DNA from: Pseudomonas sp. H3(2019) | Lineage (GTDB): Bacteria; Pseudomonadota; Gammaproteobacteria; Pseudomonadales; Pseudomonadaceae | NCBI RefSeq assembly: GCF_007713465.1 | Contig: NZ_VMSG01000013.1 | Coordinates: forward strand, 1-64,000 | Direction of reading: 5' to 3' | DNA length: 64,000 nt | In this document: one piece after another, positions 1-64,000 of the stretch | How the letters are laid out: each line of letters starts with the position of its first letter | How positions within the stretch are numbered: the first letter of the stretch is position 1 | Position numbers and translations under genes: made by a program | Notes under the pieces: generated by a model | The model's input: the letters and a program-made list of their open reading frames with translations, nothing else | Databases searched by the model: none | What the model was told of the DNA's origin: nothing

Positions 1-32
1 ATTTTGATTTCTTGCGGCCAAAGGTCAAGCGA

Positions 33-77
33 GAAGGCTTAACTGATCGGCATTAAGCCTTCGGGCTCCGTTTTTTT
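33..77 (+). terminator. Rho-independent terminator-like hairpin
   Basis: GAAGGCTTAA at 33-42 pairs perfectly with TTAAGCCTTC at 53-62, and a competing AGCC-TTCG-GGCT stem lies at 56-67. A run of seven T follows at 71-77. It would end a plus-strand transcript that begins before the window. Confidence 0.55.
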
Positions 78-260
78 CGTCTGCCGAATCTGTCGGCGGG
101 CGGTTGAACCCTGCCGAAAACCCGGTCGGCTCGACGCGTTTCTGTGCCATGCAGCCGCTACGGTTTGCCTGGGGTATTCAGCAATTTGATGGTCGTGGGT
201 GTAGGAAAATCCTTCGCTACACTGCGAGCATCCTCCCCCGGAACAACAAGGCAACTCCCT

Positions 261-1076
261 ATGCAAAATCGCATGATGATTACTGGTGCCGGGTCCGGCC
301 TGGGTCGCGAAATCGCTCTGCGTTGGGCTCGAGAAGGTTGGCAGTTGGCCTTGTCCGATGTCAGCGAGTCGGGCTTGCAAGAAACCCTGAAACAGGTCCG
401 CGAGGCGGGTGGTGACGGTTTCATTCAGCGTTGCGATGTGCGCGACTACAGCCAGTTGACCGCCTTCGCACAAGCCTGTGAACAGAAGCTGGGTGGCATC
501 GACGTGATCGTCAATAATGCCGGCGTGGCCTCTGGCGGCTTCTTCAGCGAGCTGTCGCTGGAAGACTGGGATTGGCAGATTGCGATCAACCTGATGGGCG
601 TGGTCAAAGGCTGCAAGGCCTTCCTGCCGCTGCTGGAAAAAAGCAAAGGCAAGATCATCAACATCGCCTCGATGGCGGCGTTGATGCAGGGGCCAGCCAT
701 GAGCAACTACAACGTGGCCAAGGCCGGTGTGGTGGCGCTGTCCGAGAGCCTGCTGATTGAACTGGCACATCAGGAAATCGCTGTGCATGTGGTCTGCCCG
801 TCGTTCTTCCAGACCAACCTGCTGGACTCCTTCCGTGGCCCGACCCCGGCCATGAAAGCCCAGGTCGGCAAGTTGCTCGAAAGTTCACCGATTACCGCCA
901 GCGATATCGCTGACTACATCTATCAGCATGTTGCCGCAGGCGAGTTCATGATTCTGCCCCATGAGCAGGGCCGTATGGCCTGGGCGCTCAAACAGAAGAA
1001 TCCGCAACTGCTCTACAACGAAATGACCGTGATGGCCGACAAGATGCGCGCCAAGGCCAGGCAAAGCGCCAGCTGA
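261..1076 (+). CDS. SDR family NAD(P)-dependent oxidoreductase
   Basis: This is a 271-residue classical short-chain dehydrogenase. The nucleotide-binding motif TGAGSGLG is at residues 8-15, the NNAG motif follows strand 4, and the active site has Tyr150 and Lys154 in YNVAK with a Ser in INIASM upstream. The frame is open upstream to 144, but the ATG at 261 places the Rossmann glycine motif eight residues from the N-terminus, as is usual, so it is preferred. The substrate cannot be read from the sequence. The gene is followed by a ynfA-like gene on the same strand after 64 bases. It is probably cytoplasmic and appears intact. Confidence 0.9.
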   Translation: MQNRMMITGAGSGLGREIALRWAREGWQLALSDVSESGLQETLKQVREAGGDGFIQRCDVRDYSQLTAFAQACEQKLGGIDVIVNNAGVASGGFFSELSLEDWDWQIAINLMGVVKGCKAFLPLLEKSKGKIINIASMAALMQGPAMSNYNVAKAGVVALSESLLIELAHQEIAVHVVCPSFFQTNLLDSFRGPTPAMKAQVGKLLESSPITASDIADYIYQHVAAGEFMILPHEQGRMAWALKQKNPQLLYNEMTVMADKMRAKARQSAS

Positions 1077-1140
1077 GCTTGCGAGTATCGGGCTGCGTCG
1101 TTAGGGTTGCCGCTTGTGGCCGCCCTGACGAGATGTGTGC

Positions 1141-1473
1141 ATGCTCAATTACCTGTGGTTTTTCCTCGCGGCGCTGTTCGAAATCGCCGGTTGTTTTGCT
1201 TTCTGGATGTGGTTGCGGCAGGGCAAAAGCGCCTGGTGGGTCGTGCCGGCGCTGCTCAGTTTGACGCTGTTCGCCATTGTGCTGACCAAAGTCGAATCGA
1301 CCTACGCAGGCCGCGCTTATGCAGCCTACGGCGGCATTTACATCATTGCGTCCATCGGCTGGCTCGGCGTGGTCGAACGGATTCGACCGCTGGGCTCGGA
1401 CTGGCTGGGCGTTGCGCTGTGCGTGTTAGGCGCGAGTATCATTCTGTTTGGCCCACGCTTCACTACGCCTTGA
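1141..1473 (+). CDS. YnfA family small membrane protein
   Basis: This is a 110-residue, very hydrophobic protein with four predicted membrane helices, the size and layout of the YnfA/UPF0060 family (SMR-like fold). Family features seen are the N-terminal [12 protein letters not shown] segment, the central [18 protein letters not shown] segment and a C-terminal [10 protein letters not shown]. The ATG at 1141 is chosen over the in-frame GTG at 1135 because it starts directly before the first helix. The family is often called a putative transporter, but its function is not settled. It could be co-transcribed with the SDR upstream. Confidence 0.9.
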
Positions 1474-1614
1474 GTCATTGGCGTTGCACTGAAAGGAAAG
1501 TCTGTAAGAGGAGTCGTTTTGCCGCGTAGGGGGGGACTGTTTTGCCGCTGGTGCATTGTAGACCCGGCGTCAGCCGTTCATCTTCAAGGCCCGGTAACCT
1601 CAAGGACTAGAGCC

Positions 1615-1800
1615 ATGCTCGTACTCAGCCGCGTTGTGGGCGAAATGATCTCCATCGGCGACAACATCTCTGTGCGTATCCTCGCCGTGAACGGAAGCAA
1701 CATTCGGTTCGGCGTCGAAGCCCCGCAAAACATCAATGTGCATCGCGCCGAAGTTTATAAGCGCATTCAGGCCAAGCGGGTACACGGCAAACGCAGCTGA
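1615..1800 (+). CDS. csrA: CsrA/RsmA family RNA-binding regulator (divergent paralogue)
   Basis: A 61-residue CsrA-family protein, a homodimeric post-transcriptional regulator that binds GGA motifs in mRNA leaders. The fold markers are present: MLVLSR at the N-terminus (Leu4, Arg6 of the RNA-binding strand), IGDNISVRIL, and NVHRAEVYKRI with Arg44, the key RNA-binding residue of the family. The C-terminal tail is short and basic (KRVHGKRS), unlike the acidic or proline-containing tails of RsmA and RsmE as I recall them. It is therefore probably an additional paralogue. The ribosome binding site AAGGA at about 1601-1605 contains a GGA, so autoregulation is possible. Confidence 0.92.
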   Translation: MLVLSRVVGEMISIGDNISVRILAVNGSNIRFGVEAPQNINVHRAEVYKRIQAKRVHGKRS

Positions 1801-1821
1801 AGCCCTCGGTCAAATGGCTGC

Positions 1822-2049
1822 TCAGTCGAACAGGTGCTTGGGCACATCGTGCTTGAGCATCAGTTGGCATTGCTGGCTTTCAGGATCGAACACAATCAGC
1901 GCCTGACCTTTGCTCAACGCATGGCGGACCCGCAACACGCGGGTTTCCAGCGGGGTTTCGTCGCCATTGTCGGTACCGTCTCGGGTGACGAAGTCTTCGA
2001 TCAGGCGGGTCAGGGTGTCGACTTCAAGTTGGTCGTGGGGAATCAGCAT
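1822..2049 (-). CDS. YheU family protein (UPF0270)
   Basis: A 75-residue protein of the YheU/UPF0270 family, recognised from the N-terminal MLIPHDQLEVDTLTRLIEDF and the following RDGTDNGD segment, which match the E. coli YheU pattern (MLIP..L...TL..LIE.FV.REGTDYG). It has no signal peptide or membrane segment and is acidic and probably cytoplasmic. The family has no established biochemical role. It lies 79 bases downstream of mnmC on the same strand and could be transcribed with it. It is convergent with csrA, the two stop codons being about 20 bases apart. Confidence 0.9.
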   Translation of the reverse strand: MLIPHDQLEVDTLTRLIEDFVTRDGTDNGDETPLETRVLRVRHALSKGQALIVFDPESQQCQLMLKHDVPKHLFD

Positions 2050-2128
2050 TAGGCACCTCGGGTCATCAATCCGGCGATCCTACGGCGCTTCACGCCGCAG
2101 GACCAGCCTGCTCGCCTTGATCCGATCA

Positions 2129-4123
2129 TCACGAACCGCGAATCAGCTTACGCAAGGCAAACCGGTTCGGATGGCAGGCCTCGGCGACGCTTCTGGGCAG
2201 CGGCAACGGTTCGTTGTCCAGCCACGCCGCCAGCAACTCGCCGGACAGCGGTGCGGTGATCAATCCGCGTGAACCGTGCCCGCTGTTGACGTACAACCCG
2301 TCGAGCCATGGACACGCGATGTTTGGCACTTGCCGAGCGTCTTTGCCCAGTGCGGCGTAGGCCCGGGCGAAGGCCTGGCTGTCAGCCAATGGGCCGACGA
2401 TCGGCAGATAATCGGGGCTGGTGCAGCGGAACGCGGCGCGACCTTGTAGCTGTTCCGGGTCCAGCTGTCTGGCGTGCAGACGAGTGACCAGGTCGCTGGA
2501 TATCTCCTTGAGCAGCTCCAGGTTGCCGAGGTGTTCGGCGGTGGTCGGAGTCAGGTCGTCGCTCTTGAAATCGAAGCTGGCGCCCAGGGTGTGTTCACCC
2601 AGGCGTGCGGGAGCGACGTAACCTTCAGCGCAGACCACCGTCGCCAGACACTGGCTCTCAGCGGTTTGCGCCAATCGGGTGATTTGCCCGCGAATGCGTT
2701 TGAGCGGCAGCTCGGCACTGTGCGCGAAGCGTTTGATTTCCGCCGCGCCGGCCAGTACCACCACGGGCGCGCTGGCGAGCAGGGTTTCGCCGTCCCAGGC
2801 TTGCCACTGATCATCGACCTTGCGCAGTTCCAGCACATCGCGGTGCGTCAGCAGTTGGACATTGGGGAACGATGCTTGCCATTGGCACAGGGCCGGCGGA
2901 TGAACCCAGCCACCCTCTGGATAGAACAGCCCGCCATGGGCCAGTTCGATTCCGGCCTGGGCCTGCGCGTGCGGCTGGTCCAGCAGGTGCAACAGATCGG
3001 CGGGGAAGGCCGCCGCCAGTTGCGCCTGACGCTCGGCTTCCTTGGCATTGAATGCCAGTTGCAGCACCCCGCAATCGTCCCAATCGACGCCACGCTGCAA
3101 GTGTTCAAGCAAGCGCCGGGTGTGGCCGAAACCGCTGACGATCAATTGCGAAAGTGCGGTGCCGTGGGCCGAGAGTTTCAGGTACAGCACGCCTTGCGGG
3201 TTACCCGAGGCTTCTTGCGCCAGGTCGGCATGCCGTTCCAGCAGGCTGACCTGCCAACCGCGCGCGGCGAGGCTGGCGGCGCTGGCGCAACCGGCTAGCC
3301 CGGCGCCGATCACCAGCGCACGACGTTCGCCGCTCACCTGATTCGGGCGAGCAAACCAGGGTTTGGTGGTTGCCGGGGCCGGTGTTTCTTCAGGCCAGCC
3401 AACGAACGTCCCGCGCAGGATTTCCCATTTGTGGCCGATGCCCGGTGTGCGGCGCATTTTGAAACCCGCCGCATTGAGCAGACGGCGCACCCAGCCGGTG
3501 CTGGTGAAGGTGCTGATGGTCGAACCGGGCGCCGACAGACGCGCCAGTTCGGCAAACAGTTCGGCGGTCCACATGTCGGGGTTTTTTGCCGGAGCGAAAC
3601 CGTCGAGAAACCAGGCGTCGATCTGCGCGTCCAGCTGTGGCAGTTGTTCCAGCACGTCACCGATCAACAGCGTCAGGGTTACGCGGCCATTGTCCAGCAC
3701 CAGCCGCTGAAAGCCCTGGTGGATGGCGACGTACTGCGCCAACAACTGATCGGCAAACGGTTTGAGGTCGGGCCAGAGTGTCAGGGCCCGTTGCATATCT
3801 GCCGGGCTCAGCGGGTATTTCTCGACGCTGATGAAATGCAGCCGTGCGCCAGCCACAGCCTGTTGCTCGAACAACTGCCAGGCGCAGAGAAAATTCAGTC
3901 CGGTGCCGAATCCGGTCTCGCCAATCACCAGCCTTCCGCCCGCCGGCAGCTCGGCAAATCGTTCGTTCAGGCGGTTTTGCTCGATGAACACGTAACGGGT
4001 TTCATCAAGGCCCGACTGGTCGGAGAAATACACGTCGTCAAACACCCGCGAGCGCGGGCGACCTTGGTCGTCCCAGTCGAGCTGGGGATGCGGTACGGGG
4101 TTCGGCAGTATTTCAGGATTCAT
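2129..4123 (-). CDS. mnmC: Bifunctional tRNA mnm5s2U34 methyltransferase / cmnm5U34 oxidoreductase MnmC
   Basis: A 664-residue two-domain enzyme that finishes the mnm5s2U modification of wobble U34 in tRNAs. The N-terminal SAM-dependent methyltransferase (MnmC2) has the binding motif GETGFGTGLNFL at residues 68-79 and a WFLDGFAPAKNPDMW segment. The C-terminal FAD-dependent oxidoreductase (MnmC1, from about residue 265) opens with VIGAGLAGCASAASLAARG and ends with GSRGLITAPLSGE. Length and domain order match full-length gammaproteobacterial MnmC. The start at MNPEILPNP fits the family. The gene is on the minus strand, with a divergent polyphosphate kinase gene after a 139-base gap. Confidence 0.95.
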   Translation of the reverse strand: MNPEILPNPVPHPQLDWDDQGRPRSRVFDDVYFSDQSGLDETRYVFIEQNRLNERFAELPAGGRLVIGETGFGTGLNFLCAWQLFEQQAVAGARLHFISVEKYPLSPADMQRALTLWPDLKPFADQLLAQYVAIHQGFQRLVLDNGRVTLTLLIGDVLEQLPQLDAQIDAWFLDGFAPAKNPDMWTAELFAELARLSAPGSTISTFTSTGWVRRLLNAAGFKMRRTPGIGHKWEILRGTFVGWPEETPAPATTKPWFARPNQVSGERRALVIGAGLAGCASAASLAARGWQVSLLERHADLAQEASGNPQGVLYLKLSAHGTALSQLIVSGFGHTRRLLEHLQRGVDWDDCGVLQLAFNAKEAERQAQLAAAFPADLLHLLDQPHAQAQAGIELAHGGLFYPEGGWVHPPALCQWQASFPNVQLLTHRDVLELRKVDDQWQAWDGETLLASAPVVVLAGAAEIKRFAHSAELPLKRIRGQITRLAQTAESQCLATVVCAEGYVAPARLGEHTLGASFDFKSDDLTPTTAEHLGNLELLKEISSDLVTRLHARQLDPEQLQGRAAFRCTSPDYLPIVGPLADSQAFARAYAALGKDARQVPNIACPWLDGLYVNSGHGSRGLITAPLSGELLAAWLDNEPLPLPRSVAEACHPNRFALRKLIRGS

Positions 4124-4262
4124 GGTCGGCTCAAGCGAGGCAAGGCGACCATTCTAGCCGATCGCGACAAAGCCGATTGATCCATGGCAACCCGAATGGC
4201 ATTGCACAGACAAGTGCTCGATCAATCCGCTAGTCTTGCTCAATCCGGGAAGGGAGCTGCTC

Positions 4263-5786
4263 ATGTTCGAATCTGCCGAAATCGGTCATGCGATTGATAA
4301 AGAAACCTACGAAGCTGAAGTGCCGGCGTTGCGTGAGGCTTTGCTTGAGGCCCAGTTTGACCTCCAGCAGCAGGGCCGTTTTCCGGTGATCGTGCTGATC
4401 AACGGGATTGAAGGCGCGGGCAAGGGCGAGACGGTCAAGTTGCTCAATGAGTGGATGGACCCACGACTGATCGAGGTCCGCACTTTCGATCAGCAAACCG
4501 ATGAAGAGCTGGCGCGACCACCGGCCTGGCGCTATTGGCGGATGCTCCCGGCCAAGGGGCGGATGGGGGTGTTTTTTGGCAACTGGTACAGCCAGATGCT
4601 GCAAGGGCGGGTCCATGGTTTGTTCAAGGATGCGGTGCTGGACCAGGCGATCAACCAGACCGAGCGCCTGGAGAAAATGCTCTGCGATGAAGGCGCGCTG
4701 ATCTTCAAATTCTGGTTTCATCTGTCCAAGCAACAAATGAAAGCGCGCCTCAAGTCCTTGCAGGACGACCCGTTGCACAGCTGGCGCATCAGCCCGCTGG
4801 ACTGGCAGCAATCGCAGACCTACGACAAGTTCGTGAAATACGGTGAGCGGGTGATTCGCCGCACCAGCCGCGACTACGCACCCTGGCATGTGATCGAAGG
4901 TGTGGATGCCCATTACCGCAGTCTGACTGTGGGCAAGATCCTGCTCGACGGTCTGCAAAATGCCCTCAAGCGCCCCAAGATCAACCCGGACAAAGTCAGC
5001 GCCGCGCCGCTGTCGGCCAGTGTCGATCACTTGAGTTTGCTCGGTAGTCTGGACATGAGCCAGCGACTGGAGAAGAGCGATTACGAGGAGCAACTGATTA
5101 CCGAGCAGGCACGCTTATCCGGCCTGATGCGTGACAAACGCATGCGCCGACACGCACTGATCGCGGTATTCGAGGGCAATGACGCCGCGGGCAAGGGCGG
5201 GGCGATTCGTCGTGTGGCCGCCGCACTCGACCCGCGCCAGTACAGCATCGTGCCGATTGCCGCGCCGACGGAGGACGAGCGCGCCCAGCCGTATTTGTGG
5301 CGCTTCTGGCGACAGATCCCGGCGCGGGGAAAGTTCACTGTCTTCGACCGTTCCTGGTATGGCCGGGTGCTGGTGGAGCGCGTCGAGGGCTTTTGCAGCC
5401 AGGCCGACTGGTTACGCGCCTATAGCGAAATCAACGACTTCGAAGAACAGATCAGCGCCTCCGGGGTAATCGTCGTGAAGTTCTGGCTGGCCATCGACAA
5501 ACAGACCCAGCTGGAGCGTTTTCAGGAGCGCGAAGCCATTCCTTTCAAACGCTTCAAGATCACTGAAGACGACTGGCGTAACCGCGAGAAGTGGGATGAG
5601 TACCGGACGGCTGTCGGCGATATGGTCGACCGCACCAGCACCGAGGTTTCGCCCTGGACCCTGGTGGAAGCCAACGACAAGCGCTGGGCCCGGGTCAAAG
5701 TACTGCGCACCCTCAACCGCGCGCTGGAAGAGGCCTTCGAGAAATCCGACAAGGACGAGAAGAAGCTGAAGAAGGACAAGAAGTAG
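4263..5786 (+). CDS. pap: Polyphosphate:AMP phosphotransferase (tandem PPK2)
   Basis: A 507-residue cytoplasmic protein made of two fused PPK2 domains. Each has a P-loop, GIEGAGKGE near residue 52 and GNDAAGKGG near residue 305, followed by a lid motif of the WRYWRMLPAKG / WRFWRQIPARG type. Tandem-domain PPK2 proteins of this length phosphorylate AMP to ADP with polyphosphate as donor. The ATG at 4263 follows a GGGAAGGGAGC ribosome binding site; an upstream TTG at 4236 is in frame but lacks one. The C-terminal tail is lysine-rich. The gene stands alone. Confidence 0.92.
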   Translation: MFESAEIGHAIDKETYEAEVPALREALLEAQFDLQQQGRFPVIVLINGIEGAGKGETVKLLNEWMDPRLIEVRTFDQQTDEELARPPAWRYWRMLPAKGRMGVFFGNWYSQMLQGRVHGLFKDAVLDQAINQTERLEKMLCDEGALIFKFWFHLSKQQMKARLKSLQDDPLHSWRISPLDWQQSQTYDKFVKYGERVIRRTSRDYAPWHVIEGVDAHYRSLTVGKILLDGLQNALKRPKINPDKVSAAPLSASVDHLSLLGSLDMSQRLEKSDYEEQLITEQARLSGLMRDKRMRRHALIAVFEGNDAAGKGGAIRRVAAALDPRQYSIVPIAAPTEDERAQPYLWRFWRQIPARGKFTVFDRSWYGRVLVERVEGFCSQADWLRAYSEINDFEEQISASGVIVVKFWLAIDKQTQLERFQEREAIPFKRFKITEDDWRNREKWDEYRTAVGDMVDRTSTEVSPWTLVEANDKRWARVKVLRTLNRALEEAFEKSDKDEKKLKKDKK

Positions 5787-6007
5787 CCCGATGGGTTTGC
5801 ATACGCGGGGTGAATGATTGTCGCGGTCGGCCGGCAGCTGGCAGGGGCGATGTCGTGGGCACGCGTGGCTAACTGATCAACGGTAAACGTCAACTTCTCG
5901 GTGCGACCGATACAGTCTCATTTACGGCTTGTCGCCAACAGTCCCTGTGTGATGCCTCGCCGGCAGCCTAGAATGGCTTTTCTCGCCGCCAGCCTTTTGG
6001 GGTTTCC

Positions 6008-6970
6008 ATGCATATATCGTCCGGTCGCTGGGTTTATGGTCTGTTCCTCGCTTTGCTGACCGCGTTTTTGTGGGGAGTCCTGCCGATCAAGCTCAAGCAA
6101 GTGCTGCTGGTGATGGACCCGGTCACGGTGACCTGGTTTCGGCTGATAGTGTCCGGCAGCTTTCTGTTCCTTTATCTGGCGGCGACCAAGCGTCTGCCGA
6201 GCCGACGGGGGCTCGGGCCCAAAGGTGGCTGGCTGGTGCTGATGGCGGTGCTCGGGCTGGTGGGCAACTACGTGTTGTACCTGATGGGCCTGAACCTGTT
6301 GAGCCCGGGTACTGCGCAACTGGTCGTGCAGATGGGGCCGATCCTGTTGCTGATCGCCAGTCTGTTTGTATTCAAGGAGCGTTTCAGCGTGGGGCAGGGG
6401 ATTGGCCTGCTGGTGCTGTTGTTGGGCTTCGGTTTGTTTTTCAATCAGCGGCTGAGCGAGTTGCTGACGTCTTTGAGTGATTACACCGCAGGCGTGTTGC
6501 TGGTACTGGCAGCGTCGACCGTCTGGACCTTCTATGCGCTGGGCCAGAAACAACTGCTGACGGTGTGGAGTTCGTTGCAGGTGATGATGGTGATCTACCT
6601 GTTTTGTGCCTTGTTGCTGACGCCGTGGGTGCATCCGCTGGAAGCCTTGCAACTGAGCCCGCTGCAAGGCTGGTTGCTGCTTGGATGCTGCCTGAACACG
6701 CTGATCGCTTACGGTGCTTTTGCCGAGGCGCTGGCCCATTGGGAGGCGTCGAGGGTCAGTGCGACGCTCGCCATCACACCGTTGGTGACCTTCGCGGCCG
6801 TGGCGCTGGCCGCCTGGTTATGGCCCGATTATGTACAGGCCGAACAGATCAACAGTCTGGCCTATGGCGGTGCAGTGCTGGTGGTGCTGGGGTCGGCACT
6901 GGTCGCGTTGGGGCCATCGCTGATCGCCGGGCTCAAGGCCCGACGGATGCGGGCAGCGGTCAGCCGATGA
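6008..6970 (+). CDS. DMT superfamily EamA-type exporter
   Basis: A 320-residue inner-membrane protein with about ten hydrophobic helices arranged as two EamA repeats. The first begins at FLWGVLPIKLKQVL and the second near the VLLVLAASTVWTFYALGQKQLL segment around residue 165. This is the usual size for drug/metabolite transporters that export amino acids or other small metabolites. The substrate cannot be assigned. It is monocistronic: 221 bases from the gene upstream and convergent with fumC, from which a strong hairpin separates it. Confidence 0.88.
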   Translation: MHISSGRWVYGLFLALLTAFLWGVLPIKLKQVLLVMDPVTVTWFRLIVSGSFLFLYLAATKRLPSRRGLGPKGGWLVLMAVLGLVGNYVLYLMGLNLLSPGTAQLVVQMGPILLLIASLFVFKERFSVGQGIGLLVLLLGFGLFFNQRLSELLTSLSDYTAGVLLVLAASTVWTFYALGQKQLLTVWSSLQVMMVIYLFCALLLTPWVHPLEALQLSPLQGWLLLGCCLNTLIAYGAFAEALAHWEASRVSATLAITPLVTFAAVALAAWLWPDYVQAEQINSLAYGGAVLVVLGSALVALGPSLIAGLKARRMRAAVSR

Positions 6971-6972
6971 AA

Positions 6973-7004
6973 GATCGTTCCCACGCTCCCGCGTGGGAAC
7001 GATC
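6973..7004. repeat. REP-type palindrome / bidirectional terminator
   Basis: GATCGTTCCCACGC at 6973-6986 and its exact complement at 6991-7004 flank a four-base loop. It sits between the convergent DMT exporter gene and fumC, twelve bases from the fumC stop. It shares the TTCCCACGC core with the REP doublet at 63901-64000. Confidence 0.8.
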
Positions 7005-7016
7005 AATATCAGGCGA

Positions 7017-8411
7017 TCAGCCCTTGCTGCCGGCCTCCAGCATATTCTCCGGCCGCACCCAGGCATCGAACTGCTCATCCGTCAGATACCCCAACTGCAA
7101 CGCCGCCTCACGCAGGGTCAGCCCTTCGGCATAGGCTTTCTTGGCAATCTCGGCGGATTTATCGTAGCCGATGTGCGGGTTCAGTGCCGTCACCAGCATC
7201 AAGCCGCGTTCCAGGTGAGCGGCCATCTGCTCGGCATCCGGTTCAAGGCCCGCAATGCAATGCTGCTGGAAGTTACTGCAACCATCGCCAAGCAAGCGGA
7301 TCGATTGCAGCAGGTTGTGAATGATCACCGGCTTGAACACGTTCAGTTGCAGGTGACCCTGGCTGGCGGCGAAACCGATCGCCACGTCGTTGCCCAGCAC
7401 CTGGCAGGCGAGCATCGACAGCGCTTCGCACTGAGTCGGGTTGACCTTGCCGGGCATGATCGAACTGCCGGGCTCGTTGGCGGGCAGCTTGACCTCGGCG
7501 AAACCGGCCCGCGGCCCGGAGCCCAGCAAACGCAAGTCATTGGCGATTTTCATCAGGGTCACGGCAAGGGTTTTCAGCGCGCCTGACAGCGTGGTCAACG
7601 GTTCATGCCCGGCCAGCGCGGCAAACTTGTTCGGTGCAGTGATAAACGGCAGGCCGGAAAGGGCCGCCAGCTCGGAGGCAATCGCTTCGCCAAAGCCATG
7701 GGGCGAGTTGAGGCCGGTCCCGACCGCAGTACCGCCCTGAGCCAGCTCGCAGACGGCCGGCAAGGCGCTGCGGATCGCATGTTCGGCGTAATCGAGTTGC
7801 GCGATGAACGCCGAAAGCTCCTGGCCGAAGGTGATCGGCGTGGCATCCATCAAGTGCGTACGACCGGTCTTCACCAGTTTCATGTGCCGTGCAGCCTGCT
7901 CGGCCAGACCTGCGGAGAGTTCAGCGATGGCCGGCAACAGATGCTGTTGTACGGCCTGCACCGTGGCGATATGCATGGCGGTGGGAAAGCTGTCGTTGGA
8001 GCTTTGCGAGCGATTGACGTGGTCGTTGGGGTGCACCGGAACCTTGCCGCCACGGGGGTTGCCGGCCAGTTCATTGGCGCGGCCGGCGATCACTTCGTTG
8101 ACGTTCATGTTGCTTTGGGTGCCACTGCCGGTCTGCCAGACCACCAGCGGAAACTGGTCGTCATGCTGACCGTCGAGCACTTCGTCGGCGGCCTGTTCGA
8201 TCAGCCGGGCGATGTCGGCCGGCAGATCGCCGTTGCGACTGTTGACCCGTGCCGCGGCTTTCTTGATCAGGGTCAAGGCATGCAGTACGGCCAGCGGCAT
8301 GCGTTCGTTGCCGATGGCAAAATTAATCAGCGAGCGCTGTGTCTGAGCGCCCCAGTAGGCTTCATCCGGGACTTCTACTTGGCCAAGGCTGTCGGTTTCG
8401 ATACGGCTCAT
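7017..8411 (-). CDS. fumC: Class II fumarate hydratase FumC
   Basis: A 464-residue iron-independent fumarase that interconverts fumarate and malate in the TCA cycle. The fumarase/aspartase superfamily signature [11 protein letters not shown] is present around residue 318, as are [29 protein letters not shown] and [14 protein letters not shown]. Length matches FumC. It is not an aspartase, argininosuccinate lyase or adenylosuccinate lyase: the N-terminal [11 protein letters not shown] and [12 protein letters not shown] segments are FumC-like. It is monocistronic and convergent with the DMT exporter gene. Pseudomonads commonly carry more than one fumarase gene, often with superoxide or iron control for one copy, but no operator is visible here. 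Confidence 0.94.
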
Positions 8412-8603
8412 CGGTTACGTTCCTGTAGGTCTGATAGCGCAGTTTAGGCCGTGATTGGCGCTTGGGGTTCCATCAGTCGTTTTTTTAACCGTTCGGTCCT
8501 GAAAATCAGGCCTGGCAAGGGGGAGGGGTTGAGCGCATGAGTTTTTTAGGCGCAGAATGGCCCCCCTTGGGGTTTTACCTCGCCTGCTAGAAAAGGAAAC
8601 TCG

Positions 8604-9128
8604 ATGACTCGTCTTCGTGCCATTTGTACCGCGGTTGCTCTGGTCTGTGCCAGCGGCCAGGTTTTCGCCGATACCGCCAGCCACAACGCCAGTGCAGAAG
8701 CTTTCCTGACCCTGGCGCATGCTGACAAACTGGGCACACCGGTGTACATGCAAGTGCAGCAAATGTTCGCCCAGCGCTTTGAGCAAACCAAAGCACCGGA
8801 ATCGAAAAAAGCCTTGCTGGAAACCTACCAGGCCAAGGCCAACGCCGCTCTGGATCAGGCCATTGGCTGGAACAAACTGAAGCCGGACATGGTCAAGCTC
8901 TACACCACCAACTTCAGCGAATCCGAGCTCAAGGACCTGGTCGCGTTCTACCAGTCGCCACTGGGCAAGAAAGTCCTGGAAAAAATGCCTCAGCTGACTC
9001 AGCAATCGGCCCAGATGACTCAAGCCAAGCTGGAAAGCGCGGTACCTGTGGTCAACAAGCTGCTGGCTGACATGACTGCCGAGCTGACGCCGAAAGACGC
9101 CGCTGCTCCAGCCAAGAAAAAGCCTTGA
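8604..9128 (+). CDS. DUF2059 domain-containing secreted protein
   Basis: A 174-residue protein with a clear Sec signal peptide: basic MTRLR, a hydrophobic core, and a likely cut after VFA near residue 23. The mature part is helical and charged and carries the DUF2059 core, seen in NFSESELKDLVAFYQSPLGKK, followed by KMPQLTQQSAQM. It ends in a lysine-rich AKKKP tail. A periplasmic location is inferred; no function is established for the family. A strong ribosome binding site (AAAAGGAAA) precedes the ATG. A bolA-family gene follows 13 bases after the stop, so the two are probably co-transcribed. Confidence 0.88.
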   Translation: MTRLRAICTAVALVCASGQVFADTASHNASAEAFLTLAHADKLGTPVYMQVQQMFAQRFEQTKAPESKKALLETYQAKANAALDQAIGWNKLKPDMVKLYTTNFSESELKDLVAFYQSPLGKKVLEKMPQLTQQSAQMTQAKLESAVPVVNKLLADMTAELTPKDAAAPAKKKP

Positions 9129-9141
9129 GCGGAGCCCCGCA

Positions 9142-9441
9142 ATGACCATGCAACAACGTATTGAATCGGCACTGAACGCGTTGCAACCTGTACATCTGGA
9201 GGTGCTGGACGAAAGTCATATGCACAGCCGTGGGCTGCAAACTCACTTCAAGGCCGTGGTGGTCAGCGAGCAATTTGCCGGGCTCAACAGCGTCAAGCGT
9301 CACCAGAAGGTCTACGCCACGCTGGGTGACCTGATGGGCGAATTCCATGCGTTGGCGCTGCATACCTATACGCCTGAGGAATGGGCAAAGACCGGCGCGG
9401 CACCTGCCTCGCCGACCTGTGCTGGCGGCAGTAAGCATTAG
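9142..9441 (+). CDS. BolA family protein
   Basis: A 99-residue BolA-like protein. The family signature is the HFKAVVVSEQFAGLNSVKRHQKVY stretch (residues 35-58; H35, the VSE..G...V.RH core), followed by LGDLMGEFHALALHTYTPEEW. BolA proteins act with monothiol glutaredoxins in Fe-S cluster handling or as morphology and stress regulators. This one is longer at the C-terminus than minimal homologues and ends CAGGSKH. Its TAG stop codon lies inside the terminal inverted repeat of the adjacent mobile-like element, so the last residues may have changed when that element inserted. Confidence 0.9.
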   Translation: MTMQQRIESALNALQPVHLEVLDESHMHSRGLQTHFKAVVVSEQFAGLNSVKRHQKVYATLGDLMGEFHALALHTYTPEEWAKTGAAPASPTCAGGSKH

Positions 9442-9708
9442 GGTCTGTTGACGTTTGGTGACGAACCGCGTTGCGATGCCAACGTGTGCGAGGCAAGGCG
9501 CGGGATGCCGCTAATGGTTGTTCCCTTGGCAAATCCCGCAACGCAGCCTCGCGCACGTTGGCGCGCAACCCGAAGGGACGGGTGCCCATTTGGCGCAGGG
9601 CTGCGTTGCTCGGAACTTGTTTGGAACAACCAGACTGCGTTCCTCGCGCCTTGCCCTGCACCAAATGGGCATCCGTCGCGGTCGTCACCAAGCGTCAACA
9701 GACCCTAA
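9438..9708. mobile_element. MITE-like element with 26-bp terminal inverted repeats
   Basis: The left end 9438-9463 (TTAGGGTCTGTTGACG and onward) and the right end 9683-9708 are inverted repeats with one mismatch in 26. The element is 271 bp and encodes no transposase or other convincing protein. It has inner inverted arms: 9580-9605 with 9649-9674, and a segment near 9487-9525 with one near 9625-9660. The whole can thus fold into a long branched hairpin. TA flanks both GGGTCTGTTGACG ends, consistent with TA or TNA target duplication. It occupies most of the 369-base gap between the bolA and trhO genes. Confidence 0.8.
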
Positions 9709-9733
9709 GCTTCGGTTTTTTGTTAGAATCCGC

Positions 9734-9763
9734 AACGCGCCGCTTAGCCGGCGCGTTTTTTTT
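9734..9763 (+). terminator. Rho-independent terminator upstream of trhO
   Basis: AACGCGCCG at 9734-9742 pairs with CGGCGCGTT at 9749-9757 around a six-base loop, and a T-run extends to 9763. It probably ends the DUF2059-bolA transcript; the repeat element now separates it from bolA. It lies only 48 bases before trhO, so it could also attenuate that gene. Confidence 0.8.
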
Positions 9764-9810
9764 CGCATCCGGTTCACCCCTTACGCGGGTAGCCACCTGG
9801 AGAAACACCC

Positions 9811-10752
9811 ATGACACAACAGATTGTCGTGGCGGCACTGTATAAGTTCGTCACCCTTGAAGATTACGTCGCCTTGCGCGAACCACTGTTGCAGGCGATG
9901 GTCGACAACGGCATCAAAGGCACCTTGCTGATTGCCGAAGAAGGCATCAACGGCACGGTTTCCGGAAGCCGCGAAGGCATCGACGGGCTGATGGCCTGGC
10001 TCAAGAACGACCCGCGCATGGACGACATCGACCATAAAGAGTCGTACTGCGACGAGCAGCCGTTCTATCGCACCAAGGTCAAGCTCAAGAAAGAGATCGT
10101 CACCTTGGGTGTTGAAGGCGTTGACCCGAACAAGAAGGTTGGCACCTACGTTGATCCTCAGAACTGGAACGCGTTGATCAGCGACCCTGAAGTGCTGCTG
10201 ATCGATACCCGCAACGACTACGAAGTGTCGATCGGCACCTTCGAAGGCGCAGTCGATCCGAAAACTACCAGCTTTCGCGAATTCCCCGACTACATCAAAG
10301 CCAACTTCGACCCGGCCAAGCACAAGAAAGTCGCGATGTTCTGCACCGGCGGCATTCGCTGTGAAAAGGCTTCGAGCTACATGCTCAGCCAGGGCTTCGA
10401 TGAAGTCTTCCACCTCAAGGGCGGGATTCTCAAGTACCTCGAAGAGGTGCCGCAGGAAGAAACCAAATGGCAGGGCGACTGCTTTGTGTTCGATAACCGC
10501 GTCACCGTTCGCCACGACCTGAGCGAAGGCGACTACGATCAATGTCATGCCTGTCGTACGCCAGTGAGCGTGGAAGACCGTGCATCCGAGCACTATGTCG
10601 CCGGCATCAGCTGCCCGCATTGCTGGGATAAGCTGAGTGAGAAGACCCGTCGCAGTGCGATCGACCGGCAGAAACAGATCGAACTGGCCAAGGCCCGTAA
10701 TCAGCCGCACCCGATCGGTTACAACTACAAGCAATCCAACACCGAGGCCTGA
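9811..10752 (+). CDS. trhO: tRNA uridine 5-hydroxylase TrhO (YceA rhodanese family)
   Basis: A 313-residue rhodanese-domain protein of the TrhO/YceA family, which makes 5-hydroxyuridine at tRNA position 34 using oxygen. The layout is an N-terminal ferredoxin-like domain ([19 protein letters not shown]), a rhodanese domain ([17 protein letters not shown]) with the catalytic loop [15 protein letters not shown] (Cys178 by position), and a C-terminal CxxC...CxxC zinc-type region (CHAC ... CPHC). The ATG at 9811 follows TGGAGAAAC. The next gene starts three bases after the stop, so the two are probably an operon. Confidence 0.94.
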
Positions 10753-10755
10753 ACC

Positions 10756-11391
10756 ATGTCCGCGCGCCTACTCTACGTAATGGATCCGATGTGTTCCTGG
10801 TGCTGGGGCTTCGCTCCGGTGGCCGAGGCGCTGGTCGAGCAGGCGCGGGCTGCGGGCGTTGACGTGCATCTGGTGGTTGGCGGTTTGCGCACGGGTAGTG
10901 GTGCTGCGCTGGAACCCACCACGCGGCGCTATATTCTCGAACACTGGCAGGCGGTCGCCGAAGCCACCGGCCAGCCGTTCAAGTTCGAAGGCGCGCTGCC
11001 CGACGGTTTTGTCTACGACACCGAGCCGGCCTGCCGTGCGCTGGTGACGGCGCGCAGTCTGGCACCGGATTGCGCCTGGAAACTGCTCAAACTCATCCAG
11101 CAGGCTTTTTATGCCGAGGGTCGTGACGTCACCCGCGCCAGCGTGTTGGTGGAGTTGGCCGAACAAGCGGGCTTGCCGCGTATCGAGTTCGCGGCAGCGT
11201 TCGACCGTGCCGATCAGCACGCGGCGACGGCGGCAGACTTCACCTGGGTTCAGGATCTGGGCATCGCCGGCTTCCCGACCTTGCTCGCCGAGCGCAACGG
11301 TCAATTGGCGCTGTTGACCAATGGTTATCAACCGCTCAGCGAACTGGCACCGTTGCTCGGCCGTTGGCTGGAGCGCGCTGCCTGTGTATGA
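10756..11391 (+). CDS. DsbA/FrnE-like thioredoxin-fold protein
   Basis: A 211-residue thioredoxin-fold protein of the DsbA/FrnE type. A CSWC active-site motif sits at Cys13-Cys16 in DPMCSWCWGF, and a cis-proline loop GIAGFPTLL lies near the C-terminus. There is no signal peptide, so it is probably cytoplasmic, like FrnE-type oxidoreductases, rather than a periplasmic DsbA. It starts three bases after trhO and its stop overlaps the start of the ABC exporter gene, so the three are likely one transcript. The redox partner cannot be inferred from sequence. Confidence 0.88.
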   Translation: MSARLLYVMDPMCSWCWGFAPVAEALVEQARAAGVDVHLVVGGLRTGSGAALEPTTRRYILEHWQAVAEATGQPFKFEGALPDGFVYDTEPACRALVTARSLAPDCAWKLLKLIQQAFYAEGRDVTRASVLVELAEQAGLPRIEFAAAFDRADQHAATAADFTWVQDLGIAGFPTLLAERNGQLALLTNGYQPLSELAPLLGRWLERAACV

Positions 11392-13201
11392 GCAACCCGA
11401 TGATGCACCGCAACCCAAGCGGGTCGATCGGCTGAGTTGGGCGCAAATCCGTCGACTGGCACTTCAGCATAAAAAATCCTTGTGGATCGCCAACGGCGTC
11501 GCCGTATTGGCGACCCTGTGCAGTGTGCCAATCCCTTTGCTGCTGCCATTGCTGGTGGATGAAGTGCTGCTGGGGCATGGCGACGCCGCACTGAAAGTGA
11601 TGAACCACGCGCTGCCCACCGGCTGGCAACGTGCTGCCGGTTACATCGGCTTGATGTTGCTGGTGACCTTGACCCTGCGTTGCGGCGCATTGATGTTCAA
11701 CGTCTTGCAGGCGCGTCTGTTTGCAAGTCTGGCCAAGGACATCGTTTATCGTATCCGCGTACGGCTGATCGAGCGGCTCAAGCGTATTTCCCTTGGCGAA
11801 TACGAAAGCCTGGGCAGCGGCACGGTGACCACGCACCTGGTCACGGACCTGGACACGGTCGACAAATTCGTCGGCGAAACCCTCAGCCGCTTTCTGGTGG
11901 CGATGCTCACACTGGTCGGCACGGCGGGGATTCTGGTGTGGATGCACTGGAAGCTGGCGCTGCTGATCCTGCTGTTCAACCCGCTGGTGATCTACGCCAC
12001 CGTGCAGTTGGGTAAGCGGGTCAAACACCTGAAGAAACTCGAGAACGACAGCACCTCCCGGTTCACCCAGGCGTTGACTGAAACCCTGGATGCGATACAG
12101 GAAATCCGCGCTGGCAATCGTCAGGGGTTTTTCCTTGGGCGGCTCGGCTTGCGGGCGCAGGAAGTGCGCAACTATGCCGTCAACTCACAGTGGAAAAGCG
12201 ACGCATCGAGCCGTGCCAGCGGTTTGCTGTTCCAGTTCGGCATCGATATCTTCCGCGCCGCCGCGATGCTCACGGTGCTGTTCTCCGACCTGTCCATCGG
12301 CCAGATGCTGGCAGTGTTCAGCTACCTCTGGTTCATGATCGGGCCGGTCGAGCAGCTACTGAATCTGCAATACGCCTATTACGCGGCCGGTGGTGCGCTG
12401 ACGCGAATCAACGAGCTGTTATCGCGTGCCGATGAGCCGCAGTACCCGGGTGGCGTCGATCCGTTCAAGGGGCGTGAGACGGTAGGCATCGAGGTGCAAG
12501 GCTTGAGTTTCGGCTATGGCGGTGAGCTGGTGCTGGATCAGATGAACCTGTCCATCGCACCCGGCGAAAAAGTCGCCATCGTGGGCGCCAGTGGTGGCGG
12601 TAAAAGCACGCTGGTGCAGTTGCTGCTGGGGCTCTATACGCCACAGTCGGGCAGCATCCGTTTTGGTGGCGTCACTCAACAGGACATCGGCCTGGAAACC
12701 GTGCGCGAGAATGTCGCCGTGGTGTTGCAGCATCCGGCACTGTTCAACGACACCATACGGGCCAACCTGGCCATGGGCCGCGAACGCAGTGACGAAGCCT
12801 GTTGGCAGGCACTGGAAATCGCCCAGCTCGAGGCAACGGTCAAGGCGCTGCCGCAAGGTCTGGATAGCGTCGTTGGCCGTTCCGGTGTGCGCTTGTCCGG
12901 CGGGCAGCGTCAGCGCCTGGCGATTGCGCGCATGGTGCTGGCCGAACCCAAGGTCGTGGTCCTCGATGAGGCGACTTCGGCGCTGGACGCAGCCACCGAA
13001 TACAACCTCCATCAGGCGCTCGCGCGGTTTCTCAGCGGTCGCACGACACTCATCATTGCCCACCGGTTGTCTGCGGTAAAACAGGCGGACCGTGTGCTGG
13101 TGTTCGATGTCGGGCAAATTGCCGAGGATGGCGACCACCAGCAACTGATTGCCGAGGGTGGCCTGTATGCCAAGTTGTATGGGCATTTGCAGCAGCATTA
13201 G
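11384..13201 (+). CDS. ABC exporter, fused permease and ATPase
   Basis: A 605-residue half-transporter of the type I ABC exporter class. Six membrane helices lie in about residues 30-320. The nucleotide-binding domain follows, with Walker A GASGGGKST near residue 405, signature LSGGQRQRLAIAR, Walker B VVVLDEATSALD and switch histidine in IAHRLS. The GTG at 11384 gives VYEQPDDA and overlaps the previous gene by eight bases; an ATG further upstream at 11321 would overlap it by 71 bases and is less likely. Substrate unknown; lipid- or peptide-type export are the usual roles. It works as a dimer in the inner membrane. Confidence 0.9.
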   Translation: MYEQPDDAPQPKRVDRLSWAQIRRLALQHKKSLWIANGVAVLATLCSVPIPLLLPLLVDEVLLGHGDAALKVMNHALPTGWQRAAGYIGLMLLVTLTLRCGALMFNVLQARLFASLAKDIVYRIRVRLIERLKRISLGEYESLGSGTVTTHLVTDLDTVDKFVGETLSRFLVAMLTLVGTAGILVWMHWKLALLILLFNPLVIYATVQLGKRVKHLKKLENDSTSRFTQALTETLDAIQEIRAGNRQGFFLGRLGLRAQEVRNYAVNSQWKSDASSRASGLLFQFGIDIFRAAAMLTVLFSDLSIGQMLAVFSYLWFMIGPVEQLLNLQYAYYAAGGALTRINELLSRADEPQYPGGVDPFKGRETVGIEVQGLSFGYGGELVLDQMNLSIAPGEKVAIVGASGGGKSTLVQLLLGLYTPQSGSIRFGGVTQQDIGLETVRENVAVVLQHPALFNDTIRANLAMGRERSDEACWQALEIAQLEATVKALPQGLDSVVGRSGVRLSGGQRQRLAIARMVLAEPKVVVLDEATSALDAATEYNLHQALARFLSGRTTLIIAHRLSAVKQADRVLVFDVGQIAEDGDHQQLIAEGGLYAKLYGHLQQH

Positions 13202-13412
13202 CAATCTTGAGTTTTGCCCGGATTTGCGTACTTGTTGATCAGCCATCCTTTTTGGGAGTCGGCCTTGTGGACCCTTTGATTGTTGCATTGTCCCTAAATC
13301 GAGCTTGATCGAAGCCTGATGTCTTCGAGAAATCGAAAATTAGCCTAGTCTGTGCTGCTAGGAGCGGAATTATCTCGGGTGTTCATCAGGCAGCGCTTGT
13401 GCAAGGGACCTC

Positions 13413-15872
13413 ATGAAGCAAAAGCGGACTCTCGGAACGCCACGGTTGTTGGGCATCGTCTGGCCATTTATCGCCGTCGTGTTGTTTCAGGCCTTGTTGG
13501 GCGGCGTCAGCCTGTACGTTTTGTCGGCGGTTCGCGGCTATGTTGCCGGAGAAAGCCTGTGGTCCAAGGGTCAGAAAGACGCTATCTATTACCTCAATCT
13601 CTATGCTGACAGTCGCGACGAGTCGATTTTCCTCAAGTACCAGAAGGCTATTTCAGTTCCCCAGGGCGGGCATGAACTGCGGGTTGCGCTGGATCATCAA
13701 CCGCCTGATCTTGAGGCAGCCCGACGGGGCATCCTCAAGGGCGGCAACCATCCCGATGACGTTTCAAGCCTGATTTGGCTGTACCTGAATTTCCGGCATT
13801 TCAGTTACCTGGAAACCGCTATCAATCGCTGGACCGTGGGCGATGCCTACCTGGTGCAGCTCGATAACGTCGCCCTTGAAATGCATTGGCGCATTGTCGG
13901 CAACCAGGCGAGCGACGCCGACATTCAGCGCTGGAAAGCCCGGATATTTGCCATCAACGAAGCGGTGACTCCCGCCGCCAAAGCGTTCAGCGACGCATTG
14001 GGCGAGGGTTCGCGGCTGATTCTGCGGTTGTTGCTGTTCACTAACCTGGCCACGGCGTTGGGGTTGATTGCTCTGGCACTCTTGCGCACCCATAAGCTAC
14101 TGGCTCAGCGCCACGCGTTTGCCAATGCCTTGCAGCTGGAAAAGGAACGCGCACAAATCACCTTGCAGTCCATTGGCGATGGCGTGATCACCACCGACGT
14201 TGAAGGTGCCATTGCTTACATGAACCCGGCAGCCGAAGAGTTGACCCACTGGAAGGCTGAGCAGGCAATCGGGCTGCCGCTGGCAGCCTTGTTCAATCTG
14301 CTGGATGAAAATGCCCAGGCGGATGGCTTCACACTGATCGAGCATATTCTCAGTGGTCAGCTCAGCGGCGGCAGTGAACATTCCAAATTGATCCAGAGGC
14401 TGGATGGCAGCACGGTTTCAGTCACGCTGGTAGGTTCGCCGATTCGCAATGCCGGTAAAGTCAGTGGCACGGTACTGGTGCTGCATGACATGACCCAGGA
14501 GCGGCAGTACATCGCCAATCTTTCCTGGCAGGCCACCCACGACGCGCTGACCGGGCTGGCCAACCGCCGCGAATTCGAATATCGCCTGGAGCAGGCGTTG
14601 CACAACCTGACACGCCAGCCTGCCCGACATGCCTTGATGTTCCTCGATCTGGATCAATTCAAACTGGTCAACGACACCTGCGGGCATGCGGCCGGTGATG
14701 AGTTGCTGCGGCATATTTGTGCGTTGTTGCAGTCAGGTTTGCGCGAGGGCGACACCCTGGCCCGACTGGGCGGTGACGAATTCGGCATTCTATTGGAGAA
14801 CTGCTCGCCGCAAGCCTCGGAGAAAATCGCCGAGGGCCTGCGTCAGACGGTGCAAAACCTGCACTTTGTCTGGAAAGACCGGCCGTTCGTGACCACCGTC
14901 AGCATCGGTCTGGTGCACATCATTCAAGCTCCGGCCACCCTTGAGGCTTCGTTGCGTGCTGCCGACATGGCTTGCTACATGGCGAAGGAGAAGGGCCGTA
15001 ATCGGGTGCAGGTCTATCACGCTGACGATTCCGAGTTGTCCCTGCGCTTTGGCGAGATGGCCTGGGTCCAGCGCCTGCACATGGCGCTCGAAGAGAACCG
15101 CTTTTGCCTGTACTCACAGGAAATCGCTGCGCTGGGGCATACAGAGCGGGGTGGTGGGCATATCGAAATCCTGCTGCGTCTGCATGACGAAGCCGGGCGG
15201 ATGATTCTGCCGGACAGCTTCATTCCTGCTGCCGAGCGTTACGGACTGATGACGTCCCTGGATCGTTGGGTGGTCGAGAATGTTTTCAGGATTATTGCGC
15301 AGGGCATCGCGCAAGAGCGTAATGGGCCGTTGGCCATGTGTGCGATCAATCTGTCAGGCATTACCATCGGGGATGAAGCTTTTCTGCACTTCCTGCGTGA
15401 GAAGTTCATTGCCTATGCCATCCCGCCTGAAATGATTTGTTTTGAAATCACTGAAACCAGCGCGATTTCCAGTCTGGGCAGCGCAATCAGATTTATTAAT
15501 GAGCTCAAAGGGTTAGGTTGCCATTTCTCACTGGATGACTTTTGTGCCGGTATGTCCTCATTCGCTTATCTGAAACATTTACCTGTAGACTTCTTGAAGA
15601 TCGACGGGAGTTTCGTAAAGGATATGCTGGACGACCCGATTAACCGTGCAATGGTCGAAGTGATCAATCACATCGGTCATGTCATGGGTAAGCGCACCAT
15701 TGCCGAGTTTGTTGAAACGCCCCAGATCGAGCAGGCATTGCTGGAGATCGGGGTGGATTATGCTCAAGGGTATATCATTGAGCGTCCGCAATTGTTTACC
15801 TGTGACAGCCTGCAATGTCGGCCCGCCAGACCGCAGCCTCTGTTATTCAAGGCGCCTGGCACGTTCCGTTGA
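13413..15872 (+). CDS. Membrane-bound PAS-GGDEF-EAL cyclic-di-GMP protein
   Basis: An 819-residue inner-membrane signalling protein. Helix 1 is at about residues 13-35, a periplasmic sensor region spans about 36-205, and helix 2 is at about 206-228. A PAS domain follows (SIGDGVITTDVEGAIAYMNP), then a GGDEF domain with intact GGDEF at 453-457 and an inhibitory RxxD site (REGD) five residues upstream, then an EAL domain. The EAL motif reads EIL, and DDFC replaces DDFG. The glutamates, Asn, the two Asp of DDFC, Lys in FLKIDGS and Gln in AQGY are kept. Both activities are possible. Signal unknown. The TenA-like gene follows after 45 bases. Confidence 0.92.
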   Translation: MKQKRTLGTPRLLGIVWPFIAVVLFQALLGGVSLYVLSAVRGYVAGESLWSKGQKDAIYYLNLYADSRDESIFLKYQKAISVPQGGHELRVALDHQPPDLEAARRGILKGGNHPDDVSSLIWLYLNFRHFSYLETAINRWTVGDAYLVQLDNVALEMHWRIVGNQASDADIQRWKARIFAINEAVTPAAKAFSDALGEGSRLILRLLLFTNLATALGLIALALLRTHKLLAQRHAFANALQLEKERAQITLQSIGDGVITTDVEGAIAYMNPAAEELTHWKAEQAIGLPLAALFNLLDENAQADGFTLIEHILSGQLSGGSEHSKLIQRLDGSTVSVTLVGSPIRNAGKVSGTVLVLHDMTQERQYIANLSWQATHDALTGLANRREFEYRLEQALHNLTRQPARHALMFLDLDQFKLVNDTCGHAAGDELLRHICALLQSGLREGDTLARLGGDEFGILLENCSPQASEKIAEGLRQTVQNLHFVWKDRPFVTTVSIGLVHIIQAPATLEASLRAADMACYMAKEKGRNRVQVYHADDSELSLRFGEMAWVQRLHMALEENRFCLYSQEIAALGHTERGGGHIEILLRLHDEAGRMILPDSFIPAAERYGLMTSLDRWVVENVFRIIAQGIAQERNGPLAMCAINLSGITIGDEAFLHFLREKFIAYAIPPEMICFEITETSAISSLGSAIRFINELKGLGCHFSLDDFCAGMSSFAYLKHLPVDFLKIDGSFVKDMLDDPINRAMVEVINHIGHVMGKRTIAEFVETPQIEQALLEIGVDYAQGYIIERPQLFTCDSLQCRPARPQPLLFKAPGTFR

Positions 15873-15917
15873 AGTCTCTTGTTGATCCGTACCATCACAA
15901 TCAAAAGGAGTGCGACA

Positions 15918-16712
15918 GTGATAGATACATTCAACAGATCCGGCCCGCTTATGGAAGCCGCAAGTTACCCAGCCTGGGCTCAGCAGTTGATCCAGGATTG
16001 CAGCGAGAGCAAGCGTCGGGTTGTCGAACACGAACTGTATCAGCGGATGCGTGACAACAAACTCAGTGCAAGGACCATGCGTCAATACTTGATTGGTGGC
16101 TGGCCGGTCGTTGAGCAGTTCGCGTTGTACATGGCGCAAAACCTGACGAAGACCCGCTTTTCCCGCCATCCCGGCGAGGACATGGCGCGTCGCTGGCTGA
16201 TGCGCAACATTCGGGTTGAGCTTAATCATGCCGATTATTGGCTGCACTGGAGTCGTGCGCATGGCGTCAGCCTCGATGATTTGCAGGCACAACAGGTTGC
16301 TCCTGAGCTTCATGCGTTGAGTCATTGGTGCTGGCATACCAGCTCGTCGGATTCGCTGATTGTGGCCATTGCGGCAACCAACTATGCCATTGAAGGGGCG
16401 ACCGGGGAGTGGTCGGCGCTGGTGTGTTCCACTGGAGTCTATGCGGCAGCGTTCCCTGAGGACGACCGCAAACGCGCGATGAAGTGGCTGAAAATGCATG
16501 CTCAATACGATGATGCCCATCCGTGGGAAGCCCTGGAAATCATCTGCACGCTGGCGGGCCTGAACCCCACCAGATCCTTGCAGGCTGAACTGCGTCAGGC
16601 GATCTGCAAGAGCTACGACTACATGTACCTGTTCCTGGAACGCTGCATGCAACTGGAACACTCGGAAAGGGTTCCGGTAGCCCGGGAACGGATGGCGCTG
16701 GTCGAAAGCTGA
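15918..16712 (+). CDS. TenA/PqqC-like heme-oxygenase-fold protein
   Basis: A 264-residue all-helical protein of the TenA/Thi-4/PqqC superfamily. Family-like features are the N-terminal YPAWAQQLIQDCSESKRRVVEHELYQRMRDN, the RNIRVELNHADYW metal-ligand-like segment, NYAIEGATGEWS, and DDAHPWEALEII near the end. The GTG at 15918 is chosen because AAGGAG lies 8-13 bases upstream; the frame opens at 15879 without a ribosome binding site. No thiamine or PQQ gene is nearby, so classical thiaminase or PqqC function is not supported by context. It may belong to the iron-containing redox enzyme subgroup. It lies directly behind the cyclic-di-GMP gene. Confidence 0.85.
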   Translation: MIDTFNRSGPLMEAASYPAWAQQLIQDCSESKRRVVEHELYQRMRDNKLSARTMRQYLIGGWPVVEQFALYMAQNLTKTRFSRHPGEDMARRWLMRNIRVELNHADYWLHWSRAHGVSLDDLQAQQVAPELHALSHWCWHTSSSDSLIVAIAATNYAIEGATGEWSALVCSTGVYAAAFPEDDRKRAMKWLKMHAQYDDAHPWEALEIICTLAGLNPTRSLQAELRQAICKSYDYMYLFLERCMQLEHSERVPVARERMALVES

Positions 16713-16740
16713 TCCGTTTATTCAAGTCAGCACAAAACCA

Positions 16741-16770
16741 ATGTGGGAGCGAGCCTGCTCGCTCCCACAT
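16741..16770. repeat. REP-type perfect palindrome between convergent genes
   Basis: ATGTGGGAGCGAGC at 16741-16754 and its exact complement at 16757-16770 surround a two-base loop. The flanking AAAACCA and TTGGTTT extend the pairing. This is the GTGGGAGCGAGC family of Pseudomonas REP sequences, and it probably also ends both convergent transcripts. Confidence 0.85.
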
Positions 16771-16794
16771 TTGGTTTGTGTTGTAGCTGAAGCC

Positions 16795-17721
16795 TCAACC
16801 GGCCATCGCCAACCGGTTACGCCCCTCGCGTTTGGCTACATACAGCGCACTGTCGGCGCGTCGCAACAAGCTGTCTGCGGACTCGCCCGGCAACAGCGTC
16901 GAGCAGCCAAGGCTGACGGTTAAACCGATCAGCGTCCCATCCGCCGAATACTCCCCGGCTTGCGCGGCATAGCGCAGGCGTTCGCCTATCATCGCTGCGG
17001 CTTCGCGGCTGGTGTTGGACAGCAGAATCAGAAACTCTTCTCCGCCAAAGCGAAAGACCATGTCTACGTTGCGCAACTGGTCTTTGATCGAGGTTGCGAC
17101 AGCCTTCAGCACGTCATCGCCGGCACTGTGACCGTAGTTGTCATTGATCTGTTTGAAGTGATCGATATCGAGCATCAACAACGACAGCGGCTGCAGGTGT
17201 CGCCGGGCCATGTCGATCTCCCGTTGCAGGGTCTGATCCATGGCAATTCGGTTGCCGGTGCCTGTCAGTGGGTCGCGCAGTGCGCTTTGGGTGGCCGCTC
17301 GATAGAGCAGCGCGTTGCGCATCGGGAAGAGCAAGGTGGATAGCAGGGATTCGAGGTTGCCCTGGTCTTTTTCACTGAAGCGCTGATTGCGACGGAACAC
17401 CAGATCGCCCAGGTGTGTGCCTTCGTGGCTCAGGCTATAGCTCACCGAGTGATGCCCGCGCTGACCGAACTCCAGGCGTAGATCGCTGCTCTTGTGCTGA
17501 TAGTTCAAGGCGTCCAGAGGCACAAGTCGCTGAATCTCGCGGAAAAACAGTCCCAGAATGCGCTGTGGCTCAAGGCTGGTTTGCAGTTGCAGGGCCATTT
17601 GCTGGCGCAATTGACCAAGGCTGGCGGGACGCTCCAGAAGGGGCGGCAACTGGCCAAAGCCCAGTCGCTGCATTTTGGCGCTATCGAAGTCAATTGCGTT
17701 GGTCTGGGTTGGAGATTTCAT
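16795..17721 (-). CDS. Diguanylate cyclase with N-terminal GAF-like sensor
   Basis: A 308-residue soluble diguanylate cyclase. The GGEEF catalytic motif is at residues 226-230, preceded by the inhibitory RxxD site (RNVD, residues 217-220). Other GGDEF-domain landmarks are DPLTGTGNRIAM (150-161) and LDIDHFKQINDNYGHSAGDD (184-203). The N-terminal ~140 residues have no membrane helix and look like a GAF-type sensory domain. It makes c-di-GMP from two GTP and is expected to be feedback-inhibited. The gene is convergent with the TenA-like gene and therefore tail-to-tail with the unit that carries the PAS-GGDEF-EAL gene. Confidence 0.93.
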   Translation of the reverse strand: MKSPTQTNAIDFDSAKMQRLGFGQLPPLLERPASLGQLRQQMALQLQTSLEPQRILGLFFREIQRLVPLDALNYQHKSSDLRLEFGQRGHHSVSYSLSHEGTHLGDLVFRRNQRFSEKDQGNLESLLSTLLFPMRNALLYRAATQSALRDPLTGTGNRIAMDQTLQREIDMARRHLQPLSLLMLDIDHFKQINDNYGHSAGDDVLKAVATSIKDQLRNVDMVFRFGGEEFLILLSNTSREAAAMIGERLRYAAQAGEYSADGTLIGLTVSLGCSTLLPGESADSLLRRADSALYVAKREGRNRLAMAG

Positions 17722-18090
17722 ATGGCGTGAGCCCCTAAGCAGGAATGCTGTCTTACAGGCCGGGTGAGAGCGGCTTTGGGCTGCGCTTCATACTGGTCCA
17801 TCAGTCCCGTAGGACATGTGGCTAGATTTTAGTCCGCTTTGTCGAGCAAAAGTAAGCTCGTCATGGCGCTGCCCGATCGCTAACACACTGCGTGTTTCAA
17901 CAGGGTTAGAGCGAAAGTCATGCCATTCGGTTCAAACGAATAAAACTCGTTTTAAATCAGCTTGTTGGCTTGTATATCGGTTTCTGCTAGCTGATTCGGC
18001 GGCATTTGATTGACTTCAAACAGGCGCTTGAAGGGGGAGAGGCGCGTGCCGCGACAGTATGCCGTCGCGGCAGCGGGGTGCAGCGCGGGC
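17722..18090. other. 369-base intergenic stretch without a gene
   Basis: No open frame here resembles a protein. The part next to 17721 must hold the promoter of the diguanylate cyclase; no box clear enough to mark was seen. The only structured site is the hairpin at 18047-18072 just past yciK. Confidence 0.6.
18047..18072 (-). terminator. GC-rich hairpin after yciK
   Basis: TGCCGCGAC at 18047-18055 pairs perfectly with GTCGCGGCA at 18064-18072 around an eight-base loop, 19 bases past the yciK stop. No T-run follows on either strand, so this is a transcript-end or 3'-stabilising hairpin rather than a classic terminator. Confidence 0.4.
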
Positions 18091-18831
18091 TTACTGAGCG
18101 TTGAACGCCTGACCGTTGATGCCGGTGCTGTCTGGCCCCATCAGGTACAGGTAAACCGGCATGATCGCTTCGGGCGTCGGGTTGTTGGCCGGGTTTTCGC
18201 CCGGGTACGCTTGAGCGCGCATGCTGGTCCGGGTAGCGCCTGGGTTGATGCTGTTGGAGCGGACCGGCGCGACGCTGTCGACTTCGTCGGCCAGGGTTTG
18301 CATCAGGCCTTCGGTGGCGAACTTCGACACGCCATAAGCGCCCCAGTACGCACGACCTTTGCGGCCGACGCTGCTGGAGGTGAAGATCACCGAGGCGTCC
18401 TGAGACAGCTTGAGCAGTGGCAGCAGGGTGCTGGTCAGCATGAACATGGCATTGACGTTGACGTGCATCACGCGCATGAAGTTTTCGCCGGAGAGTTGCT
18501 CCAGTGGCGTGCGCGGGCCAATGATCGAGGCGTTGTGCAGCAAGCCATCAAGGTGACCGAATTCGGTTTCGATCATGGCCGCCAGTTCGTCGTACTGGTG
18601 CGGCAGGGCAGTTTCCAGATTGAACGGAATCACTGCAGGCTGTGGATAACCGGCCGCTTCGATTTCGTCGTAAACCTGAGTCAGATTGGCCTCGGTCTTG
18701 CCCAGCAGCAGTACGGTAGCGCCGTGAGCGGCATAGGTTTTTGCCGCGGCAGCGCCGATACCACGACCGGCGCCAGTGACCAGGATGACCCGATCTTTGA
18801 GCAGTTCAGGGCGGGCGGAATAATCAAACAT
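18091..18831 (-). CDS. yciK: YciK family SDR oxidoreductase
   Basis: A 246-residue classical SDR of the YciK group. TGAGRGIG near residue 20 binds NAD(P); HNAS replaces the usual NNAG; the active site is YGVSK, with Ser in FTSSSVGRKG. The N-terminal MFDYSARPELLKDRVILVTG is typical of YciK. The substrate is unknown. Its position behind mupP and ubiG is conserved in Pseudomonas (PA3171-PA3173 order, from memory). A 95-base spacer with a REP-like sequence separates it from mupP. The three probably share a promoter upstream of ubiG, or yciK has its own. Confidence 0.9.
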   Translation of the reverse strand: MFDYSARPELLKDRVILVTGAGRGIGAAAAKTYAAHGATVLLLGKTEANLTQVYDEIEAAGYPQPAVIPFNLETALPHQYDELAAMIETEFGHLDGLLHNASIIGPRTPLEQLSGENFMRVMHVNVNAMFMLTSTLLPLLKLSQDASVIFTSSSVGRKGRAYWGAYGVSKFATEGLMQTLADEVDSVAPVRSNSINPGATRTSMRAQAYPGENPANNPTPEAIMPVYLYLMGPDSTGINGQAFNAQ

Positions 18832-18866
18832 AAAAAACCTCTACACCATCCATTAACAGAGCGGAA

Positions 18867-18920
18867 AAGGATCGCAGCCTGCGGCAGCTCCTACGCTGAT
18901 CACGGTCCTGCGATCTTTCG
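18867..18920. repeat. REP-like sequence between mupP and yciK
   Basis: AGGATCGCAGCCTGCGGCAG, the following CTCCTAC, and the inverted GTCCTGCGATC at about 18906-18916 match a second REP family (GATCGCAGCCTGCGGCAG core) that I know as frequent in P. fluorescens-group genomes. It lies inside a likely operon. Confidence 0.6.
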
Positions 18921-18926
18921 ACCGAA

Positions 18927-19598
18927 TTAGCAGCTACACAGCGCGCTATCGAGCACTTTGCGCAACTCCGAAGGGTGGTCCACCACCACATCGGCGCCCC
19001 AGTTTCGTGGATTGTCATCAGGGTGAATGTAGCCAAAGGTCACCGCGGCGGTCCGGGTGCCGGCATCGCGGCCCGACTCGATATCGCGCAGGTCATCGCC
19101 CACAAACAGCACGCTGGCCGGGTCCAGGTCGAGCATTTTGCACGCGAGGATCAACGGCTCCGGGTGCGGCTTGCTGTTGGTCACGTGGTCTGGGCAAATC
19201 AGCAGCGCCGAGCGTTCGGCCAGCCCCAGTTGTTGCATGATCAGCTCAGCGAAGCGCAGCGGTTTGTTGGTCACCACGCCCCAGATCAGATTGGATCTCT
19301 CGATGTCGGCCAACAGTTCAGCCATGCCGTCGAAGAGTTTGCTGTGAACGGCACAACCCTTGAGGTAACGCTCGAGGAACTCCAGTCGCAACGCTTCGAA
19401 ACCCGGCGATTCCGGGTCCATCGAGAAGGTTACCGCGACCATGGCTTTCGCCCCGCCGGAAATCTCGTCGCGGATGTGTTTGTCCGGGATCGGCGCCAGC
19501 CCGCGGTCTGCCAGCATGCTTTGGCAGATGGCAATGAAGTCCGGCGCGGTGTCGAGCAGGGTGCCGTCCATGTCAAAAAGAACTGCTCTGATTGCCAT
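18927..19598 (-). CDS. mupP: N-acetylmuramic acid 6-phosphate phosphatase MupP
   Basis: A 223-residue HAD-superfamily phosphatase (subfamily IA). Motif I is [12 protein letters not shown] at residues 9-20, with the nucleophile Asp9; motif II is the VVTNK segment; motif III/IV is [18 protein letters not shown]. In Pseudomonas the ubiG-adjacent enzyme dephosphorylates MurNAc-6-phosphate to MurNAc in the peptidoglycan recycling route with AmgK and MurU; loss is known to affect fosfomycin and beta-lactam response. Family members are close to phosphoglycolate phosphatase, so the call rests on gene context as well as sequence. It starts four bases after ubiG. Confidence 0.88.
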
Positions 19599-19602
19599 CG
19601 AC

Positions 19603-20301
19603 TTACTCCTCGCGCAGTGTCTGGATCATGTAGTTGACGTCAACGTCGGCGGCCAGCTTGTAGTGCTTGGTCAGTGGGTTGTACGTCAGGCCGATGATGT
19701 CCTTGACGCTCAGGCCGGCCTGACGGCTCCAGGCGCCGAGTTCGGAAGGGCGGATGAATTTCTTGAAATCATGCGTGCCGCGCGGCAGCAGTTTCATGAT
19801 GTATTCGGCGCCGACGATGGCGAACAGGTAAGCCTTCGGATTGCGGTTGATGGTCGAGAAAAACACCTGGCCACCCGGTTTTACCATACGGAAGCAGGCA
19901 CGAATGACCGACGATGGATCGGGCACGTGCTCGAGCATTTCCAGGCAGGTGACCACGTCGAATTGCTCGGGCATTTCTTCCGCCAGGGCTTCGGCGGTGA
20001 TCTGCCGGTACTCGACGCTGACGCCGGATTCCAGTTGATGCAGTTGTGCGACCGCCAACGGCGCTTCGCCCATGTCGATGCCCATCACGGTGGCGCCGCG
20101 TTGTGCCATGGATTCGCTGAGGATGCCGCCGCCGCAACCGACGTCCAGGACCTTCTTGCCGGCCAGTTTGACGCGCTCGTCAATCCAGTTGACCCGCAGC
20201 GGGTTGATGTCGTGCAGCGGCTTGAACTCGCTTTCGCGGTCCCACCAGCGATGAGCCAGGGCTTCGAATTTGGCGATTTCAGCGTGGTCGACGTTGCTCA
20301 T
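19603..20301 (-). CDS. ubiG: Ubiquinone biosynthesis O-methyltransferase UbiG
   Basis: A 232-residue SAM-dependent methyltransferase catalysing both O-methylations in ubiquinone synthesis. SAM motif I is [19 protein letters not shown] near residue 50, followed by [36 protein letters not shown] is the post-motif typical of UbiG. The N-terminal [17 protein letters not shown] matches the family. The start at 20301 (MSNVDHAEI) is chosen over an in-frame upstream codon at 20355, because it has GGATTACC upstream and gives the usual length. It leads the ubiG-mupP pair. Confidence 0.95.
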
Positions 20302-20364
20302 GGGTAATCCTCTAAATCTGAAAAATTCTGCTGTCAGCCTTGAAGTTCGGTTCAAGGGTTCGTT

Positions 20365-21696
20365 CTATTCGGTGTGTCCGCTGATGCGCTGGCCCCAGGC
20401 GGTGGCGGTGGCGCATAGCTGTTGTTCATCAAGGCGCGTCAGGCGCCCGTCGTCGAGCAATTGCTTGCCGGCGACCCAAAGGTGTTTCGCACATTCCCGG
20501 CCGGTGGCATAGATCAGCTGCGAAACCGGGTCATAAACCGGCTGCTGGGCCAGGCCGGACAGGTCGAAGGCCACCAGGTCCGCGGCCTTGCCGACTTCCA
20601 GCGAACCCACTTCTGCTTCCAGCCCCAGCGCACGGGCACCGTTGAGAGTCGCCATGCGCAAGGCGCGATGAGCATCCAGTGCCGTGGCCGAGCCGGCAAC
20701 GGCTTTGGCCAGCAGGGCGGCGGTGCGGGTTTCGCCCAGCAGGTCGAGGTCATTGTTGCTGGCCGCGCCATCGGTGCCGACGGCGACATTCACACCAGCC
20801 TGCCACAAGCGCTCCACCGGGCAAAAGCCGCTGGCCAGTTTCAGGTTCGATTCCGGGCAATGAATCACGCTGGTATTGCTTTCTACCAGTAACGCCAGGT
20901 CTTCATCGCTGATTTGCGTCATGTGAACGGCCTGGAAGCGCGGTCCGAGCAAGCCCAGGCGACCGAGGCGGGCCAATGGCCGCTCGCCGCGTTGTTCGAC
21001 CGATTGCTGGACTTCGAAGGCTGTTTCATGGACGTGCATGTGAATCGCTGCGTCCAGTTCCTCGGCGATTACCCGGATTTTTTCGAGGTTTTCGTCACCG
21101 ACGGTGTAGGGTGCATGAGGGCCGAAGGTGATTTTGATGCGCGGGTGATGCTTGAGGTCGCTGAACAGTTCGACACCCTGACGGATGGCTTCATCTGCAT
21201 CGCTGGCGCCGGGAGTCGGGAAATCGAGGATCGGGATGGCGATTTGCGCGCGAATACCGCTGTTGTGCACGCGTTCGCTGGCAACTTTCGGGTAAAAATA
21301 CATGTCCGAGAAGCAGGTGATGCCGCCTTTGATCTGCTCGGCAATGGCCAGGTCGGTACCGTCGCGGACGAAGGACTCATCGACCCATTTGGCCTCGGCT
21401 GGCCAGATGTGCTGCTCAAGCCAGGTCATCAGCGGCAAATCATCGGCCAGGCCACGAAAGAGTGTCATCGCTGCATGTCCGTGGGCGTTGATCAGCCCCG
21501 GGCTGAGCAGCATGCCCGGCAGTTCACGGACCTCGCTGGCCTTGAGTTTCAAGGCTTCGCTGCGCGGGCCGATAAAGGCAATACGCCCGTCGCGGATGCC
21601 CAGGCCGTGCTCCTTGAGGACTACGCCAGCGGGTTCGACAGGTACTAACCAGGTCGGCAGCAAGAGTAAGTCGAGCGCAGCGGCAGGATTCGGCAT
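20365..21696 (-). CDS. TRZ/ATZ family amidohydrolase, 5'-methylthioadenosine / SAH deaminase type
   Basis: A 443-residue metal-dependent amidohydrolase with metal ligands in NAHGHAAM (about residues 70-77), the HMHVHET histidines near 217 and [17 protein letters not shown] near 315. This is the MtaD/SsnA-like group that deaminates 5'-methylthioadenosine or S-adenosylhomocysteine. Its position divergent from mtnA, a methionine-salvage gene, supports methylthioadenosine as substrate: in Pseudomonas, MTA deamination to methylthioinosine is a known salvage route (from family knowledge). It is 63 bases upstream of ubiG on the same strand. Confidence 0.88.
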
Positions 21697-21804
21697 CGAG
21701 GGTTCGGTCCAGTGCTTTTATAAAGGATGGCGAAGTATACCCGAGCGTCTTCGCGGGGGGATCGCTATAATCGGCGGCTTTTGTTCATGAGTGCGGGGTG
21801 AGGG

Positions 21805-22881
21805 ATGCGCAATCGACTGTTGGCTGCGGAGAAGGTGAAGGCCATCGATTGGCGGGACGGCGCTCTGTATCTGCTGGATCAGCGCATTTTGCCATTCGAG
21901 GAAACCTGGATTGCCTATACCAGCGCAGCGGGTGTGGCTGAGGCTATTCGCTCGATGGTGGTGCGTGGTGCGCCGGCAATCGGCATCAGCGCCGCCTATG
22001 GCGTGGTGCTGGCGGCGCGCGCGCGGTTTGCTGCGGGTGGCGACTGGCAGTCGGCGCTGGAAGAGGACTTTGCCCTGCTCGCGAATTCACGGCCGACCGC
22101 CGTCAACCTGTTCTGGGCGCTAGGGCGTATGCGCGAACGCCTGGAGCGGCTCAAGGATCACCCCAATCCATTGGAAGTGCTTGAGGCAGAGGCCTTGGCA
22201 ATCCATGAAAGTGATCGCGAAGCCAACCTGACCATGGCGCAATTGGGTGTGGATCTGATCCGCAAGCATCAGGGCAATGCCCAGGCTGTTTTGACTCACT
22301 GTAATACGGGGGCGTTGGCGACTGGCGGTTTCGGCACTGCGCTCGGGGTGATTCGTGGCGCGTTCCTGGAAGGCATGATCGAGCGGGTTTACGCCGACGA
22401 AACCCGGCCTTGGCTGCAGGGCTCGCGCTTGACCGCCTGGGAATTGGCCAACGAAGGCATTCCGGTCACCCTGAACGCCGACTCGGCCGCTGCGCACATC
22501 ATGAAAACCAAGGGCGTGACCTGGGTGATCGTCGGCGCTGACCGAATTACCGCCAATGGTGACGTGGCGAACAAGATCGGCACTTACCAACTGGCGGTCA
22601 ACGCCATGCACCACGGCGTGCGTTTCATGGTGGTGGCGCCGAGTTCGACCATCGACATGAACCTGGCCAGTGGCGACGACATCCCGATCGAAGAGCGTGA
22701 TGGCCGCGAGTTGCTGGACGTCGGCGGCAAGCGGGTGGGGGCTGATGTCGATGCATTCAATCCGGTGTTCGATGTCACGCCGGCTGACCTGATCGACGTC
22801 ATCGTCACCGAAAAAGGCATCGTCGAGCGGCCGGATACCGCGAAGATGGCGCAATTGATGTGCCGTAAGCGCTTGCATTGA
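21805..22881 (+). CDS. mtnA: S-methyl-5-thioribose-1-phosphate isomerase MtnA
   Basis: A 358-residue isomerase of the methionine salvage pathway, converting methylthioribose-1-phosphate to methylthioribulose-1-phosphate. The eIF2B-like fold is marked by the substrate loop [16 protein letters not shown], the catalytic cysteine in [18 protein letters not shown] and the catalytic aspartate in [18 protein letters not shown]. Length is as expected. The ATG at 21805 follows GGGGTGAGGG. It is divergent from the MTA deaminase gene, so the two salvage genes share a 108-base promoter region. Confidence 0.95.
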
Positions 22882-22908
22882 CGATCTCGGGCGTCTGATA
22901 AATCCCCA

Positions 22909-22928
22909 ATCGCGAGCTTGCTCGCGAT
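22909..22928. repeat. REP-type hairpin after mtnA
   Basis: ATCGCGAG and CTCGCGAT pair around CTTG at 22909-22928, in the 363-base gap between mtnA and gyrA. It belongs to the same CGCGAGCTTGCTCGCG family as the repeat at 59216-59243. Confidence 0.75.
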
Positions 22929-23088
22929 GGACCCCTCAAGGTCAACAAATCAGCCTGAGTCGGACCTGTGATTTGCCTCAGAGCCTCTCTCGTCGCCTTT
23001 ACGCCTGTCACCGGTCAACTAACTATGCTCCATGCGCATCTGGGGGATAGGTGCGTGGCGGCTCTTGTGATAACATTCGGCGGTTTCC

Positions 23089-23113
23089 AAGGCAGCCCGA
23101 TGTGGCTGCCTTT
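23089..23113 (+). promoter_or_regulatory. Hairpin in the gyrA leader
   Basis: AAGGCAGCC at 23089-23097 pairs perfectly with GGCTGCCTT at 23104-23112 around a six-base loop, with three T at the end. It lies 132 bases before the gyrA ATG, just after a possible extended -10 (TGTGATAAC at 23067-23075). It may be an attenuator or a 5'-end stabiliser. The rest of 22929-23244 holds no recognisable gene. Confidence 0.4.
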
Positions 23114-23244
23114 ACTGCGCAGATCCATGGCATAACTCGTTGATTTGTCGTAAGTCGGTGCTGGCACTCAGCCTGCAGCGGCGAGCTTCGTTCGTCCCAT
23201 ATGGATGTGACGAAGTTTCACCAGAAAAAGGAATCAGGCTTCTC

Positions 23245-25914
23245 ATGGGCGAACTGGCCAAAGAAATCCTCCCGGTCAATATCGAAGACGAGCTGAAACA
23301 GTCCTACCTCGACTACGCGATGAGCGTAATTGTCGGTCGGGCACTGCCTGATGCGCGCGATGGCTTGAAGCCCGTGCATCGGCGTGTGCTGTTCGCGATG
23401 AGCGAGCTGGGTAACGACTTCAACAAGCCGTACAAGAAATCTGCCCGTGTTGTCGGTGACGTGATCGGTAAGTATCACCCGCACGGTGATACCGCGGTAT
23501 ACGACACCATCGTTCGTATGGCGCAGCCATTCTCGCTGCGTTACCTGCTGGTAGACGGTCAGGGCAACTTCGGTTCGGTCGACGGCGACAACGCCGCGGC
23601 AATGCGATACACCGAAGTGCGCATGACCAAGCTGGCGCACGAGCTGCTGGCTGACCTGCATAAAGAAACCGTGGACTGGGTGCCGAACTACGACGGCACC
23701 GAAATGATCCCGGCGGTTATGCCGACCCGCATTCCCAACCTGCTGGTCAACGGCTCCAGCGGTATTGCCGTGGGCATGGCGACCAACATTCCGCCGCACA
23801 ACCTCGGTGAAGTCATCGACGGTTGCCTGGCACTCATCGACAACCCCGAGTTGACCGTCGATGAGCTGATGCAATACATCCCCGGTCCGGACTTCCCGAC
23901 CGCCGCGATCATCAACGGTCGCGCCGGTATCATCGAAGCCTATCGTACCGGTCGCGGCCGCATTTACATGCGTGCCCGTTCGATCATCGAAGACATCGAC
24001 AAGGTCGGTGGTCGTCAGCAGATCGTCATCACCGAACTGCCTTACCAGTTGAACAAGGCGCGTCTGATCGAGAAGATCGCCGAGCTGGTCAAAGAGAAAA
24101 AACTGGAAGGCATCACCGAACTGCGCGACGAGTCCGACAAAGACGGTATGCGCGTGGTGATCGAACTGCGTCGCGGCGAAGTGCCTGAGGTCATCCTAAA
24201 CAACCTCTACGCCCAGACCCAGTTGCAAGCGGTGTTCGGCATCAACATTGTTGCGTTGATCGACGGCCGTCCGCGGATCCTGAACCTCAAGGACCTGCTG
24301 GAAGCCTTTGTGCGTCACCGCCGCGAAGTGGTGACCCGTCGTACCGTGTTCGAACTGCGTAAAGCCCGCGAGCGTGGTCACATCCTCGAAGGTCAGGCGG
24401 TTGCACTGTCGAACATCGACCCGGTCATCGCCCTGATCAAGGCCTCGCCAACGCCGTCGGAAGCCAAGGAAGCGCTGATCAGCACTCCATGGGAATCCTC
24501 CGCAGTGGTAGCAATGGTCGAGCGTGCCGGTGCTGACTCTTGCCGTCCAGAGACCCTGGATCCGCAATATGGTTTGCGCGAAGGCAAGTACTTCCTGTCG
24601 CCGGAGCAGGCGCAAGCCATTCTGGAGCTGCGTCTGCACCGTCTGACCGGCCTGGAACACGAAAAACTGCTGGCCGAGTATCAAGAGATCCTCAACCAGA
24701 TCGGCGAGCTGATCCGCATCCTCAACAGCGCCACGCGCCTGATGGAAGTGATCCGCGAAGAGCTGGAAGTGATTCGTGCCGAGTACGGCGATGTGCGTCG
24801 CACCGAAATTCTCGATGCGCGTCTGGACCTGACCCTGGGTGACATGATCCCGGAAGAAGAGCGCGTCGTGACCATTTCCCACGGTGGCTACGCCAAGACC
24901 CAGCCATTGGCTGCGTACCAGGCCCAGCGTCGTGGCGGTAAAGGCAAATCGGCTACCGGCGTCAAGGATGAGGACTACATCGCTCATCTACTGGTCGCCA
25001 ACAGCCACACCACGCTGTTGCTGTTCTCCAGCAAGGGCAAGGTTTACTGGCTGAAAACCTACGAAATTCCTGAGGCGTCCCGCGCTGCCCGTGGTCGTCC
25101 GCTGGTCAACCTGCTGCCGCTGGACGATGGTGAATACATCACCACCATGCTGCCGGTCGAGGAATACACCGAAGGTCACTACATCTTCATGGCTACCGCC
25201 AACGGCACCGTGAAGAAGACCCCGCTGGAGTCCTTCAGCCGTCAGCGCAGCGTTGGCTTGATCGCGCTGGAGCTGGACGAAGGCGACGTCTTGATCTCCG
25301 CTGCCATCACCGATGGCGAGCGTGAAGTCATGCTGTTCTCCGACGGCGGCAAGGTGACCCGCTTCAAAGAGTCCGACGTTCGTGCCATGGGCCGTACCGC
25401 TCGCGGTGTCCGCGGCATGCGTCTGCCGGAAGGTCAGAAGCTGATTTCCATGCTGATCCCTGAAGAAGGCAGCCAGATCCTCACCGCTTCGGCGCGTGGT
25501 TTCGGCAAGCGTACCGCCATCACCGAGTTCCCTGAGTACAAGCGTGGCGGTCAGGGCGTTATCGCCATGGTCAGCAACGAGCGTAACGGCCGTCTGGTCG
25601 GTGCAGTCCAGGTGCTCGACGGCGAGGAAATCATGCTGATTTCCGACCAGGGCACCTTGGTGCGTACTCGTGTTGATGAAGTATCCAGTCTGGGTCGTAA
25701 CACCCAGGGCGTGACCCTGATCAAACTGGCCAACGATGAAACACTGGTCGGTCTGGAGCGGGTTCAGGAACCATCGGAAGTCGAAGGCGAAGAGCTGGAA
25801 GGCGAAGAGGGTGCCGAGCTCGAAGGTGTGGTACTCGAGACCGGCACCGAGCCGGACGATACTGTCGAAAGCCAGCAGGCTGACGCAGCTGACGAAGAAG
25901 AGCCGCAAGACTAA
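23245..25914 (+). CDS. gyrA: DNA gyrase subunit A
   Basis: An 889-residue type II topoisomerase subunit; with GyrB it introduces negative supercoils. The catalytic tyrosine is Tyr122 in [10 protein letters not shown]. The quinolone region reads [11 protein letters not shown] with Thr83 and Asp87, the wild-type state for Pseudomonas. The GyrA box QRRGGKG follows the breakage-reunion domain and introduces the beta-pinwheel, and the tail is acidic (ends EEEPQD). The ATG at 23245 matches the conserved MGELAKEI start; the frame is open upstream to 23140. It is followed by serC after 64 bases with a hairpin between. Confidence 0.97.
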
Positions 25915-25921
25915 CCAAATC

Positions 25922-25954
25922 GTAGCAGGGCAGAGTGTTTGCTCTGTCCGCTAC
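25922..25954 (+). promoter_or_regulatory. Hairpin between gyrA and serC
   Basis: An imperfect stem (GTAGC..GGCAGAG with CTCTGTCCGCTAC) is placed directly after the gyrA stop. No T-run follows, so it more likely tunes read-through or mRNA ends than stops transcription. Confidence 0.35.
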
Positions 25955-25978
25955 CGTGAATGCATAGCGAGAGTGGAT

Positions 25979-27064
25979 GTGAGCAAACGAGCCTATAACT
26001 TCTGCGCAGGTCCTGCTGCGCTGCCTGAAGCTGTTCTGTCGCGTGCCCAGTCGGAATTGCTCGACTGGCATGGCAAGGGTCTCTCGGTCATGGAAATGAG
26101 CCATCGCAGCGATGAGTTCGTGTCCATTGCGACCAAGGCCGAGCAGGATCTGCGTGATCTGCTGAATATCCCCTCGAACTATAAAGTGCTGTTTCTGCAA
26201 GGCGGCGCCAGCCAGCAATTTGCTCAGATTCCTCTGAACCTGTTGCCGGAAAACGGCAAGGCCGACTATATCGACACCGGTATCTGGTCGCAGAAAGCCA
26301 TTGAAGAAGCGCAGCGCTACGGCCACGTCAACGTCGCCGCTACCGCCAAGCCTTACGATTATTTCGCCATTCCCGGCCAGAACGAGTGGAAGCTGTCGCA
26401 AGACGCGGCCTACGTGCACTACGCGCCGAACGAAACCATCGGTGGTCTGGAATTCCAGTGGATCCCGGAAACCGGTGATGTTCCGCTGGTTGCAGACATG
26501 TCTTCGGACATTCTCTCGCGCCCTGTGGATATCTCGCGTTTCGGCATGATCTACGCCGGCGCCCAGAAAAACATCGGCCCGAGCGGTATCGTCGTCAACA
26601 TCGTGCGTGAAGACCTGCTGGGTCGTGCCCGTTCGTTCTGCCCGACCATGCTCGACTACAAGGTCGCGGCCGACAACGGCTCGATGTACAACACCCCGCC
26701 AACACTGGCCTGGTACTTGTCCGGTCTTGTGTTCGAATGGCTGAAAGAGCAGGGTGGTGTTGAGGCCATTGGCAAGCTCAATGAAGTCAAGCAGCGCACG
26801 CTGTACAACTTCATCGATGCTAGCGGCTTGTACAGCAACCCGATCAACAAGACTGACCGCTCGTGGATGAACGTGCCGTTCCGTCTGGCTGACGATCGCC
26901 TCGACAAGCCGTTCCTGGTCGGTGCCGAAGCGCGCGGTCTGCTGAACCTCAAGGGTCACCGTTCGGTAGGTGGCATGCGTGCCTCTATCTACAACGCCGT
27001 CGACATCAACGCAGTCAATGCGCTGGTGGCGTACATGGCAGAGTTCGAGAAGGAACACGGCTAA
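25979..27064 (+). CDS. serC: Phosphoserine aminotransferase SerC
   Basis: A 361-residue PLP-dependent aminotransferase of serine and pyridoxine biosynthesis, converting 3-phosphohydroxypyruvate to phosphoserine. The family start [15 protein letters not shown] and [19 protein letters not shown] are present, and the PLP lysine lies in [12 protein letters not shown]. The C-terminal [14 protein letters not shown] is typical. The GTG at 25979 gives the conserved MSKRAYNF N-terminus; another GTG two codons earlier (25973) is possible. The stop overlaps the pheA ATG by one base, indicating coupling. Confidence 0.96.
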
Positions 27065-28158
27065 TGTCTGAGCAAGAACTCAAGGCACTGCGCCTGCGCA
27101 TTGATGCTCTGGACGAAAAAATCCTCGAGCTGATCAGTGAGCGTGCACGCTGCGCCCAGGAAGTCGCGCGAGTAAAGATGGCTACGCTGGCCGAAGGCGA
27201 AGTGCCGGTGTTCTATCGTCCTGAGCGTGAAGCTCAGGTGCTCAAGCGCGTAATGGAGCGCAACCAGGGGCCGCTGGGCAACGAAGAGATGGCGCGGTTG
27301 TTCCGTGAAATCATGTCCTCGTGCCTGGCGCTCGAGCAGCCGCTGAAAGTGGCCTACCTCGGCCCTGAGGGCACCTTCACTCAAGCGGCGGCCATGAAGC
27401 ACTTCGGTCATGCGGTGATCAGCAAGCCCATGGCGGCGATCGACGAAGTGTTCCGTGAAGTGGCTGCCGGTGCGGTGAACTTTGGCGTGGTGCCTGTGGA
27501 AAACTCCACCGAGGGCGCGGTCAACCACACCCTCGACAGCTTCCTCGAACACGACATGGTTATCTGTGGCGAAGTCGAGCTGCGCATTCACCACCACTTG
27601 CTGGTGGGTGAAAACACCAAGACCGACAGCATCAGCCGCATTTATTCCCATGCCCAGTCCTTGGCGCAGTGCCGTAAATGGCTGGACGCTCACTACCCGA
27701 ACGTCGAGCGCGTGGCGGTATCGAGCAACGCTGAGGCGGCCAAGCGGGTCAAGGGTGAGTGGAACTCGGCGGCGATTGCTGGTGACATGGCGGCGGGTTT
27801 GTACGGTTTGACCCGTCTGGCCGAGAAAATCGAGGATCGCCCGGACAACTCCACGCGATTCCTGATGATCGGCAGCCAGGAAGTACCACCGACCGGCGAC
27901 GACAAGACGTCGATCATCGTCTCGATGAGCAACAAACCCGGCGCGCTTCACGAGTTGCTGGTGCCGTTCCATGACAATGGCATCGACCTGACGCGAATCG
28001 AAACCCGTCCATCGCGCAGCGGCAAGTGGACCTACGTGTTCTTCATCGATTTCGTCGGCCACCACCGCGACCCGCTGATAAAAGCTGTGCTGGAGAAAAT
28101 CAGTCAGGAAGCGGTAGCACTTAAAGTGTTGGGTTCCTACCCGAAAGCAGTTCTCTAA
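27064..28158 (+). CDS. pheA: Bifunctional chorismate mutase / prephenate dehydratase PheA
   Basis: A 364-residue P-protein of phenylalanine synthesis. An AroQ-type chorismate mutase occupies about residues 1-90 (LRLRIDALDEKILELISERARCAQEVARVK). A prephenate dehydratase domain follows from about 95 (YLGPEGTFTQAAAMKHFG, VPVENSTEGAVNHTLD, NSTRFLMIG). A C-terminal ACT domain starts near 280 (PGALHELLVPFHDNGIDLTRIETRPSR), where GAL and ETRP are the phenylalanine-binding motifs, so feedback inhibition is expected. It overlaps serC by one base and precedes hisC by 11 bases. Confidence 0.96.
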   Translation: MSEQELKALRLRIDALDEKILELISERARCAQEVARVKMATLAEGEVPVFYRPEREAQVLKRVMERNQGPLGNEEMARLFREIMSSCLALEQPLKVAYLGPEGTFTQAAAMKHFGHAVISKPMAAIDEVFREVAAGAVNFGVVPVENSTEGAVNHTLDSFLEHDMVICGEVELRIHHHLLVGENTKTDSISRIYSHAQSLAQCRKWLDAHYPNVERVAVSSNAEAAKRVKGEWNSAAIAGDMAAGLYGLTRLAEKIEDRPDNSTRFLMIGSQEVPPTGDDKTSIIVSMSNKPGALHELLVPFHDNGIDLTRIETRPSRSGKWTYVFFIDFVGHHRDPLIKAVLEKISQEAVALKVLGSYPKAVL

Positions 28159-28169
28159 AGGCGTTGATA

Positions 28170-29282
28170 ATGAGTGGCGACTTCCTCGCTCTGGCACAGC
28201 CGGGCGTGCAACAACTTTCGCCTTACGTTCCGGGCAAACCCGTGGACGAACTGGCTCGCGAGCTGGACATCGATCCGGCAAAAATCGTCAAACTGGCGAG
28301 CAACGAAAACCCGCTGGGTGCCAGTCCCAAGGCACTGGCGGCGATTCGCGAAGAGCTGGCCGAGCTGACCCGCTATCCGGACGGCAACGGGTTTGCACTG
28401 AAAACCCTGCTGGCTGAGCAGTGCCGGGTCGAGCTCGATCAAGTGACGTTGGGCAACGGCTCCAACGACATCCTCGAGCTGGTCGCGCGTGCCTATCTGG
28501 CGCCGGGCCTCAACGCAGTGTTCAGTGAGCATGCGTTCGCGGTCTACCCGATCGTCACACAGGCTGTCGGTGCCGAAGCGCGGGTGATTCCAGCCAAAGA
28601 CTGGGGGCATGACCTGTCGGCCATGCTCGAAGCCATCGACAGCAACACCCGCGTGGTGTTCATTGCTAACCCGAACAACCCGACCGGAACCTGGTTCGGC
28701 GCCGAGGCGCTGGATGAGTTCCTGCAGGACGTGCCTGCGCATGTGCTGGTAGTGCTGGATGAGGCGTACATCGAATACGCCGAAGGCAGCAATCTGCCGG
28801 ATGGTCTGGATTTCCTCGCAGCGTACCCGAACCTGCTGGTTTCCCGGACCTTCTCCAAGGCCTACGGTCTGGCCGCGCTGCGTGTGGGTTATGGTTTGTC
28901 GACCGCGGTGGTCGCTGATGTGTTGAACCGCGTGCGTCAGCCATTCAACGTCAACAGCCTGGCCCTGGCTGCGGCCTGCGCAGCGTTGCAGGACGATGAA
29001 TACCTGGCTGAAAGCCGTCGTCTGAACGAGTCTGGCATGCAGCAGCTCGAGGCGGGCTTTCGTGAGTTGGGGCTGAGCTGGATTCCTTCCAAAGGCAACT
29101 TCATTTGCGTGGATCTGGGGCGCGTTGCGGCACCGGTTTTCCAGGGCTTGCTGCATGAAGGTGTGATTGTGCGTCCAGTGGCCAATTACGGCATGCCGAA
29201 TCACTTGCGCATCACCATCGGTCTACCGGCTGAAAACAGCCGCTTCCTCGAGGCGCTGGCCAAGGTTCTGGCCCGTGGTTGA
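28170..29282 (+). CDS. hisC: Histidinol-phosphate aminotransferase HisC
   Basis: A 370-residue class I/II PLP aminotransferase that acts in histidine synthesis and, in this supraoperon, probably also on aromatic keto acids. Motifs seen are ASNENPLG near residue 47, NPNNPTG, DEAYIEY, and the PLP lysine in SRTFSKAYGLAALRVGYG. The ATG at 28170 (MSGDFLALAQPGVQQLSPYVPGKP) is used; an in-frame TTG lies two codons earlier. Its place between pheA and tyrA marks it as the aromatic-operon paralogue (hisC2 in P. aeruginosa); another hisC in a his locus is likely. Confidence 0.94.
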   Translation: MSGDFLALAQPGVQQLSPYVPGKPVDELARELDIDPAKIVKLASNENPLGASPKALAAIREELAELTRYPDGNGFALKTLLAEQCRVELDQVTLGNGSNDILELVARAYLAPGLNAVFSEHAFAVYPIVTQAVGAEARVIPAKDWGHDLSAMLEAIDSNTRVVFIANPNNPTGTWFGAEALDEFLQDVPAHVLVVLDEAYIEYAEGSNLPDGLDFLAAYPNLLVSRTFSKAYGLAALRVGYGLSTAVVADVLNRVRQPFNVNSLALAAACAALQDDEYLAESRRLNESGMQQLEAGFRELGLSWIPSKGNFICVDLGRVAAPVFQGLLHEGVIVRPVANYGMPNHLRITIGLPAENSRFLEALAKVLARG

Positions 29283-29310
29283 TGTCATCGCCGTGCAACC
29301 TGCTGTGCCT

Positions 29311-31518
29311 ATGATCGGTCGCCTGGTGGTGGTCGGTCTGGGGCTGATCGGTGGTTCGTTCGCCAAGGGCCTGCGGGAGCGCGGGTTGTGCCGCGAAGTG
29401 GTTGGCGTTGATCTCGATCCGCAATCGCGAAAGCTGGCGGTTGAGCTGGGGGTGGTGGATCGTTGCGAAGACGACCTCGCTGTCGCCTGCCGCGGTGCGG
29501 ACGTAATTCAGTTGGCAGTGCCGATCCTCGCAATGGAAAAACTGCTGGCGCTGTTGGCTGGCATGGACCTGGGGGCGGCGATTCTGACCGATGTCGGCAG
29601 TGCCAAAGGCAATGTGGTGCGTGCCGCGACCGAAGCCTTCGGTAGCATGCCAGCGCGCTTCGTTCCGGGGCATCCGATCGCCGGTTCCGAGCAGAGCGGG
29701 GTCGAGGCTTCCAATGCTCAGCTGTTCCGTCGACACAAAGTGATTCTGACGCCGCTCGAACAAACCGATCCGGCTGCCCTGGCAGTTGTCGACCGGCTCT
29801 GGCGCGAGTTGGGTGCCTCTGTCGAGCACATGCAGGTCGAGCGTCACGATGAAGTGTTGGCGGCGACCAGCCATTTGCCGCATTTGCTGGCGTTCGGATT
29901 GGTCGATTCATTGGCCAAACGAAGTGAAAATCTGGAAATCTTCCGTTACGCTGCGGGCGGTTTCCGCGATTTCACGAGAATCGCCGGCAGTGACCCGGTC
30001 ATGTGGCACGACATCTTCCTCGCCAATCGCGAAGCTGTCCTGCGCACACTCGATACATTTCGCAGCGATCTCGACGCCTTGCGCGACGCGGTCGATGCAG
30101 GGGACGGGCACCAACTGTTGGGCGTATTTACGCGCGCCCGGGTTGCCCGCGAGCATTTCAGTAAAATCCTGGCCCGTCGGGCCTATGTGGACGCTATGAA
30201 CTCCAACGATCTGATTTTCCTGGCAAATCCTGGTGGCCGCCTGAGTGGGCGGATTCGTGTACCGGGCGACAAATCGATTTCCCACCGTTCGATCATGCTC
30301 GGCTCCCTCGCTGAAGGCGTTACCGAAGTCGAAGGTTTCCTTGAGGGTGAAGACGCCCTGGCGACCTTGCAGGCCTTCCGTGACATGGGCGTCGTGATCG
30401 AAGGTCCGCACCATGGTCGCGTGACCATTCACGGTGTTGGCCTGCATGGCTTGAAACCGGCTCCTGGCCCGATTTATCTGGGCAACTCGGGTACGTCGAT
30501 GCGTCTGCTGTCCGGCTTGCTGGCCGCGCAGGACTTCGACAGCACCTTGACGGGCGATGCGTCGCTGTCCAAGCGTCCGATGAATCGTGTGGCCAACCCG
30601 CTGCGCGAAATGGGTGCAGTGATCGAGACGGCTGCCGAAGGTCGTCCGCCGATGACCATTCGTGGTGGCAACAAGCTCAAGGGCCTGACCTACACCATGC
30701 CGATGGCCAGCGCCCAGGTTAAATCCTGCCTGTTGTTGGCGGGCCTGTACGCCGATGGCAAGACCACCGTGACCGAGCCGGCTCCGACCCGTGACCATAC
30801 CGAGCGTATGCTGCGTGGCTTCGGCTACCCGGTTACTGTCAACGGCGCTACCGCTTCGGTCGAGTCCGGCCACAAGTTGACCGCGACGCACATTGAAGTG
30901 CCGGGCGATATCTCCTCGTCGGCATTCTTCCTCGTGGCGGCGTCGATTGCTGAAGGTTCGGAGCTGGTGCTGGAGCACGTGGGTATCAACCCGACCCGTA
31001 CCGGTGTGATCGACATCCTGCGCTTGATGGGCGCCGATATCACCCTGGAAAACCAGCGTGAAGTCGGCGGCGAGCCAGTGGCTGATTTGCGTGTGCGAGC
31101 GGCTAAGCTTAAAGGTATCGAAATTCCTGAGGCGCTGGTTCCGCTGGCCATCGACGAGTTCCCGGTACTGTTCGTGGCTGCGGCCTGTGCCGAAGGTCGG
31201 ACGATTCTGCGTGGTGCGGAAGAGTTGCGGGTCAAGGAGTCGGATCGTATCCAGGTGATGGCGGACGGTTTGCTGGCGCTGGGCGTCAAGTGCGAGCCAA
31301 CTCCGGACGGCATCATCATCGACGGCAGCCAGATTGGCGGCGGCGAAGTGCATGGTCACGGCGATCACCGGATTGCCATGGCATTCAGCGTTGCGTCGTT
31401 GCGCGCCAATGCGCCGATCCGTATCCATGACTGCGCCAACGTTGCGACCTCATTCCCGAACTTCCTCGCCTTGTGCGCGCAAGTCGGTATTCGTGTTGCT
31501 CAAGAGGCTCAGTCGTGA
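29311..31518 (+). CDS. tyrA-aroA: Fused prephenate dehydrogenase / EPSP synthase (TyrA-AroA)
   Basis: A 735-residue fusion. Residues 1 to about 290 are TyrA (NAD-binding [42 protein letters not shown]), which makes 4-hydroxyphenylpyruvate or arogenate products. From about 300 to the end is AroA ([35 protein letters not shown]-like [16 protein letters not shown]), which makes EPSP in the shikimate pathway. The fusion is normal for Pseudomonas. The ATG at 29311 is used; an in-frame GTG at 29278 would add 11 residues and overlap hisC. The stop overlaps the cmk GTG. Confidence 0.95.
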
Positions 31519-32204
31519 CCAGCCACGCTCCGGTAATCACCATCGATGGGCCGAGTGGCTCGGGCAAGGGCACTATCGCCGGGATCCTCGCCAAGCGCCT
31601 GGGCTGGTGCTTGCTGGATTCCGGTGCGTTGTACCGTTTGCTGGCATTTGCTGCGCGCAATCATGGTGTCGACCTGACCAATGAAGAGTCGCTGAAGTTG
31701 CTGGCCGCTCACCTTGATGTGCAGTTCGTCGGAGCGACCGAAGGTCATCCGCAGCGCATCATCCTTGAAGGTGATGATGTCACTGATGACCTGCGCAATG
31801 AGCAGGTCGGTGCCTGGGCCTCGCAAGTGGCGGCGCTGCCTGCGGTGCGTGACGCCTTGCTGCAGCGGCAGCGGGCATTTCAGGAGGCGCCGGGGTTGGT
31901 GGCCGATGGTCGCGACATGGGCACCGTTGTGTTTCCCGACGCGCCGCTGAAAATTTTTCTGACCGCCAGCGCCGAGGAACGGGCGCGCCGTCGTTATTTG
32001 CAGTTGAAGGGTAAAGTCGAGGGTGTTAGTCTGTCGAGTCTGCTAGATGAGATCCGTGTGCGCGATGAGCGCGACACCCAGCGAGCGGTAGCCCCGCTCA
32101 AGCCGGCGGTCGACGCCATACAGCTGGATTCCACGGAGTTGTCCATCGAGCAGGTGCTGGAACGCATCATGAGCGAGATCGCCATTCGCGATATCGTCGG
32201 GTGA
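31515..32204 (+). CDS. cmk: Cytidylate kinase
   Basis: A 229-residue CMP/dCMP kinase. It has the P-loop [10 protein letters not shown] at residues 10-19, the CMP-binding [11 protein letters not shown], and [22 protein letters not shown] with ARRRYLQL in the lid. The GTG at 31515 overlaps the aroA stop (GTGA), so translation is coupled; an in-frame codon at 31473 is less likely. Placement directly upstream of rpsA is conserved across gammaproteobacteria. Confidence 0.96.
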
Positions 32205-32325
32205 CCAAGAAGCACTGCAGGGGACCAGTCATAGTCCTGCGGCGTTTCTTTTATATAAACGTAACCCACATTGTCTGGGATGTGGCAGATGGGCGTATTC
32301 TTCGCCCTTATCAACAGGAATTAAA

Positions 32326-34017
32326 ATGAGCGAAAGCTTTGCGGAACTCTTTGAAGAAAGCCTAAAAACCCTGAACCTTCAGGCAGGCTCCATCATCACC
32401 GGTGTTATCGTTGATATCGATTACCAAGCTCGCTGGGTAACCGTTCACGCTGGCCTGAAGTCTGAAGCACTCATCCCGCTTGAGCAGTTCTACAACGACG
32501 CTGGCGAACTGAATATCAACGTCGGTGACGAAGTTCACGTTGCGCTGGATTCGGTTGAAGACGGCTTTGGTGAAACCAAGCTGTCCCGTGAAAAAGCCAA
32601 GCGCGCTGAATGCTGGATCGTTCTGGAAGCAGCCTTCGCAGCCGAAGAAGTGGTCAAGGGCGTTATCAACGGTAAGGTTAAAGGCGGCTTCACTGTCGAC
32701 GTTAACGGCATCCGTGCGTTCCTGCCTGGTTCTCTGGTTGACGTCCGTCCTGTGCGTGACACCACGCACCTGGAAGGCAAAGAGCTGGAATTCAAGGTCA
32801 TCAAACTCGACCAGAAACGCAACAACGTTGTCGTTTCCCGTCGTAGCGTCCTCGAAGCCGAGAACTCCGCTGAGCGTGAAGCTCTGCTGGAATCCCTGCA
32901 GGAAGGTCAACAAGTCAAAGGTATCGTCAAAAACCTCACCGATTACGGCGCATTCGTCGATCTGGGTGGCGTCGATGGCCTGCTGCACATTACCGACATG
33001 GCTTGGAAGCGTATCAAGCATCCTTCCGAAATCGTCAACGTTGGCGACGAGATCGATGTCAAGGTTCTGAAGTACGATCGCGAGCGCAATCGTGTTTCCC
33101 TGGGCCTCAAGCAGCTGGGCGAAGATCCATGGGTTGCTATCAAAGCCCGTTACCCAGAAAGCACTCGCGTTACCGCACGTGTAACCAACCTGACCGACTA
33201 CGGCTGCTTCGCTGAGCTGGAAGAAGGCGTTGAAGGTCTGGTACACGTTTCCGAAATGGACTGGACCAACAAGAACATCCACCCTTCGAAAGTCGTACAA
33301 GTCGGCGACGAAGTGGAAGTTATGGTTCTGGACATCGACGAAGAGCGTCGTCGTATCTCCCTGGGCATCAAGCAGTGCAAATCTAACCCATGGGAAGATT
33401 TCTCTGGCCAGTTCAACAAGGGCGATAAAATCTCCGGCACCATCAAGTCGATCACCGATTTCGGTATCTTCATTGGTCTGGACGGCGGCATCGACGGTCT
33501 GGTTCACCTGTCCGACATCTCCTGGAACGAAGTGGGCGAAGAAGCCGTACGTCGCTTCAAGAAGGGCGACGAGCTGGACACCGTTATCCTGTCGGTTGAC
33601 CCAGAGCGCGAGCGTATCTCCCTGGGTATCAAGCAACTGGAAAGCGATCCGTTCTCCGAGTACGTTCAAGAGAACGACAAAGGCGCAATCGTTAAAGGCA
33701 TCGTGAAAGAAGTTGACGCTAAAGGCGCCATCATCACTTTGGCTACCGATATCGAAGCTACTCTGAAAGCCTCCGAAATCAGCCGTGACCGCATCGAAGA
33801 TGCGCGCAACGTTCTGAAAGAAGGCGAAGAAGTTGAAGCCAAGATCATCAGCGTTGACCGCAAGAGCCGTGTAATCCAGCTCTCGATCAAGTCGAAAGAC
33901 GTTGAAGACGAGAAAGAAGCTATCCAGAGCCTGCGCGACAAGCCAGCTGCTTCGGATGCTCCAGTTGACACCACTCTTGGTGCTCTGCTGCGTGCACAAA
34001 TGGAAAAACAGAACTGA
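32326..34017 (+). CDS. rpsA: 30S ribosomal protein S1
   Basis: A 563-residue S1 protein that binds mRNA on the 30S subunit and is needed for initiation on most leaders. Six S1 (OB-fold) domains are seen. The first begins at [20 protein letters not shown] and later repeats at [59 protein letters not shown] and [17 protein letters not shown]. The 121-base leader after cmk, with AACAGGAA before the ATG, probably carries its own promoter and the S1 autoregulatory site. A strong terminator follows. Confidence 0.98.
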
Positions 34018-34034
34018 GTTCTGTCAGGCCATAG

Positions 34035-34063
34035 AAAAAGGGCGACTTCGGTCGCCCTTTTTT
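34035..34063 (+). terminator. Rho-independent terminator after rpsA
   Basis: AAAGGGCGAC at 34037-34046 pairs perfectly with GTCGCCCTTT at 34051-34060 around a UUCG-type tetraloop, followed by a T-run. It ends the serC-rpsA supraoperon. Confidence 0.95.
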
Positions 34064-34213
34064 GTGCCTGAGATTTTAGGTTTTCGAGGTGCCGGGGGAA
34101 ACAATGCGGGGGTAAGGTGGTCTGTTGTTCAGGTGTATCAATTGTCTATTCGGAGCTAGGCTTTAGCTTGAGTCGAGCGTCGGTTGGGTGTGATGCCTGG
34201 CATAAGGAATGGA

Positions 34214-34495
34214 ATGAGCAAGCTCATAGTCACATTGGCAGTACTGGTCTTGGTGGGGTGTACAACAAGCGCCAAAACTCATGTGGTGCGTGGCGTGAGT
34301 GGTATCGAGATCGATTGTTCAGGGCTCGGATCGGGTTGGGACAAGTGTTACAAGCGAGCTGCAAGAGAGTGTGGGGCGCAGAGCTACAAGGTCATTGGCA
34401 GGTCCAGTGATGCTAAAGAGGAGGCGGAGGATTATCCATTTGGGTGGAACCCGGCCGGATACCTCACTCGCGTCATGTTGGTCATTTGCAGATGA
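34214..34495 (+). CDS. Small putative lipoprotein
   Basis: A 93-residue protein with a lipoprotein signal: MSKLIVTLAVLVLVGC, where the lipobox LVGC places the lipidated Cys at residue 16. The mature part has a GIEIDCSGLGSGWDKCYKRAARECG stretch with three cysteines and ends in a hydrophobic RVMLVICR. I recognise the general shape of small pseudomonad lipoproteins but not a named family. The ATG at 34214 follows AAGGAATGG. The surrounding bases are less GC-rich than rpsA. It lies alone between the rpsA terminator and ihfB. Confidence 0.7.
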   Translation: MSKLIVTLAVLVLVGCTTSAKTHVVRGVSGIEIDCSGLGSGWDKCYKRAARECGAQSYKVIGRSSDAKEEAEDYPFGWNPAGYLTRVMLVICR

Positions 34496-34670
34496 TGATT
34501 TGGTGAGCCTCTGTGGTGTGAAAGGGTGGAGTGCCAGCTCTCCGGGAGGCGAACTTTGCGGTGTCTGTCAGGGAATGCAGATAAGTCAATATATAGGCTG
34601 TTCAAAATCCTTCGAGCATGCTAAAACCTTTGAAGCGCTGATCTAGCTGCTTGAAAAAGAAGGGAAAAAT

Positions 34671-34967
34671 ATGACGAAGTCGGAGTTGATCGAACGAATT
34701 GTCACCCATCAAGGGCTACTCTCATCCAAGGATGTGGAGCTGGCCATCAAGACCATGCTTGAGCAAATGTCCCAGTGCCTGGCTACCGGTGATCGAATCG
34801 AAATCCGTGGCTTTGGCAGCTTCTCTTTGCACTATCGCGCGCCGCGCGTCGGTCGTAATCCAAAGACCGGTCAATCCGTCAGCCTCGACGGCAAATTCGT
34901 TCCTCATTTCAAGCCGGGCAAAGAGCTCCGGGATCGGGTGAATGAGGATGAGGAGGAGGGGCTTTGA
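34671..34967 (+). CDS. ihfB: Integration host factor subunit beta
   Basis: A 98-residue DNA-bending protein of the HU/IHF family; it forms the IHF heterodimer with IhfA. Features are [14 protein letters not shown], the [28 protein letters not shown] arm with the intercalating proline in NPKTG, and [15 protein letters not shown]. The C-terminus is acidic (NEDEEEGL). Its position between rpsA and the O-antigen locus matches himD in P. aeruginosa. A lapA-like gene follows 24 bases later. Confidence 0.97.
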
Positions 34968-34991
34968 CAGTCTTCATTCAGGGAGTGACTG

Positions 34992-35231
34992 ATGCGTAAC
35001 CTTAAGCGCGTACTCCTCGCTGTGGTTGTTCTTTTGCTTGTTCTGGCGATCCTCGCTTTTGTACTTGAGAACCAGCAGTCTGTTTCCTTGTCGTTCCTGG
35101 GCTTGGCCGGACCACAGTTGCCGGTCTCGGTTATCACGGTTATTGCCTTGTTGTTTGGCATGCTCATCGGTCCATTGTTGGGTTGGTTAGTCGGTCGCAC
35201 GGTCAGGAGCAGGCGCAAGCGCCTGGCCTGA
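34992..35231 (+). CDS. LapA domain (DUF1049) small membrane protein
   Basis: A 79-residue inner-membrane protein with two helices (about residues 7-25 and 43-68), the FVLENQQSVSLSFLG linker between them, and a basic C-terminal tail (RTVRSRRKRLA) that should face the cytoplasm. This is the DUF1049/LapA pattern, found next to ihfB in many gammaproteobacteria and linked in E. coli to LPS assembly control. It probably shares a transcript with ihfB. It marks the left border of the polysaccharide locus. Confidence 0.88.
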   Translation: MRNLKRVLLAVVVLLLVLAILAFVLENQQSVSLSFLGLAGPQLPVSVITVIALLFGMLIGPLLGWLVGRTVRSRRKRLA

Positions 35232-35414
35232 TTAATGCGATGGTTGAGAGTCTTTTGAGGCTTCAGTGACCTCGGTCTGCATTCGTTAGTAAATTTTTTA
35301 GCAATCAAACGCTTTGTTCCTCCTCAAGGCTTGAGATCTATTTGGAGAGCTCGGTGTTGGTTGGGTGGGGGTATTCGTCAAAGGCTACACTTGCAACAAT
35401 TGTTTGGGCCTCGT

Positions 35415-36308
35415 ATGAAAATTCTTTTATTTGGCAAAAATGGTCAGGTCGGTTGGGAGCTGCAGCGTTCTCTGTCACCTCTCGGTGAAGTGATAGCGCT
35501 CGACCGACAAAAGGTTGATGGCTTATGTGGTGATCTGGCTGATTTTGAATCGCTGAGAGCGACGATTCGCCAGGTGAGGCCGGATTTTATTGTCAACGCG
35601 GCAGCTTACACCGCAGTGGACAAGGCAGAGTCAGAACCGGAGATTGCGGATCGCATTAACGCCTCTGCGAGCCGGGTAATGGCTGAAGAGGCGTTGGCGC
35701 TGGACGCGTGGCTTGTTCACTACTCGACAGACTATGTCTTCAGCGGTGGCGGGCAAGTGCCTTGGCGGGAGGATGATGTCGTCGCGCCAGTAAATCACTA
35801 CGGAGCGAGTAAGCTGGCAGGTGAGCGGGCTATAACGAGCTCTGGCTGCAAACACCTGATCTTGCGCACGAGTTGGGTTTATGGTGCCCGTGGTAACAAT
35901 TTCGCCAAGACCATATTGCGTATGGCCAAAGATCGAGAAACTTTAAGTGTAATTGCTGATCAGATTGGTGCACCGACGGGCGCAGACCTGATTGCTGATA
36001 TCACCATGCTGGCAATTCGAAAAATCGTCGAGCATCCGGGGCTTGGTGGTATTTATCACTTGGCAGCGGACGGTGAGACCTCTTGGCACGGCTATGCTAG
36101 TCATGTTATCGACTTTGCACGTAGGAACGGTGAGGCGTTGACTGTGGTCTCCGTGAATCCGATCGATACCAGCGCTTATCCAACACCTGCGCGCCGGCCT
36201 CTGAACTCACGATTGAATACCAGAAAGCTACGTGACAATTTTTCTCTTCATCTTCCTGATTGGAAAGGCGGCGTTACCCGAATGCTCATGGAGGTTCTAA
36301 ATAAATGA
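35415..36308 (+). CDS. rmlD: dTDP-4-dehydrorhamnose reductase RmlD
   Basis: A 297-residue SDR-type reductase for the last step of dTDP-L-rhamnose synthesis. The NAD(P) motif is GKNGQVG at the N-terminus; [10 protein letters not shown] and STDYVFSG are RmlD hallmarks; the catalytic pair lies in YGASK. The ATG at 35415 gives the family start [16 protein letters not shown]. Its stop overlaps rmlA (ATGA). No rmlB (4,6-dehydratase) or rmlC (epimerase) is in the window, so this pair cannot make dTDP-rhamnose without genes located elsewhere. Confidence 0.93.
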
Positions 36309-37186
36309 CCGTCATTAATCGTAAAGGCATCATCCTTGCGGGCGGCTCGGGTACGCGCTTGCATCCGTTGACTCTGGGGGTGTCGAAGCAGATGCTGCCT
36401 ATCTACGACAAGCCCATGATTTTTTATCCGTTGTCGGTACTGATGCTCGCGGGCATGCGCGAAATTTTGATTATCTCTACCCCGGAGGACTTGCCAAGCT
36501 TTCGCAAGCTGCTTGGCGATGGTAGCCAATATGGTATCCAGTTGAGCTATGCAGAGCAGCCGAGCCCGGATGGCCTTGCTCAGGCCTTTATCATTGGAGA
36601 GGCATTCATCGGCAAGGACCCTTGCTGCTTGATCCTGGGTGATAATATTTTTTACGGCCAGCATTTTTCCGACAACCTGCTCTCGGCAATGGCTAAAGAG
36701 AGCGGTGCGACGGTTTTTGGCTATCACGTCTCTGATCCCGGCCGTTTTGGTGTGGTCGAGTTTGATGAGGCGGGTCATGCCTTGAGCATCGAAGAAAAGC
36801 CGCTCAAGCCTAAGTCCAGTTACGCCATCACAGGGTTGTATTTCTATGACAATCAAGTCGTCGAGATCGCCAAGGGCATAAAACCTTCGCAGCGCGGTGA
36901 GCTGGAGATCACTGATATCAACCGCGCCTACCTCGAACAAAAGACGTTGGATGTAGAGATACTGGGTCGGGGATTCGCCTGGTTGGATACGGGTACTCAT
37001 GAGTCGTTGCTTGAGGCCAGTCACTTCGTCCATACCATTGAGCAGCGCCAGGGTCTGAAGGTCGCTTGCCTGGAGGAGATTGCTTATAATTTCGGCTGGA
37101 TCACACCGGCTGAGCTTGGCGTTCAGGCCGAGCGACTGAAGAAGACCGGTTATGGCCAGTATTTGCAAAAACTACTGGACGCATGA
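36305..37186 (+). CDS. rmlA: Glucose-1-phosphate thymidylyltransferase RmlA
   Basis: A 293-residue nucleotidyltransferase making dTDP-glucose from glucose-1-phosphate and dTTP. The signature [20 protein letters not shown] and [20 protein letters not shown] are present, as are [27 protein letters not shown] and the C-terminal [17 protein letters not shown]. It is of the usual length and intact. It overlaps rmlD by four bases. A 285-base gap follows, which probably contains the promoter for manC onward. Confidence 0.95.
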
Positions 37187-37471
37187 CCTGATTGGTCGAG
37201 GTTTTCCGGGGTGTGAGTTGTTCGTAAAAGTCGTTGTTAGCTGTAGAATGGGCAGGTATGCGTTTTCAGGCCTGCCGAGCTTCGAGGGCTCCGGTCGAAT
37301 AAAAAATATGCAAGACGTTAGCACGGCTGCAACGCAAGCAAATTGTTTGATGGTTTCGTAAGATTTTACCCCTCGATTTTGCATCTGAAAGAGGTGCAAA
37401 GCGACCAGAATATAAACGAGCTCCGTTTTCTGTAGTTACCTTTCAGAGAGTGAGGATTAAGGACGTTGAGT

Positions 37472-38914
37472 ATGGAACTGATTCCCGTAATTTTGTCTGG
37501 CGGTGTGGGTAGCCGGTTGTGGCCTGTTTCTCGAGAGGCCCACCCCAAACCGTTCATGGATTTGCCGGGTGGCCAGAATCTAATCCAGAAAACCTTCCTG
37601 CGAGCTTCGCAACTGGAGGGCGTTGTAGAAGTGCTTACGGTGACTAACCGTGAGCTTTTGTTCAAGACTGAAGACGAATACGGCGCTGTCAATACTGCCA
37701 AACACTCTCAAGGTTTCATTCTTGAACCTTTCGGGCGTAATACGGCTGCGGCTGTTGCGGCGGCTGCGTTGCAGTTGGAGGCCACCCATGGCCCTGATGT
37801 CCATATGCTGGTGTTGGCTGCCGACCATCTGATCAAGGATGAAAAGGCATTTGCTGCTGCAGTAGCAAATGCCGTTGCGTTAGCCGCCGAAGGCTGGCTG
37901 GTCACTTTTGGCATCCAGCCGACCTACCCTGAAACCGGCTTCGGCTACATAGAGGCGCAAAAAAATGCTCCTCTGAAAGGCGGCTTGAAAGTTGCGCGTT
38001 TCGTCGAAAAACCTGATCTTGAAACCGCTCAAGGTTACGTGAGTGCCGGCAACTACTACTGGAACTCCGGGATGTTCTGCTTCCGGGTCGGCACCGTCCT
38101 CGAAGAGCTTCGCATGCACGCTCCAGACGTAGTAGAAGCAGTCGGCAGGACTATTGAAGTATCCCGCCTCACCTCGTCTGACAAATACCGTTGCCTGGCC
38201 CTCGACGCCGATGCATTTGCAGAGGTTCCGGATATTTCCATCGACTATGCGTTGATGGAACGCTCTTCCAGGGTTGCGACCATCCCGTGTGATATCGGTT
38301 GGAGTGACATTGGCTCCTGGAACGCCGTCAGTGAACTGACAGAGCCCGATGAGAACGGTAACCGCTTTGAAGGAGAGGTGCTGTCTCATGGTTCCCGCAA
38401 CAACTACGTAAACAGTGAAGGTCGACTCACTGCACTGGTTGGGGTTGAGGACTTGCTGGTAATCGATACGCCAGACGCCGTGATGATCGCGCATAAAGAC
38501 CATGCACAAGATGTGAAACACATTGTTGGCCAACTCAAGGCCAATAGCCATACGGTACATTTGCTTCACCGGACGGTGCATCGCCCATGGGGCACTTATA
38601 CGACGCTGGAGAGCGGCGAACGCTTCAAGATCAAGCGTATCGTGGTGAAGCCAAAGGCTTCCCTGTCCCTGCAGATGCACCACCACAGAAGTGAGCACTG
38701 GATCGTCGTCAGTGGGATGGCGGTAGTGGTCAACGATCAGCAGGAGCTGATGCTGAACACTAATGAGTCCACGTTTATTCGTGCTGGCCATCAGCATCGC
38801 TTGATGAACCCGGGTGTAATCGACCTGGTTCTTATTGAAGTGCAGAGTGGGGATTATCTCGGCGAGGACGATATTGTCCGCTTCGAGGACAATTACGGTC
38901 GTGTTGATAAGTAA
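37472..38914 (+). CDS. manC: Mannose-1-phosphate guanylyltransferase / mannose-6-phosphate isomerase (ManC/WbpW/AlgA type)
   Basis: A 480-residue bifunctional type II PMI-GMP. The N-terminal pyrophosphorylase has ILSGGVGSRLWPVSREAHPKPF and makes GDP-mannose. The C-terminal cupin isomerase has RPWGTYTTLESGERFKIKRI and LSLQMHHHRSEHWIVVSG, with metal-binding histidines, converting fructose-6-phosphate to mannose-6-phosphate. The ATG at 37472 is used; a TTG lies two codons upstream. The gene is at least a second copy in most pseudomonads, where algA serves alginate. It supplies GDP-mannose to the gmd-per pathway. Confidence 0.93.
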   Translation: MELIPVILSGGVGSRLWPVSREAHPKPFMDLPGGQNLIQKTFLRASQLEGVVEVLTVTNRELLFKTEDEYGAVNTAKHSQGFILEPFGRNTAAAVAAAALQLEATHGPDVHMLVLAADHLIKDEKAFAAAVANAVALAAEGWLVTFGIQPTYPETGFGYIEAQKNAPLKGGLKVARFVEKPDLETAQGYVSAGNYYWNSGMFCFRVGTVLEELRMHAPDVVEAVGRTIEVSRLTSSDKYRCLALDADAFAEVPDISIDYALMERSSRVATIPCDIGWSDIGSWNAVSELTEPDENGNRFEGEVLSHGSRNNYVNSEGRLTALVGVEDLLVIDTPDAVMIAHKDHAQDVKHIVGQLKANSHTVHLLHRTVHRPWGTYTTLESGERFKIKRIVVKPKASLSLQMHHHRSEHWIVVSGMAVVVNDQQELMLNTNESTFIRAGHQHRLMNPGVIDLVLIEVQSGDYLGEDDIVRFEDNYGRVDK

Positions 38915-39062
38915 TAGTGCCCCGGCAGTCATAAGCCTGGCCGGTGAGTTTTAGCCGATCAGGCTTGTTTGCATTTGAGCTGATCCAATACGCTTCCATT
39001 TCGACGAGATGACAGAGCAGCTTCACTGGTCTCGTCTTCAAATATCCACGCAAGAGAGCGGT

Positions 39063-40436
39063 ATGCATACCCCTATCAATACCCCGTGCTTCAAAGCTTA
39101 TGACATTCGTGGTCAGGTGCCTTCGGATCTCAATGAAGACGTCGCCTATCGAATTGGCCGTGCCATGGTCACCGAATTGCAGGGTAAAAGCATTGTGCTG
39201 GGGCGTGACATGCGGCTCGAAAGCCCGATGCTGGCAGATGCCATGACACGTGGTTTGTGTGAGGCGGGCGCAAACGTCATCGATATTGGCTTGTGCGGTA
39301 CCGAAGAAGTCTACTTTGCCACAAGTGCGTTTAAGGCGGACGGTGGAGTAATGATTACCGCCAGCCACAATCCCAAAGGCTACAACGGGATGAAGCTTGT
39401 AAAATCTGAATCTCGGCCCATCAGCGGCGACACCGGGCTCAATGCTATTCGCGACCGGGTGGAAAGTGGTGACTTAGGGGCATCGGCGGCGACTCCTGGG
39501 GAGGTTCGATTTGAGCTGGATAAAACGAACTATATCGAGCACCTTCTCAGTTACGTCAATGTCACAGATCTCAAGCCGCTGAAAATACTCGCAGATCCAG
39601 GTAACGGAGCTGCCGGGCCTGTGTTACAGCAGTTGATCCATAAGCTGCCATTCGAATGGGTGGTGATCAATGCCGAGCCCGATGGTAACTTTCCTAACGG
39701 CGTGCCCAATCCACTGCTACCAGAGAATCGCGATCTGACACAGCAAGCGCTGTTGGCGAACGGCTGCGATCTAGGGCTGGCGTGGGATGGTGACTTTGAC
39801 CGCTGCTTCTTTTTCGACGAAAAGGGACGCTTCATCGAGGGCTACTACCTGGTAGGCCTGCTGGCTGAAATGCTGCTCAAGAAAAGCCCTGGCTCCAAGA
39901 TCATCCATGACCCCCGGTTGACCTGGAATACCATCGATCAGGTTCGATTGGCGGGCGGTGTTTCAGTACAATGCAAAACCGGCCACGCATTCATAAAAGA
40001 GCGCATGCGTCTGGAGGATGCAATCTACGGCGGTGAGATGAGTGCTCATCATTATTTCCGGGATTTCGCCTATTGTGACAGCGGCATGATCCCTTGGCTG
40101 CTGGTGACCGCATTGATGTCTGCCTCGGGAAAAAATTTGGCCCAGCTTGTTGATGAGCGCGTTGCCGCTTATCCATGCAGTGGTGAAATCAATTATCGGG
40201 TGAACGATGTATCAGCGGCGCTGGAGGAGGTCTTGGCACATTATTTACCTCAAGGGCCTCACCTGGATCAAACCGATGGAGTCAGTCTGGAATTTACGGA
40301 CTGGCGATTTAATCTCCGCGGTTCGAACACAGAACCTCTGTTGAGGTTAAATGTCGAAAGTAGAAGGGACCCAGCGCTGATCGCGTTGAAAGTAAAAGAA
40401 ATTGAGGGATTGCTGAACAGTAGATATATGGAATGA
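39063..40436 (+). CDS. Phosphomannomutase / phosphoglucomutase (AlgC/ManB family)
   Basis: A 457-residue alpha-D-phosphohexomutase. The phosphoserine loop is ITASHNPKGYNG with Ser101; the metal loop is DGDFDRCFF; the sugar-specificity loop is GGEMSAHHYFRDF; the phosphate-binding loop is RGSNTEPLLRLN. It converts mannose-6-phosphate to mannose-1-phosphate, the substrate of ManC. The ATG at 39063 gives MHTPINTPCFKAYDIRGQVP; an in-frame codon at 39009 lacks family similarity. A chromosomal algC is expected elsewhere, so this is a locus-specific copy. Confidence 0.92.
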   Translation: MHTPINTPCFKAYDIRGQVPSDLNEDVAYRIGRAMVTELQGKSIVLGRDMRLESPMLADAMTRGLCEAGANVIDIGLCGTEEVYFATSAFKADGGVMITASHNPKGYNGMKLVKSESRPISGDTGLNAIRDRVESGDLGASAATPGEVRFELDKTNYIEHLLSYVNVTDLKPLKILADPGNGAAGPVLQQLIHKLPFEWVVINAEPDGNFPNGVPNPLLPENRDLTQQALLANGCDLGLAWDGDFDRCFFFDEKGRFIEGYYLVGLLAEMLLKKSPGSKIIHDPRLTWNTIDQVRLAGGVSVQCKTGHAFIKERMRLEDAIYGGEMSAHHYFRDFAYCDSGMIPWLLVTALMSASGKNLAQLVDERVAAYPCSGEINYRVNDVSAALEEVLAHYLPQGPHLDQTDGVSLEFTDWRFNLRGSNTEPLLRLNVESRRDPALIALKVKEIEGLLNSRYME

Positions 40437-40537
40437 CAAAACGGTTCTCACTTCCAGAAGGAAGGTGAGGGGCAGCAACAAGTTGGCTCTCTGGTAGAGA
40501 CTTACTGTTCGATTGATTAATCTAAATTGGTGAGAAA

Positions 40538-41632
40538 ATGAGCGACAAGAAAGTAGCGTTGATTACGGGTATTACTGGTCAGGATGGTGCTTACCTTGCT
40601 GAGTTCCTGCTTAAAAAAGGTTATTCGGTCCACGGCATCAAGCGCCGTAGCTCTCTATTCAATACTCATCGTATTGATCATCTCTACCACGACCCGCACA
40701 ATCAAGGCTACGATCTCAAGCTGCATTATGGAGACCTGACCGATTCGAGCAGCTTGATTCGTATCGTGCAGGAAGTACAACCGGACGAAATCTACAACCT
40801 GGCCGCACAAAGCCACGTTGGTGTTTCCTTCGAAGCGCCAGAATATACTGCTGATACTGATGCTATGGGTACACTTCGCATTCTTGAAGCAATCCGCATC
40901 GCCGGGCTCGAGAAGAAGACCAAGTTCTATCAGGCATCCACATCCGAACTATACGGTCTGGTTCAGGAAATCCCACAGAAAGAAACCACGCCTTTCTATC
41001 CACGTTCCCCGTATGCCGTTGCCAAGCTGTACGCCTACTGGATTACCGTGAACTACCGCGAGTCATATGGCATGTATGCCTGCAACGGTATTCTCTTTAA
41101 CCATGAATCGCCGATCCGCGGTGAAACCTTCGTAACCCGCAAGATCACCCGTGCCTTGGCGCGTATCAAGCTGGATCTGCAAGACTGCCTGTACCTCGGC
41201 AATATGGACGCCCTGCGTGATTGGGGTCATGCCCGTGATTACGTGGAAATGCAATGGCTCATGCTGCAGCAAGAAACACCAGAAGATTTTGTGATTGCGA
41301 CCGGTGTTCAATACTCCGTTCGGCAGTTTGTTGACCTCGCGGCGAACGAAATCGGTATCAAGATTCGTTGGGAAGGTAAAGGTGTAGAAGAGAAAGGTTA
41401 CGACGTCGCAACCAACAAATGCATCGTTGCCGTCGACCCACGCTATTTCCGTCCCGCCGAAGTTGAGACCCTGCTGGGTGACCCAAGCAAAGCCAAAGCC
41501 AAGTTGGGCTGGGTGCCGGCGACTTCCTTCGCCGAGTTGGTAGCAGAAATGATGCGTGAAGACATGCGTGAAGCCGAACGCGACCAGTTGGTCGAGGCTC
41601 ACGGATACAAATACTTCAAAGGTCAAGAATAA
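40538..41632 (+). CDS. gmd: GDP-mannose 4,6-dehydratase
   Basis: A 364-residue extended SDR that turns GDP-D-mannose into GDP-4-keto-6-deoxy-D-mannose. The cofactor motif GITGQDG is at residues 11-17. The active site has Thr135 in QASTSELYG, Glu137, Tyr159 and Lys163 in YAVAK. The [15 protein letters not shown] and [18 protein letters not shown] segments are Gmd hallmarks. Its product is the branch point for D-rhamnose (Rmd), L-fucose (Fcl) and perosamine (Per); here per follows 11 bases later and no rmd or fcl is present. Confidence 0.96.
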
Positions 41633-41643
41633 AGGGGGCTGGG

Positions 41644-42729
41644 ATGATACCGGTATATCAGCCCTTTCTGGGCGGACGCGAAAAGGAATATGTAAACCAG
41701 TGTCTTGATTCGACCTGGATTTCTTCTCGCGGAGAATTTATCTCCCGCTTTGAGAGCGAGTTTGCCCGATACATCGGTGCAGAACATGCGACCACCGTGA
41801 GCAACGGCACGGTTGCTCTGCACCTGGCAATGGCTGCTTTGGGGCTTGGGCCTGGCGATGAGGTGATTGTTCCGACGCTTACTTACGTAGCGTCCGTCAA
41901 CACCATCATGCAAACCGGGGCCAGCGTTGTATACGCTGAATCCCTGGCTGATACCTGGAACGTCAGCGTTCCAGACATCCGCAGCCGCATAACGCCTAAA
42001 ACCAAGGCGGTCATGGTCGTGCACTTGTACGGCTTGGCGTGTGACATGGATGAAGTCGTTGCTCTGTGTAAAGAGCACAACCTGCTGCTGATCGAAGACT
42101 GTGCAGAAGCCTTTGGCTCTCTGTACAAAAATCAGCATGTAGGGACTTTTGGCGATGTCGCTACGTTCAGCTTCTTTGGAAACAAGACCATTACCACCGG
42201 TGAGGGTGGGATGGTGGTGTCCAAAAACAAGGCCGTTCACGAAAGAGCCTGCCACCTCAAAAGCCAAGGCGTGTCCAAGACTCGCGAGTACTGGCATGAC
42301 GAGTTGGCGTTCAACTATCGTATGACCAACATCTGCGCAGCCATTGGGCTTGCCCAGTTGGAACGTGCAGACGAGATCATCGCTCTTAAGCGGCAAGTTG
42401 CGGACTGGTATCGCGAAGCACTCGAAGGGCTTCCGCTGCAGATGCATGCAGAGCAGCCAGGTACACGTCACACCTACTGGATGTGCTCGGTGCTGCTGGA
42501 TGATCCGAGTCAGCGTCAGGCATTGCGTGATCATTTGAAGAGCAAAGGCATAGAGACACGCCCTCTGTTCGCTCCTGCTCACAACATGCCACATTGCAAG
42601 ACGGATGAAACCTTTCCGGTAGCGCAGGACCTTAGCTCCCGAGGGATGAACCTTCCGAGTTATCCGACACTGAGCCGCGAACAGGTGCAGCGGGTAGCAG
42701 ACGAGATTCGAAGCTACTTTGCCGACTAA
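41644..42729 (+). CDS. per: GDP-perosamine synthase (Per/RfbE family aminotransferase)
   Basis: A 361-residue PLP aminotransferase of the DegT/DnrJ/EryC1/StrS family. The N-terminal MIPVYQPFLGGREKEYVNQCLD, TTVSNGTVALHLAMAALGL, PTLTYVASVNTI and FFGNKTITTGEGGM (PLP Lys181) closely follow the Vibrio cholerae RfbE pattern as I recall it. It adds an amino group from glutamate to GDP-4-keto-6-deoxy-mannose to give GDP-D-perosamine. The neighbouring gmd supplies the substrate and the acetyltransferase at 48296 is the natural next enzyme. The gene ends two bases before the first possible wzm start and a hairpin follows. Confidence 0.92.
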   Translation: MIPVYQPFLGGREKEYVNQCLDSTWISSRGEFISRFESEFARYIGAEHATTVSNGTVALHLAMAALGLGPGDEVIVPTLTYVASVNTIMQTGASVVYAESLADTWNVSVPDIRSRITPKTKAVMVVHLYGLACDMDEVVALCKEHNLLLIEDCAEAFGSLYKNQHVGTFGDVATFSFFGNKTITTGEGGMVVSKNKAVHERACHLKSQGVSKTREYWHDELAFNYRMTNICAAIGLAQLERADEIIALKRQVADWYREALEGLPLQMHAEQPGTRHTYWMCSVLLDDPSQRQALRDHLKSKGIETRPLFAPAHNMPHCKTDETFPVAQDLSSRGMNLPSYPTLSREQVQRVADEIRSYFAD

Positions 42730-42738
42730 AATGCAGAA

Positions 42739-42766
42739 AATCGGGGTTGAGAAGTCAACCCCGATT
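42739..42766. terminator. Perfect hairpin between per and wzm
   Basis: AATCGGGGTTGA at 42739-42750 pairs perfectly with TCAACCCCGATT at 42755-42766 around GAAG. Four A precede it, so it reads as a terminator for the minus strand. On the plus strand only TT follows the stem, so it would be at most a partial attenuator between sugar synthesis and export genes. It lies exactly where the sequence turns AT-rich. Confidence 0.65.
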
Positions 42767-42835
42767 GCTAAGTGGAATTCAGAAAGTCAAGTTGAAACTG
42801 AATTTTTGGATTTAATTATTTACTCAGGTGAAAAG

Positions 42836-43618
42836 ATGTTTTCGTATTTTTCTCGTATATGGGATGCCCGATATTTTTGGATGCATCTTGCTCTTGCTGA
42901 CCTTCGATCAAGATGGAGGCGGTCTTTTTTTGGTGTGACATGGTCAATTATCCAGCCACTGGGATTGACATTGCTATTGACGTTGGTTTTCAGCAGACTT
43001 TTTAACACTGATATTGTTACATATGCGCCTTATATTCTCTCCGGGATTATTGTATGGGAGTATATCTCTGCTAATACCATGGGGGGGTCTCTATCTTTTG
43101 TTCAGGCCGATTCCTATATTAAGCAGTGTAATCATCCCCTCGCTATTTATACACTACGTTCGGTTATTGGAAGCTTAATCATTTTATTGTTGGCCAGTAT
43201 CTCTCTGTATGGATGGGTTGCGGTTGTTTTGCCACAAAATATCGGGTGGTGCTGGTTAGCAACGCTTACGATCTATCCGATATTGGCCCTGATAGCATGG
43301 CCAGTTTCAACGTTGCTGGCCTACATCAGTACGAGGTTTCGAGATGTTCCTCATGCTCTTGGCTTGGTAATGCAATCATTGTGGTTCGTTTCCCCTGTCT
43401 ATTTTGAAGCGAAAATGTTCAAGAATGGGGGGCTGCATGCATTGGTGGATTACAACCCGATTTATCATGTTTTACAGTTGATTCGCGCTCCTTTGTTGCA
43501 AGGCGAATGGCCAACACTTGAAAACTATATGTTTAGTCTGGGGGCGGCAGTTTTCTTTGCGTTGATCGCTATCTTGGTTGGTTATAAGTCTGAGCGTAAG
43601 GTCATTTTTTACCTATGA
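42836..43618 (+). CDS. wzm: O-antigen ABC transporter permease Wzm
   Basis: A 260-residue ABC-2 type membrane protein with about six helices, the size of Wzm/RfbA. N-terminal features are WMHLALADLRSRWRRSFFGVTWSIIQPL, the amphipathic start typical of polysaccharide exporters, and the C-terminal half has YNPIYHVLQLIRAPLLQG. The ATG at 42836 follows AGGTG with a five-base spacer and gives the family length. An in-frame ATG at 42731 would translate the hairpin and add 35 residues without similarity. With Wzt it moves lipid-linked polysaccharide across the inner membrane. It overlaps wzt by four bases. Confidence 0.9.
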   Translation: MFSYFSRIWDARYFWMHLALADLRSRWRRSFFGVTWSIIQPLGLTLLLTLVFSRLFNTDIVTYAPYILSGIIVWEYISANTMGGSLSFVQADSYIKQCNHPLAIYTLRSVIGSLIILLLASISLYGWVAVVLPQNIGWCWLATLTIYPILALIAWPVSTLLAYISTRFRDVPHALGLVMQSLWFVSPVYFEAKMFKNGGLHALVDYNPIYHVLQLIRAPLLQGEWPTLENYMFSLGAAVFFALIAILVGYKSERKVIFYL

Positions 43619-44367
43619 AAAATAATAAGATAACTCTTGAGAATGTTAATCTTCACTACGCTTCGGTTGCTTATAAAGAACGTTCGCTAAAATCATTAAT
43701 GGCAAGTGCTTTTAGCCGGCGCTCAACGTCCTCCACGGTGGCAGATATTCATGCGCTGAAAAATGTGTCGGTTGAAATTTCGAGCGGTGAAAGAGTAGGG
43801 TTGCTAGGGCATAATGGTGCAGGTAAAAGTACCTTTCTTAAAACAGTCGCTGGTCTGTACCCTATTTCCAGCGGCAAGCTGACTGTAGATGGGCAAATAC
43901 GTTCCTTGTTTGATCTTAGCTTGGGCTTTGAACCTGATGCTACCGGTAGAGAGAATATTCTATACCGCGGATTATTGTTAGGTTTATCACCTCGGTTTAT
44001 GCGAGGGATGGAAGCGGAAATTGTTGAATTTGCCGGACTGGGAGAGTTTATTGATTATCCAATGAAAACCTACTCCGCCGGCATGCAAGTAAGATTGGCA
44101 TTCGCCATCTCAACAACAGTCGGAGGAGATATTCTTCTTCTCGATGAAGTTATTGGGGCTGGGGATGCGAATTTTATGGTTAAGGCCAAAGAGCGTATTA
44201 CCAGCTTGATCGAGCGTGCGGAAATACTTGTTCTTGCCTCCCATGATTTGGGATCTTTAAAAGCCATTTGTAATCGTGGGTTAGTCTTTCATCATGGCTC
44301 GCTCATTTTTGATGGTAGCTGTGTCGATGCTATTGATGAGTACAAAAAAGCAAATGGGCTATCTTGA
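43615..44367 (+). CDS. wzt: O-antigen ABC transporter ATPase Wzt (short form)
   Basis: A 250-residue ATPase of the polysaccharide exporter. Walker A GHNGAGKST is at residues 65-73, the signature is TYSAGMQVRL, Walker B is ILLLDEVIGAGD and the switch region is LASHDLG. The family-specific N-terminal insert YASVAYKERSLKSLM precedes the ATPase core. The protein ends about 245-250, so it lacks the C-terminal carbohydrate-binding domain present in Wzt proteins that recognise a modified chain end. That places it with the short Wzt class. It overlaps wzm and the next gene. Confidence 0.92.
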   Translation: MKNNKITLENVNLHYASVAYKERSLKSLMASAFSRRSTSSTVADIHALKNVSVEISSGERVGLLGHNGAGKSTFLKTVAGLYPISSGKLTVDGQIRSLFDLSLGFEPDATGRENILYRGLLLGLSPRFMRGMEAEIVEFAGLGEFIDYPMKTYSAGMQVRLAFAISTTVGGDILLLDEVIGAGDANFMVKAKERITSLIERAEILVLASHDLGSLKAICNRGLVFHHGSLIFDGSCVDAIDEYKKANGLS

Positions 44368-46655
44368 TGCTAAATAACGCCTTTAGGGTTTTGTGGCTCT
44401 TGAATAAAAAAGAGCTGCGTGAATCAGATGTTGCTCAACTAAAGTCTGTGGGCGTGACGGAATTTTTTATGCCAAAAAAATTTCCGGCGACTCCGTACAA
44501 TTTATCAGATGATATAGATTTTAGTTATGATGACTCTCTGAGTATTCCAGTTTCTGATCTTGAAGTTCTAAATAGACAAAACTGGTATGAAGATCCAAGT
44601 GATGAGGCTTGGGGGATAGTAAATCGTTATTTTGATGTTGCATTCGTAGGCAGTCATGCACAACAACTATTAGCTGCGCTCAAGGGGTTTGGCGGCGCTA
44701 TAGTTTTGAGGGGGGCGGGTTTTTTAGATGGAAAGTCTTATTCGGACGCTCTGCATAATGATCTTGGAGAGGACGGAGTTTACAGGCTAAAGGCGGTCGG
44801 TAATCGTCTTTGGTTTGGAGCCTTTCATGCGCATCAGGCCAAAGCTGAGATGAATTATTTGAGCAGGCGTCTTTGTTGCTTGCCTGTGGAGTATGCCTTT
44901 AAATCTTCGGATGGTTATTCGAATCGTCAGATAAATAATGTATTATTTTTCTGTCCGAATATAAATGTATCAGAGTTTTCGTTAGGGTTATATAAGAATT
45001 TTTTAGCTGATTTTAAGGGCTTTGACTATTCGGTTGCGGGGCAGCAGCCTATAGCCGTTGATGCTGATAATATCATCGGTGAAATAAATTTTGAGTCCAA
45101 GGACTGTATTTCCAATCAATATAAAGTCATGTTTTATGATTCGACGGTATCTAACCGTATTGATGATATGCCCCTGCGTGCAATGCGGTCTGGAATAGCA
45201 CTGGTATTTATGGCTGGCGGTATGCTTGACGATTTGGGTGGCATTAAGTCTCCAGGTCGTTCCAAGACTATAGAGGAAGCCAGAAAAAAAATTAGGCGAA
45301 TCCTTGAAGGTGATAATGAGTTTATCGCTTCAATTATTGATAACCAAAAAAAAATCCTCGACAAGTTCTCAACCGTTGTAGTTAGTCAGCAATGGAGGAG
45401 AGGTTGGGCTGATATTACTAATGAGCTAGAAGCTATCCGAGCTCAAAATGCCGAGCGACCCAAAAAGCGGAAACGTATTGCCATTATTGTCCCTGTGAAG
45501 TATAGAGGCGGGAGTCTGCGCGGGACGAAAATGTTGGCCCAAGCATTATATATAGGCAGCCGGCAAGGCGGTGAAGACGTTGACGTGGTGATTTGCCACC
45601 TGGATGATAAGGAAAGTTATTCTAGGGATACATTTGATGATATCGACGCTAATATTAAAATTCGTCCCTATAAATGGCGAACGCTGGATGCGATTGAGGC
45701 TCGTCGGGCCATGCGATATTCTGGGCAGCAAGGTTGGGAGCCGATCCATAGTAAATATGTAGCTCCTGATGATGGTATCAAACAGCTGGTCGACTGTGAT
45801 TTGTGGATTGTCATATCCGATCGGCTTGAGGCGCCACTACTGCCTATAAAACCAACCATATATATGGTTTACGATTATTTACAACGCTATGAGCCTATTC
45901 TTACCAAGGGGGCTGATGCGGTTTTTTTGGATGCTGTTAGAGTGTCTAAGAAGGTTTTTGTTACTACAAACTTCACGAAGTTTGATGCATTGCAGTACGC
46001 GGGTGTAAGTGCAGGAAAAGTTGTCGTGATGCCAATGTTAGTGCCGGAATTTTGGAAAGAGTCGGTTATTAAGACTGAGAAGGGATTACCGTATTTTATC
46101 TGGACGACAAATGCTAATCAGCACAAAAATCATGTTAATGCACTCAAAGCTCTGAGGATCTACTACGAAGAGTACGGTGGTTCGCTGTCTTGTCATGTGA
46201 CAGGGGTAGGCACCGAAAATTTACTTAAAAGTGATATGCCTCATCTGAAACCGCTCGCTAAGCTGGTCAAAGGTAGTCCTTTGTTGAGCAGGCGTATGAG
46301 ATTGCTTGGTGAGCTTTCAGAGAGTCAATATATTGATACATTGGCGAACTCTCGATTTTTATGGCATGCCGGAAAAATTGATAATGGTACGTTCAGTGTT
46401 ATCGAGGCCGCTTGCGTGGGAATCCCATCATTGAGCAGTGATTATCCTGCGATGCACGAAATAGACGCTCGATTCTCTTTAAATTTGACCTGGATGAACT
46501 CGGGTGATCCAAAGGACATGGCGAAAAAATTAAAGTACATGGAAGAAAATTATTTTAACTTGACAGCGAAACTCCCTTCTAAAGAAAAACTGGCGCAGAA
46601 TGATCTTGTAAATTTTGCAGTGAAGTATTGGGATGAGGTTCGGGTATGTCTGTAA
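44367..46655 (+). CDS. Large two-part glycosyltransferase
   Basis: A 762-residue protein. The C-terminal half (from about residue 370, starting RIAIIVPVKYRGGSLRGTKMLAQAL) is a GT-B fold glycosyltransferase of the GT4 type, with the acceptor/donor loop WHAGKIDNGTFSVIEAACVGIPSLSSDYPAMHEI near the end. The N-terminal ~365 residues show no motif I can name; a second glycosyltransferase or a polymerase partner is possible. It starts at ATG 44367, overlapping the wzt stop by one base, and overlaps the next gene by ten. Codon use is AT-rich throughout. It likely adds perosamine residues in the cytoplasm. Confidence 0.8.
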   Translation: MLNNAFRVLWLLNKKELRESDVAQLKSVGVTEFFMPKKFPATPYNLSDDIDFSYDDSLSIPVSDLEVLNRQNWYEDPSDEAWGIVNRYFDVAFVGSHAQQLLAALKGFGGAIVLRGAGFLDGKSYSDALHNDLGEDGVYRLKAVGNRLWFGAFHAHQAKAEMNYLSRRLCCLPVEYAFKSSDGYSNRQINNVLFFCPNINVSEFSLGLYKNFLADFKGFDYSVAGQQPIAVDADNIIGEINFESKDCISNQYKVMFYDSTVSNRIDDMPLRAMRSGIALVFMAGGMLDDLGGIKSPGRSKTIEEARKKIRRILEGDNEFIASIIDNQKKILDKFSTVVVSQQWRRGWADITNELEAIRAQNAERPKKRKRIAIIVPVKYRGGSLRGTKMLAQALYIGSRQGGEDVDVVICHLDDKESYSRDTFDDIDANIKIRPYKWRTLDAIEARRAMRYSGQQGWEPIHSKYVAPDDGIKQLVDCDLWIVISDRLEAPLLPIKPTIYMVYDYLQRYEPILTKGADAVFLDAVRVSKKVFVTTNFTKFDALQYAGVSAGKVVVMPMLVPEFWKESVIKTEKGLPYFIWTTNANQHKNHVNALKALRIYYEEYGGSLSCHVTGVGTENLLKSDMPHLKPLAKLVKGSPLLSRRMRLLGELSESQYIDTLANSRFLWHAGKIDNGTFSVIEAACVGIPSLSSDYPAMHEIDARFSLNLTWMNSGDPKDMAKKLKYMEENYFNLTAKLPSKEKLAQNDLVNFAVKYWDEVRVCL

Positions 46656-48274
46656 AAAACTATGGAATTTACCTCTCCTACCCACCTGGTGTCGACCTGC
46701 GTCATGAGGGATTGGGTCGCTACCTGGCCGCATTCTTAAAAGGGACTTCTGGGCGGGATGATGTCCATTTTGTATTGGTTTGCCCAAGCTGGTCGAAAAA
46801 AAGCCTAGAAGAATTATTTCTGAGTGAGGGTGTTCAAAAGAATCGATTCGAGGTTGTTTCTCCAAATAAGGAACCATTAATTTTAAAGTTGTACGAAGCG
46901 TATTTGAGATATAAGAAACGTGCAAAAAAACCTACAATTATCGATCGGGTTTTAGGTGCGTTTTCGTGGGGTTACAAAAAAATTACAGACTATCTTGAAG
47001 CACGTTTGATAGCGGCTCATTCCGTTTCTAGTTTGATTCCATTGTTGTTGATTGGCGTTTTCGGGGCTCTTCTGTTTTTATTGTGTAGTCCGCTTTTGGT
47101 ACCTGTTATATTGCTTGTTGCGCTCTCAAAAATGACTTTTTTTGTCAAGAGAGTAACCCGGCCATTATCAAGGAGAATTTTTCGTCTTAAGGCGGTTTTG
47201 AGTGCGCCAAAGGAAGATGCTTTGATTTTAAGGCTGTATAAAGGGATGGAAAGTGTTGAGTCAAAAAGGATGCTGGAGTTGATTGATAGTCTATCTCATG
47301 TCTTGGCATGGTATAGCCCAACTGCCTTTTGGCCTGCGTTCAATGATATTAAAGCGCCTAAGCTGATGTGTATCCCGGATGTGGTGCTTACAGACTTCCC
47401 CGTTGGGTTTTCCAACGTCGGAGGGGAAAGATTTTTGAGGGTGTTTGGTGAAATCGAAGAGACTATTTACGCGGGCCAGAACTATGTGACTTACAGTGGT
47501 GCTGTGAAGTGGGATACGCTGGTTGATCGTTACGCTATTAATCCGTCCAAGGTTTCAGTTATTCATCATGCACCTAATAGTTTAAATAAATGGGTTGAAG
47601 TCACTGGTGGGGTGAATCCAGAGGAGGCCTCCCATAGTCTTTGTTTGGATCTGTTCAGGAAAGCCTTGCTCAAATCAGTTGACTCTAAACATTTGGCTAC
47701 GTTTTCTAACCCTGAAGCTGGTTTTTTATTTTATGCGAGCCAAATTAGACCTAATAAAAATGTTCTGTCGTTACTCCGGGCCTATGAATACCTGCTTCGT
47801 AGTAAATTTATTGGGCATAAGTTAATTCTTACAGGTAATCCGAATGGAATGGCGGATGTCATAAAATTTATCAAGGATAATTTCCTGGAAAATGATGTTT
47901 TATGCCTTCATAGTCTGACAGTTCAAGAATTGGCTGCATGTTATAAGTTGGCGGACCTGGCGGTGAATCCAAGCCTGAGTGAGGGGGGATGTCCCTTTAC
48001 CTTTACTGAAGCATTGTCAGTAGGTACACCTGTGGCAATGGCCAGGATTGCGGTTGCTGAGGAGGTATTAAATGATGATGAGGTTCAGGAACTGACATTC
48101 TTTGATCCCTATGACTGGAAGGATATGGCGAAACGTATTCAACTGTCATTGCACAATCGTGAGGAAGTTCTAGCTGTTCAAACGCAATTTTATAAAAAGT
48201 TGAGTTTGCGCTCATGGACTGATGTCGTTAACGAGCACGTCGATGTGTTAGATAGTATTTCTAGTCGTGATTAG
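46646..48274 (+). CDS. Glycosyltransferase with an inserted membrane hairpin
   Basis: A 542-residue GT4-like protein. The N-terminus has GVDLRHEGLGRYLAAFLKG, a donor-site type glycine segment. The C-terminal catalytic part has FYASQIRPNKNVLSLLRAYEYL and NPSLSEGGCPFTFTEALSVGTPV, a standard E-x7-E loop. Between them, at about residues 129-168, is a roughly 40-residue hydrophobic stretch flanked by lysines and arginines, long enough for two membrane helices, which is unusual inside a GT-B fold. It is probably anchored to the inner membrane near the Wzm/Wzt exporter. Strongly AT-rich. Confidence 0.8.
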   Translation: MSVKNYGIYLSYPPGVDLRHEGLGRYLAAFLKGTSGRDDVHFVLVCPSWSKKSLEELFLSEGVQKNRFEVVSPNKEPLILKLYEAYLRYKKRAKKPTIIDRVLGAFSWGYKKITDYLEARLIAAHSVSSLIPLLLIGVFGALLFLLCSPLLVPVILLVALSKMTFFVKRVTRPLSRRIFRLKAVLSAPKEDALILRLYKGMESVESKRMLELIDSLSHVLAWYSPTAFWPAFNDIKAPKLMCIPDVVLTDFPVGFSNVGGERFLRVFGEIEETIYAGQNYVTYSGAVKWDTLVDRYAINPSKVSVIHHAPNSLNKWVEVTGGVNPEEASHSLCLDLFRKALLKSVDSKHLATFSNPEAGFLFYASQIRPNKNVLSLLRAYEYLLRSKFIGHKLILTGNPNGMADVIKFIKDNFLENDVLCLHSLTVQELAACYKLADLAVNPSLSEGGCPFTFTEALSVGTPVAMARIAVAEEVLNDDEVQELTFFDPYDWKDMAKRIQLSLHNREEVLAVQTQFYKKLSLRSWTDVVNEHVDVLDSISSRD

Positions 48275-48295
48275 AGTTTGTCGGAGGTTTTTTTG

Positions 48296-48931
48296 ATGGT
48301 CCAAGTATCAGGTCTGCTTATTCTCGGGTTTGGCGGTCATGCTCGTAGTGTGGCGGATGTGGCGTTGGCGTCGGGATTTAAAACTCTTTGTTTCATAGAT
48401 AGTAATGCTCGCCCAAACGAATGTTTGGGTGAATTTCCAGTGAAAACAGATTGGCACGGTGCGCTCCCTGAAGGTTGGGTGGTTATGCCTGGAGCGGGTG
48501 ACAACAATAAACGTCAAGATCAATGTGACTGGATCATTGAGCGTGGCTGGCCTCTGGCCACGCTTATCTCTCCGGCCGCGACGATAGGTTTTGGTGCTAC
48601 GGTTGGTCTCGGAACCCTAGTAGCGCATCATGCTCATATTGGCCCTATGGCCTCTGTTGGGAGAGGTTGTATTGTAAATACAGGAGCCATTATTGAGCAT
48701 GAATGCGTCGTAGATGACTTTACTCATGTTTCTATAAAAGCAGCTGTGGCGGGAAGATCCCGTATCGGACGTCTTTGCTTCATTGGCGCTGGCTCGACTG
48801 TTATTGACGGTATTCGTCTCTCCGATGGTGTCACGTTGGGAGCAGGCGCCTGCGCACATCGTGATCTGGAAGAGCCGGGAGTTTATGTTGGCGTGCCGGC
48901 GAAAAAAGTGATAGGGAAAATACAGAATTGA
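48296..48931 (+). CDS. PglD/PerB-like sugar N-acetyltransferase
   Basis: A 211-residue acetyltransferase of the NeuD/PglD group. The N-terminal nucleotide-sugar-binding half begins LLILGFGGHARSVADVALASG. The C-terminal left-handed beta-helix (about residues 95-205) shows hexapeptide repeats and the catalytic-type histidines His135 in GAIIEHECVVDDF and His144. In perosamine loci the equivalent enzyme (PerB) transfers acetyl from acetyl-CoA to the 4-amino group of GDP-perosamine. UDP-linked substrates cannot be excluded. The ATG at 48296 follows GGAGG. Its stop overlaps the next start. Confidence 0.85.
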   Translation: MVQVSGLLILGFGGHARSVADVALASGFKTLCFIDSNARPNECLGEFPVKTDWHGALPEGWVVMPGAGDNNKRQDQCDWIIERGWPLATLISPAATIGFGATVGLGTLVAHHAHIGPMASVGRGCIVNTGAIIEHECVVDDFTHVSIKAAVAGRSRIGRLCFIGAGSTVIDGIRLSDGVTLGAGACAHRDLEEPGVYVGVPAKKVIGKIQN

Positions 48932-50037
48932 AAGTTCTCCATTTCTTTAAAACCTATTATCCGCAAACCATGGGGGGGGTTGAACAAGTCATCTTTCAGC
49001 TTGCGGAAGGGGGAAGAGAACATGGGATTACTGCGCAAGTACTTTCTCTGAGCGCACAAGGGGCTGCACGTAACGTAAAGGTTGGTGAGCACTTGGCTCA
49101 CACGTCAAAGCTAGACCTGCATTTAGCCTCCACTGGCTTTTCGTTGTCAGCCTTTAAGGACTTTTCCGAGTTGGCCAGGGAGGCCGACATCATCAACTAT
49201 CATTTTCCATGGCCGTTCATGGATGTAGTTCATTTTGTGTCGCGTGTACGTAAGCCCACGGTTGTTAGTTATCACTCGGATATTGTTAAGCAAAAGACGC
49301 TGTTGAAGTTGTATCAGCCGTTGATGCACGGCTTTTTGGGCAGCGTAGATCGTATTGTTGCGTCATCTCCAAAGTATGTAGAGAGTAGCCCGACGCTCCA
49401 AAGGTTTAAGGACAAAGTCACGGTTATTCCTATTGGCTTGGATCGGAATACTTATCCGCCTGTTTCATCGGAAAAGTTGAGCTATTGGAAAGAGAAATTA
49501 CCCCCGCGCTTTTTTCTTTTTATTGGCGCTCTACGCTACTATAAGGGATTGGATTATCTACTTGAGGCGGCTCGTACGGCTCGGTTTCCGATCGTTATTT
49601 TGGGGCAGGGACCGATGGAGGCCGAGCTGAAGGCTAAGGCCAGAAAATTGGGTCTTTCCAATATATATTTTCTTGGCGGCTTGCCCGACGATGATAAAAT
49701 TGCATTGTTAATGCTGTGCTATGGCCTGGTGTTTCCCTCTCATCTTCGTTCTGAAGCATTTGGTATTTCACTTCTTGAAGCTGCCATGTTTGGTAAGCCC
49801 CTTATTTCCTGCGAGATCGGCACAGGCACGACTTACATAAATATTGCCGGTGAGACAGGACTGGTCGTTCCCCCCAGCGATTCAGGTGCACTGGCGCAGG
49901 CAATGATCAGGTTATGGGAAAATCCTGAAGAGAGTAGTGCAATGGGGCACCGGGCCGCATTGCGTTTCGAACAGGTATTTACAGCAGAACGAATGGTTGA
50001 CTCTTACGCAGAGGTTTATCGTTCTTTGTTGAGGTGA
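48928..50037 (+). CDS. WbpZ-like family 4 glycosyltransferase
   Basis: A 369-residue GT4 enzyme whose start MKVLHFFKTYYPQTMGGVEQ and the segments HLASTGFSLSAFKDFSELAREADI, YHFPWPFMD and SYHSDIVKQKTLLKLYQPLMHGFL follow WbpZ/WbpY of the P. aeruginosa common polysaccharide antigen as I recall it. The catalytic E-x7-E is in RSEAFGISLLEAAMFGKP. The start is TTG at 48928, overlapping the previous stop (TTGA); no better codon lies nearby. It probably adds the first 6-deoxy-sugar to the lipid carrier or links the chain to the primer. Confidence 0.88.
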   Translation: MKVLHFFKTYYPQTMGGVEQVIFQLAEGGREHGITAQVLSLSAQGAARNVKVGEHLAHTSKLDLHLASTGFSLSAFKDFSELAREADIINYHFPWPFMDVVHFVSRVRKPTVVSYHSDIVKQKTLLKLYQPLMHGFLGSVDRIVASSPKYVESSPTLQRFKDKVTVIPIGLDRNTYPPVSSEKLSYWKEKLPPRFFLFIGALRYYKGLDYLLEAARTARFPIVILGQGPMEAELKAKARKLGLSNIYFLGGLPDDDKIALLMLCYGLVFPSHLRSEAFGISLLEAAMFGKPLISCEIGTGTTYINIAGETGLVVPPSDSGALAQAMIRLWENPEESSAMGHRAALRFEQVFTAERMVDSYAEVYRSLLR

Positions 50038-50136
50038 ATCGAAAGCGGCTCTGAATGCGGTAGGTGTTTTGAGCCTTTTGTTTAACTATCAGCGCTGTTT
50101 GCGTTGCTTCTCATCTACACACCCTCGAGTTTCAAG

Positions 50137-51108
50137 ATGATCCCCAAGTCTATTCTAGTTACTGGTGGTTCCGGCTTTTTAGGAAAAGCTATTGTTCAGC
50201 GTCTTGCATTGATGGAGGCATTCTATCTCGTAGTGCCTCTCAGAGCGCTCAGCAAGGATCTGCCCGAGGGGGTGAAAACCATAAAAATTTCCGATATTGA
50301 TGGTCAAACCAACTGGAAAAAGATACTCGATAACGTAGACATTGTGGTGCACGCTGCCGCCAGGGTTCATGTGATGCGCGAGCAGGCTCCTGATGCCCTT
50401 GCTGCGTTTCGTAAAGTGAATGTCGAGGGTACTTTGAATCTCGCTCGACAGGCCGCCGACGCCGGAGTCAAACGCTTCATCTTCATCAGTTCTATCAAGG
50501 TAAACGGAGAAGGTACGTTGACGGGGGAGCCTTACACTGCAGATGATGTTCCGGCTCCCAAGGATCCATATGGCATCTCCAAGCTTGAGGCGGAGCAGGG
50601 TTTGAGAGCTCTTGCGACAGCTACCGGTATGGAGACAGTGGTTATTCGTCCCGTCCTTGTCTATGGCCCCGGCGTAAAAGCTAATTTTCTGAGTATGATG
50701 CGCTGGCTTTATAGAGGTATACCGTTGCCTTTTGGTGTTGTTCGGAATCGTCGTAGTCTGATCTTCCTGGATAATCTTGTAGATTTCGTAGTGACCTGCC
50801 TCGATCATCCAGCCGCAGCCAACCAAACATTTCTGGCGAGCGACGGTGACGATGTTTCTACTTCTGAGCTGTTGCGTAAGCTTGCCAGGTGTCTGGGGAA
50901 ATCGGCCCGTCTAATGCCCGTGCCCGTTTGGTTAATGAGCGCAGTGGCAACTATGCTGAGCAAGCAGGCCCTTGCTCAACGTCTTTTCGGGTCCTTGCAG
51001 GTTGATATCAGCAAAAATCAACAGCTACTGGGCTGGACTCCGCCAGTCAGTCTTGATGATGCCCTGAACCTGACGGCTCAACACTTTCTGGATGCTCGAA
51101 GATCATGA
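50137..51108 (+). CDS. wbpV: UDP-4-keto-6-deoxy-HexNAc reductase, WbpV-like SDR
   Basis: A 323-residue extended SDR. The NAD(P) motif is VTGGSGFLGKAI, followed by VVHAAARVHVMRE; the active site has ISSIKVNGEGT and YGISKLEAEQ; RPVLVYGPGVKANFLSMMRWL is typical of WbpV/WbpK-type proteins. These reduce the WbpM product, giving UDP-QuiNAc (WbpV) or UDP-FucNAc (WbpK). The two cannot be told apart reliably by eye. The ATG at 50137 is used; a TTG at 50104 is also open. It ends in a four-base overlap with wbpL. GC content returns to the genome norm here. Confidence 0.85.
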   Translation: MIPKSILVTGGSGFLGKAIVQRLALMEAFYLVVPLRALSKDLPEGVKTIKISDIDGQTNWKKILDNVDIVVHAAARVHVMREQAPDALAAFRKVNVEGTLNLARQAADAGVKRFIFISSIKVNGEGTLTGEPYTADDVPAPKDPYGISKLEAEQGLRALATATGMETVVIRPVLVYGPGVKANFLSMMRWLYRGIPLPFGVVRNRRSLIFLDNLVDFVVTCLDHPAAANQTFLASDGDDVSTSELLRKLARCLGKSARLMPVPVWLMSAVATMLSKQALAQRLFGSLQVDISKNQQLLGWTPPVSLDDALNLTAQHFLDARRS

Positions 51109-52133
51109 GTTACGGGTGGTTCATTCCGGTCATTGCCGGCGTCTCGTTTTTGCTGACAGCGGCATTGCGTAAATATGCGTTGTCCCGAAGCCTGATGGAC
51201 ATTCCCAATGCCCGAAGCTCTCACTCGGTTCCCACGCCACGTGGTGGTGGTGTGGCGATCGTTCTGGGGGTTCTGTTGGCGCTGGGACTTTTGTTTTTTG
51301 CCGGGATCATTTCTTCGTCGGATTTCCTGGCGATTGCCGGTGCTGGAGCTGCGATCGCGGTTATCGGCTTCATGGATGACCATGGGCACATTGCAGCCCG
51401 CTGGCGCTTGTTAGGGCACTTTGGTGCAGCAGGGTGGTTGCTGTTCTGGCTCGGCGGCTTGCCTGCTGTCGAATTGGGTGGCATCTCGCTCAACCTGGGA
51501 TGGCTGGGGCATGTTCTGGCACTGTTTTATCTGGTGTGGTTGCTTAATCTCTACAACTTCATGGACGGTATTGATGGTATCGCCAGCCTTGAGGCTATCT
51601 GTGTTTGCCTCGGTGCCTGTCTTATCTACTGGATGGCGGGACTTGAGAGTCTAATTTGGGCTCCATTGTTATTGGCCATTGCGGTCGCTGGCTTTCTTTA
51701 CTGGAACTTCCCCCCTGCGCGGATTTTCATGGGCGATGCCGGCAGCGGGTTTCTCGGCATCGTGCTGGGCGGGTTTTCTCTACAAGCTGCGTGGGTTAGT
51801 GCACCGATGCTTTGGGCGTGGCTGATTTTGCTTGGGGTGTTTATCGTCGATGCGACATTCACGCTGTTTCGCCGATTGCTCAGGGGGGACAAGGTCTACG
51901 AAGCGCATCGCAGTCATGCTTATCAGTTTGCCTCTCGCCATTTTGGCAGGCATCTGCCCGTTACCCTTGCTGTTGGCCTGATCAATCTATTCTGGTTGTT
52001 GCCCATTGCCGTGTGTGTGACACGCTATGGTCTGGACGGTGCCTTGGGGGTGATTCTGGCTTACGCACCCTTGCTTGTGCTGGCGGTCAAGTTTCGCGCC
52101 GGAGATCTGGAAGTCCCGGCGGTGAAGAACTAA
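51105..52133 (+). CDS. wbpL: WbpL-type undecaprenyl-phosphate sugar-1-phosphate transferase
   Basis: A 342-residue polytopic inner-membrane enzyme of the WecA/MraY family. It has about ten helices, SLMDIPNARSSHSVPTPRGGGVAI, the catalytic FMDD segment, NLYNFMDGIDGIASLEA and FMGDAGSGFLG. It starts O-antigen synthesis by moving QuiNAc-1-P, FucNAc-1-P or GlcNAc-1-P to undecaprenyl phosphate. In P. aeruginosa WbpL primes both the heteropolymer and the ABC-exported common antigen, so it fits a primer role for the perosamine chain here. It overlaps wbpV by four bases. Confidence 0.93.
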   Translation: MSYGWFIPVIAGVSFLLTAALRKYALSRSLMDIPNARSSHSVPTPRGGGVAIVLGVLLALGLLFFAGIISSSDFLAIAGAGAAIAVIGFMDDHGHIAARWRLLGHFGAAGWLLFWLGGLPAVELGGISLNLGWLGHVLALFYLVWLLNLYNFMDGIDGIASLEAICVCLGACLIYWMAGLESLIWAPLLLAIAVAGFLYWNFPPARIFMGDAGSGFLGIVLGGFSLQAAWVSAPMLWAWLILLGVFIVDATFTLFRRLLRGDKVYEAHRSHAYQFASRHFGRHLPVTLAVGLINLFWLLPIAVCVTRYGLDGALGVILAYAPLLVLAVKFRAGDLEVPAVKN

Positions 52134-52242
52134 GCGACAATTACTCTGTCATTTAGGTTTAAAGTGATCGCGAAGCGTCTTTGAGGTTTCACTTTGGGGA
52201 TTGGGTAGTTGAAGGGAGAGAACTGAGGTGTTTGAAGGGTTT

Positions 52243-54237
52243 ATGGATAAAATCAGAGCATATCTGGTAGGGCTCCCCCGGCGCCAAAAAAGGTTGATAC
52301 AGGTTGCCACAGACACCGTTCTGGTCTGGGTCGCCTTGTGGTTGGCTTTTATCGTGCGTCTGGGCATCGACGATATGTACAACCCTTTCAAGGTCCACTT
52401 CTGGCTTTTTGCTTGCGCACCAGTGATCGCCATCCCTCTCTTTATCCGCTTCGGCATGTACCGTGCAGTCATGCGCTATTTTGGCAACGAAGCCCTCATT
52501 GCTATCGTCAAGGCTGTCAGTCTGTCATCGCTGATTCTGGCAGTGGTTGTCTATTGGTACAGTAATCACCAAACCGTGGTGCCGCGCTCTATCATCTTTA
52601 ACTACTGGTGGCTCAGCTTGGTCATCATCGGAGGCCTACGCCTGTGCATGCGCCAGTATTTCATGGGGGACTGGTTCACTGCTGCTCAGCACGTACCGTT
52701 CACCAATCGTGATGACGGCTTGACCAAAGTTGCTATCTACGGTGCAGGTGTCGCGGGCAATCAGCTTGTCGCTGCGCTTCGCATGGGGCGGGTGATGCGG
52801 CCTGTGGCCTTCATCGATGACGATGCGAGTATCGCGGATCGCTCTATTTCAGGCCTGCAGGTCTACAAGCCCAAGCATATTCAGCAGATGATCGATGTCA
52901 CCGGCGCGCAGGAAATTCTTCTGGCGCTGCCGTCATCCACGCGAGCACGACGTAGGGAAATTCTGAATCTTCTGGAAGGCTTCCCGCTTCACATACGTAG
53001 CGTTCCGAATTTCACTGACCTGGCCAGTGGTCGGGTGAAGGTCGAGGATATTCAGGAAGTCGACATTGCCGACTTGCTGGGGCGTGACTCGGTACCGGCT
53101 CAGCCTGATTTGCTGGAGCGTTGTATCAAGCGCAAAACGGTCATGGTGACCGGTGCGGGCGGTTCTATCGGCGCGGAGCTTTGTCGACAAATTTTTTCTC
53201 TTGGTCCTACGACGCTAATCCTGTTTGAGCACAGCGAGTTCAATCTTTACAGCATTCTTTCCGAGTTGGAGAAACGAGCCAGTCGTGAATCCCTGTCTGT
53301 TCGTCTGCTGCCTATCCTCGGTTCTATCCGGCATCAGGACAAGCTCCTGGATGTGATGAAAACCTGGAAGGTGGACACGGTTTACCACGCGGCGGCCTAC
53401 AAGCATGTGCCGATGGTCGAGCACAATATCGCCGAAGGCGTGTTGAACAATGCGATGGGTACGCTCAATACCGCACAAGCCGCCTTGCAATCAGGTGTTG
53501 CCAACTTTGTGCTGATCTCCACCGACAAAGCCGTGCGTCCGACCAATGTGATGGGCAGTACCAAGCGTTTGGCCGAAATGACGCTGCAGGCACTCAGTCG
53601 CGAGATTGCGCCGGTATTGCTGGGTGACAAGGCCAATGTATCGCGCGTCAACAAGACCCGCTTCACGATGGTGCGCTTTGGTAATGTGCTGGGCTCCTCC
53701 GGTTCGGTGATCCCGTTGTTCCATAGCCAGATCAAGTCGGGTGGACCATTGACCGTCACTCACCCGAAGATCACGCGTTACTTCATGACCATTCCCGAAG
53801 CAGCACAACTGGTGATTCAGGCCGGCTCGATGGGGCAGGGTGGTGACGTGTTCGTACTGGACATGGGTGAGCCGGTGAAGATTGTCGAACTGGCGGAAAA
53901 AATGATTCACCTGTCCGGTTTGAGTGTGCGCTCGGACAGGAATCCTCAAGGCGACATCGCCATCGAATTTACGGGCCTGCGCCCTGGCGAGAAGCTTTAC
54001 GAAGAGTTATTGATCGGCGATAACGTCGCGGCGACTCAGCACCCAATGATCATGAGTGCCAATGAAGATCATCTGCCTTGGGACGTGCTCAAGACGCGGC
54101 TGACCGAGCTACTCGGAGCTGTTGAGCGGGATGACTACTCACGGGTTCGTCAGTTGTTACGCGAAACTGTCAGTGGCTACACCCCCGACGGCGATATCGT
54201 CGACTGGATCTACCAGCAACGCCGCCTCGAGCCCTGA
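52243..54237 (+). CDS. wbpM: UDP-GlcNAc 4,6-dehydratase WbpM
   Basis: A 664-residue membrane-bound dehydratase. Four N-terminal helices are followed by a Rossmann domain (YGAGVAGNQLVAAL) and the catalytic SDR domain from about residue 295 (GAGGSIGAELCRQI at 304). The catalytic triad has Met437 in MGSTK where other SDRs have Tyr, as in P. aeruginosa WbpM. It makes UDP-4-keto-6-deoxy-GlcNAc for WbpV. The ATG at 52243 gives MDKIRAYLVGLPRR, like known WbpM starts; a GTG at 52228 with a good GGGAG site is a real alternative. It closes the O-antigen locus. Confidence 0.94.
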   Translation: MDKIRAYLVGLPRRQKRLIQVATDTVLVWVALWLAFIVRLGIDDMYNPFKVHFWLFACAPVIAIPLFIRFGMYRAVMRYFGNEALIAIVKAVSLSSLILAVVVYWYSNHQTVVPRSIIFNYWWLSLVIIGGLRLCMRQYFMGDWFTAAQHVPFTNRDDGLTKVAIYGAGVAGNQLVAALRMGRVMRPVAFIDDDASIADRSISGLQVYKPKHIQQMIDVTGAQEILLALPSSTRARRREILNLLEGFPLHIRSVPNFTDLASGRVKVEDIQEVDIADLLGRDSVPAQPDLLERCIKRKTVMVTGAGGSIGAELCRQIFSLGPTTLILFEHSEFNLYSILSELEKRASRESLSVRLLPILGSIRHQDKLLDVMKTWKVDTVYHAAAYKHVPMVEHNIAEGVLNNAMGTLNTAQAALQSGVANFVLISTDKAVRPTNVMGSTKRLAEMTLQALSREIAPVLLGDKANVSRVNKTRFTMVRFGNVLGSSGSVIPLFHSQIKSGGPLTVTHPKITRYFMTIPEAAQLVIQAGSMGQGGDVFVLDMGEPVKIVELAEKMIHLSGLSVRSDRNPQGDIAIEFTGLRPGEKLYEELLIGDNVAATQHPMIMSANEDHLPWDVLKTRLTELLGAVERDDYSRVRQLLRETVSGYTPDGDIVDWIYQQRRLEP

Positions 54238-54299
54238 TTGTTACACACCCTGTAACCGATACATTTTTGACAGGCTCACAGCATGACCTAGGTTTGGGA

Positions 54300-54330
54300 G
54301 GCAGCTTCGGAAAAGCTGCTTCTTACTTAT
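54300..54330 (+). terminator. Hairpin after wbpM
   Basis: GCAGCTT at 54301-54307 pairs with AAGCTGC at 54313-54319, followed by TTCTTACTT. It may end the O-antigen transcript; the T-run is interrupted. Confidence 0.5.
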
Positions 54331-54351
54331 CGATGTCATGGAGCGTCACTT

Positions 54352-54687
54352 ATGCGTACAGGCTATTTCTACTCTCTGGTTTTTGCCCTGCTGACCAGCG
54401 CCTCTATTGCTGCTGTTGCAGCGCCGGCGGTCAAAGTCGAGGCCGTAACCGCGCCATTGGAAGTGCAGATTGCACCCTCCGGGGAAGTTGCAAAAGTCGA
54501 TCTCAATGCCGCGGATGCAACCACACTGCAGCGGGAACTCACCGGGGTAGGTGAGGCCAAGGCCAAGGCGATTGTTGCGTATCGTGAGAGTAATGGGCCG
54601 TTTGCGTCAGTGGATGAGTTGTTGGAGGTCAAGGGCATCGGCAAGGCGATTCTGGACAAGAACCGCGACAAGCTTGGGGTGAACTGA
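54352..54687 (+). CDS. ComEA-like helix-hairpin-helix protein
   Basis: A 111-residue protein with a Sec signal peptide (MRTGYFYSLVFALLTSASIAAVA, cut near residue 24) and a C-terminal double helix-hairpin-helix: DLNAADATTLQRELTGVGEAKAKAI and then FASVDELLEVKGIGKAILDKNRDKL. These bind DNA non-specifically; ComEA proteins take up DNA into the periplasm in competent bacteria. No other competence gene is nearby. A gene of this type sits behind wbpM in P. aeruginosa too, so the position is conserved. Two terminators follow. Confidence 0.92.
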   Translation: MRTGYFYSLVFALLTSASIAAVAAPAVKVEAVTAPLEVQIAPSGEVAKVDLNAADATTLQRELTGVGEAKAKAIVAYRESNGPFASVDELLEVKGIGKAILDKNRDKLGVN

Positions 54688-54707
54688 TTCGTAGAAGCTA
54701 GTGCCAG

Positions 54708-54733
54708 AGGCCGGTCGTTGACCGGCCTTTTTT
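54708..54733 (+). terminator. Rho-independent terminator after the comEA-like gene
   Basis: AGGCCGGTC at 54708-54716 pairs perfectly with GACCGGCCT at 54720-54728 around a three-base loop, and a run of T follows. Confidence 0.93.
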
Positions 54734-54759
54734 GTTTCCGAGGTTCGGTTCCTCCAGAG

Positions 54760-54783
54760 AGGCGGAGCAATTCCGCCTTTTGT
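54760..54783 (+). terminator. Second terminator-like hairpin
   Basis: AGGCGGA at 54760-54766 pairs with TCCGCCT at 54772-54778 around a five-base loop, followed by TTTG. It backs up the terminator 27 bases upstream. Confidence 0.6.
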
Positions 54784-54802
54784 CTGGATAGAAAAATTAC
54801 GG

Positions 54803-54834
54803 CTGTCATATTTTTTATGGATTATGCCTATAAT
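54803..54834 (+). promoter_or_regulatory. Candidate sigma70 promoter of the SDR gene
   Basis: A perfect TATAAT lies at 54829-54834, 74 bases before the ATG at 54908. The -35 match (CTGTCA near 54803) is weak and its spacing of 20 is long, so only the -10 is convincing. Confidence 0.4.
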
Positions 54835-54907
54835 AAAACCATCGCCCATACAGGTTCCCCGAATCTGGGCATTCAACATCCTTGAGCCATCTCCCAGGAG
54901 CGTAGCT

Positions 54908-55702
54908 ATGAATTCCATTCAGTCCAAAGGTATTGCTCTGATCACCGGCGCTTCATCCGGTATTGGTGCGATCTATGCTGAGCGGTTGGCGGCGCGTGGT
55001 TTTGACTTGTTGTTGGTGGCTCGCGATGAGCAACGTCTCCAGACCGCCGCAATAAGGTTGCGGGCCGAGCATGGCGTGCAGATCGAGGTATTGAAGGCGG
55101 ACCTCACGCTCAAGGCTGATTTATTGGCTGTCGAGCAGCGTCTGCGCAGTGATTCCGGCATCAGTCTGCTACTGAACAACGCGGGTATCGCCGCGGATGG
55201 CTCTCTGGCCAGTGCGAACACGGATCAGCTAGAGCGGATGATTCAGCTCAATGTGGTGGCGGTGACACGTTTGGCGGCTGCGGCAGCCGCGAACTTTTCG
55301 GCGGTCGGGCGTGGTTCGATCATCAATCTGGCGTCGGTGGTAGCGCTGATTCCCGAGCGTTTCAATGCGACTTATAGTGCGACCAAAGCTTACGTGCTGA
55401 GCCTCACTCAGTCGCTGAATGCTGAACTGAGTGGTTCGGGCGTGCAGGTTCAGGCGGTGTTGCCAGGAGTGACACGCACCGAAATCTGGGAGCGTTCAGG
55501 GATTGATGCCAGCGCTATCCCGGCAGAAATGGTGATGGAAGCAGGGGAGATGGTCGATGCGGCATTGTCCGGATTCGATCAGGGTGAGTTGATCACTATT
55601 CCTTCGCTACCCGATGCCGCAGACTGGAATGCTTTTGTTACCGCACGCCACGCGCTAGGGCCGAACCTGTCGAAGAGTGCTGCGGCTTCGCGCTACCGGT
55701 AG
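54908..55702 (+). CDS. SDR family NAD(P)-dependent oxidoreductase
   Basis: A 264-residue classical SDR. TGASSGIG near residue 14 binds the cofactor, NNAGIA follows, and the active site is YSATK with Ser in INLASVVALIPERF. The C-terminal PGVTRTEIWERSG segment is seen in DltE/YqjQ-like SDRs; no substrate can be named. The ATG at 54908 follows AGGAGCG; an in-frame codon at 54824 sits within the promoter. It stands alone, 81 bases from the GntR gene. Confidence 0.9.
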   Translation: MNSIQSKGIALITGASSGIGAIYAERLAARGFDLLLVARDEQRLQTAAIRLRAEHGVQIEVLKADLTLKADLLAVEQRLRSDSGISLLLNNAGIAADGSLASANTDQLERMIQLNVVAVTRLAAAAAANFSAVGRGSIINLASVVALIPERFNATYSATKAYVLSLTQSLNAELSGSGVQVQAVLPGVTRTEIWERSGIDASAIPAEMVMEAGEMVDAALSGFDQGELITIPSLPDAADWNAFVTARHALGPNLSKSAAASRYR

Positions 55703-55754
55703 AGGTGTTCTTCACCTGGTAACTGGCACGAATAGTGATTACTCATTGGCTGAT

Positions 55755-55769
55755 GATTGTTGAACAATC
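55755..55769. promoter_or_regulatory. Palindromic operator candidate for the GntR regulator
   Basis: GATTGTT-G-AACAATC is a perfect 7-1-7 palindrome ending 14 bases before the ATG at 55784. Its core GT-NNN-AC matches the general operator form of FCD/FadR-type GntR proteins, so it probably mediates autoregulation. Confidence 0.6.
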
Positions 55770-55783
55770 CTGAGGCGATGAGT

Positions 55784-56437
55784 ATGAGTAGCGGACTGTC
55801 CCTGGCTGACCACATCACACTGGAGTTGCGCGCCGACATCATTGGTGGTCGTTTGCTGCCGGGCCGGGCGTTGGTTGAGGGCGATCTGGTGATTGCCTAC
55901 AACGCCTCGCGCAATACCATCCGCGAAGCGCTGCACCGCTTGGGGCAGGAAGGCCTGACCTTTTATGTCCGAAATAAAGGCGTGATGGTTCGTCAGCTCG
56001 GCGCCGATCAGGTGCGCGACCTGTTTCAGGTCCGACGCACGCTGGAGTTACAGGCCATCAGCGCCAGCCGACCGCTGCGCGAATATCAATCCGATCACAT
56101 GATCGAAGCCATTGAAGCCGCGCAGCTGGCCCGCGAGCGTGAAGACTGGCGGGCTGTCGGTACCCACAGCCTGCGTTTTCATCAACACATTGTCGGTTTG
56201 TTACGCAGCCCGCTGTTCGATGAGTTCTTTACCAATGTCGTTGCGCAACTGCGCCTGGTGTTCAGTGCGGCGCCTGACGAGTCTCGCTTCCAGACGCCCT
56301 GGCTTGAGCGTGATCGGCACATTCACGACTTGCTGGTCGAAGGCGACAAGTCTGGCGCTTACGACGCCTTGAGCGACTATCTCGACGATTCCGAACAGCA
56401 ATTGCTTGAGTTGTTCAACCATCCTTCCTGTCATTGA
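55784..56437 (+). CDS. GntR family transcriptional regulator with FCD domain
   Basis: A 217-residue regulator. The winged helix is at about residues 5-70 (LRADIIGGRLLPGRALVEGDLVIAYNASRNTIREALHRLGQEGL) and the all-helical FCD effector domain covers the rest, with metal/ligand-type histidines in LRFHQHIVGLLRSP and HIHDLLVEGD. The ATG at 55784 has GAGG eight bases upstream; ATG 55778 is possible, and TTG 55757 would lie inside the palindrome. It precedes the DUF1989 gene by 15 bases and very likely controls it, and perhaps the permease. Confidence 0.9.
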   Translation: MSSGLSLADHITLELRADIIGGRLLPGRALVEGDLVIAYNASRNTIREALHRLGQEGLTFYVRNKGVMVRQLGADQVRDLFQVRRTLELQAISASRPLREYQSDHMIEAIEAAQLAREREDWRAVGTHSLRFHQHIVGLLRSPLFDEFFTNVVAQLRLVFSAAPDESRFQTPWLERDRHIHDLLVEGDKSGAYDALSDYLDDSEQQLLELFNHPSCH

Positions 56438-56452
56438 TCGAGGACTCATGCC

Positions 56453-57304
56453 ATGTATAAAGACTATCCTGCGGCTTATCAGGTCAGTAAGGGCTCGGCG
56501 TTGCAGGTCGATAAAGCCTTCTACGAGCGGATCCGCGATACACCGGCCGGGCGCACGCTGATTGAGCAATTCGAAGTGCCGATTCGCACCGGACGCGCCT
56601 GGCATGTACCGGCGGGGCATGTGTTCCGCGTGACTACACCAGTGGGTCCGCAAGTGGGGGACTTCAACGTCTGGAATGCCAACGACCCGCGCGAACGGCT
56701 GTGGGCTGCACGGACCCGGCAATTGCAGGGCGCTCACGTCAGCACCCATGACCGGCTCTGGTCGAACCTGCCCTTTCTGCGACCGCTGGTGACCATCACC
56801 GACGACAGTCTGGCCAACTATGGCATCGACGAACACGGCGGACGTTTGCACGATCTGCTGGGCACGCGTTGCGATCCCTATGTGAACAAAATGCTCACTG
56901 GCGAGGATTTCCATCACCACTGCCATTCGAACCTGACCCGCGCCGTGTTACCTCACGGTCTGACCGAGTTCGACGTGCATGACGTGCTGAACATCTTTCA
57001 GTGCACGGGGCTCAACCACGACGATATGTACTTCATGAAGGCCTGCCCGGCGCAGAAGGGCGATTACCTGGAGTTCTTCGCCGAGATCGATCTGCTGTGT
57101 GCATTGTCGACCTGCCCGGGGGGCGATTTGTCGCTGCCGATGTGGGGGCCGAATGCGCAGGACCCGTTAAGTGTCTGCCGGCCGTTGGGCGTGGAAATCT
57201 ATCGTTTGGAGCCGACGTTGCTCGAAGGCTGGAGCCAGCCTGAGCGGGCGGCCTATAAAGGCCTGCATGGTTTGCACATCGCCAAGGCGGCTTGGGAGGC
57301 GTAG
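56453..57304 (+). CDS. DUF1989 (urea carboxylase-associated) family protein
   Basis: A 283-residue protein of the DUF1989 family, seen from HVPAGHVFRVTTPVGPQVGDFNVWNANDPRERLW, HCHSNLTRAVLPHGL and FMKACPAQKGDYLEFFAEIDLLCALSTCPGGDLS, where cysteines and histidines suggest a metal site. Relatives lie next to urea carboxylase or in guanidine and amine degradation loci. Here neither urea carboxylase nor allophanate hydrolase is adjacent; the partners are a GntR regulator and an amine-type permease. A role in ethanolamine or related amine use is inferred only from this context. Cytoplasmic, no signal peptide. Confidence 0.85.
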   Translation: MYKDYPAAYQVSKGSALQVDKAFYERIRDTPAGRTLIEQFEVPIRTGRAWHVPAGHVFRVTTPVGPQVGDFNVWNANDPRERLWAARTRQLQGAHVSTHDRLWSNLPFLRPLVTITDDSLANYGIDEHGGRLHDLLGTRCDPYVNKMLTGEDFHHHCHSNLTRAVLPHGLTEFDVHDVLNIFQCTGLNHDDMYFMKACPAQKGDYLEFFAEIDLLCALSTCPGGDLSLPMWGPNAQDPLSVCRPLGVEIYRLEPTLLEGWSQPERAAYKGLHGLHIAKAAWEA

Positions 57305-57315
57305 AAGAAAGTGTG

Positions 57316-57336
57316 ACGAGGGGGCTTGCCCCCCTC
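57316..57336. repeat. REP-like hairpin
   Basis: GAGGGGGC pairs with GCCCCCCTC around TT, with one bulge, shortly after the DUF1989 gene. It resembles a third REP family (GGGGGCTTGCCCCC core). Confidence 0.6.
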
Positions 57337-57362
57337 ACCACAGGTACTTGCGTAGAGGCTAA

Positions 57363-57392
57363 AACAAACCCTGCCAATAATGGCGGGGTTTA
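57363..57392 (-). terminator. Terminator of the DUF2897 gene
   Basis: AACCCTGCC and GGCGGGGTT pair around AATAAT with one G-T pair. Read on the minus strand the stem is followed by TTTGTTTT, so it mainly stops the gene at 57394-57561. Confidence 0.7.
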
Positions 57393-57393
57393 A

Positions 57394-57561
57394 TCAACGA
57401 TCCTGAGCGTCCTTGGCGTCCATTTCCGCGTTGCGCTCAGCGACGCGTTTACGTTGCTCATCGGTCAATTCCACTTTGTTCGCGGTGTCGCGCAGCATCA
57501 TCAAGCCACCGACGATCGATCCGATAGCAACTACCAGAATCAACCAGGCATACCAAGGCAT
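57394..57561 (-). CDS. DUF2897 family small membrane protein
   Basis: A 55-residue protein with one N-terminal helix (MPWYAWLILVVAIGSIVGGLMML) and a charged, soluble tail (RDTANKVELTDEQRKRVAERNAEMDAKDAQDR). This matches the DUF2897 family of pseudomonads. The ATG at 57561 is preceded by AAGGAGAACC on the minus strand; the longer frame to 57624 is not supported. It is an inner-membrane protein without known function. Confidence 0.85.
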   Translation of the reverse strand: MPWYAWLILVVAIGSIVGGLMMLRDTANKVELTDEQRKRVAERNAEMDAKDAQDR

Positions 57562-57684
57562 AGGGTTCTCCTTAAGAGCAGGTTTTGACGCGAACGGTTT
57601 CGCGTCAACGCCGTGCCTATCCACTTTGAGTCACAGCGTTTCTCAGTGGTTCCATTCTAGGCCTGTTCTGCCTGGGTCACCTCA

Positions 57685-59049
57685 TCAAAGTCCGGTCAGC
57701 ATCGCATCGGCCGGGGCGTCGGCACGCAGCTGGGCAGTCAGCAGGAAGTAGACAAAACCGACCGCCATGAAGCCGAGGAAGATCGCCCCGATCAGCGCGT
57801 TGAACCAGGCCATCGCCACCAGGCAGACCACCGCCAATGCCAGGGCAGTCGCCGGTACCAGTGGGTAGCCGGGCGCACGGAAAGTCCGTTCCAGGTTCGG
57901 TTCGGTTTTACGCAGTTTGAACAGGCTGAGCATGCTCATGATGTACATCACGATAGCGCCGAATACCGCCATGGTGATCATCGCGGCGGTCAGGGTCATG
58001 CCACCCAGGTTGATCAAGCCGTCGCTGTAGATGGCCGCGATACCGATCAGGCCGCCAGCGATGATTGCCCGGTGCGGTGTCTGGAAGCGTGACAGCTTGG
58101 CCAGGTAGGCCGGCAGGTAGCCGGCACGGGCGAGGGCGAAGAACTGTCGCGAATAGCCAAGGATGATCCCGTGGAAACTCGCCACCAGCCCGAACAGGCC
58201 AATCCACACCAGCATGTGCAGCCAGCCGGAGCTTTCGCCGACCACGGCTTTCATCGCTTGCGGCAACGGGTCGTTGATGTTCGCCAGGCTCCGCCAGTCA
58301 CCCACGCCACCGGCAAAGAACATCACACCCATGGCCAGCAACACCAAGGTCAGAATGCCGCTGATGTAGGCCTTGGGAATCGTCCGTTTCGGGTCCTTGG
58401 CTTCTTCGGCGGCCATGGCCGCGCCTTCGATGGCGAGGAAGAACCAGATCGCGAAGGGGATTGCCGCGAACATCCCGGCGATGGCCGGTGCGCCGAACGC
58501 ATCGGAGCCGGCCCAACCATTAAGGGCGAAATGGCTGAAGCTGAACGCCGGGGCGACCACGCCCATGAATACCAGCAACTCGATGACTGCCAGTACACAC
58601 ACCACCAGTTCGAAGGTTGCCGCCAGTTTTACGCCAAGGATGTTCAGGCCCATGAATACGATGTACGCGCCGACCGCCGCATGTTTCGGGTCAAGGGCGG
58701 GGAACTGCACATTCAAGTAGGCGCCAATGGCCAGGGCAATGGCCGGCGGTGCAAAGACGAACTCGATCAGCGTCGCCAGGCCGGCGATCAGTCCACCTTT
58801 TTCACCGAAGGCGCGGCGACTGTAGGCGAAAGGGCCACCTGCGTGCGGGATCGCTGTCGTCAGTTCGGTGAAGCTGAAAATGAAGCAGGTGTACATGGTC
58901 GCGACCATGAACGAGGTCACCAGAAAGCCGAGAGTCCCGGCTACGCCCCAGCCGTAACTCCAGCCAAAGTACTCGCCGGAAATGACCAGCCCGACAGCGA
59001 TCCCCCATAAATGCAGCGTGCCCAACGTCGGTTTGAGTTGTGTGTTCAT
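57685..59049 (-). CDS. eat: Ethanolamine-type APC permease
   Basis: A 454-residue APC-superfamily transporter with twelve helices. The N-terminal TLHLWGIAVGLVISGEYFGWSYGWGVAGTLGFLV is characteristic of the ethanolamine permease group, followed by HAGGPFAYSRRAFGEKGG and FFLAIEGAAMAAEEAKDPKRTIPKAY. The start at 59049 (MNTQLKPTLG) follows GGGAGAAACG; the frame extends to 59109. No eutBC (ethanolamine ammonia-lyase) is in the window, so the substrate rests on family similarity. It is divergent from kdpF. Confidence 0.85.
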   Translation of the reverse strand: MNTQLKPTLGTLHLWGIAVGLVISGEYFGWSYGWGVAGTLGFLVTSFMVATMYTCFIFSFTELTTAIPHAGGPFAYSRRAFGEKGGLIAGLATLIEFVFAPPAIALAIGAYLNVQFPALDPKHAAVGAYIVFMGLNILGVKLAATFELVVCVLAVIELLVFMGVVAPAFSFSHFALNGWAGSDAFGAPAIAGMFAAIPFAIWFFLAIEGAAMAAEEAKDPKRTIPKAYISGILTLVLLAMGVMFFAGGVGDWRSLANINDPLPQAMKAVVGESSGWLHMLVWIGLFGLVASFHGIILGYSRQFFALARAGYLPAYLAKLSRFQTPHRAIIAGGLIGIAAIYSDGLINLGGMTLTAAMITMAVFGAIVMYIMSMLSLFKLRKTEPNLERTFRAPGYPLVPATALALAVVCLVAMAWFNALIGAIFLGFMAVGFVYFLLTAQLRADAPADAMLTGL

Positions 59050-59215
59050 GCGTTTCTCCCGCTGCGATTTGGAAAAGCCCGGAGAGGGCGTGTGCAGTGG
59101 GCGTGCCATGTCGGCTTTGGACGTCGTAAAGCACAGAAAGCTGTCGTATCGGGGATGTTCGCGGCTGAGTATGTGCTTTTTGTGCGCCAGTTGGGGGCGT
59201 GGGTGCCTGTTCTGC

Positions 59216-59243
59216 CGTCATTGCGAGCTTGCTCGCGATGACG
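59216..59243. repeat. REP-type hairpin in the eat-kdpF gap
   Basis: CGTCATTGCGAG and CTCGCGATGACG pair around CTTG with one wobble. It lies in the 341-base divergent promoter region 59050-59390, which otherwise holds no gene. Confidence 0.75.
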
Positions 59244-59282
59244 CCCGCCCAGACACCGCTGTAACAAAGCCATAAAGCCACT

Positions 59283-59305
59283 CTTTACGCTTTCTTTATG
59301 CCTCG
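59283..59305 (+). promoter_or_regulatory. Possible KdpE binding site
   Basis: TTTACGCTTTCTTTATGCC followed by TCGC aligns without gaps to the E. coli KdpE box as I remember it (TTTATACTTTTTTTACACC then CCGC), agreeing at about 17 of 23 positions. It lies about 86 bases before the kdpF ATG. KdpE activates kdp under potassium limitation. The remembered reference should be checked. Confidence 0.4.
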
Positions 59306-59390
59306 CCCAACCCCTCGCTCTCGTTCCTTTACAGCCTTCCTGCGGACAATTGCGCCACACGCGGCAATCGCCGTACGACGGAGAAATTCC

Positions 59391-59480
59391 ATGAGTGTTC
59401 TGGACGGGGTGTCCCTGCTGTTGGCGGTGGGACTGTTCATTTATCTACTGGTTGCGCTGTTACGCGCGGATCAGAACTAG
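59391..59480 (+). CDS. kdpF: K+-transporting ATPase subunit F
   Basis: A 29-residue single-helix peptide, MSVLDGVSLLLAVGLFIYLL then VALLRADQN, the stabilising subunit of the KdpFABC potassium pump. The ATG at 59391 follows GGAGAAATTCC; the longer frame to 59298 is non-coding in character. It ends eight bases before kdpA. Confidence 0.93.
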   Translation: MSVLDGVSLLLAVGLFIYLLVALLRADQN

Positions 59481-59488
59481 GAGCAGCT

Positions 59489-61183
59489 ATGCACAGTTAT
59501 GACTATTGGCTGATCCTCGCCTTCTTCGCCGTAGTGCTGATTCCGGCACCATTCCTGGGAAGGTTCTACTACAAGGTGATGGAAGGCCAGCGCACCTGGC
59601 TGACGCCGATCCTCGGGCCCGTGGAACGCGGCTGTTATCGCGTGGCCGGGGTCGACCCGCAGAGCGAACAGAGTTGGCAGAAATACACCCTGGCGTTGCT
59701 CGCGTTCAACCTCGCGGGCTTTTTGCTGTTGTTCGCGATCCTGTTGTTTCAGGACTACTTGCCACTCAACCCGCAGAACCTGCCGGGGCAGGAGTGGACA
59801 CAGGCGTTCAACACCGCCGTCAGCTTCATGACCAACACCAACTGGCAGTCCTACAGCGGTGAAGCGTCCCTGAGCTACCTGAGCCAGATGATCGGCCTCA
59901 CCGTGCAGAACTTCGTCAGCGCCGCCACCGGCCTGGCTGTTCTGGTTGCCTTGTGTCGCGGCATCGGTCGCAAGTCGGCGCAAACCCTCGGTAACTTCTG
60001 GGTCGACATGACCCGTGCCACCCTCTACGGCCTGTTGCCGATATGCCTGCTGCTGGCGCTGTATCTGGTTTGGCAGGGCGTACCACAAACCTTCGCTCAT
60101 TACGTGAATGCGCTGACGATGCAGGGCGTGGATCAAGTGATCCCACTGGGTCCGGCAGCCAGCCAGATTGCGATCAAGCAATTGGGTACCAACGGCGGTG
60201 GCTTCTTCGGCGTCAACTCGGCGCACCCGTTCGAGAACCCGACGGCCTGGAGCAACCTGTTCGAAGTGACCTCGATCATCCTGATCCCGGTGGCGCTGGT
60301 GTTCACCTTCGGTCATTACGTCAAGGACCTGCGTCAGAGCCGGGCGATCATCGCCTGCATGCTCGCGCTGTTCCTGATCGGTGGCGCGGTGTCGCTGTGG
60401 GCTGAATACCAGCCGAACCCGAGCCTGAATAACGTTGCAGTCGAACAGACTGCACCGCTGGAAGGCAAGGAAGCACGTTTCGGCACCACCGCCACCGTAC
60501 TCTGGTCGGTGACCACCACGGCGGCCTCCAACGGTTCGGTCAACGGCATGCACGACAGCCTCAACCCGCTGAGCGGCATGGTCGCGCTGATCAACATGAT
60601 GGTCGGCGAAGTGATCTTCGGTGGCGTCGGCGCCGGCCTCTACGGCATGTTGCTCAACGTGCTGATCGCGGTGTTCCTCGCCGGTCTGATGATCGGACGT
60701 ACACCGGAATACCTCGGCAAGAAACTGCAAGCCAAGGAAGTCCAGTTGCTGGTCGTCACCTTGCTGGTGATGCCGGTCGGCGTACTGGTGCTGGGTGCCA
60801 TTGCGGCGAGCCTGCCTGGCCCTGCGGCAACCATCAGCAACCCCGGTCCCCACGGTTTCAGTCAACTGCTGTACGCCTACACCTCTGCCAGCGCCAACAA
60901 CGGTTCGGCATTCGGGGGGCTGAACGCCAACACGCCCTTCCATAACCTGATGTTGGGGCTGGGCATGTTGATCGGACGCTTCGGTTACATCCTCCCGGTA
61001 CTGGCCCTGGCCGGCAGCCTGGCGATGAAGAAAACCGCACCGATTGGCCAGAACAGCTTCCCGACTCATGGCCCGCTGTTCGTGACGTTGCTGACGGTGA
61101 CCATTTTGCTGGTGGGTGGCCTGACCTTCCTGCCGACCCTGGCGTTGGGGCCTATCGCTGAACATTTGAGCATGGGCTTCTGA
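59489..61183 (+). CDS. kdpA: K+-transporting ATPase subunit A
   Basis: A 564-residue potassium-channel-like subunit of KdpFABC with about ten helices and four pore repeats. Selectivity segments are seen, including [12 protein letters not shown] (near 115), [19 protein letters not shown] (near 232) and the fourth-repeat [21 protein letters not shown] near 470. Length is that of the family. It selects and takes up K+ at high affinity. It lies 23 bases before kdpB, in the usual kdpFABC order. Confidence 0.96.
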
Positions 61184-61206
61184 GCCCATTCTCTTCTGAG
61201 GAGCTA

Positions 61207-63288
61207 ATGATGAATATGCCCGTTCGTGTATCGAAAAAAACCGCACCACAGGCTGTGCCGGCTCAACCCGTCGAGCAACCGAAAACCGCGATCTCGGCCC
61301 TGTGGCGGCCGGCGCTGGTGCAAGCCTTCGTCAAGCTCGACCCACGGCAGTTGAAGCGCTCGCCGGTGATGCTGGTGGTCGAACTGACCGCGATCCTCAC
61401 CACCGTATTGTGCGTGATTCCAGATCCGGCAGTGCCGACTTTTGTGGCGGCGCAAATTGCCTTGTGGCTGTGGTTCACCGTGTTGTTCGCGAACTTCGCC
61501 GAAGCCCTGGCCGAAGGTCGCGGCAAGGCCCGCGCCGACAGCCTCAAGGCCGGCAGCGAAGGTCTGAGCGCTCGGCGTAAAAAAGCCGATGGCAGCTTTC
61601 AGGTAGTGCCAGCGGTCAGCCTGCGCAAAGGCGATGTGGTTCGCGTTGAAGCCGGCGAGATGATTCCCGGTGACGGCGAGGTGATCGAAGGTATTGCCGC
61701 CGTCAACGAAGCGGCGATTACCGGTGAGTCCGCGCCAGTGATTCGCGAATCCGGTGGTGATCGTTCGGCGGTCACCGGCAACACTCGACTGGTGTCCGAC
61801 TGGTTGCTGGTGCGCATCACCGCCAACCCCGGTGAGTCGACGCTGGATCGCATGATCGCGCTGGTTGAAGGCGCCAAGCGCCAGAAAACCCCGAACGAAG
61901 TGGCGCTGGATATCCTGCTGATCGGCCTGACCATGATCTTCCTGGTGGTGGTCGTGACCTTGCAGCCGTTCGCCCACTTCGCCAACGGCAACCTGCCGCT
62001 GGTGTTCCTGGTGGCGCTGCTGGTAACGCTGATCCCCACCACGATTGGCGGTTTGTTGTCGGCCATCGGTATCGCTGGCATGGACCGTCTGGTGCGGTTG
62101 AACGTGATCGCCAAATCCGGCCGTGCGGTAGAGGCGGCGGGTGACGTGCATGTGTTGCTGCTGGACAAGACCGGCACCATCACCTTCGGTAATCGTCGCT
62201 GCACCGCGATCTATGCAGCGCCGGGTGTCAGTGCCAAGGAGCTGGCGGAAGGTGCGCTGTTCGCTTCGCTGGCCGACGACACGGCCGAAGGCAAGTCGAT
62301 CGTCGAGTACCTGCGTGGACTTTATCCACAGGCCGAACCGTCCGCCGAGGTGCTGACCGTTGTGCCGTTCACTGCCGAAACCCGCTTGTCCGGCGTTGAC
62401 TATCAGGGCCGTGTCTACCGCAAGGGCGCGGTGGATTCGGTGCTGGCCTTCATCGGCCTGACTCGTGCCGAGATACTGCCGCCGATGTCCCGGGAAATCG
62501 ACAAGATTGCCCAAAGCGGCGGTACGCCATTGCTGGTGTGTGCCGAGGGTAAGTTGCTCGGTGCGATCCACCTCAAGGACGTGGTCAAGCCCGGCATTCG
62601 CGAGCGTTTTGCCGAGCTGCGCAAGCTGGGGATTCGCACGGTGATGGTGACCGGCGACAATCCGCTGACCGCGGCGGCGATTGCCGCTGAAGCCGGTGTC
62701 GATGACGTGTTGGCCGAAGCGACGCCGGAGAAGAAACTCGCCCGGATTCGTCACGAGCAGAACGACGGTCGTCTGGTCGCCATGTGCGGTGATGGCGCCA
62801 ACGACGCGCCAGCACTGGCCCAGGCTGACGTCGGCATGGCAATGAACGACGGGACGCAGGCCGCACGCGAAGCGGCGAACATGGTCGACCTCGACAGCGA
62901 CCCGACCAAGCTGCTGGACGTGGTGCAGATCGGTAAAGAGTTGCTGGTGACTCGCGGCGCGCTGACGACGTTTTCCATCGCCAACGACGTGGCCAAGTAC
63001 TTCGCCATCCTGCCGGCGCTGTTTGCCTCGATCTACCCGCAACTGGGCGTGCTGAACATCATGCACCTGGCCAGTCCGCAGAGCGCGATTCTCTCGGCCA
63101 TCGTCTTCAACGCCTTGATCATTGTCGGGCTGATTCCGCTGGCCCTGCGCGGGGTACGTGTCCAGGCCGCGAGCGCTGCACACCTGCTGCGGCGTAACCT
63201 GTTGATCTACGGCGTGGGCGGCATCGTGGTGCCGTTCGTGGGCATCAAGCTGATCGACATGCTGCTGACTGCGCTGCATCTGGTGTAA
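61207..63288 (+). CDS. kdpB: K+-transporting P-type ATPase subunit B
   Basis: A 693-residue P-type ATPase that powers KdpFABC. The phosphorylation motif is DKTGTITFG with the Asp near residue 320. The actuator loop is [10 protein letters not shown], the ATP-binding and hinge motif is [21 protein letters not shown], followed by [20 protein letters not shown]. Seven helices are expected. ATG occurs twice in frame (61207 and 61210) and either may be used. It ends 53 bases before kdpC. Confidence 0.97.
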
Positions 63289-63341
63289 CCGCTGCACGCC
63301 GCGCCCCGGGCGCGGCGTTCATCTGAATTGAGGGTTTTGAA

Positions 63342-63887
63342 ATGTCCACTATGATCCGTCCGGCCTTGAGCCTGCTTGTTCTGATGACCCTGATCACCGG
63401 CGTCGCTTATCCACTGGTGGTAACTGGTGTCGCTCAGGTTGCGTTCCCTGATCAGGCCAACGGCAGCCTGGTGCGTGACGCCGATGGCAAGGTGCGCGGT
63501 TCGTCCCTGATTGCCCAGGATTTTGTCGGTGATGCGTGGTTCCATCCACGGCCATCGGCGGGCGCATTTGCGACCGTATCGAGCAGTGCGAGCAACCTGG
63601 CACCGAGTAATCCGGCGCTGGCAACCCGGGTGATCGACGATGCCAACAAGCTGCTGGTGCCAGGCCAGGGGCCGGTGCCGTTGGCGTTGCTGACCACCTC
63701 TGGCAGTGGCCTCGATCCACACTTGCCTCCGGCGGCAATTGCCTATCAACTGTCGCGGGTTGCGGCGGCGCGCAACCTGCCGATATCGACGGTCGAGCAG
63801 TTGATGAATGCACACATCGAGCAGCCGCTGGTAGGACCGCCGGTGGTGAATGTGCTGGAATTGAACATCGCGCTGGAAAAACTGTAG
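63342..63887 (+). CDS. kdpC: K+-transporting ATPase subunit C
   Basis: A 181-residue subunit with one N-terminal helix ([24 protein letters not shown]) and a periplasmic domain containing [51 protein letters not shown] and [13 protein letters not shown], all typical of KdpC. It is thought to raise the pump's affinity for ligand. The sensor kinase and regulator genes (kdpDE) are not reached before the window ends. Confidence 0.96.
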
Positions 63888-63900
63888 AAACACAAGATCA

Positions 63901-64000
63901 TTCCCACGCTCTGCGTGGGAATGTATCACTGGACGCTCTGCGTCCGCTTTGGCTGGGACGCGGAGCGTCCCGGGCTGCATTCCCACGCAGAGCGTGGGAA
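63901..64000. repeat. REP doublet (BIME-like element)
   Basis: The 23-base segments 63901-63923 (TTCCCACGCTCTGCGTGGGA then ATG) and 63978-64000 are exact inverted copies, and each is itself a hairpin. Between them are two smaller hairpins (GGACGC..GCGTCC at 63931-63945, GGGACGC..GCGTCCC at 63955-63971). It starts 13 bases after the kdpC stop and may extend past the window. Confidence 0.9.

Follow-up and report, generated by a model that had tools for sequence, protein, structure and literature searches.

The 542-aa glycosyltransferase encoded at 46646-48274 of the window, the whole 64,000-nucleotide stretch of Pseudomonas sp. H3(2019) DNA that was analysed, contains a strongly hydrophobic segment which, judged from the sequence, most likely reaches into the membrane and serves as an anchor for the enzyme. 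The best explanation of the whole, for which belief and doubt are evenly balanced, is that the segment forms a re-entrant hairpin in the acceptor domain of an N-acylperosamine O-antigen glycosyltransferase and that this enzyme is the foothold for a neighboring 763-aa glycosyltransferase. Both the membrane insertion and the re-entrant rather than spanning geometry are features that we infer from the observations described below. All features mentioned are located on the plus strand.

The 542-aa protein is a predicted GT4-type glycosyltransferase

The open reading frame starts with ATG and has no internal stops. Pfam PF00534 (Glycos_transf_1) was matched at residues 355-507 (E 5.9e-19, 68.7 bits versus a cut-off of 26.4). 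Two Rossmann-like domains are present in the predicted AF2 model and could be aligned to GT-B enzymes in the PDB, of which the best match was 6eji (Z 28.3, rmsd 3.8, 350 residues aligned), named PglH in the consulted part of PMC5792488. A sequence search of the PDB with the profile of the 542-aa family resulted in six weak matches (best E 9.1e-5), all from profile position at least 349.

The first part of the N-terminal Rossmann domain (residues 1-80, 46646-46885) includes a GLGRY loop at residues 22-26 and, according to DSSP of the model, the predicted strands β1-β3, and has a mean pairwise identity of 65% (16 rows). The second part (residues 206-310, 47261-47575) holds the predicted strands β4-β7, and is followed by the C-terminal nucleotide-sugar-binding domain (residues 357-542, 47714-48271), which includes E446-x8-E455. 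The GT4-type motif is E-x7-E. E446 and E455 are invariant in the 16 rows but have eight residues between them, and the 369-aa GT4 glycosyltransferase of the same cluster has E276-x7-E284. From these matches and the model, the 542-aa enzyme is predicted to be a retaining GT4-type GT-B glycosyltransferase, whose role is probably to help build a surface sugar chain.

A hydrophobic segment is inserted in the N-terminal domain

Residues 126-161 (47021-47128) form a run of 36 amino acids from which D, E, K, R, N, Q and H are absent and which is predicted to be a helix-break-helix membrane hairpin, probably re-entrant. The best 19-residue Kyte-Doolittle windows (KD19) of the protein, 127-145 (2.49) and 142-160 (2.86), are both located here, while the next best separate window reaches 1.23, and a polar-free run of this length occurred in 3 of 10,000 composition shuffles of the protein. 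The presumed helix-breaking center is S148-P149 (47087-47092), and in the AF2 model two helices, 127-146 and 148-161, are placed at the hairpin, where the model is weak (pLDDT block means of about 52-66). The segment is preceded by a variable basic helical region (residues 81-125, 46886-47020, net +7) and followed by a second variable basic region (residues 162-205, 47129-47260), which has a net charge of +9 over residues 162-200. The 25 residues that precede the run include 4 K/R and 2 D/E, and the 25 that follow it 8 K/R and 0 D/E. The initial annotation had described about 40 hydrophobic residues with basic flanks near 129-168. Such a segment is indeed real, but it ends at 161, with K162 and K168 outside the run.

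The same annotation had placed the segment between the N- and C-terminal GT-B halves. In the model it lies instead inside the N-terminal domain, and by strand counting the hairpin insertion falls between the predicted strands β3 and β4, a position which we take to be the place of the membrane-binding helix α2 of PglH and PimA. On the basis of the model, the segment thus apparently occupies the spot equivalent to this membrane-facing helix. When the profile of the 542-aa family (A1) was aligned with that of the short GT4 (A3), only the C-terminal domain was aligned (hhalign probability 18%). As residues 1-80 and 206-310 form one predicted domain, both ends of the segment are expected to be cytoplasmic. 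A single membrane crossing is disfavored, because the two parts of a single predicted Rossmann domain would then be separated by the membrane.

The segment is kept throughout the family

The hydrophobic segment was found in 22/22 family sequences compared (L040 and L054 are identical). Alignment A1 comprises 16 of these 22, and a second alignment also includes L038, L039, L040, L041, L054 and L055, the last of which is cut. Where near full-length matches were obtained in plasmid records (eight) and in E. coli genomes (four), the sequences compared cover three of the former and one of the latter, plasmid pCP53-92k belonging to both sets. In the 16 rows, the mean pairwise identity of the segment is 32%, versus 62-70% for the domain cores and 44% for the linker. 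The best relative per locus carries the segment in 19/19 loci, with maximal KD19 values of 2.36-3.24. The corresponding values are 2.16-2.69 for Wzm (18 loci), while the 763-aa glycosyltransferase does not exceed 1.63 (19 loci) and the 369-aa GT4 does not exceed 1.50 (15 loci). Among the 14 PF00534 matches in its own genome, the 542-aa protein has the top KD19 (2.86), the other 13 reaching 1.07-2.17 (one frame incomplete). Because the segment is kept in the best relatives of all 19 loci and has the highest value of these 14 matches, it is considered real and beyond chance. A sequencing artefact was ruled out, as 21 other sequences carry the segment.

The region aligned to residues 81-125 has a net charge of +6 to +9 in 16/16 rows, and the 25 residues after the run contain 5-9 K/R in all 21 full-length sequences; ahead of the run, positive charges are scarce in 6/21 of these sequences (0-1 K/R in 25 residues), the other 15/21 having 2-6 K/R. 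No relative with the same N-terminal domain minus the insertion was seen, and every near full-length match has the insertion (G823 is cut at the contig end).

These observations bear on another explanation, in which the segment would belong to the hydrophobic core of an enlarged N-terminal domain and the enzyme would be soluble. The AF2 model, which sets the segment among several insertion helices (78-215), would agree with this, but the hydrophobicity equals or exceeds that of the Wzm helices, sequence conservation is low, the following flank is strongly basic and none of the genome's other 13 PF00534 matches has an equally hydrophobic window. A soluble domain is therefore very improbable. 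Anchoring of the enzyme in the membrane by the segment, as proposed in the initial annotation, has good sequence support in the kept hydrophobicity, the drifting sequence, the basic side and the seemingly α2-like position; anchoring beside Wzm, the other half of that proposal, does not share it.

Near full-length matches were obtained in 4/95 relatives, the own genome included, and matches of any kind in 19/95, those beyond the four covering the C-terminal part only. Matches were obtained in 12/398 genomes of the genus (own included), in 3/398 of the phylum sample (two of them the own genome, one from the genus), in 1/369 of the class sample (the own genome) and in 2/131 genomes around G757. 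On viral contigs, 27 stretches matched a pattern and none encoded a relative. A DNA-level search of E. coli genomes with the window itself gave no match; with an E. coli plasmid homologue as query, 4/5,426 E. coli genomes were matched.

Proline 149 and the geometry of the proposed hairpin

P149 is the most conserved column within residues 85-187. Proline is present in this column in 21/22 sequences, L034 having Pro in the adjacent position, and it is kept in 14/15 after collapsing sequences at least 70% identical. The preceding residue is Ser in 13/22, Ala in 3 and Thr in 3. In 14/22 sequences the polar-free run has the proline at its position 12-14, with Asp/Glu immediately preceding the run in 12 of these 14. 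After collapse at 70%, Pro at position 12-14 is found in 9/15 and Pro plus the acidic residue in 7/15; at 60% the latter is found in 5/13. For comparison, in 30 fetched PF02397 proteins, whose re-entrant helix was taken from the literature, Pro is at this position in 30/30 and is combined with the acidic residue in 19/30, while for other hydrophobic runs of the same loci, counted after 45/189 had been dropped for a mean KD of 1.5 or lower, these numbers are 15/124 and 0/124. The window protein itself belongs to the 8/22 family sequences that do not have Pro at this position, and the acidic residue before the run is absent. In the available part of PMC6133551 (Entova 2018), helix breakers and preceding positive charges are described as marks of re-entrant topology. 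P149 is a presumed helix breaker of this kind, and where that part speaks of an N-terminal domain, the segment here is internal.

Based on these features, the following mechanism is proposed. An insertion of ∼125 residues between β3 and β4 of the acceptor-binding N-terminal domain would be inserted in the membrane, such that the 36-residue segment in its middle, broken at Ser148-Pro149, enters the cytoplasmic leaflet and exits on the same side, with the basic residues around the hairpin at the lipid head groups. The mode of action would be that of the re-entrant helix in monotopic phosphoglycosyl transferases, and the hairpin would keep the acceptor groove close to the undecaprenyl-pyrophosphate-linked chains at the membrane. 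The 542-aa enzyme would then probably be the membrane foothold for the soluble 763-aa glycosyltransferase, with which it is proposed to form a complex.

Alternatively, two short transmembrane helices might lead through the inner membrane and back again, connected on the periplasmic side by a tight turn that contains the proline; the enzyme halves would then both remain cytoplasmic, and the anchor function would be the same. We regard this spanning hairpin as a serious contender, although short of probable. The 36 polar-free residues of the window protein would suffice for a tight spanning hairpin, eight further sequences (L032, L035, L038, L039, L040, L041, L054, L055) have 30-38 such residues, KD19 exceeds 2.4 in both segment halves and the long-run sequences make up 7/15 after collapse at 70% identity. 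Two full transmembrane helices are nevertheless disfavored, because the runs around Pro of only 21-28 residues in 13/22 sequences are short for them, and as 11 of these are bounded by Glu-x12-Pro, spanning would require either a buried Glu or helices of ∼12 residues. Short runs (28 residues or fewer) make up 8/15 sequences after collapse at 70% identity and 6/13 at 60%; they are concentrated among close relatives, which makes the re-entrant reading less favored and the spanning one more so. Topology predictors tend to label re-entrant helices as transmembrane.

The gene cluster and the proposed 763-aa partner

The gene directly upstream encodes a 763-aa glycosyltransferase without a hydrophobic segment (44364-46655), which has a C-terminal GT-B module at residues 368-763 and shares its last 10 bases with the beginning of the 542-aa gene. 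This pair is present in 20/20 loci, so that the 763-aa glycosyltransferase is the invariant neighbor. A PDB sequence search with its profile gave a best E of 0.0096 (in the underlying alignment A2, rows L049 and L050 start one codon before the likely ATG and are one residue longer).

The cluster further contains a GDP-mannose 4,6-dehydratase (gmd, 40538-41632; TIGR01472 above cut-off), a DegT-family aminotransferase (41644-42729; PF01041, E 5.8e-123), the ABC-2 permease Wzm (42719-43618; PF01061, E 7.7e-11, with NF050109 matched below cut-off), Wzt (43615-44367), a NeuD/PglB/VioB-family sugar acetyltransferase (48278-48931; TIGR03570 above cut-off) and the 369-aa GT4 glycosyltransferase (48928-50037; PF00534, E 3.2e-32). 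The aminotransferase is a probable perosamine synthase (per), a name given from its neighbors; among the best 25 of 28 matches, no NCBIfam model scored above its own cut-off for it. Wzt has 250 aa and consists of the ATPase only, with no room for a C-terminal carbohydrate-binding domain. With gmd, the DegT aminotransferase, Wzm and Wzt occurring together, the genes appear to form a cluster for an N-acylperosamine O-antigen, exported by an ABC transporter that lacks a carbohydrate-binding domain, the sugar specificity being the one suggested by these genes. No WbdD-like scaffold was seen among the 10 cluster proteins in general scans with Pfam and NCBIfam. A bolder proposal, which we hold to be doubtful, is that the hairpin forms both the lipid side of the groove that accepts undecaprenyl-pyrophosphate chains and the platform of a polymerase composed of the 763-aa and 542-aa proteins, replacing a WbdD-type scaffold in those O-antigen systems in which the exporter lacks a carbohydrate-binding domain, and that a re-entrant hairpin of the phosphoglycosyl transferase kind has arisen in the acceptor domain of a GT-B enzyme.

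Relation to the exporter

The initial annotation had proposed that the insertion anchors the enzyme beside Wzm. The gene neighborhoods do not support this: the invariant neighbor is the 763-aa glycosyltransferase, and in G757 the hairpin is kept while a divergent Wzm/Wzt pair, with a Wzm only 20.5% identical, lies ∼190 kb away. Nothing in the analysis links the hairpin to Wzm, though gene distance would not by itself prevent physical contact. If the hairpin did bind Wzm in the bilayer, the enzyme would be positioned at the exporter and chain growth coupled to export, which would fit either geometry. This would be consistent with the presence of Wzm and Wzt in the same stretch in 18/20 loci and with the short Wzt in all 19 loci where it was found (248-264 aa; in L041, counted from the match start at residue 122, as the frame of 371 aa is an upstream extension), since a transporter of this type is coupled in K. 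pneumoniae O2a (PMC11231755, as far as excerpted). However, apart from the proline the segment lacks the conservation expected of an interaction surface, the hairpin stays in G757 despite its distant exporter genes, and in L049 NeuD and GT4 separate the exporter genes from the 763-542 pair. Binding to Wzm is therefore unlikely. Coupling of synthesis to export is itself possible by analogy, because Wzt lacks a carbohydrate-binding domain, as does the K. pneumoniae O2a transporter, which the excerpt of PMC11231755 describes as obligatorily coupled to chain extension.

Discussion

A hydrophobic hairpin in a GT-B acceptor domain, with topology and activity predicted from sequence and model, would be a new variation on a known theme of membrane attachment. 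It bears on how soluble-looking GT-B enzymes reach lipid-linked acceptors and on the link between chain growth and export in systems with an ABC transporter that lacks a carbohydrate-binding domain. Both questions could be addressed with few mutants, as there is a single clear candidate for the break residue and the gene had the same glycosyltransferase gene next to it in every locus examined. If the hairpin is re-entrant, a GT-B family would be added to the enzymes known to have re-entrant helices.

The GT-B fold is common to the 542-aa enzyme and PglH of Campylobacter jejuni (PDB 6eji), and a polyprenyl-linked acceptor is expected here likewise. PglH contacts the membrane via its N-terminal domain, using the long amphipathic ruler helix α2 with basic residues, and the PimA helix is similar (PMC5792488, in the part consulted). 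Whereas PglH and PimA use one amphipathic surface helix, in the 542-aa protein an insertion of ∼125 residues appears to occupy that place, and its strongly hydrophobic part, interrupted by Pro, is expected to penetrate the bilayer. The likeness to the monotopic phosphoglycosyl transferases (PglC/WcaJ, PF02397) consists of the hydrophobic stretch with a central (Ser-)Pro, a similar spacing in 14/22 sequences and positive charges in the flanks, which before the run are few in 6/21 full-length sequences. In PMC10653937, the re-entrant helix belongs to a phosphoglycosyl transferase. Here, in contrast, the hairpin is inside a GT-B domain, and the features are alike with no sign of common descent; the PF02397 (Bac_transf) model matched neither the window protein, at E values up to 0.01, nor three relatives, at E values up to 5.

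Alg2, a eukaryotic mannosyltransferase of lipid-linked oligosaccharides, also has a hydrophobic membrane region, and is set beside the 542-aa protein by description. It is a GT4 enzyme with its segment between β3 and β4. According to the excerpted part of PMC8827073, the N-terminal hydrophobic region of human Alg2 is membrane-bound without crossing, and that of yeast Alg2 spans twice. In the systems of WbdA/WbdD and of K. pneumoniae O2a WbbM/N/O, export occurs by Wzm/Wzt and the polymerase must reach the membrane, as here (PMC11231755, in the text available); the difference is that in the present case a glycosyltransferase would itself contain the foothold in the membrane.

Hydrophobic segment and conservation

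The single unbroken reading frame at 46646-48274 (+) encodes a GT4-type GT-B glycosyltransferase of 542 amino acids. Its sole hydrophobic stretch comprises residues 126-161, with two 19-residue windows of KD 2.49 and 2.86; separate windows outside it were all at or below 1.23. When the protein was shuffled with its composition kept, a polar-free run of equal length arose in 3 of 10,000 shuffles. The hydrophobic stretch of the initial annotation, near residues 129-168, is therefore present, although its end had been set slightly too far.

Among 398 genomes of the genus that were searched, 11 besides the source genome contain a relative. Further relatives come from four other genome records (a Proteobacteria soil MAG, Acidovorax radicis, an Enterobacterales MAG and an Alphaproteobacteria MAG), from the genomes G757 and G823 (in the latter the copy runs into a contig end) and from the chromosomes of two E. 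coli. Plasmids carry them too, in Bradyrhizobium, Citrobacter and E. coli: of 15 plasmid records with a match, 8 align over most of the query, with identities of 46.1-47.3%. With three of these eight plasmid records and one of the two chromosomes taken into the comparison, the segment was present in 22/22 sequences (those of loci L040 and L054 are identical). Mean pairwise identity in a 16-row alignment was 65% for residues 1-80, 62% for 201-310 and 70% for 357-530; the linker 311-356 stood at 44%, and 81-200, which includes the hairpin, at 32-35%. Hydrophobicity is retained while the sequence drifts, the pattern expected of a lipid-facing element and not of a buried core. The segment is real and conserved, and very probably embedded in the membrane.

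The E. coli plasmid pCP53-92k (IncY) carries an O-antigen cluster with galF, and a Citrobacter conjugative plasmid (L040) one with gndA and hisIE, in both cases with insertion sequences close by; these genes are usual markers of the chromosomal O-antigen locus. In E. coli NT1F34 (L054) the relative is chromosomal, beside fis/dusB and flanked by IS elements.

Position in the fold

Pfam matched only the C-terminal domain (residues 355-507). An AF2 model built from the 16-row alignment (mean pLDDT 74.1, pTM 0.68) has N-terminal strands at 4-9, 40-45, 68-71, 219-224, 239-242, 279-282 and 303-305; residues 78-215 are purely helical between strands 68-71 and 219-224, and the C-terminal domain starts at about 360. 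From this strand order, the model puts the segment inside the N-terminal (acceptor) domain, in the stretch that separates strand 3 from strand 4, and the earlier placement between the GT-B halves is wrong. In PglH and PimA, helix α2 comes after strand 3. When the model was compared with PDB entries by VIA-align, in which rows at most 1 Z apart count as tied, 6eji, which is PglH with UDP-GalNAc (PMC5792488), was top-ranked (Z 28.3, rmsd 3.8, 350 residues aligned), and MshA, BshA, PimA and WaaG were also among the best 50 entries listed.

Re-entrant or spanning hairpin

A single crossing of the membrane is unlikely because residues 1-80 and 206-310 make one domain in the model. Two complete crossings require about 40 residues. 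The polar-free run measures just 21-28 residues in 13/22 sequences, 11 of these with Glu-x12-Pro, which favours a re-entrant hairpin over a spanning one that crosses the membrane twice. However, the run reaches at least 30 residues in 9/22, short runs drop to 8/15 and 6/13 after collapse at 70 and 60% identity, and the AF2 model is unsure at the hairpin, all of which speaks against the re-entrant form. Within the acceptor domain, residues 126-161 would thus probably fold as a re-entrant hairpin; this form is somewhat favoured, with the spanning hairpin close behind.

P149 is the most conserved column within residues 85-187 (21/22 sequences; in L034, the proline is shifted one residue later). 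It is preceded by Ser in 13 sequences, Ala and Thr in 3 each, and Ile, Leu and Phe in 1 each. The re-entrant helix of PglC is broken by a Ser-Pro pair, a branched residue ahead of Pro is also common, and helix breakers with positive charges ahead have been put forward as signs by which re-entrant domains may be recognised (Entova et al., 2018, PMC6133551). Therefore, the family was compared with the 30 best-scoring PF02397 matches, for which re-entrant topology was taken over from the family. Their polar-free run was 20-24 residues in 29/30 and 33 in 1/30, with Pro at run position 12-14 in 30/30 and Asp/Glu just ahead of the run in 19/30. Among the 542-residue proteins, Pro stood at 12-14 in 14/22, in 12/22 together with an acidic residue ahead; these counts were 9/15 and 7/15 after collapse at 70% identity or above, and 7/13 and 5/13 at 60%. 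Controls were other runs of at least 20 residues with a mean KD higher than 1.5, taken from frames of at least 150 codons that had been called mechanically in the window and in the family's loci; 45/189 runs were excluded as less hydrophobic. Of these controls, 15/124 had Pro at 12-14 and 0/124 Pro plus acidic residue. The window's own protein is an exception, with the Pro in a 36-residue run lacking the acidic residue. The likeness can be accounted for by similar physics alone; common descent is not claimed.

Gene neighborhood and the putative 763-residue partner

The gene of a 763-residue glycosyltransferase (44364-46655, +) lies directly upstream in 20/20 loci (in L040 only its last part, at the record start). 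Of these loci, 19 contain a DegT aminotransferase match, 18 the ABC-2 permease Wzm (42719-43618, +) together with the ATPase Wzt (43615-44367, +), and 18 a match to a NeuD-type acetyltransferase. The proposed tie of the hairpin to Wzm is therefore unsupported: the invariant neighbor is the 763-residue enzyme. Where Wzm/Wzt are missing from the locus, a record end accounts for it except in G757 (1.3 Mb), whose best Wzt match (39% identity) lies about 190 kb off on the same contig, adjoining a Wzm-like protein (seven hydrophobic segments, 20.5% identity) and a WecA-like protein. Wzt, where found, has 248-264 residues (19/19 loci; an upstream extension in L041 set aside) and therefore no room for a carbohydrate-binding domain. 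In the K. pneumoniae O2a system, a transporter of this type works in obligatory coupling with chain extension (PMC11231755). In G757 a formyltransferase (L053 11676-12455; PF00551, E 6.6e-24) follows the glycosyltransferase pair in place of the NeuD-type acetyltransferase, and a similar-looking formyltransferase-like protein, named by eye, follows it in G823. Since gmd, an aminotransferase and an acyltransferase are in the cluster, we infer that the nucleotide-activated donor sugar is likely perosamine with an N-acyl group, acetyl or formyl.

One rearranged cluster (L049 4112-11617) has wzm-wzt-NeuD-GT4 first and then the 763-542 pair. Downstream of the window's cluster lie a WecA-like protein (51105-52133) and a 669-residue Polysacc_synt_2 protein (52228-54237), presumably WbpM-like.

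The 763-residue protein is without a hydrophobic segment (maximal KD19 1.01-1.63 in 19 loci, 1.38 in the window). In its AF2 model (mean pLDDT 81.1, pTM 0.59), residues 368-763 make up a GT-B module (best Z 28.0, rmsd 3.4, 342 aligned); strands and helices alternate in residues 1-366, which might, as a guess, be a second such module. Because this soluble-looking partner is always encoded next to the anchored protein, a putative recruitment is suggested, in which the hairpin protein would carry it to the membrane.

In the C-terminal domain of the hairpin protein, the two conserved glutamates E446 and E455 (window 47981-48010) have eight residues between them in 16/16 aligned members, one more than in the E-x7-E of the neighboring 369-residue GT4 (48928-50037, +). 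In the 763-residue protein (window 46380-46406), D673 does not vary across 17 aligned rows and E681 is conserved in 90% or more of them; the two stand at E-x7-E spacing, so the Asp may replace the first Glu.

Comparison with known systems

Membrane contact of GT-B enzymes via the N-domain (PMC5792488), re-entrant helices in other glycan and lipid A enzymes (PMC6133551) and hydrophobic membrane-binding regions in Alg2 (PMC8827073) have been described. No description of a Pro-broken hydrophobic insertion inside a bacterial GT4 was found in the open part of the literature searched. The model resembles PglH in its seven N-terminal strands, the number described for that enzyme, whose α2 is a membrane-attaching ruler helix with a similar helix in PimA (PMC5792488). 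The monotopic phosphoglycosyl transferases (PF02397/PglC) share the Pro-broken hydrophobic run and, with 14/22 members, the Pro spacing. As WbdD brings WbdA to the membrane (PMC11231755), the hairpin protein would, as proposed, take the role of WbdD and the 763-residue enzyme that of WbdA.
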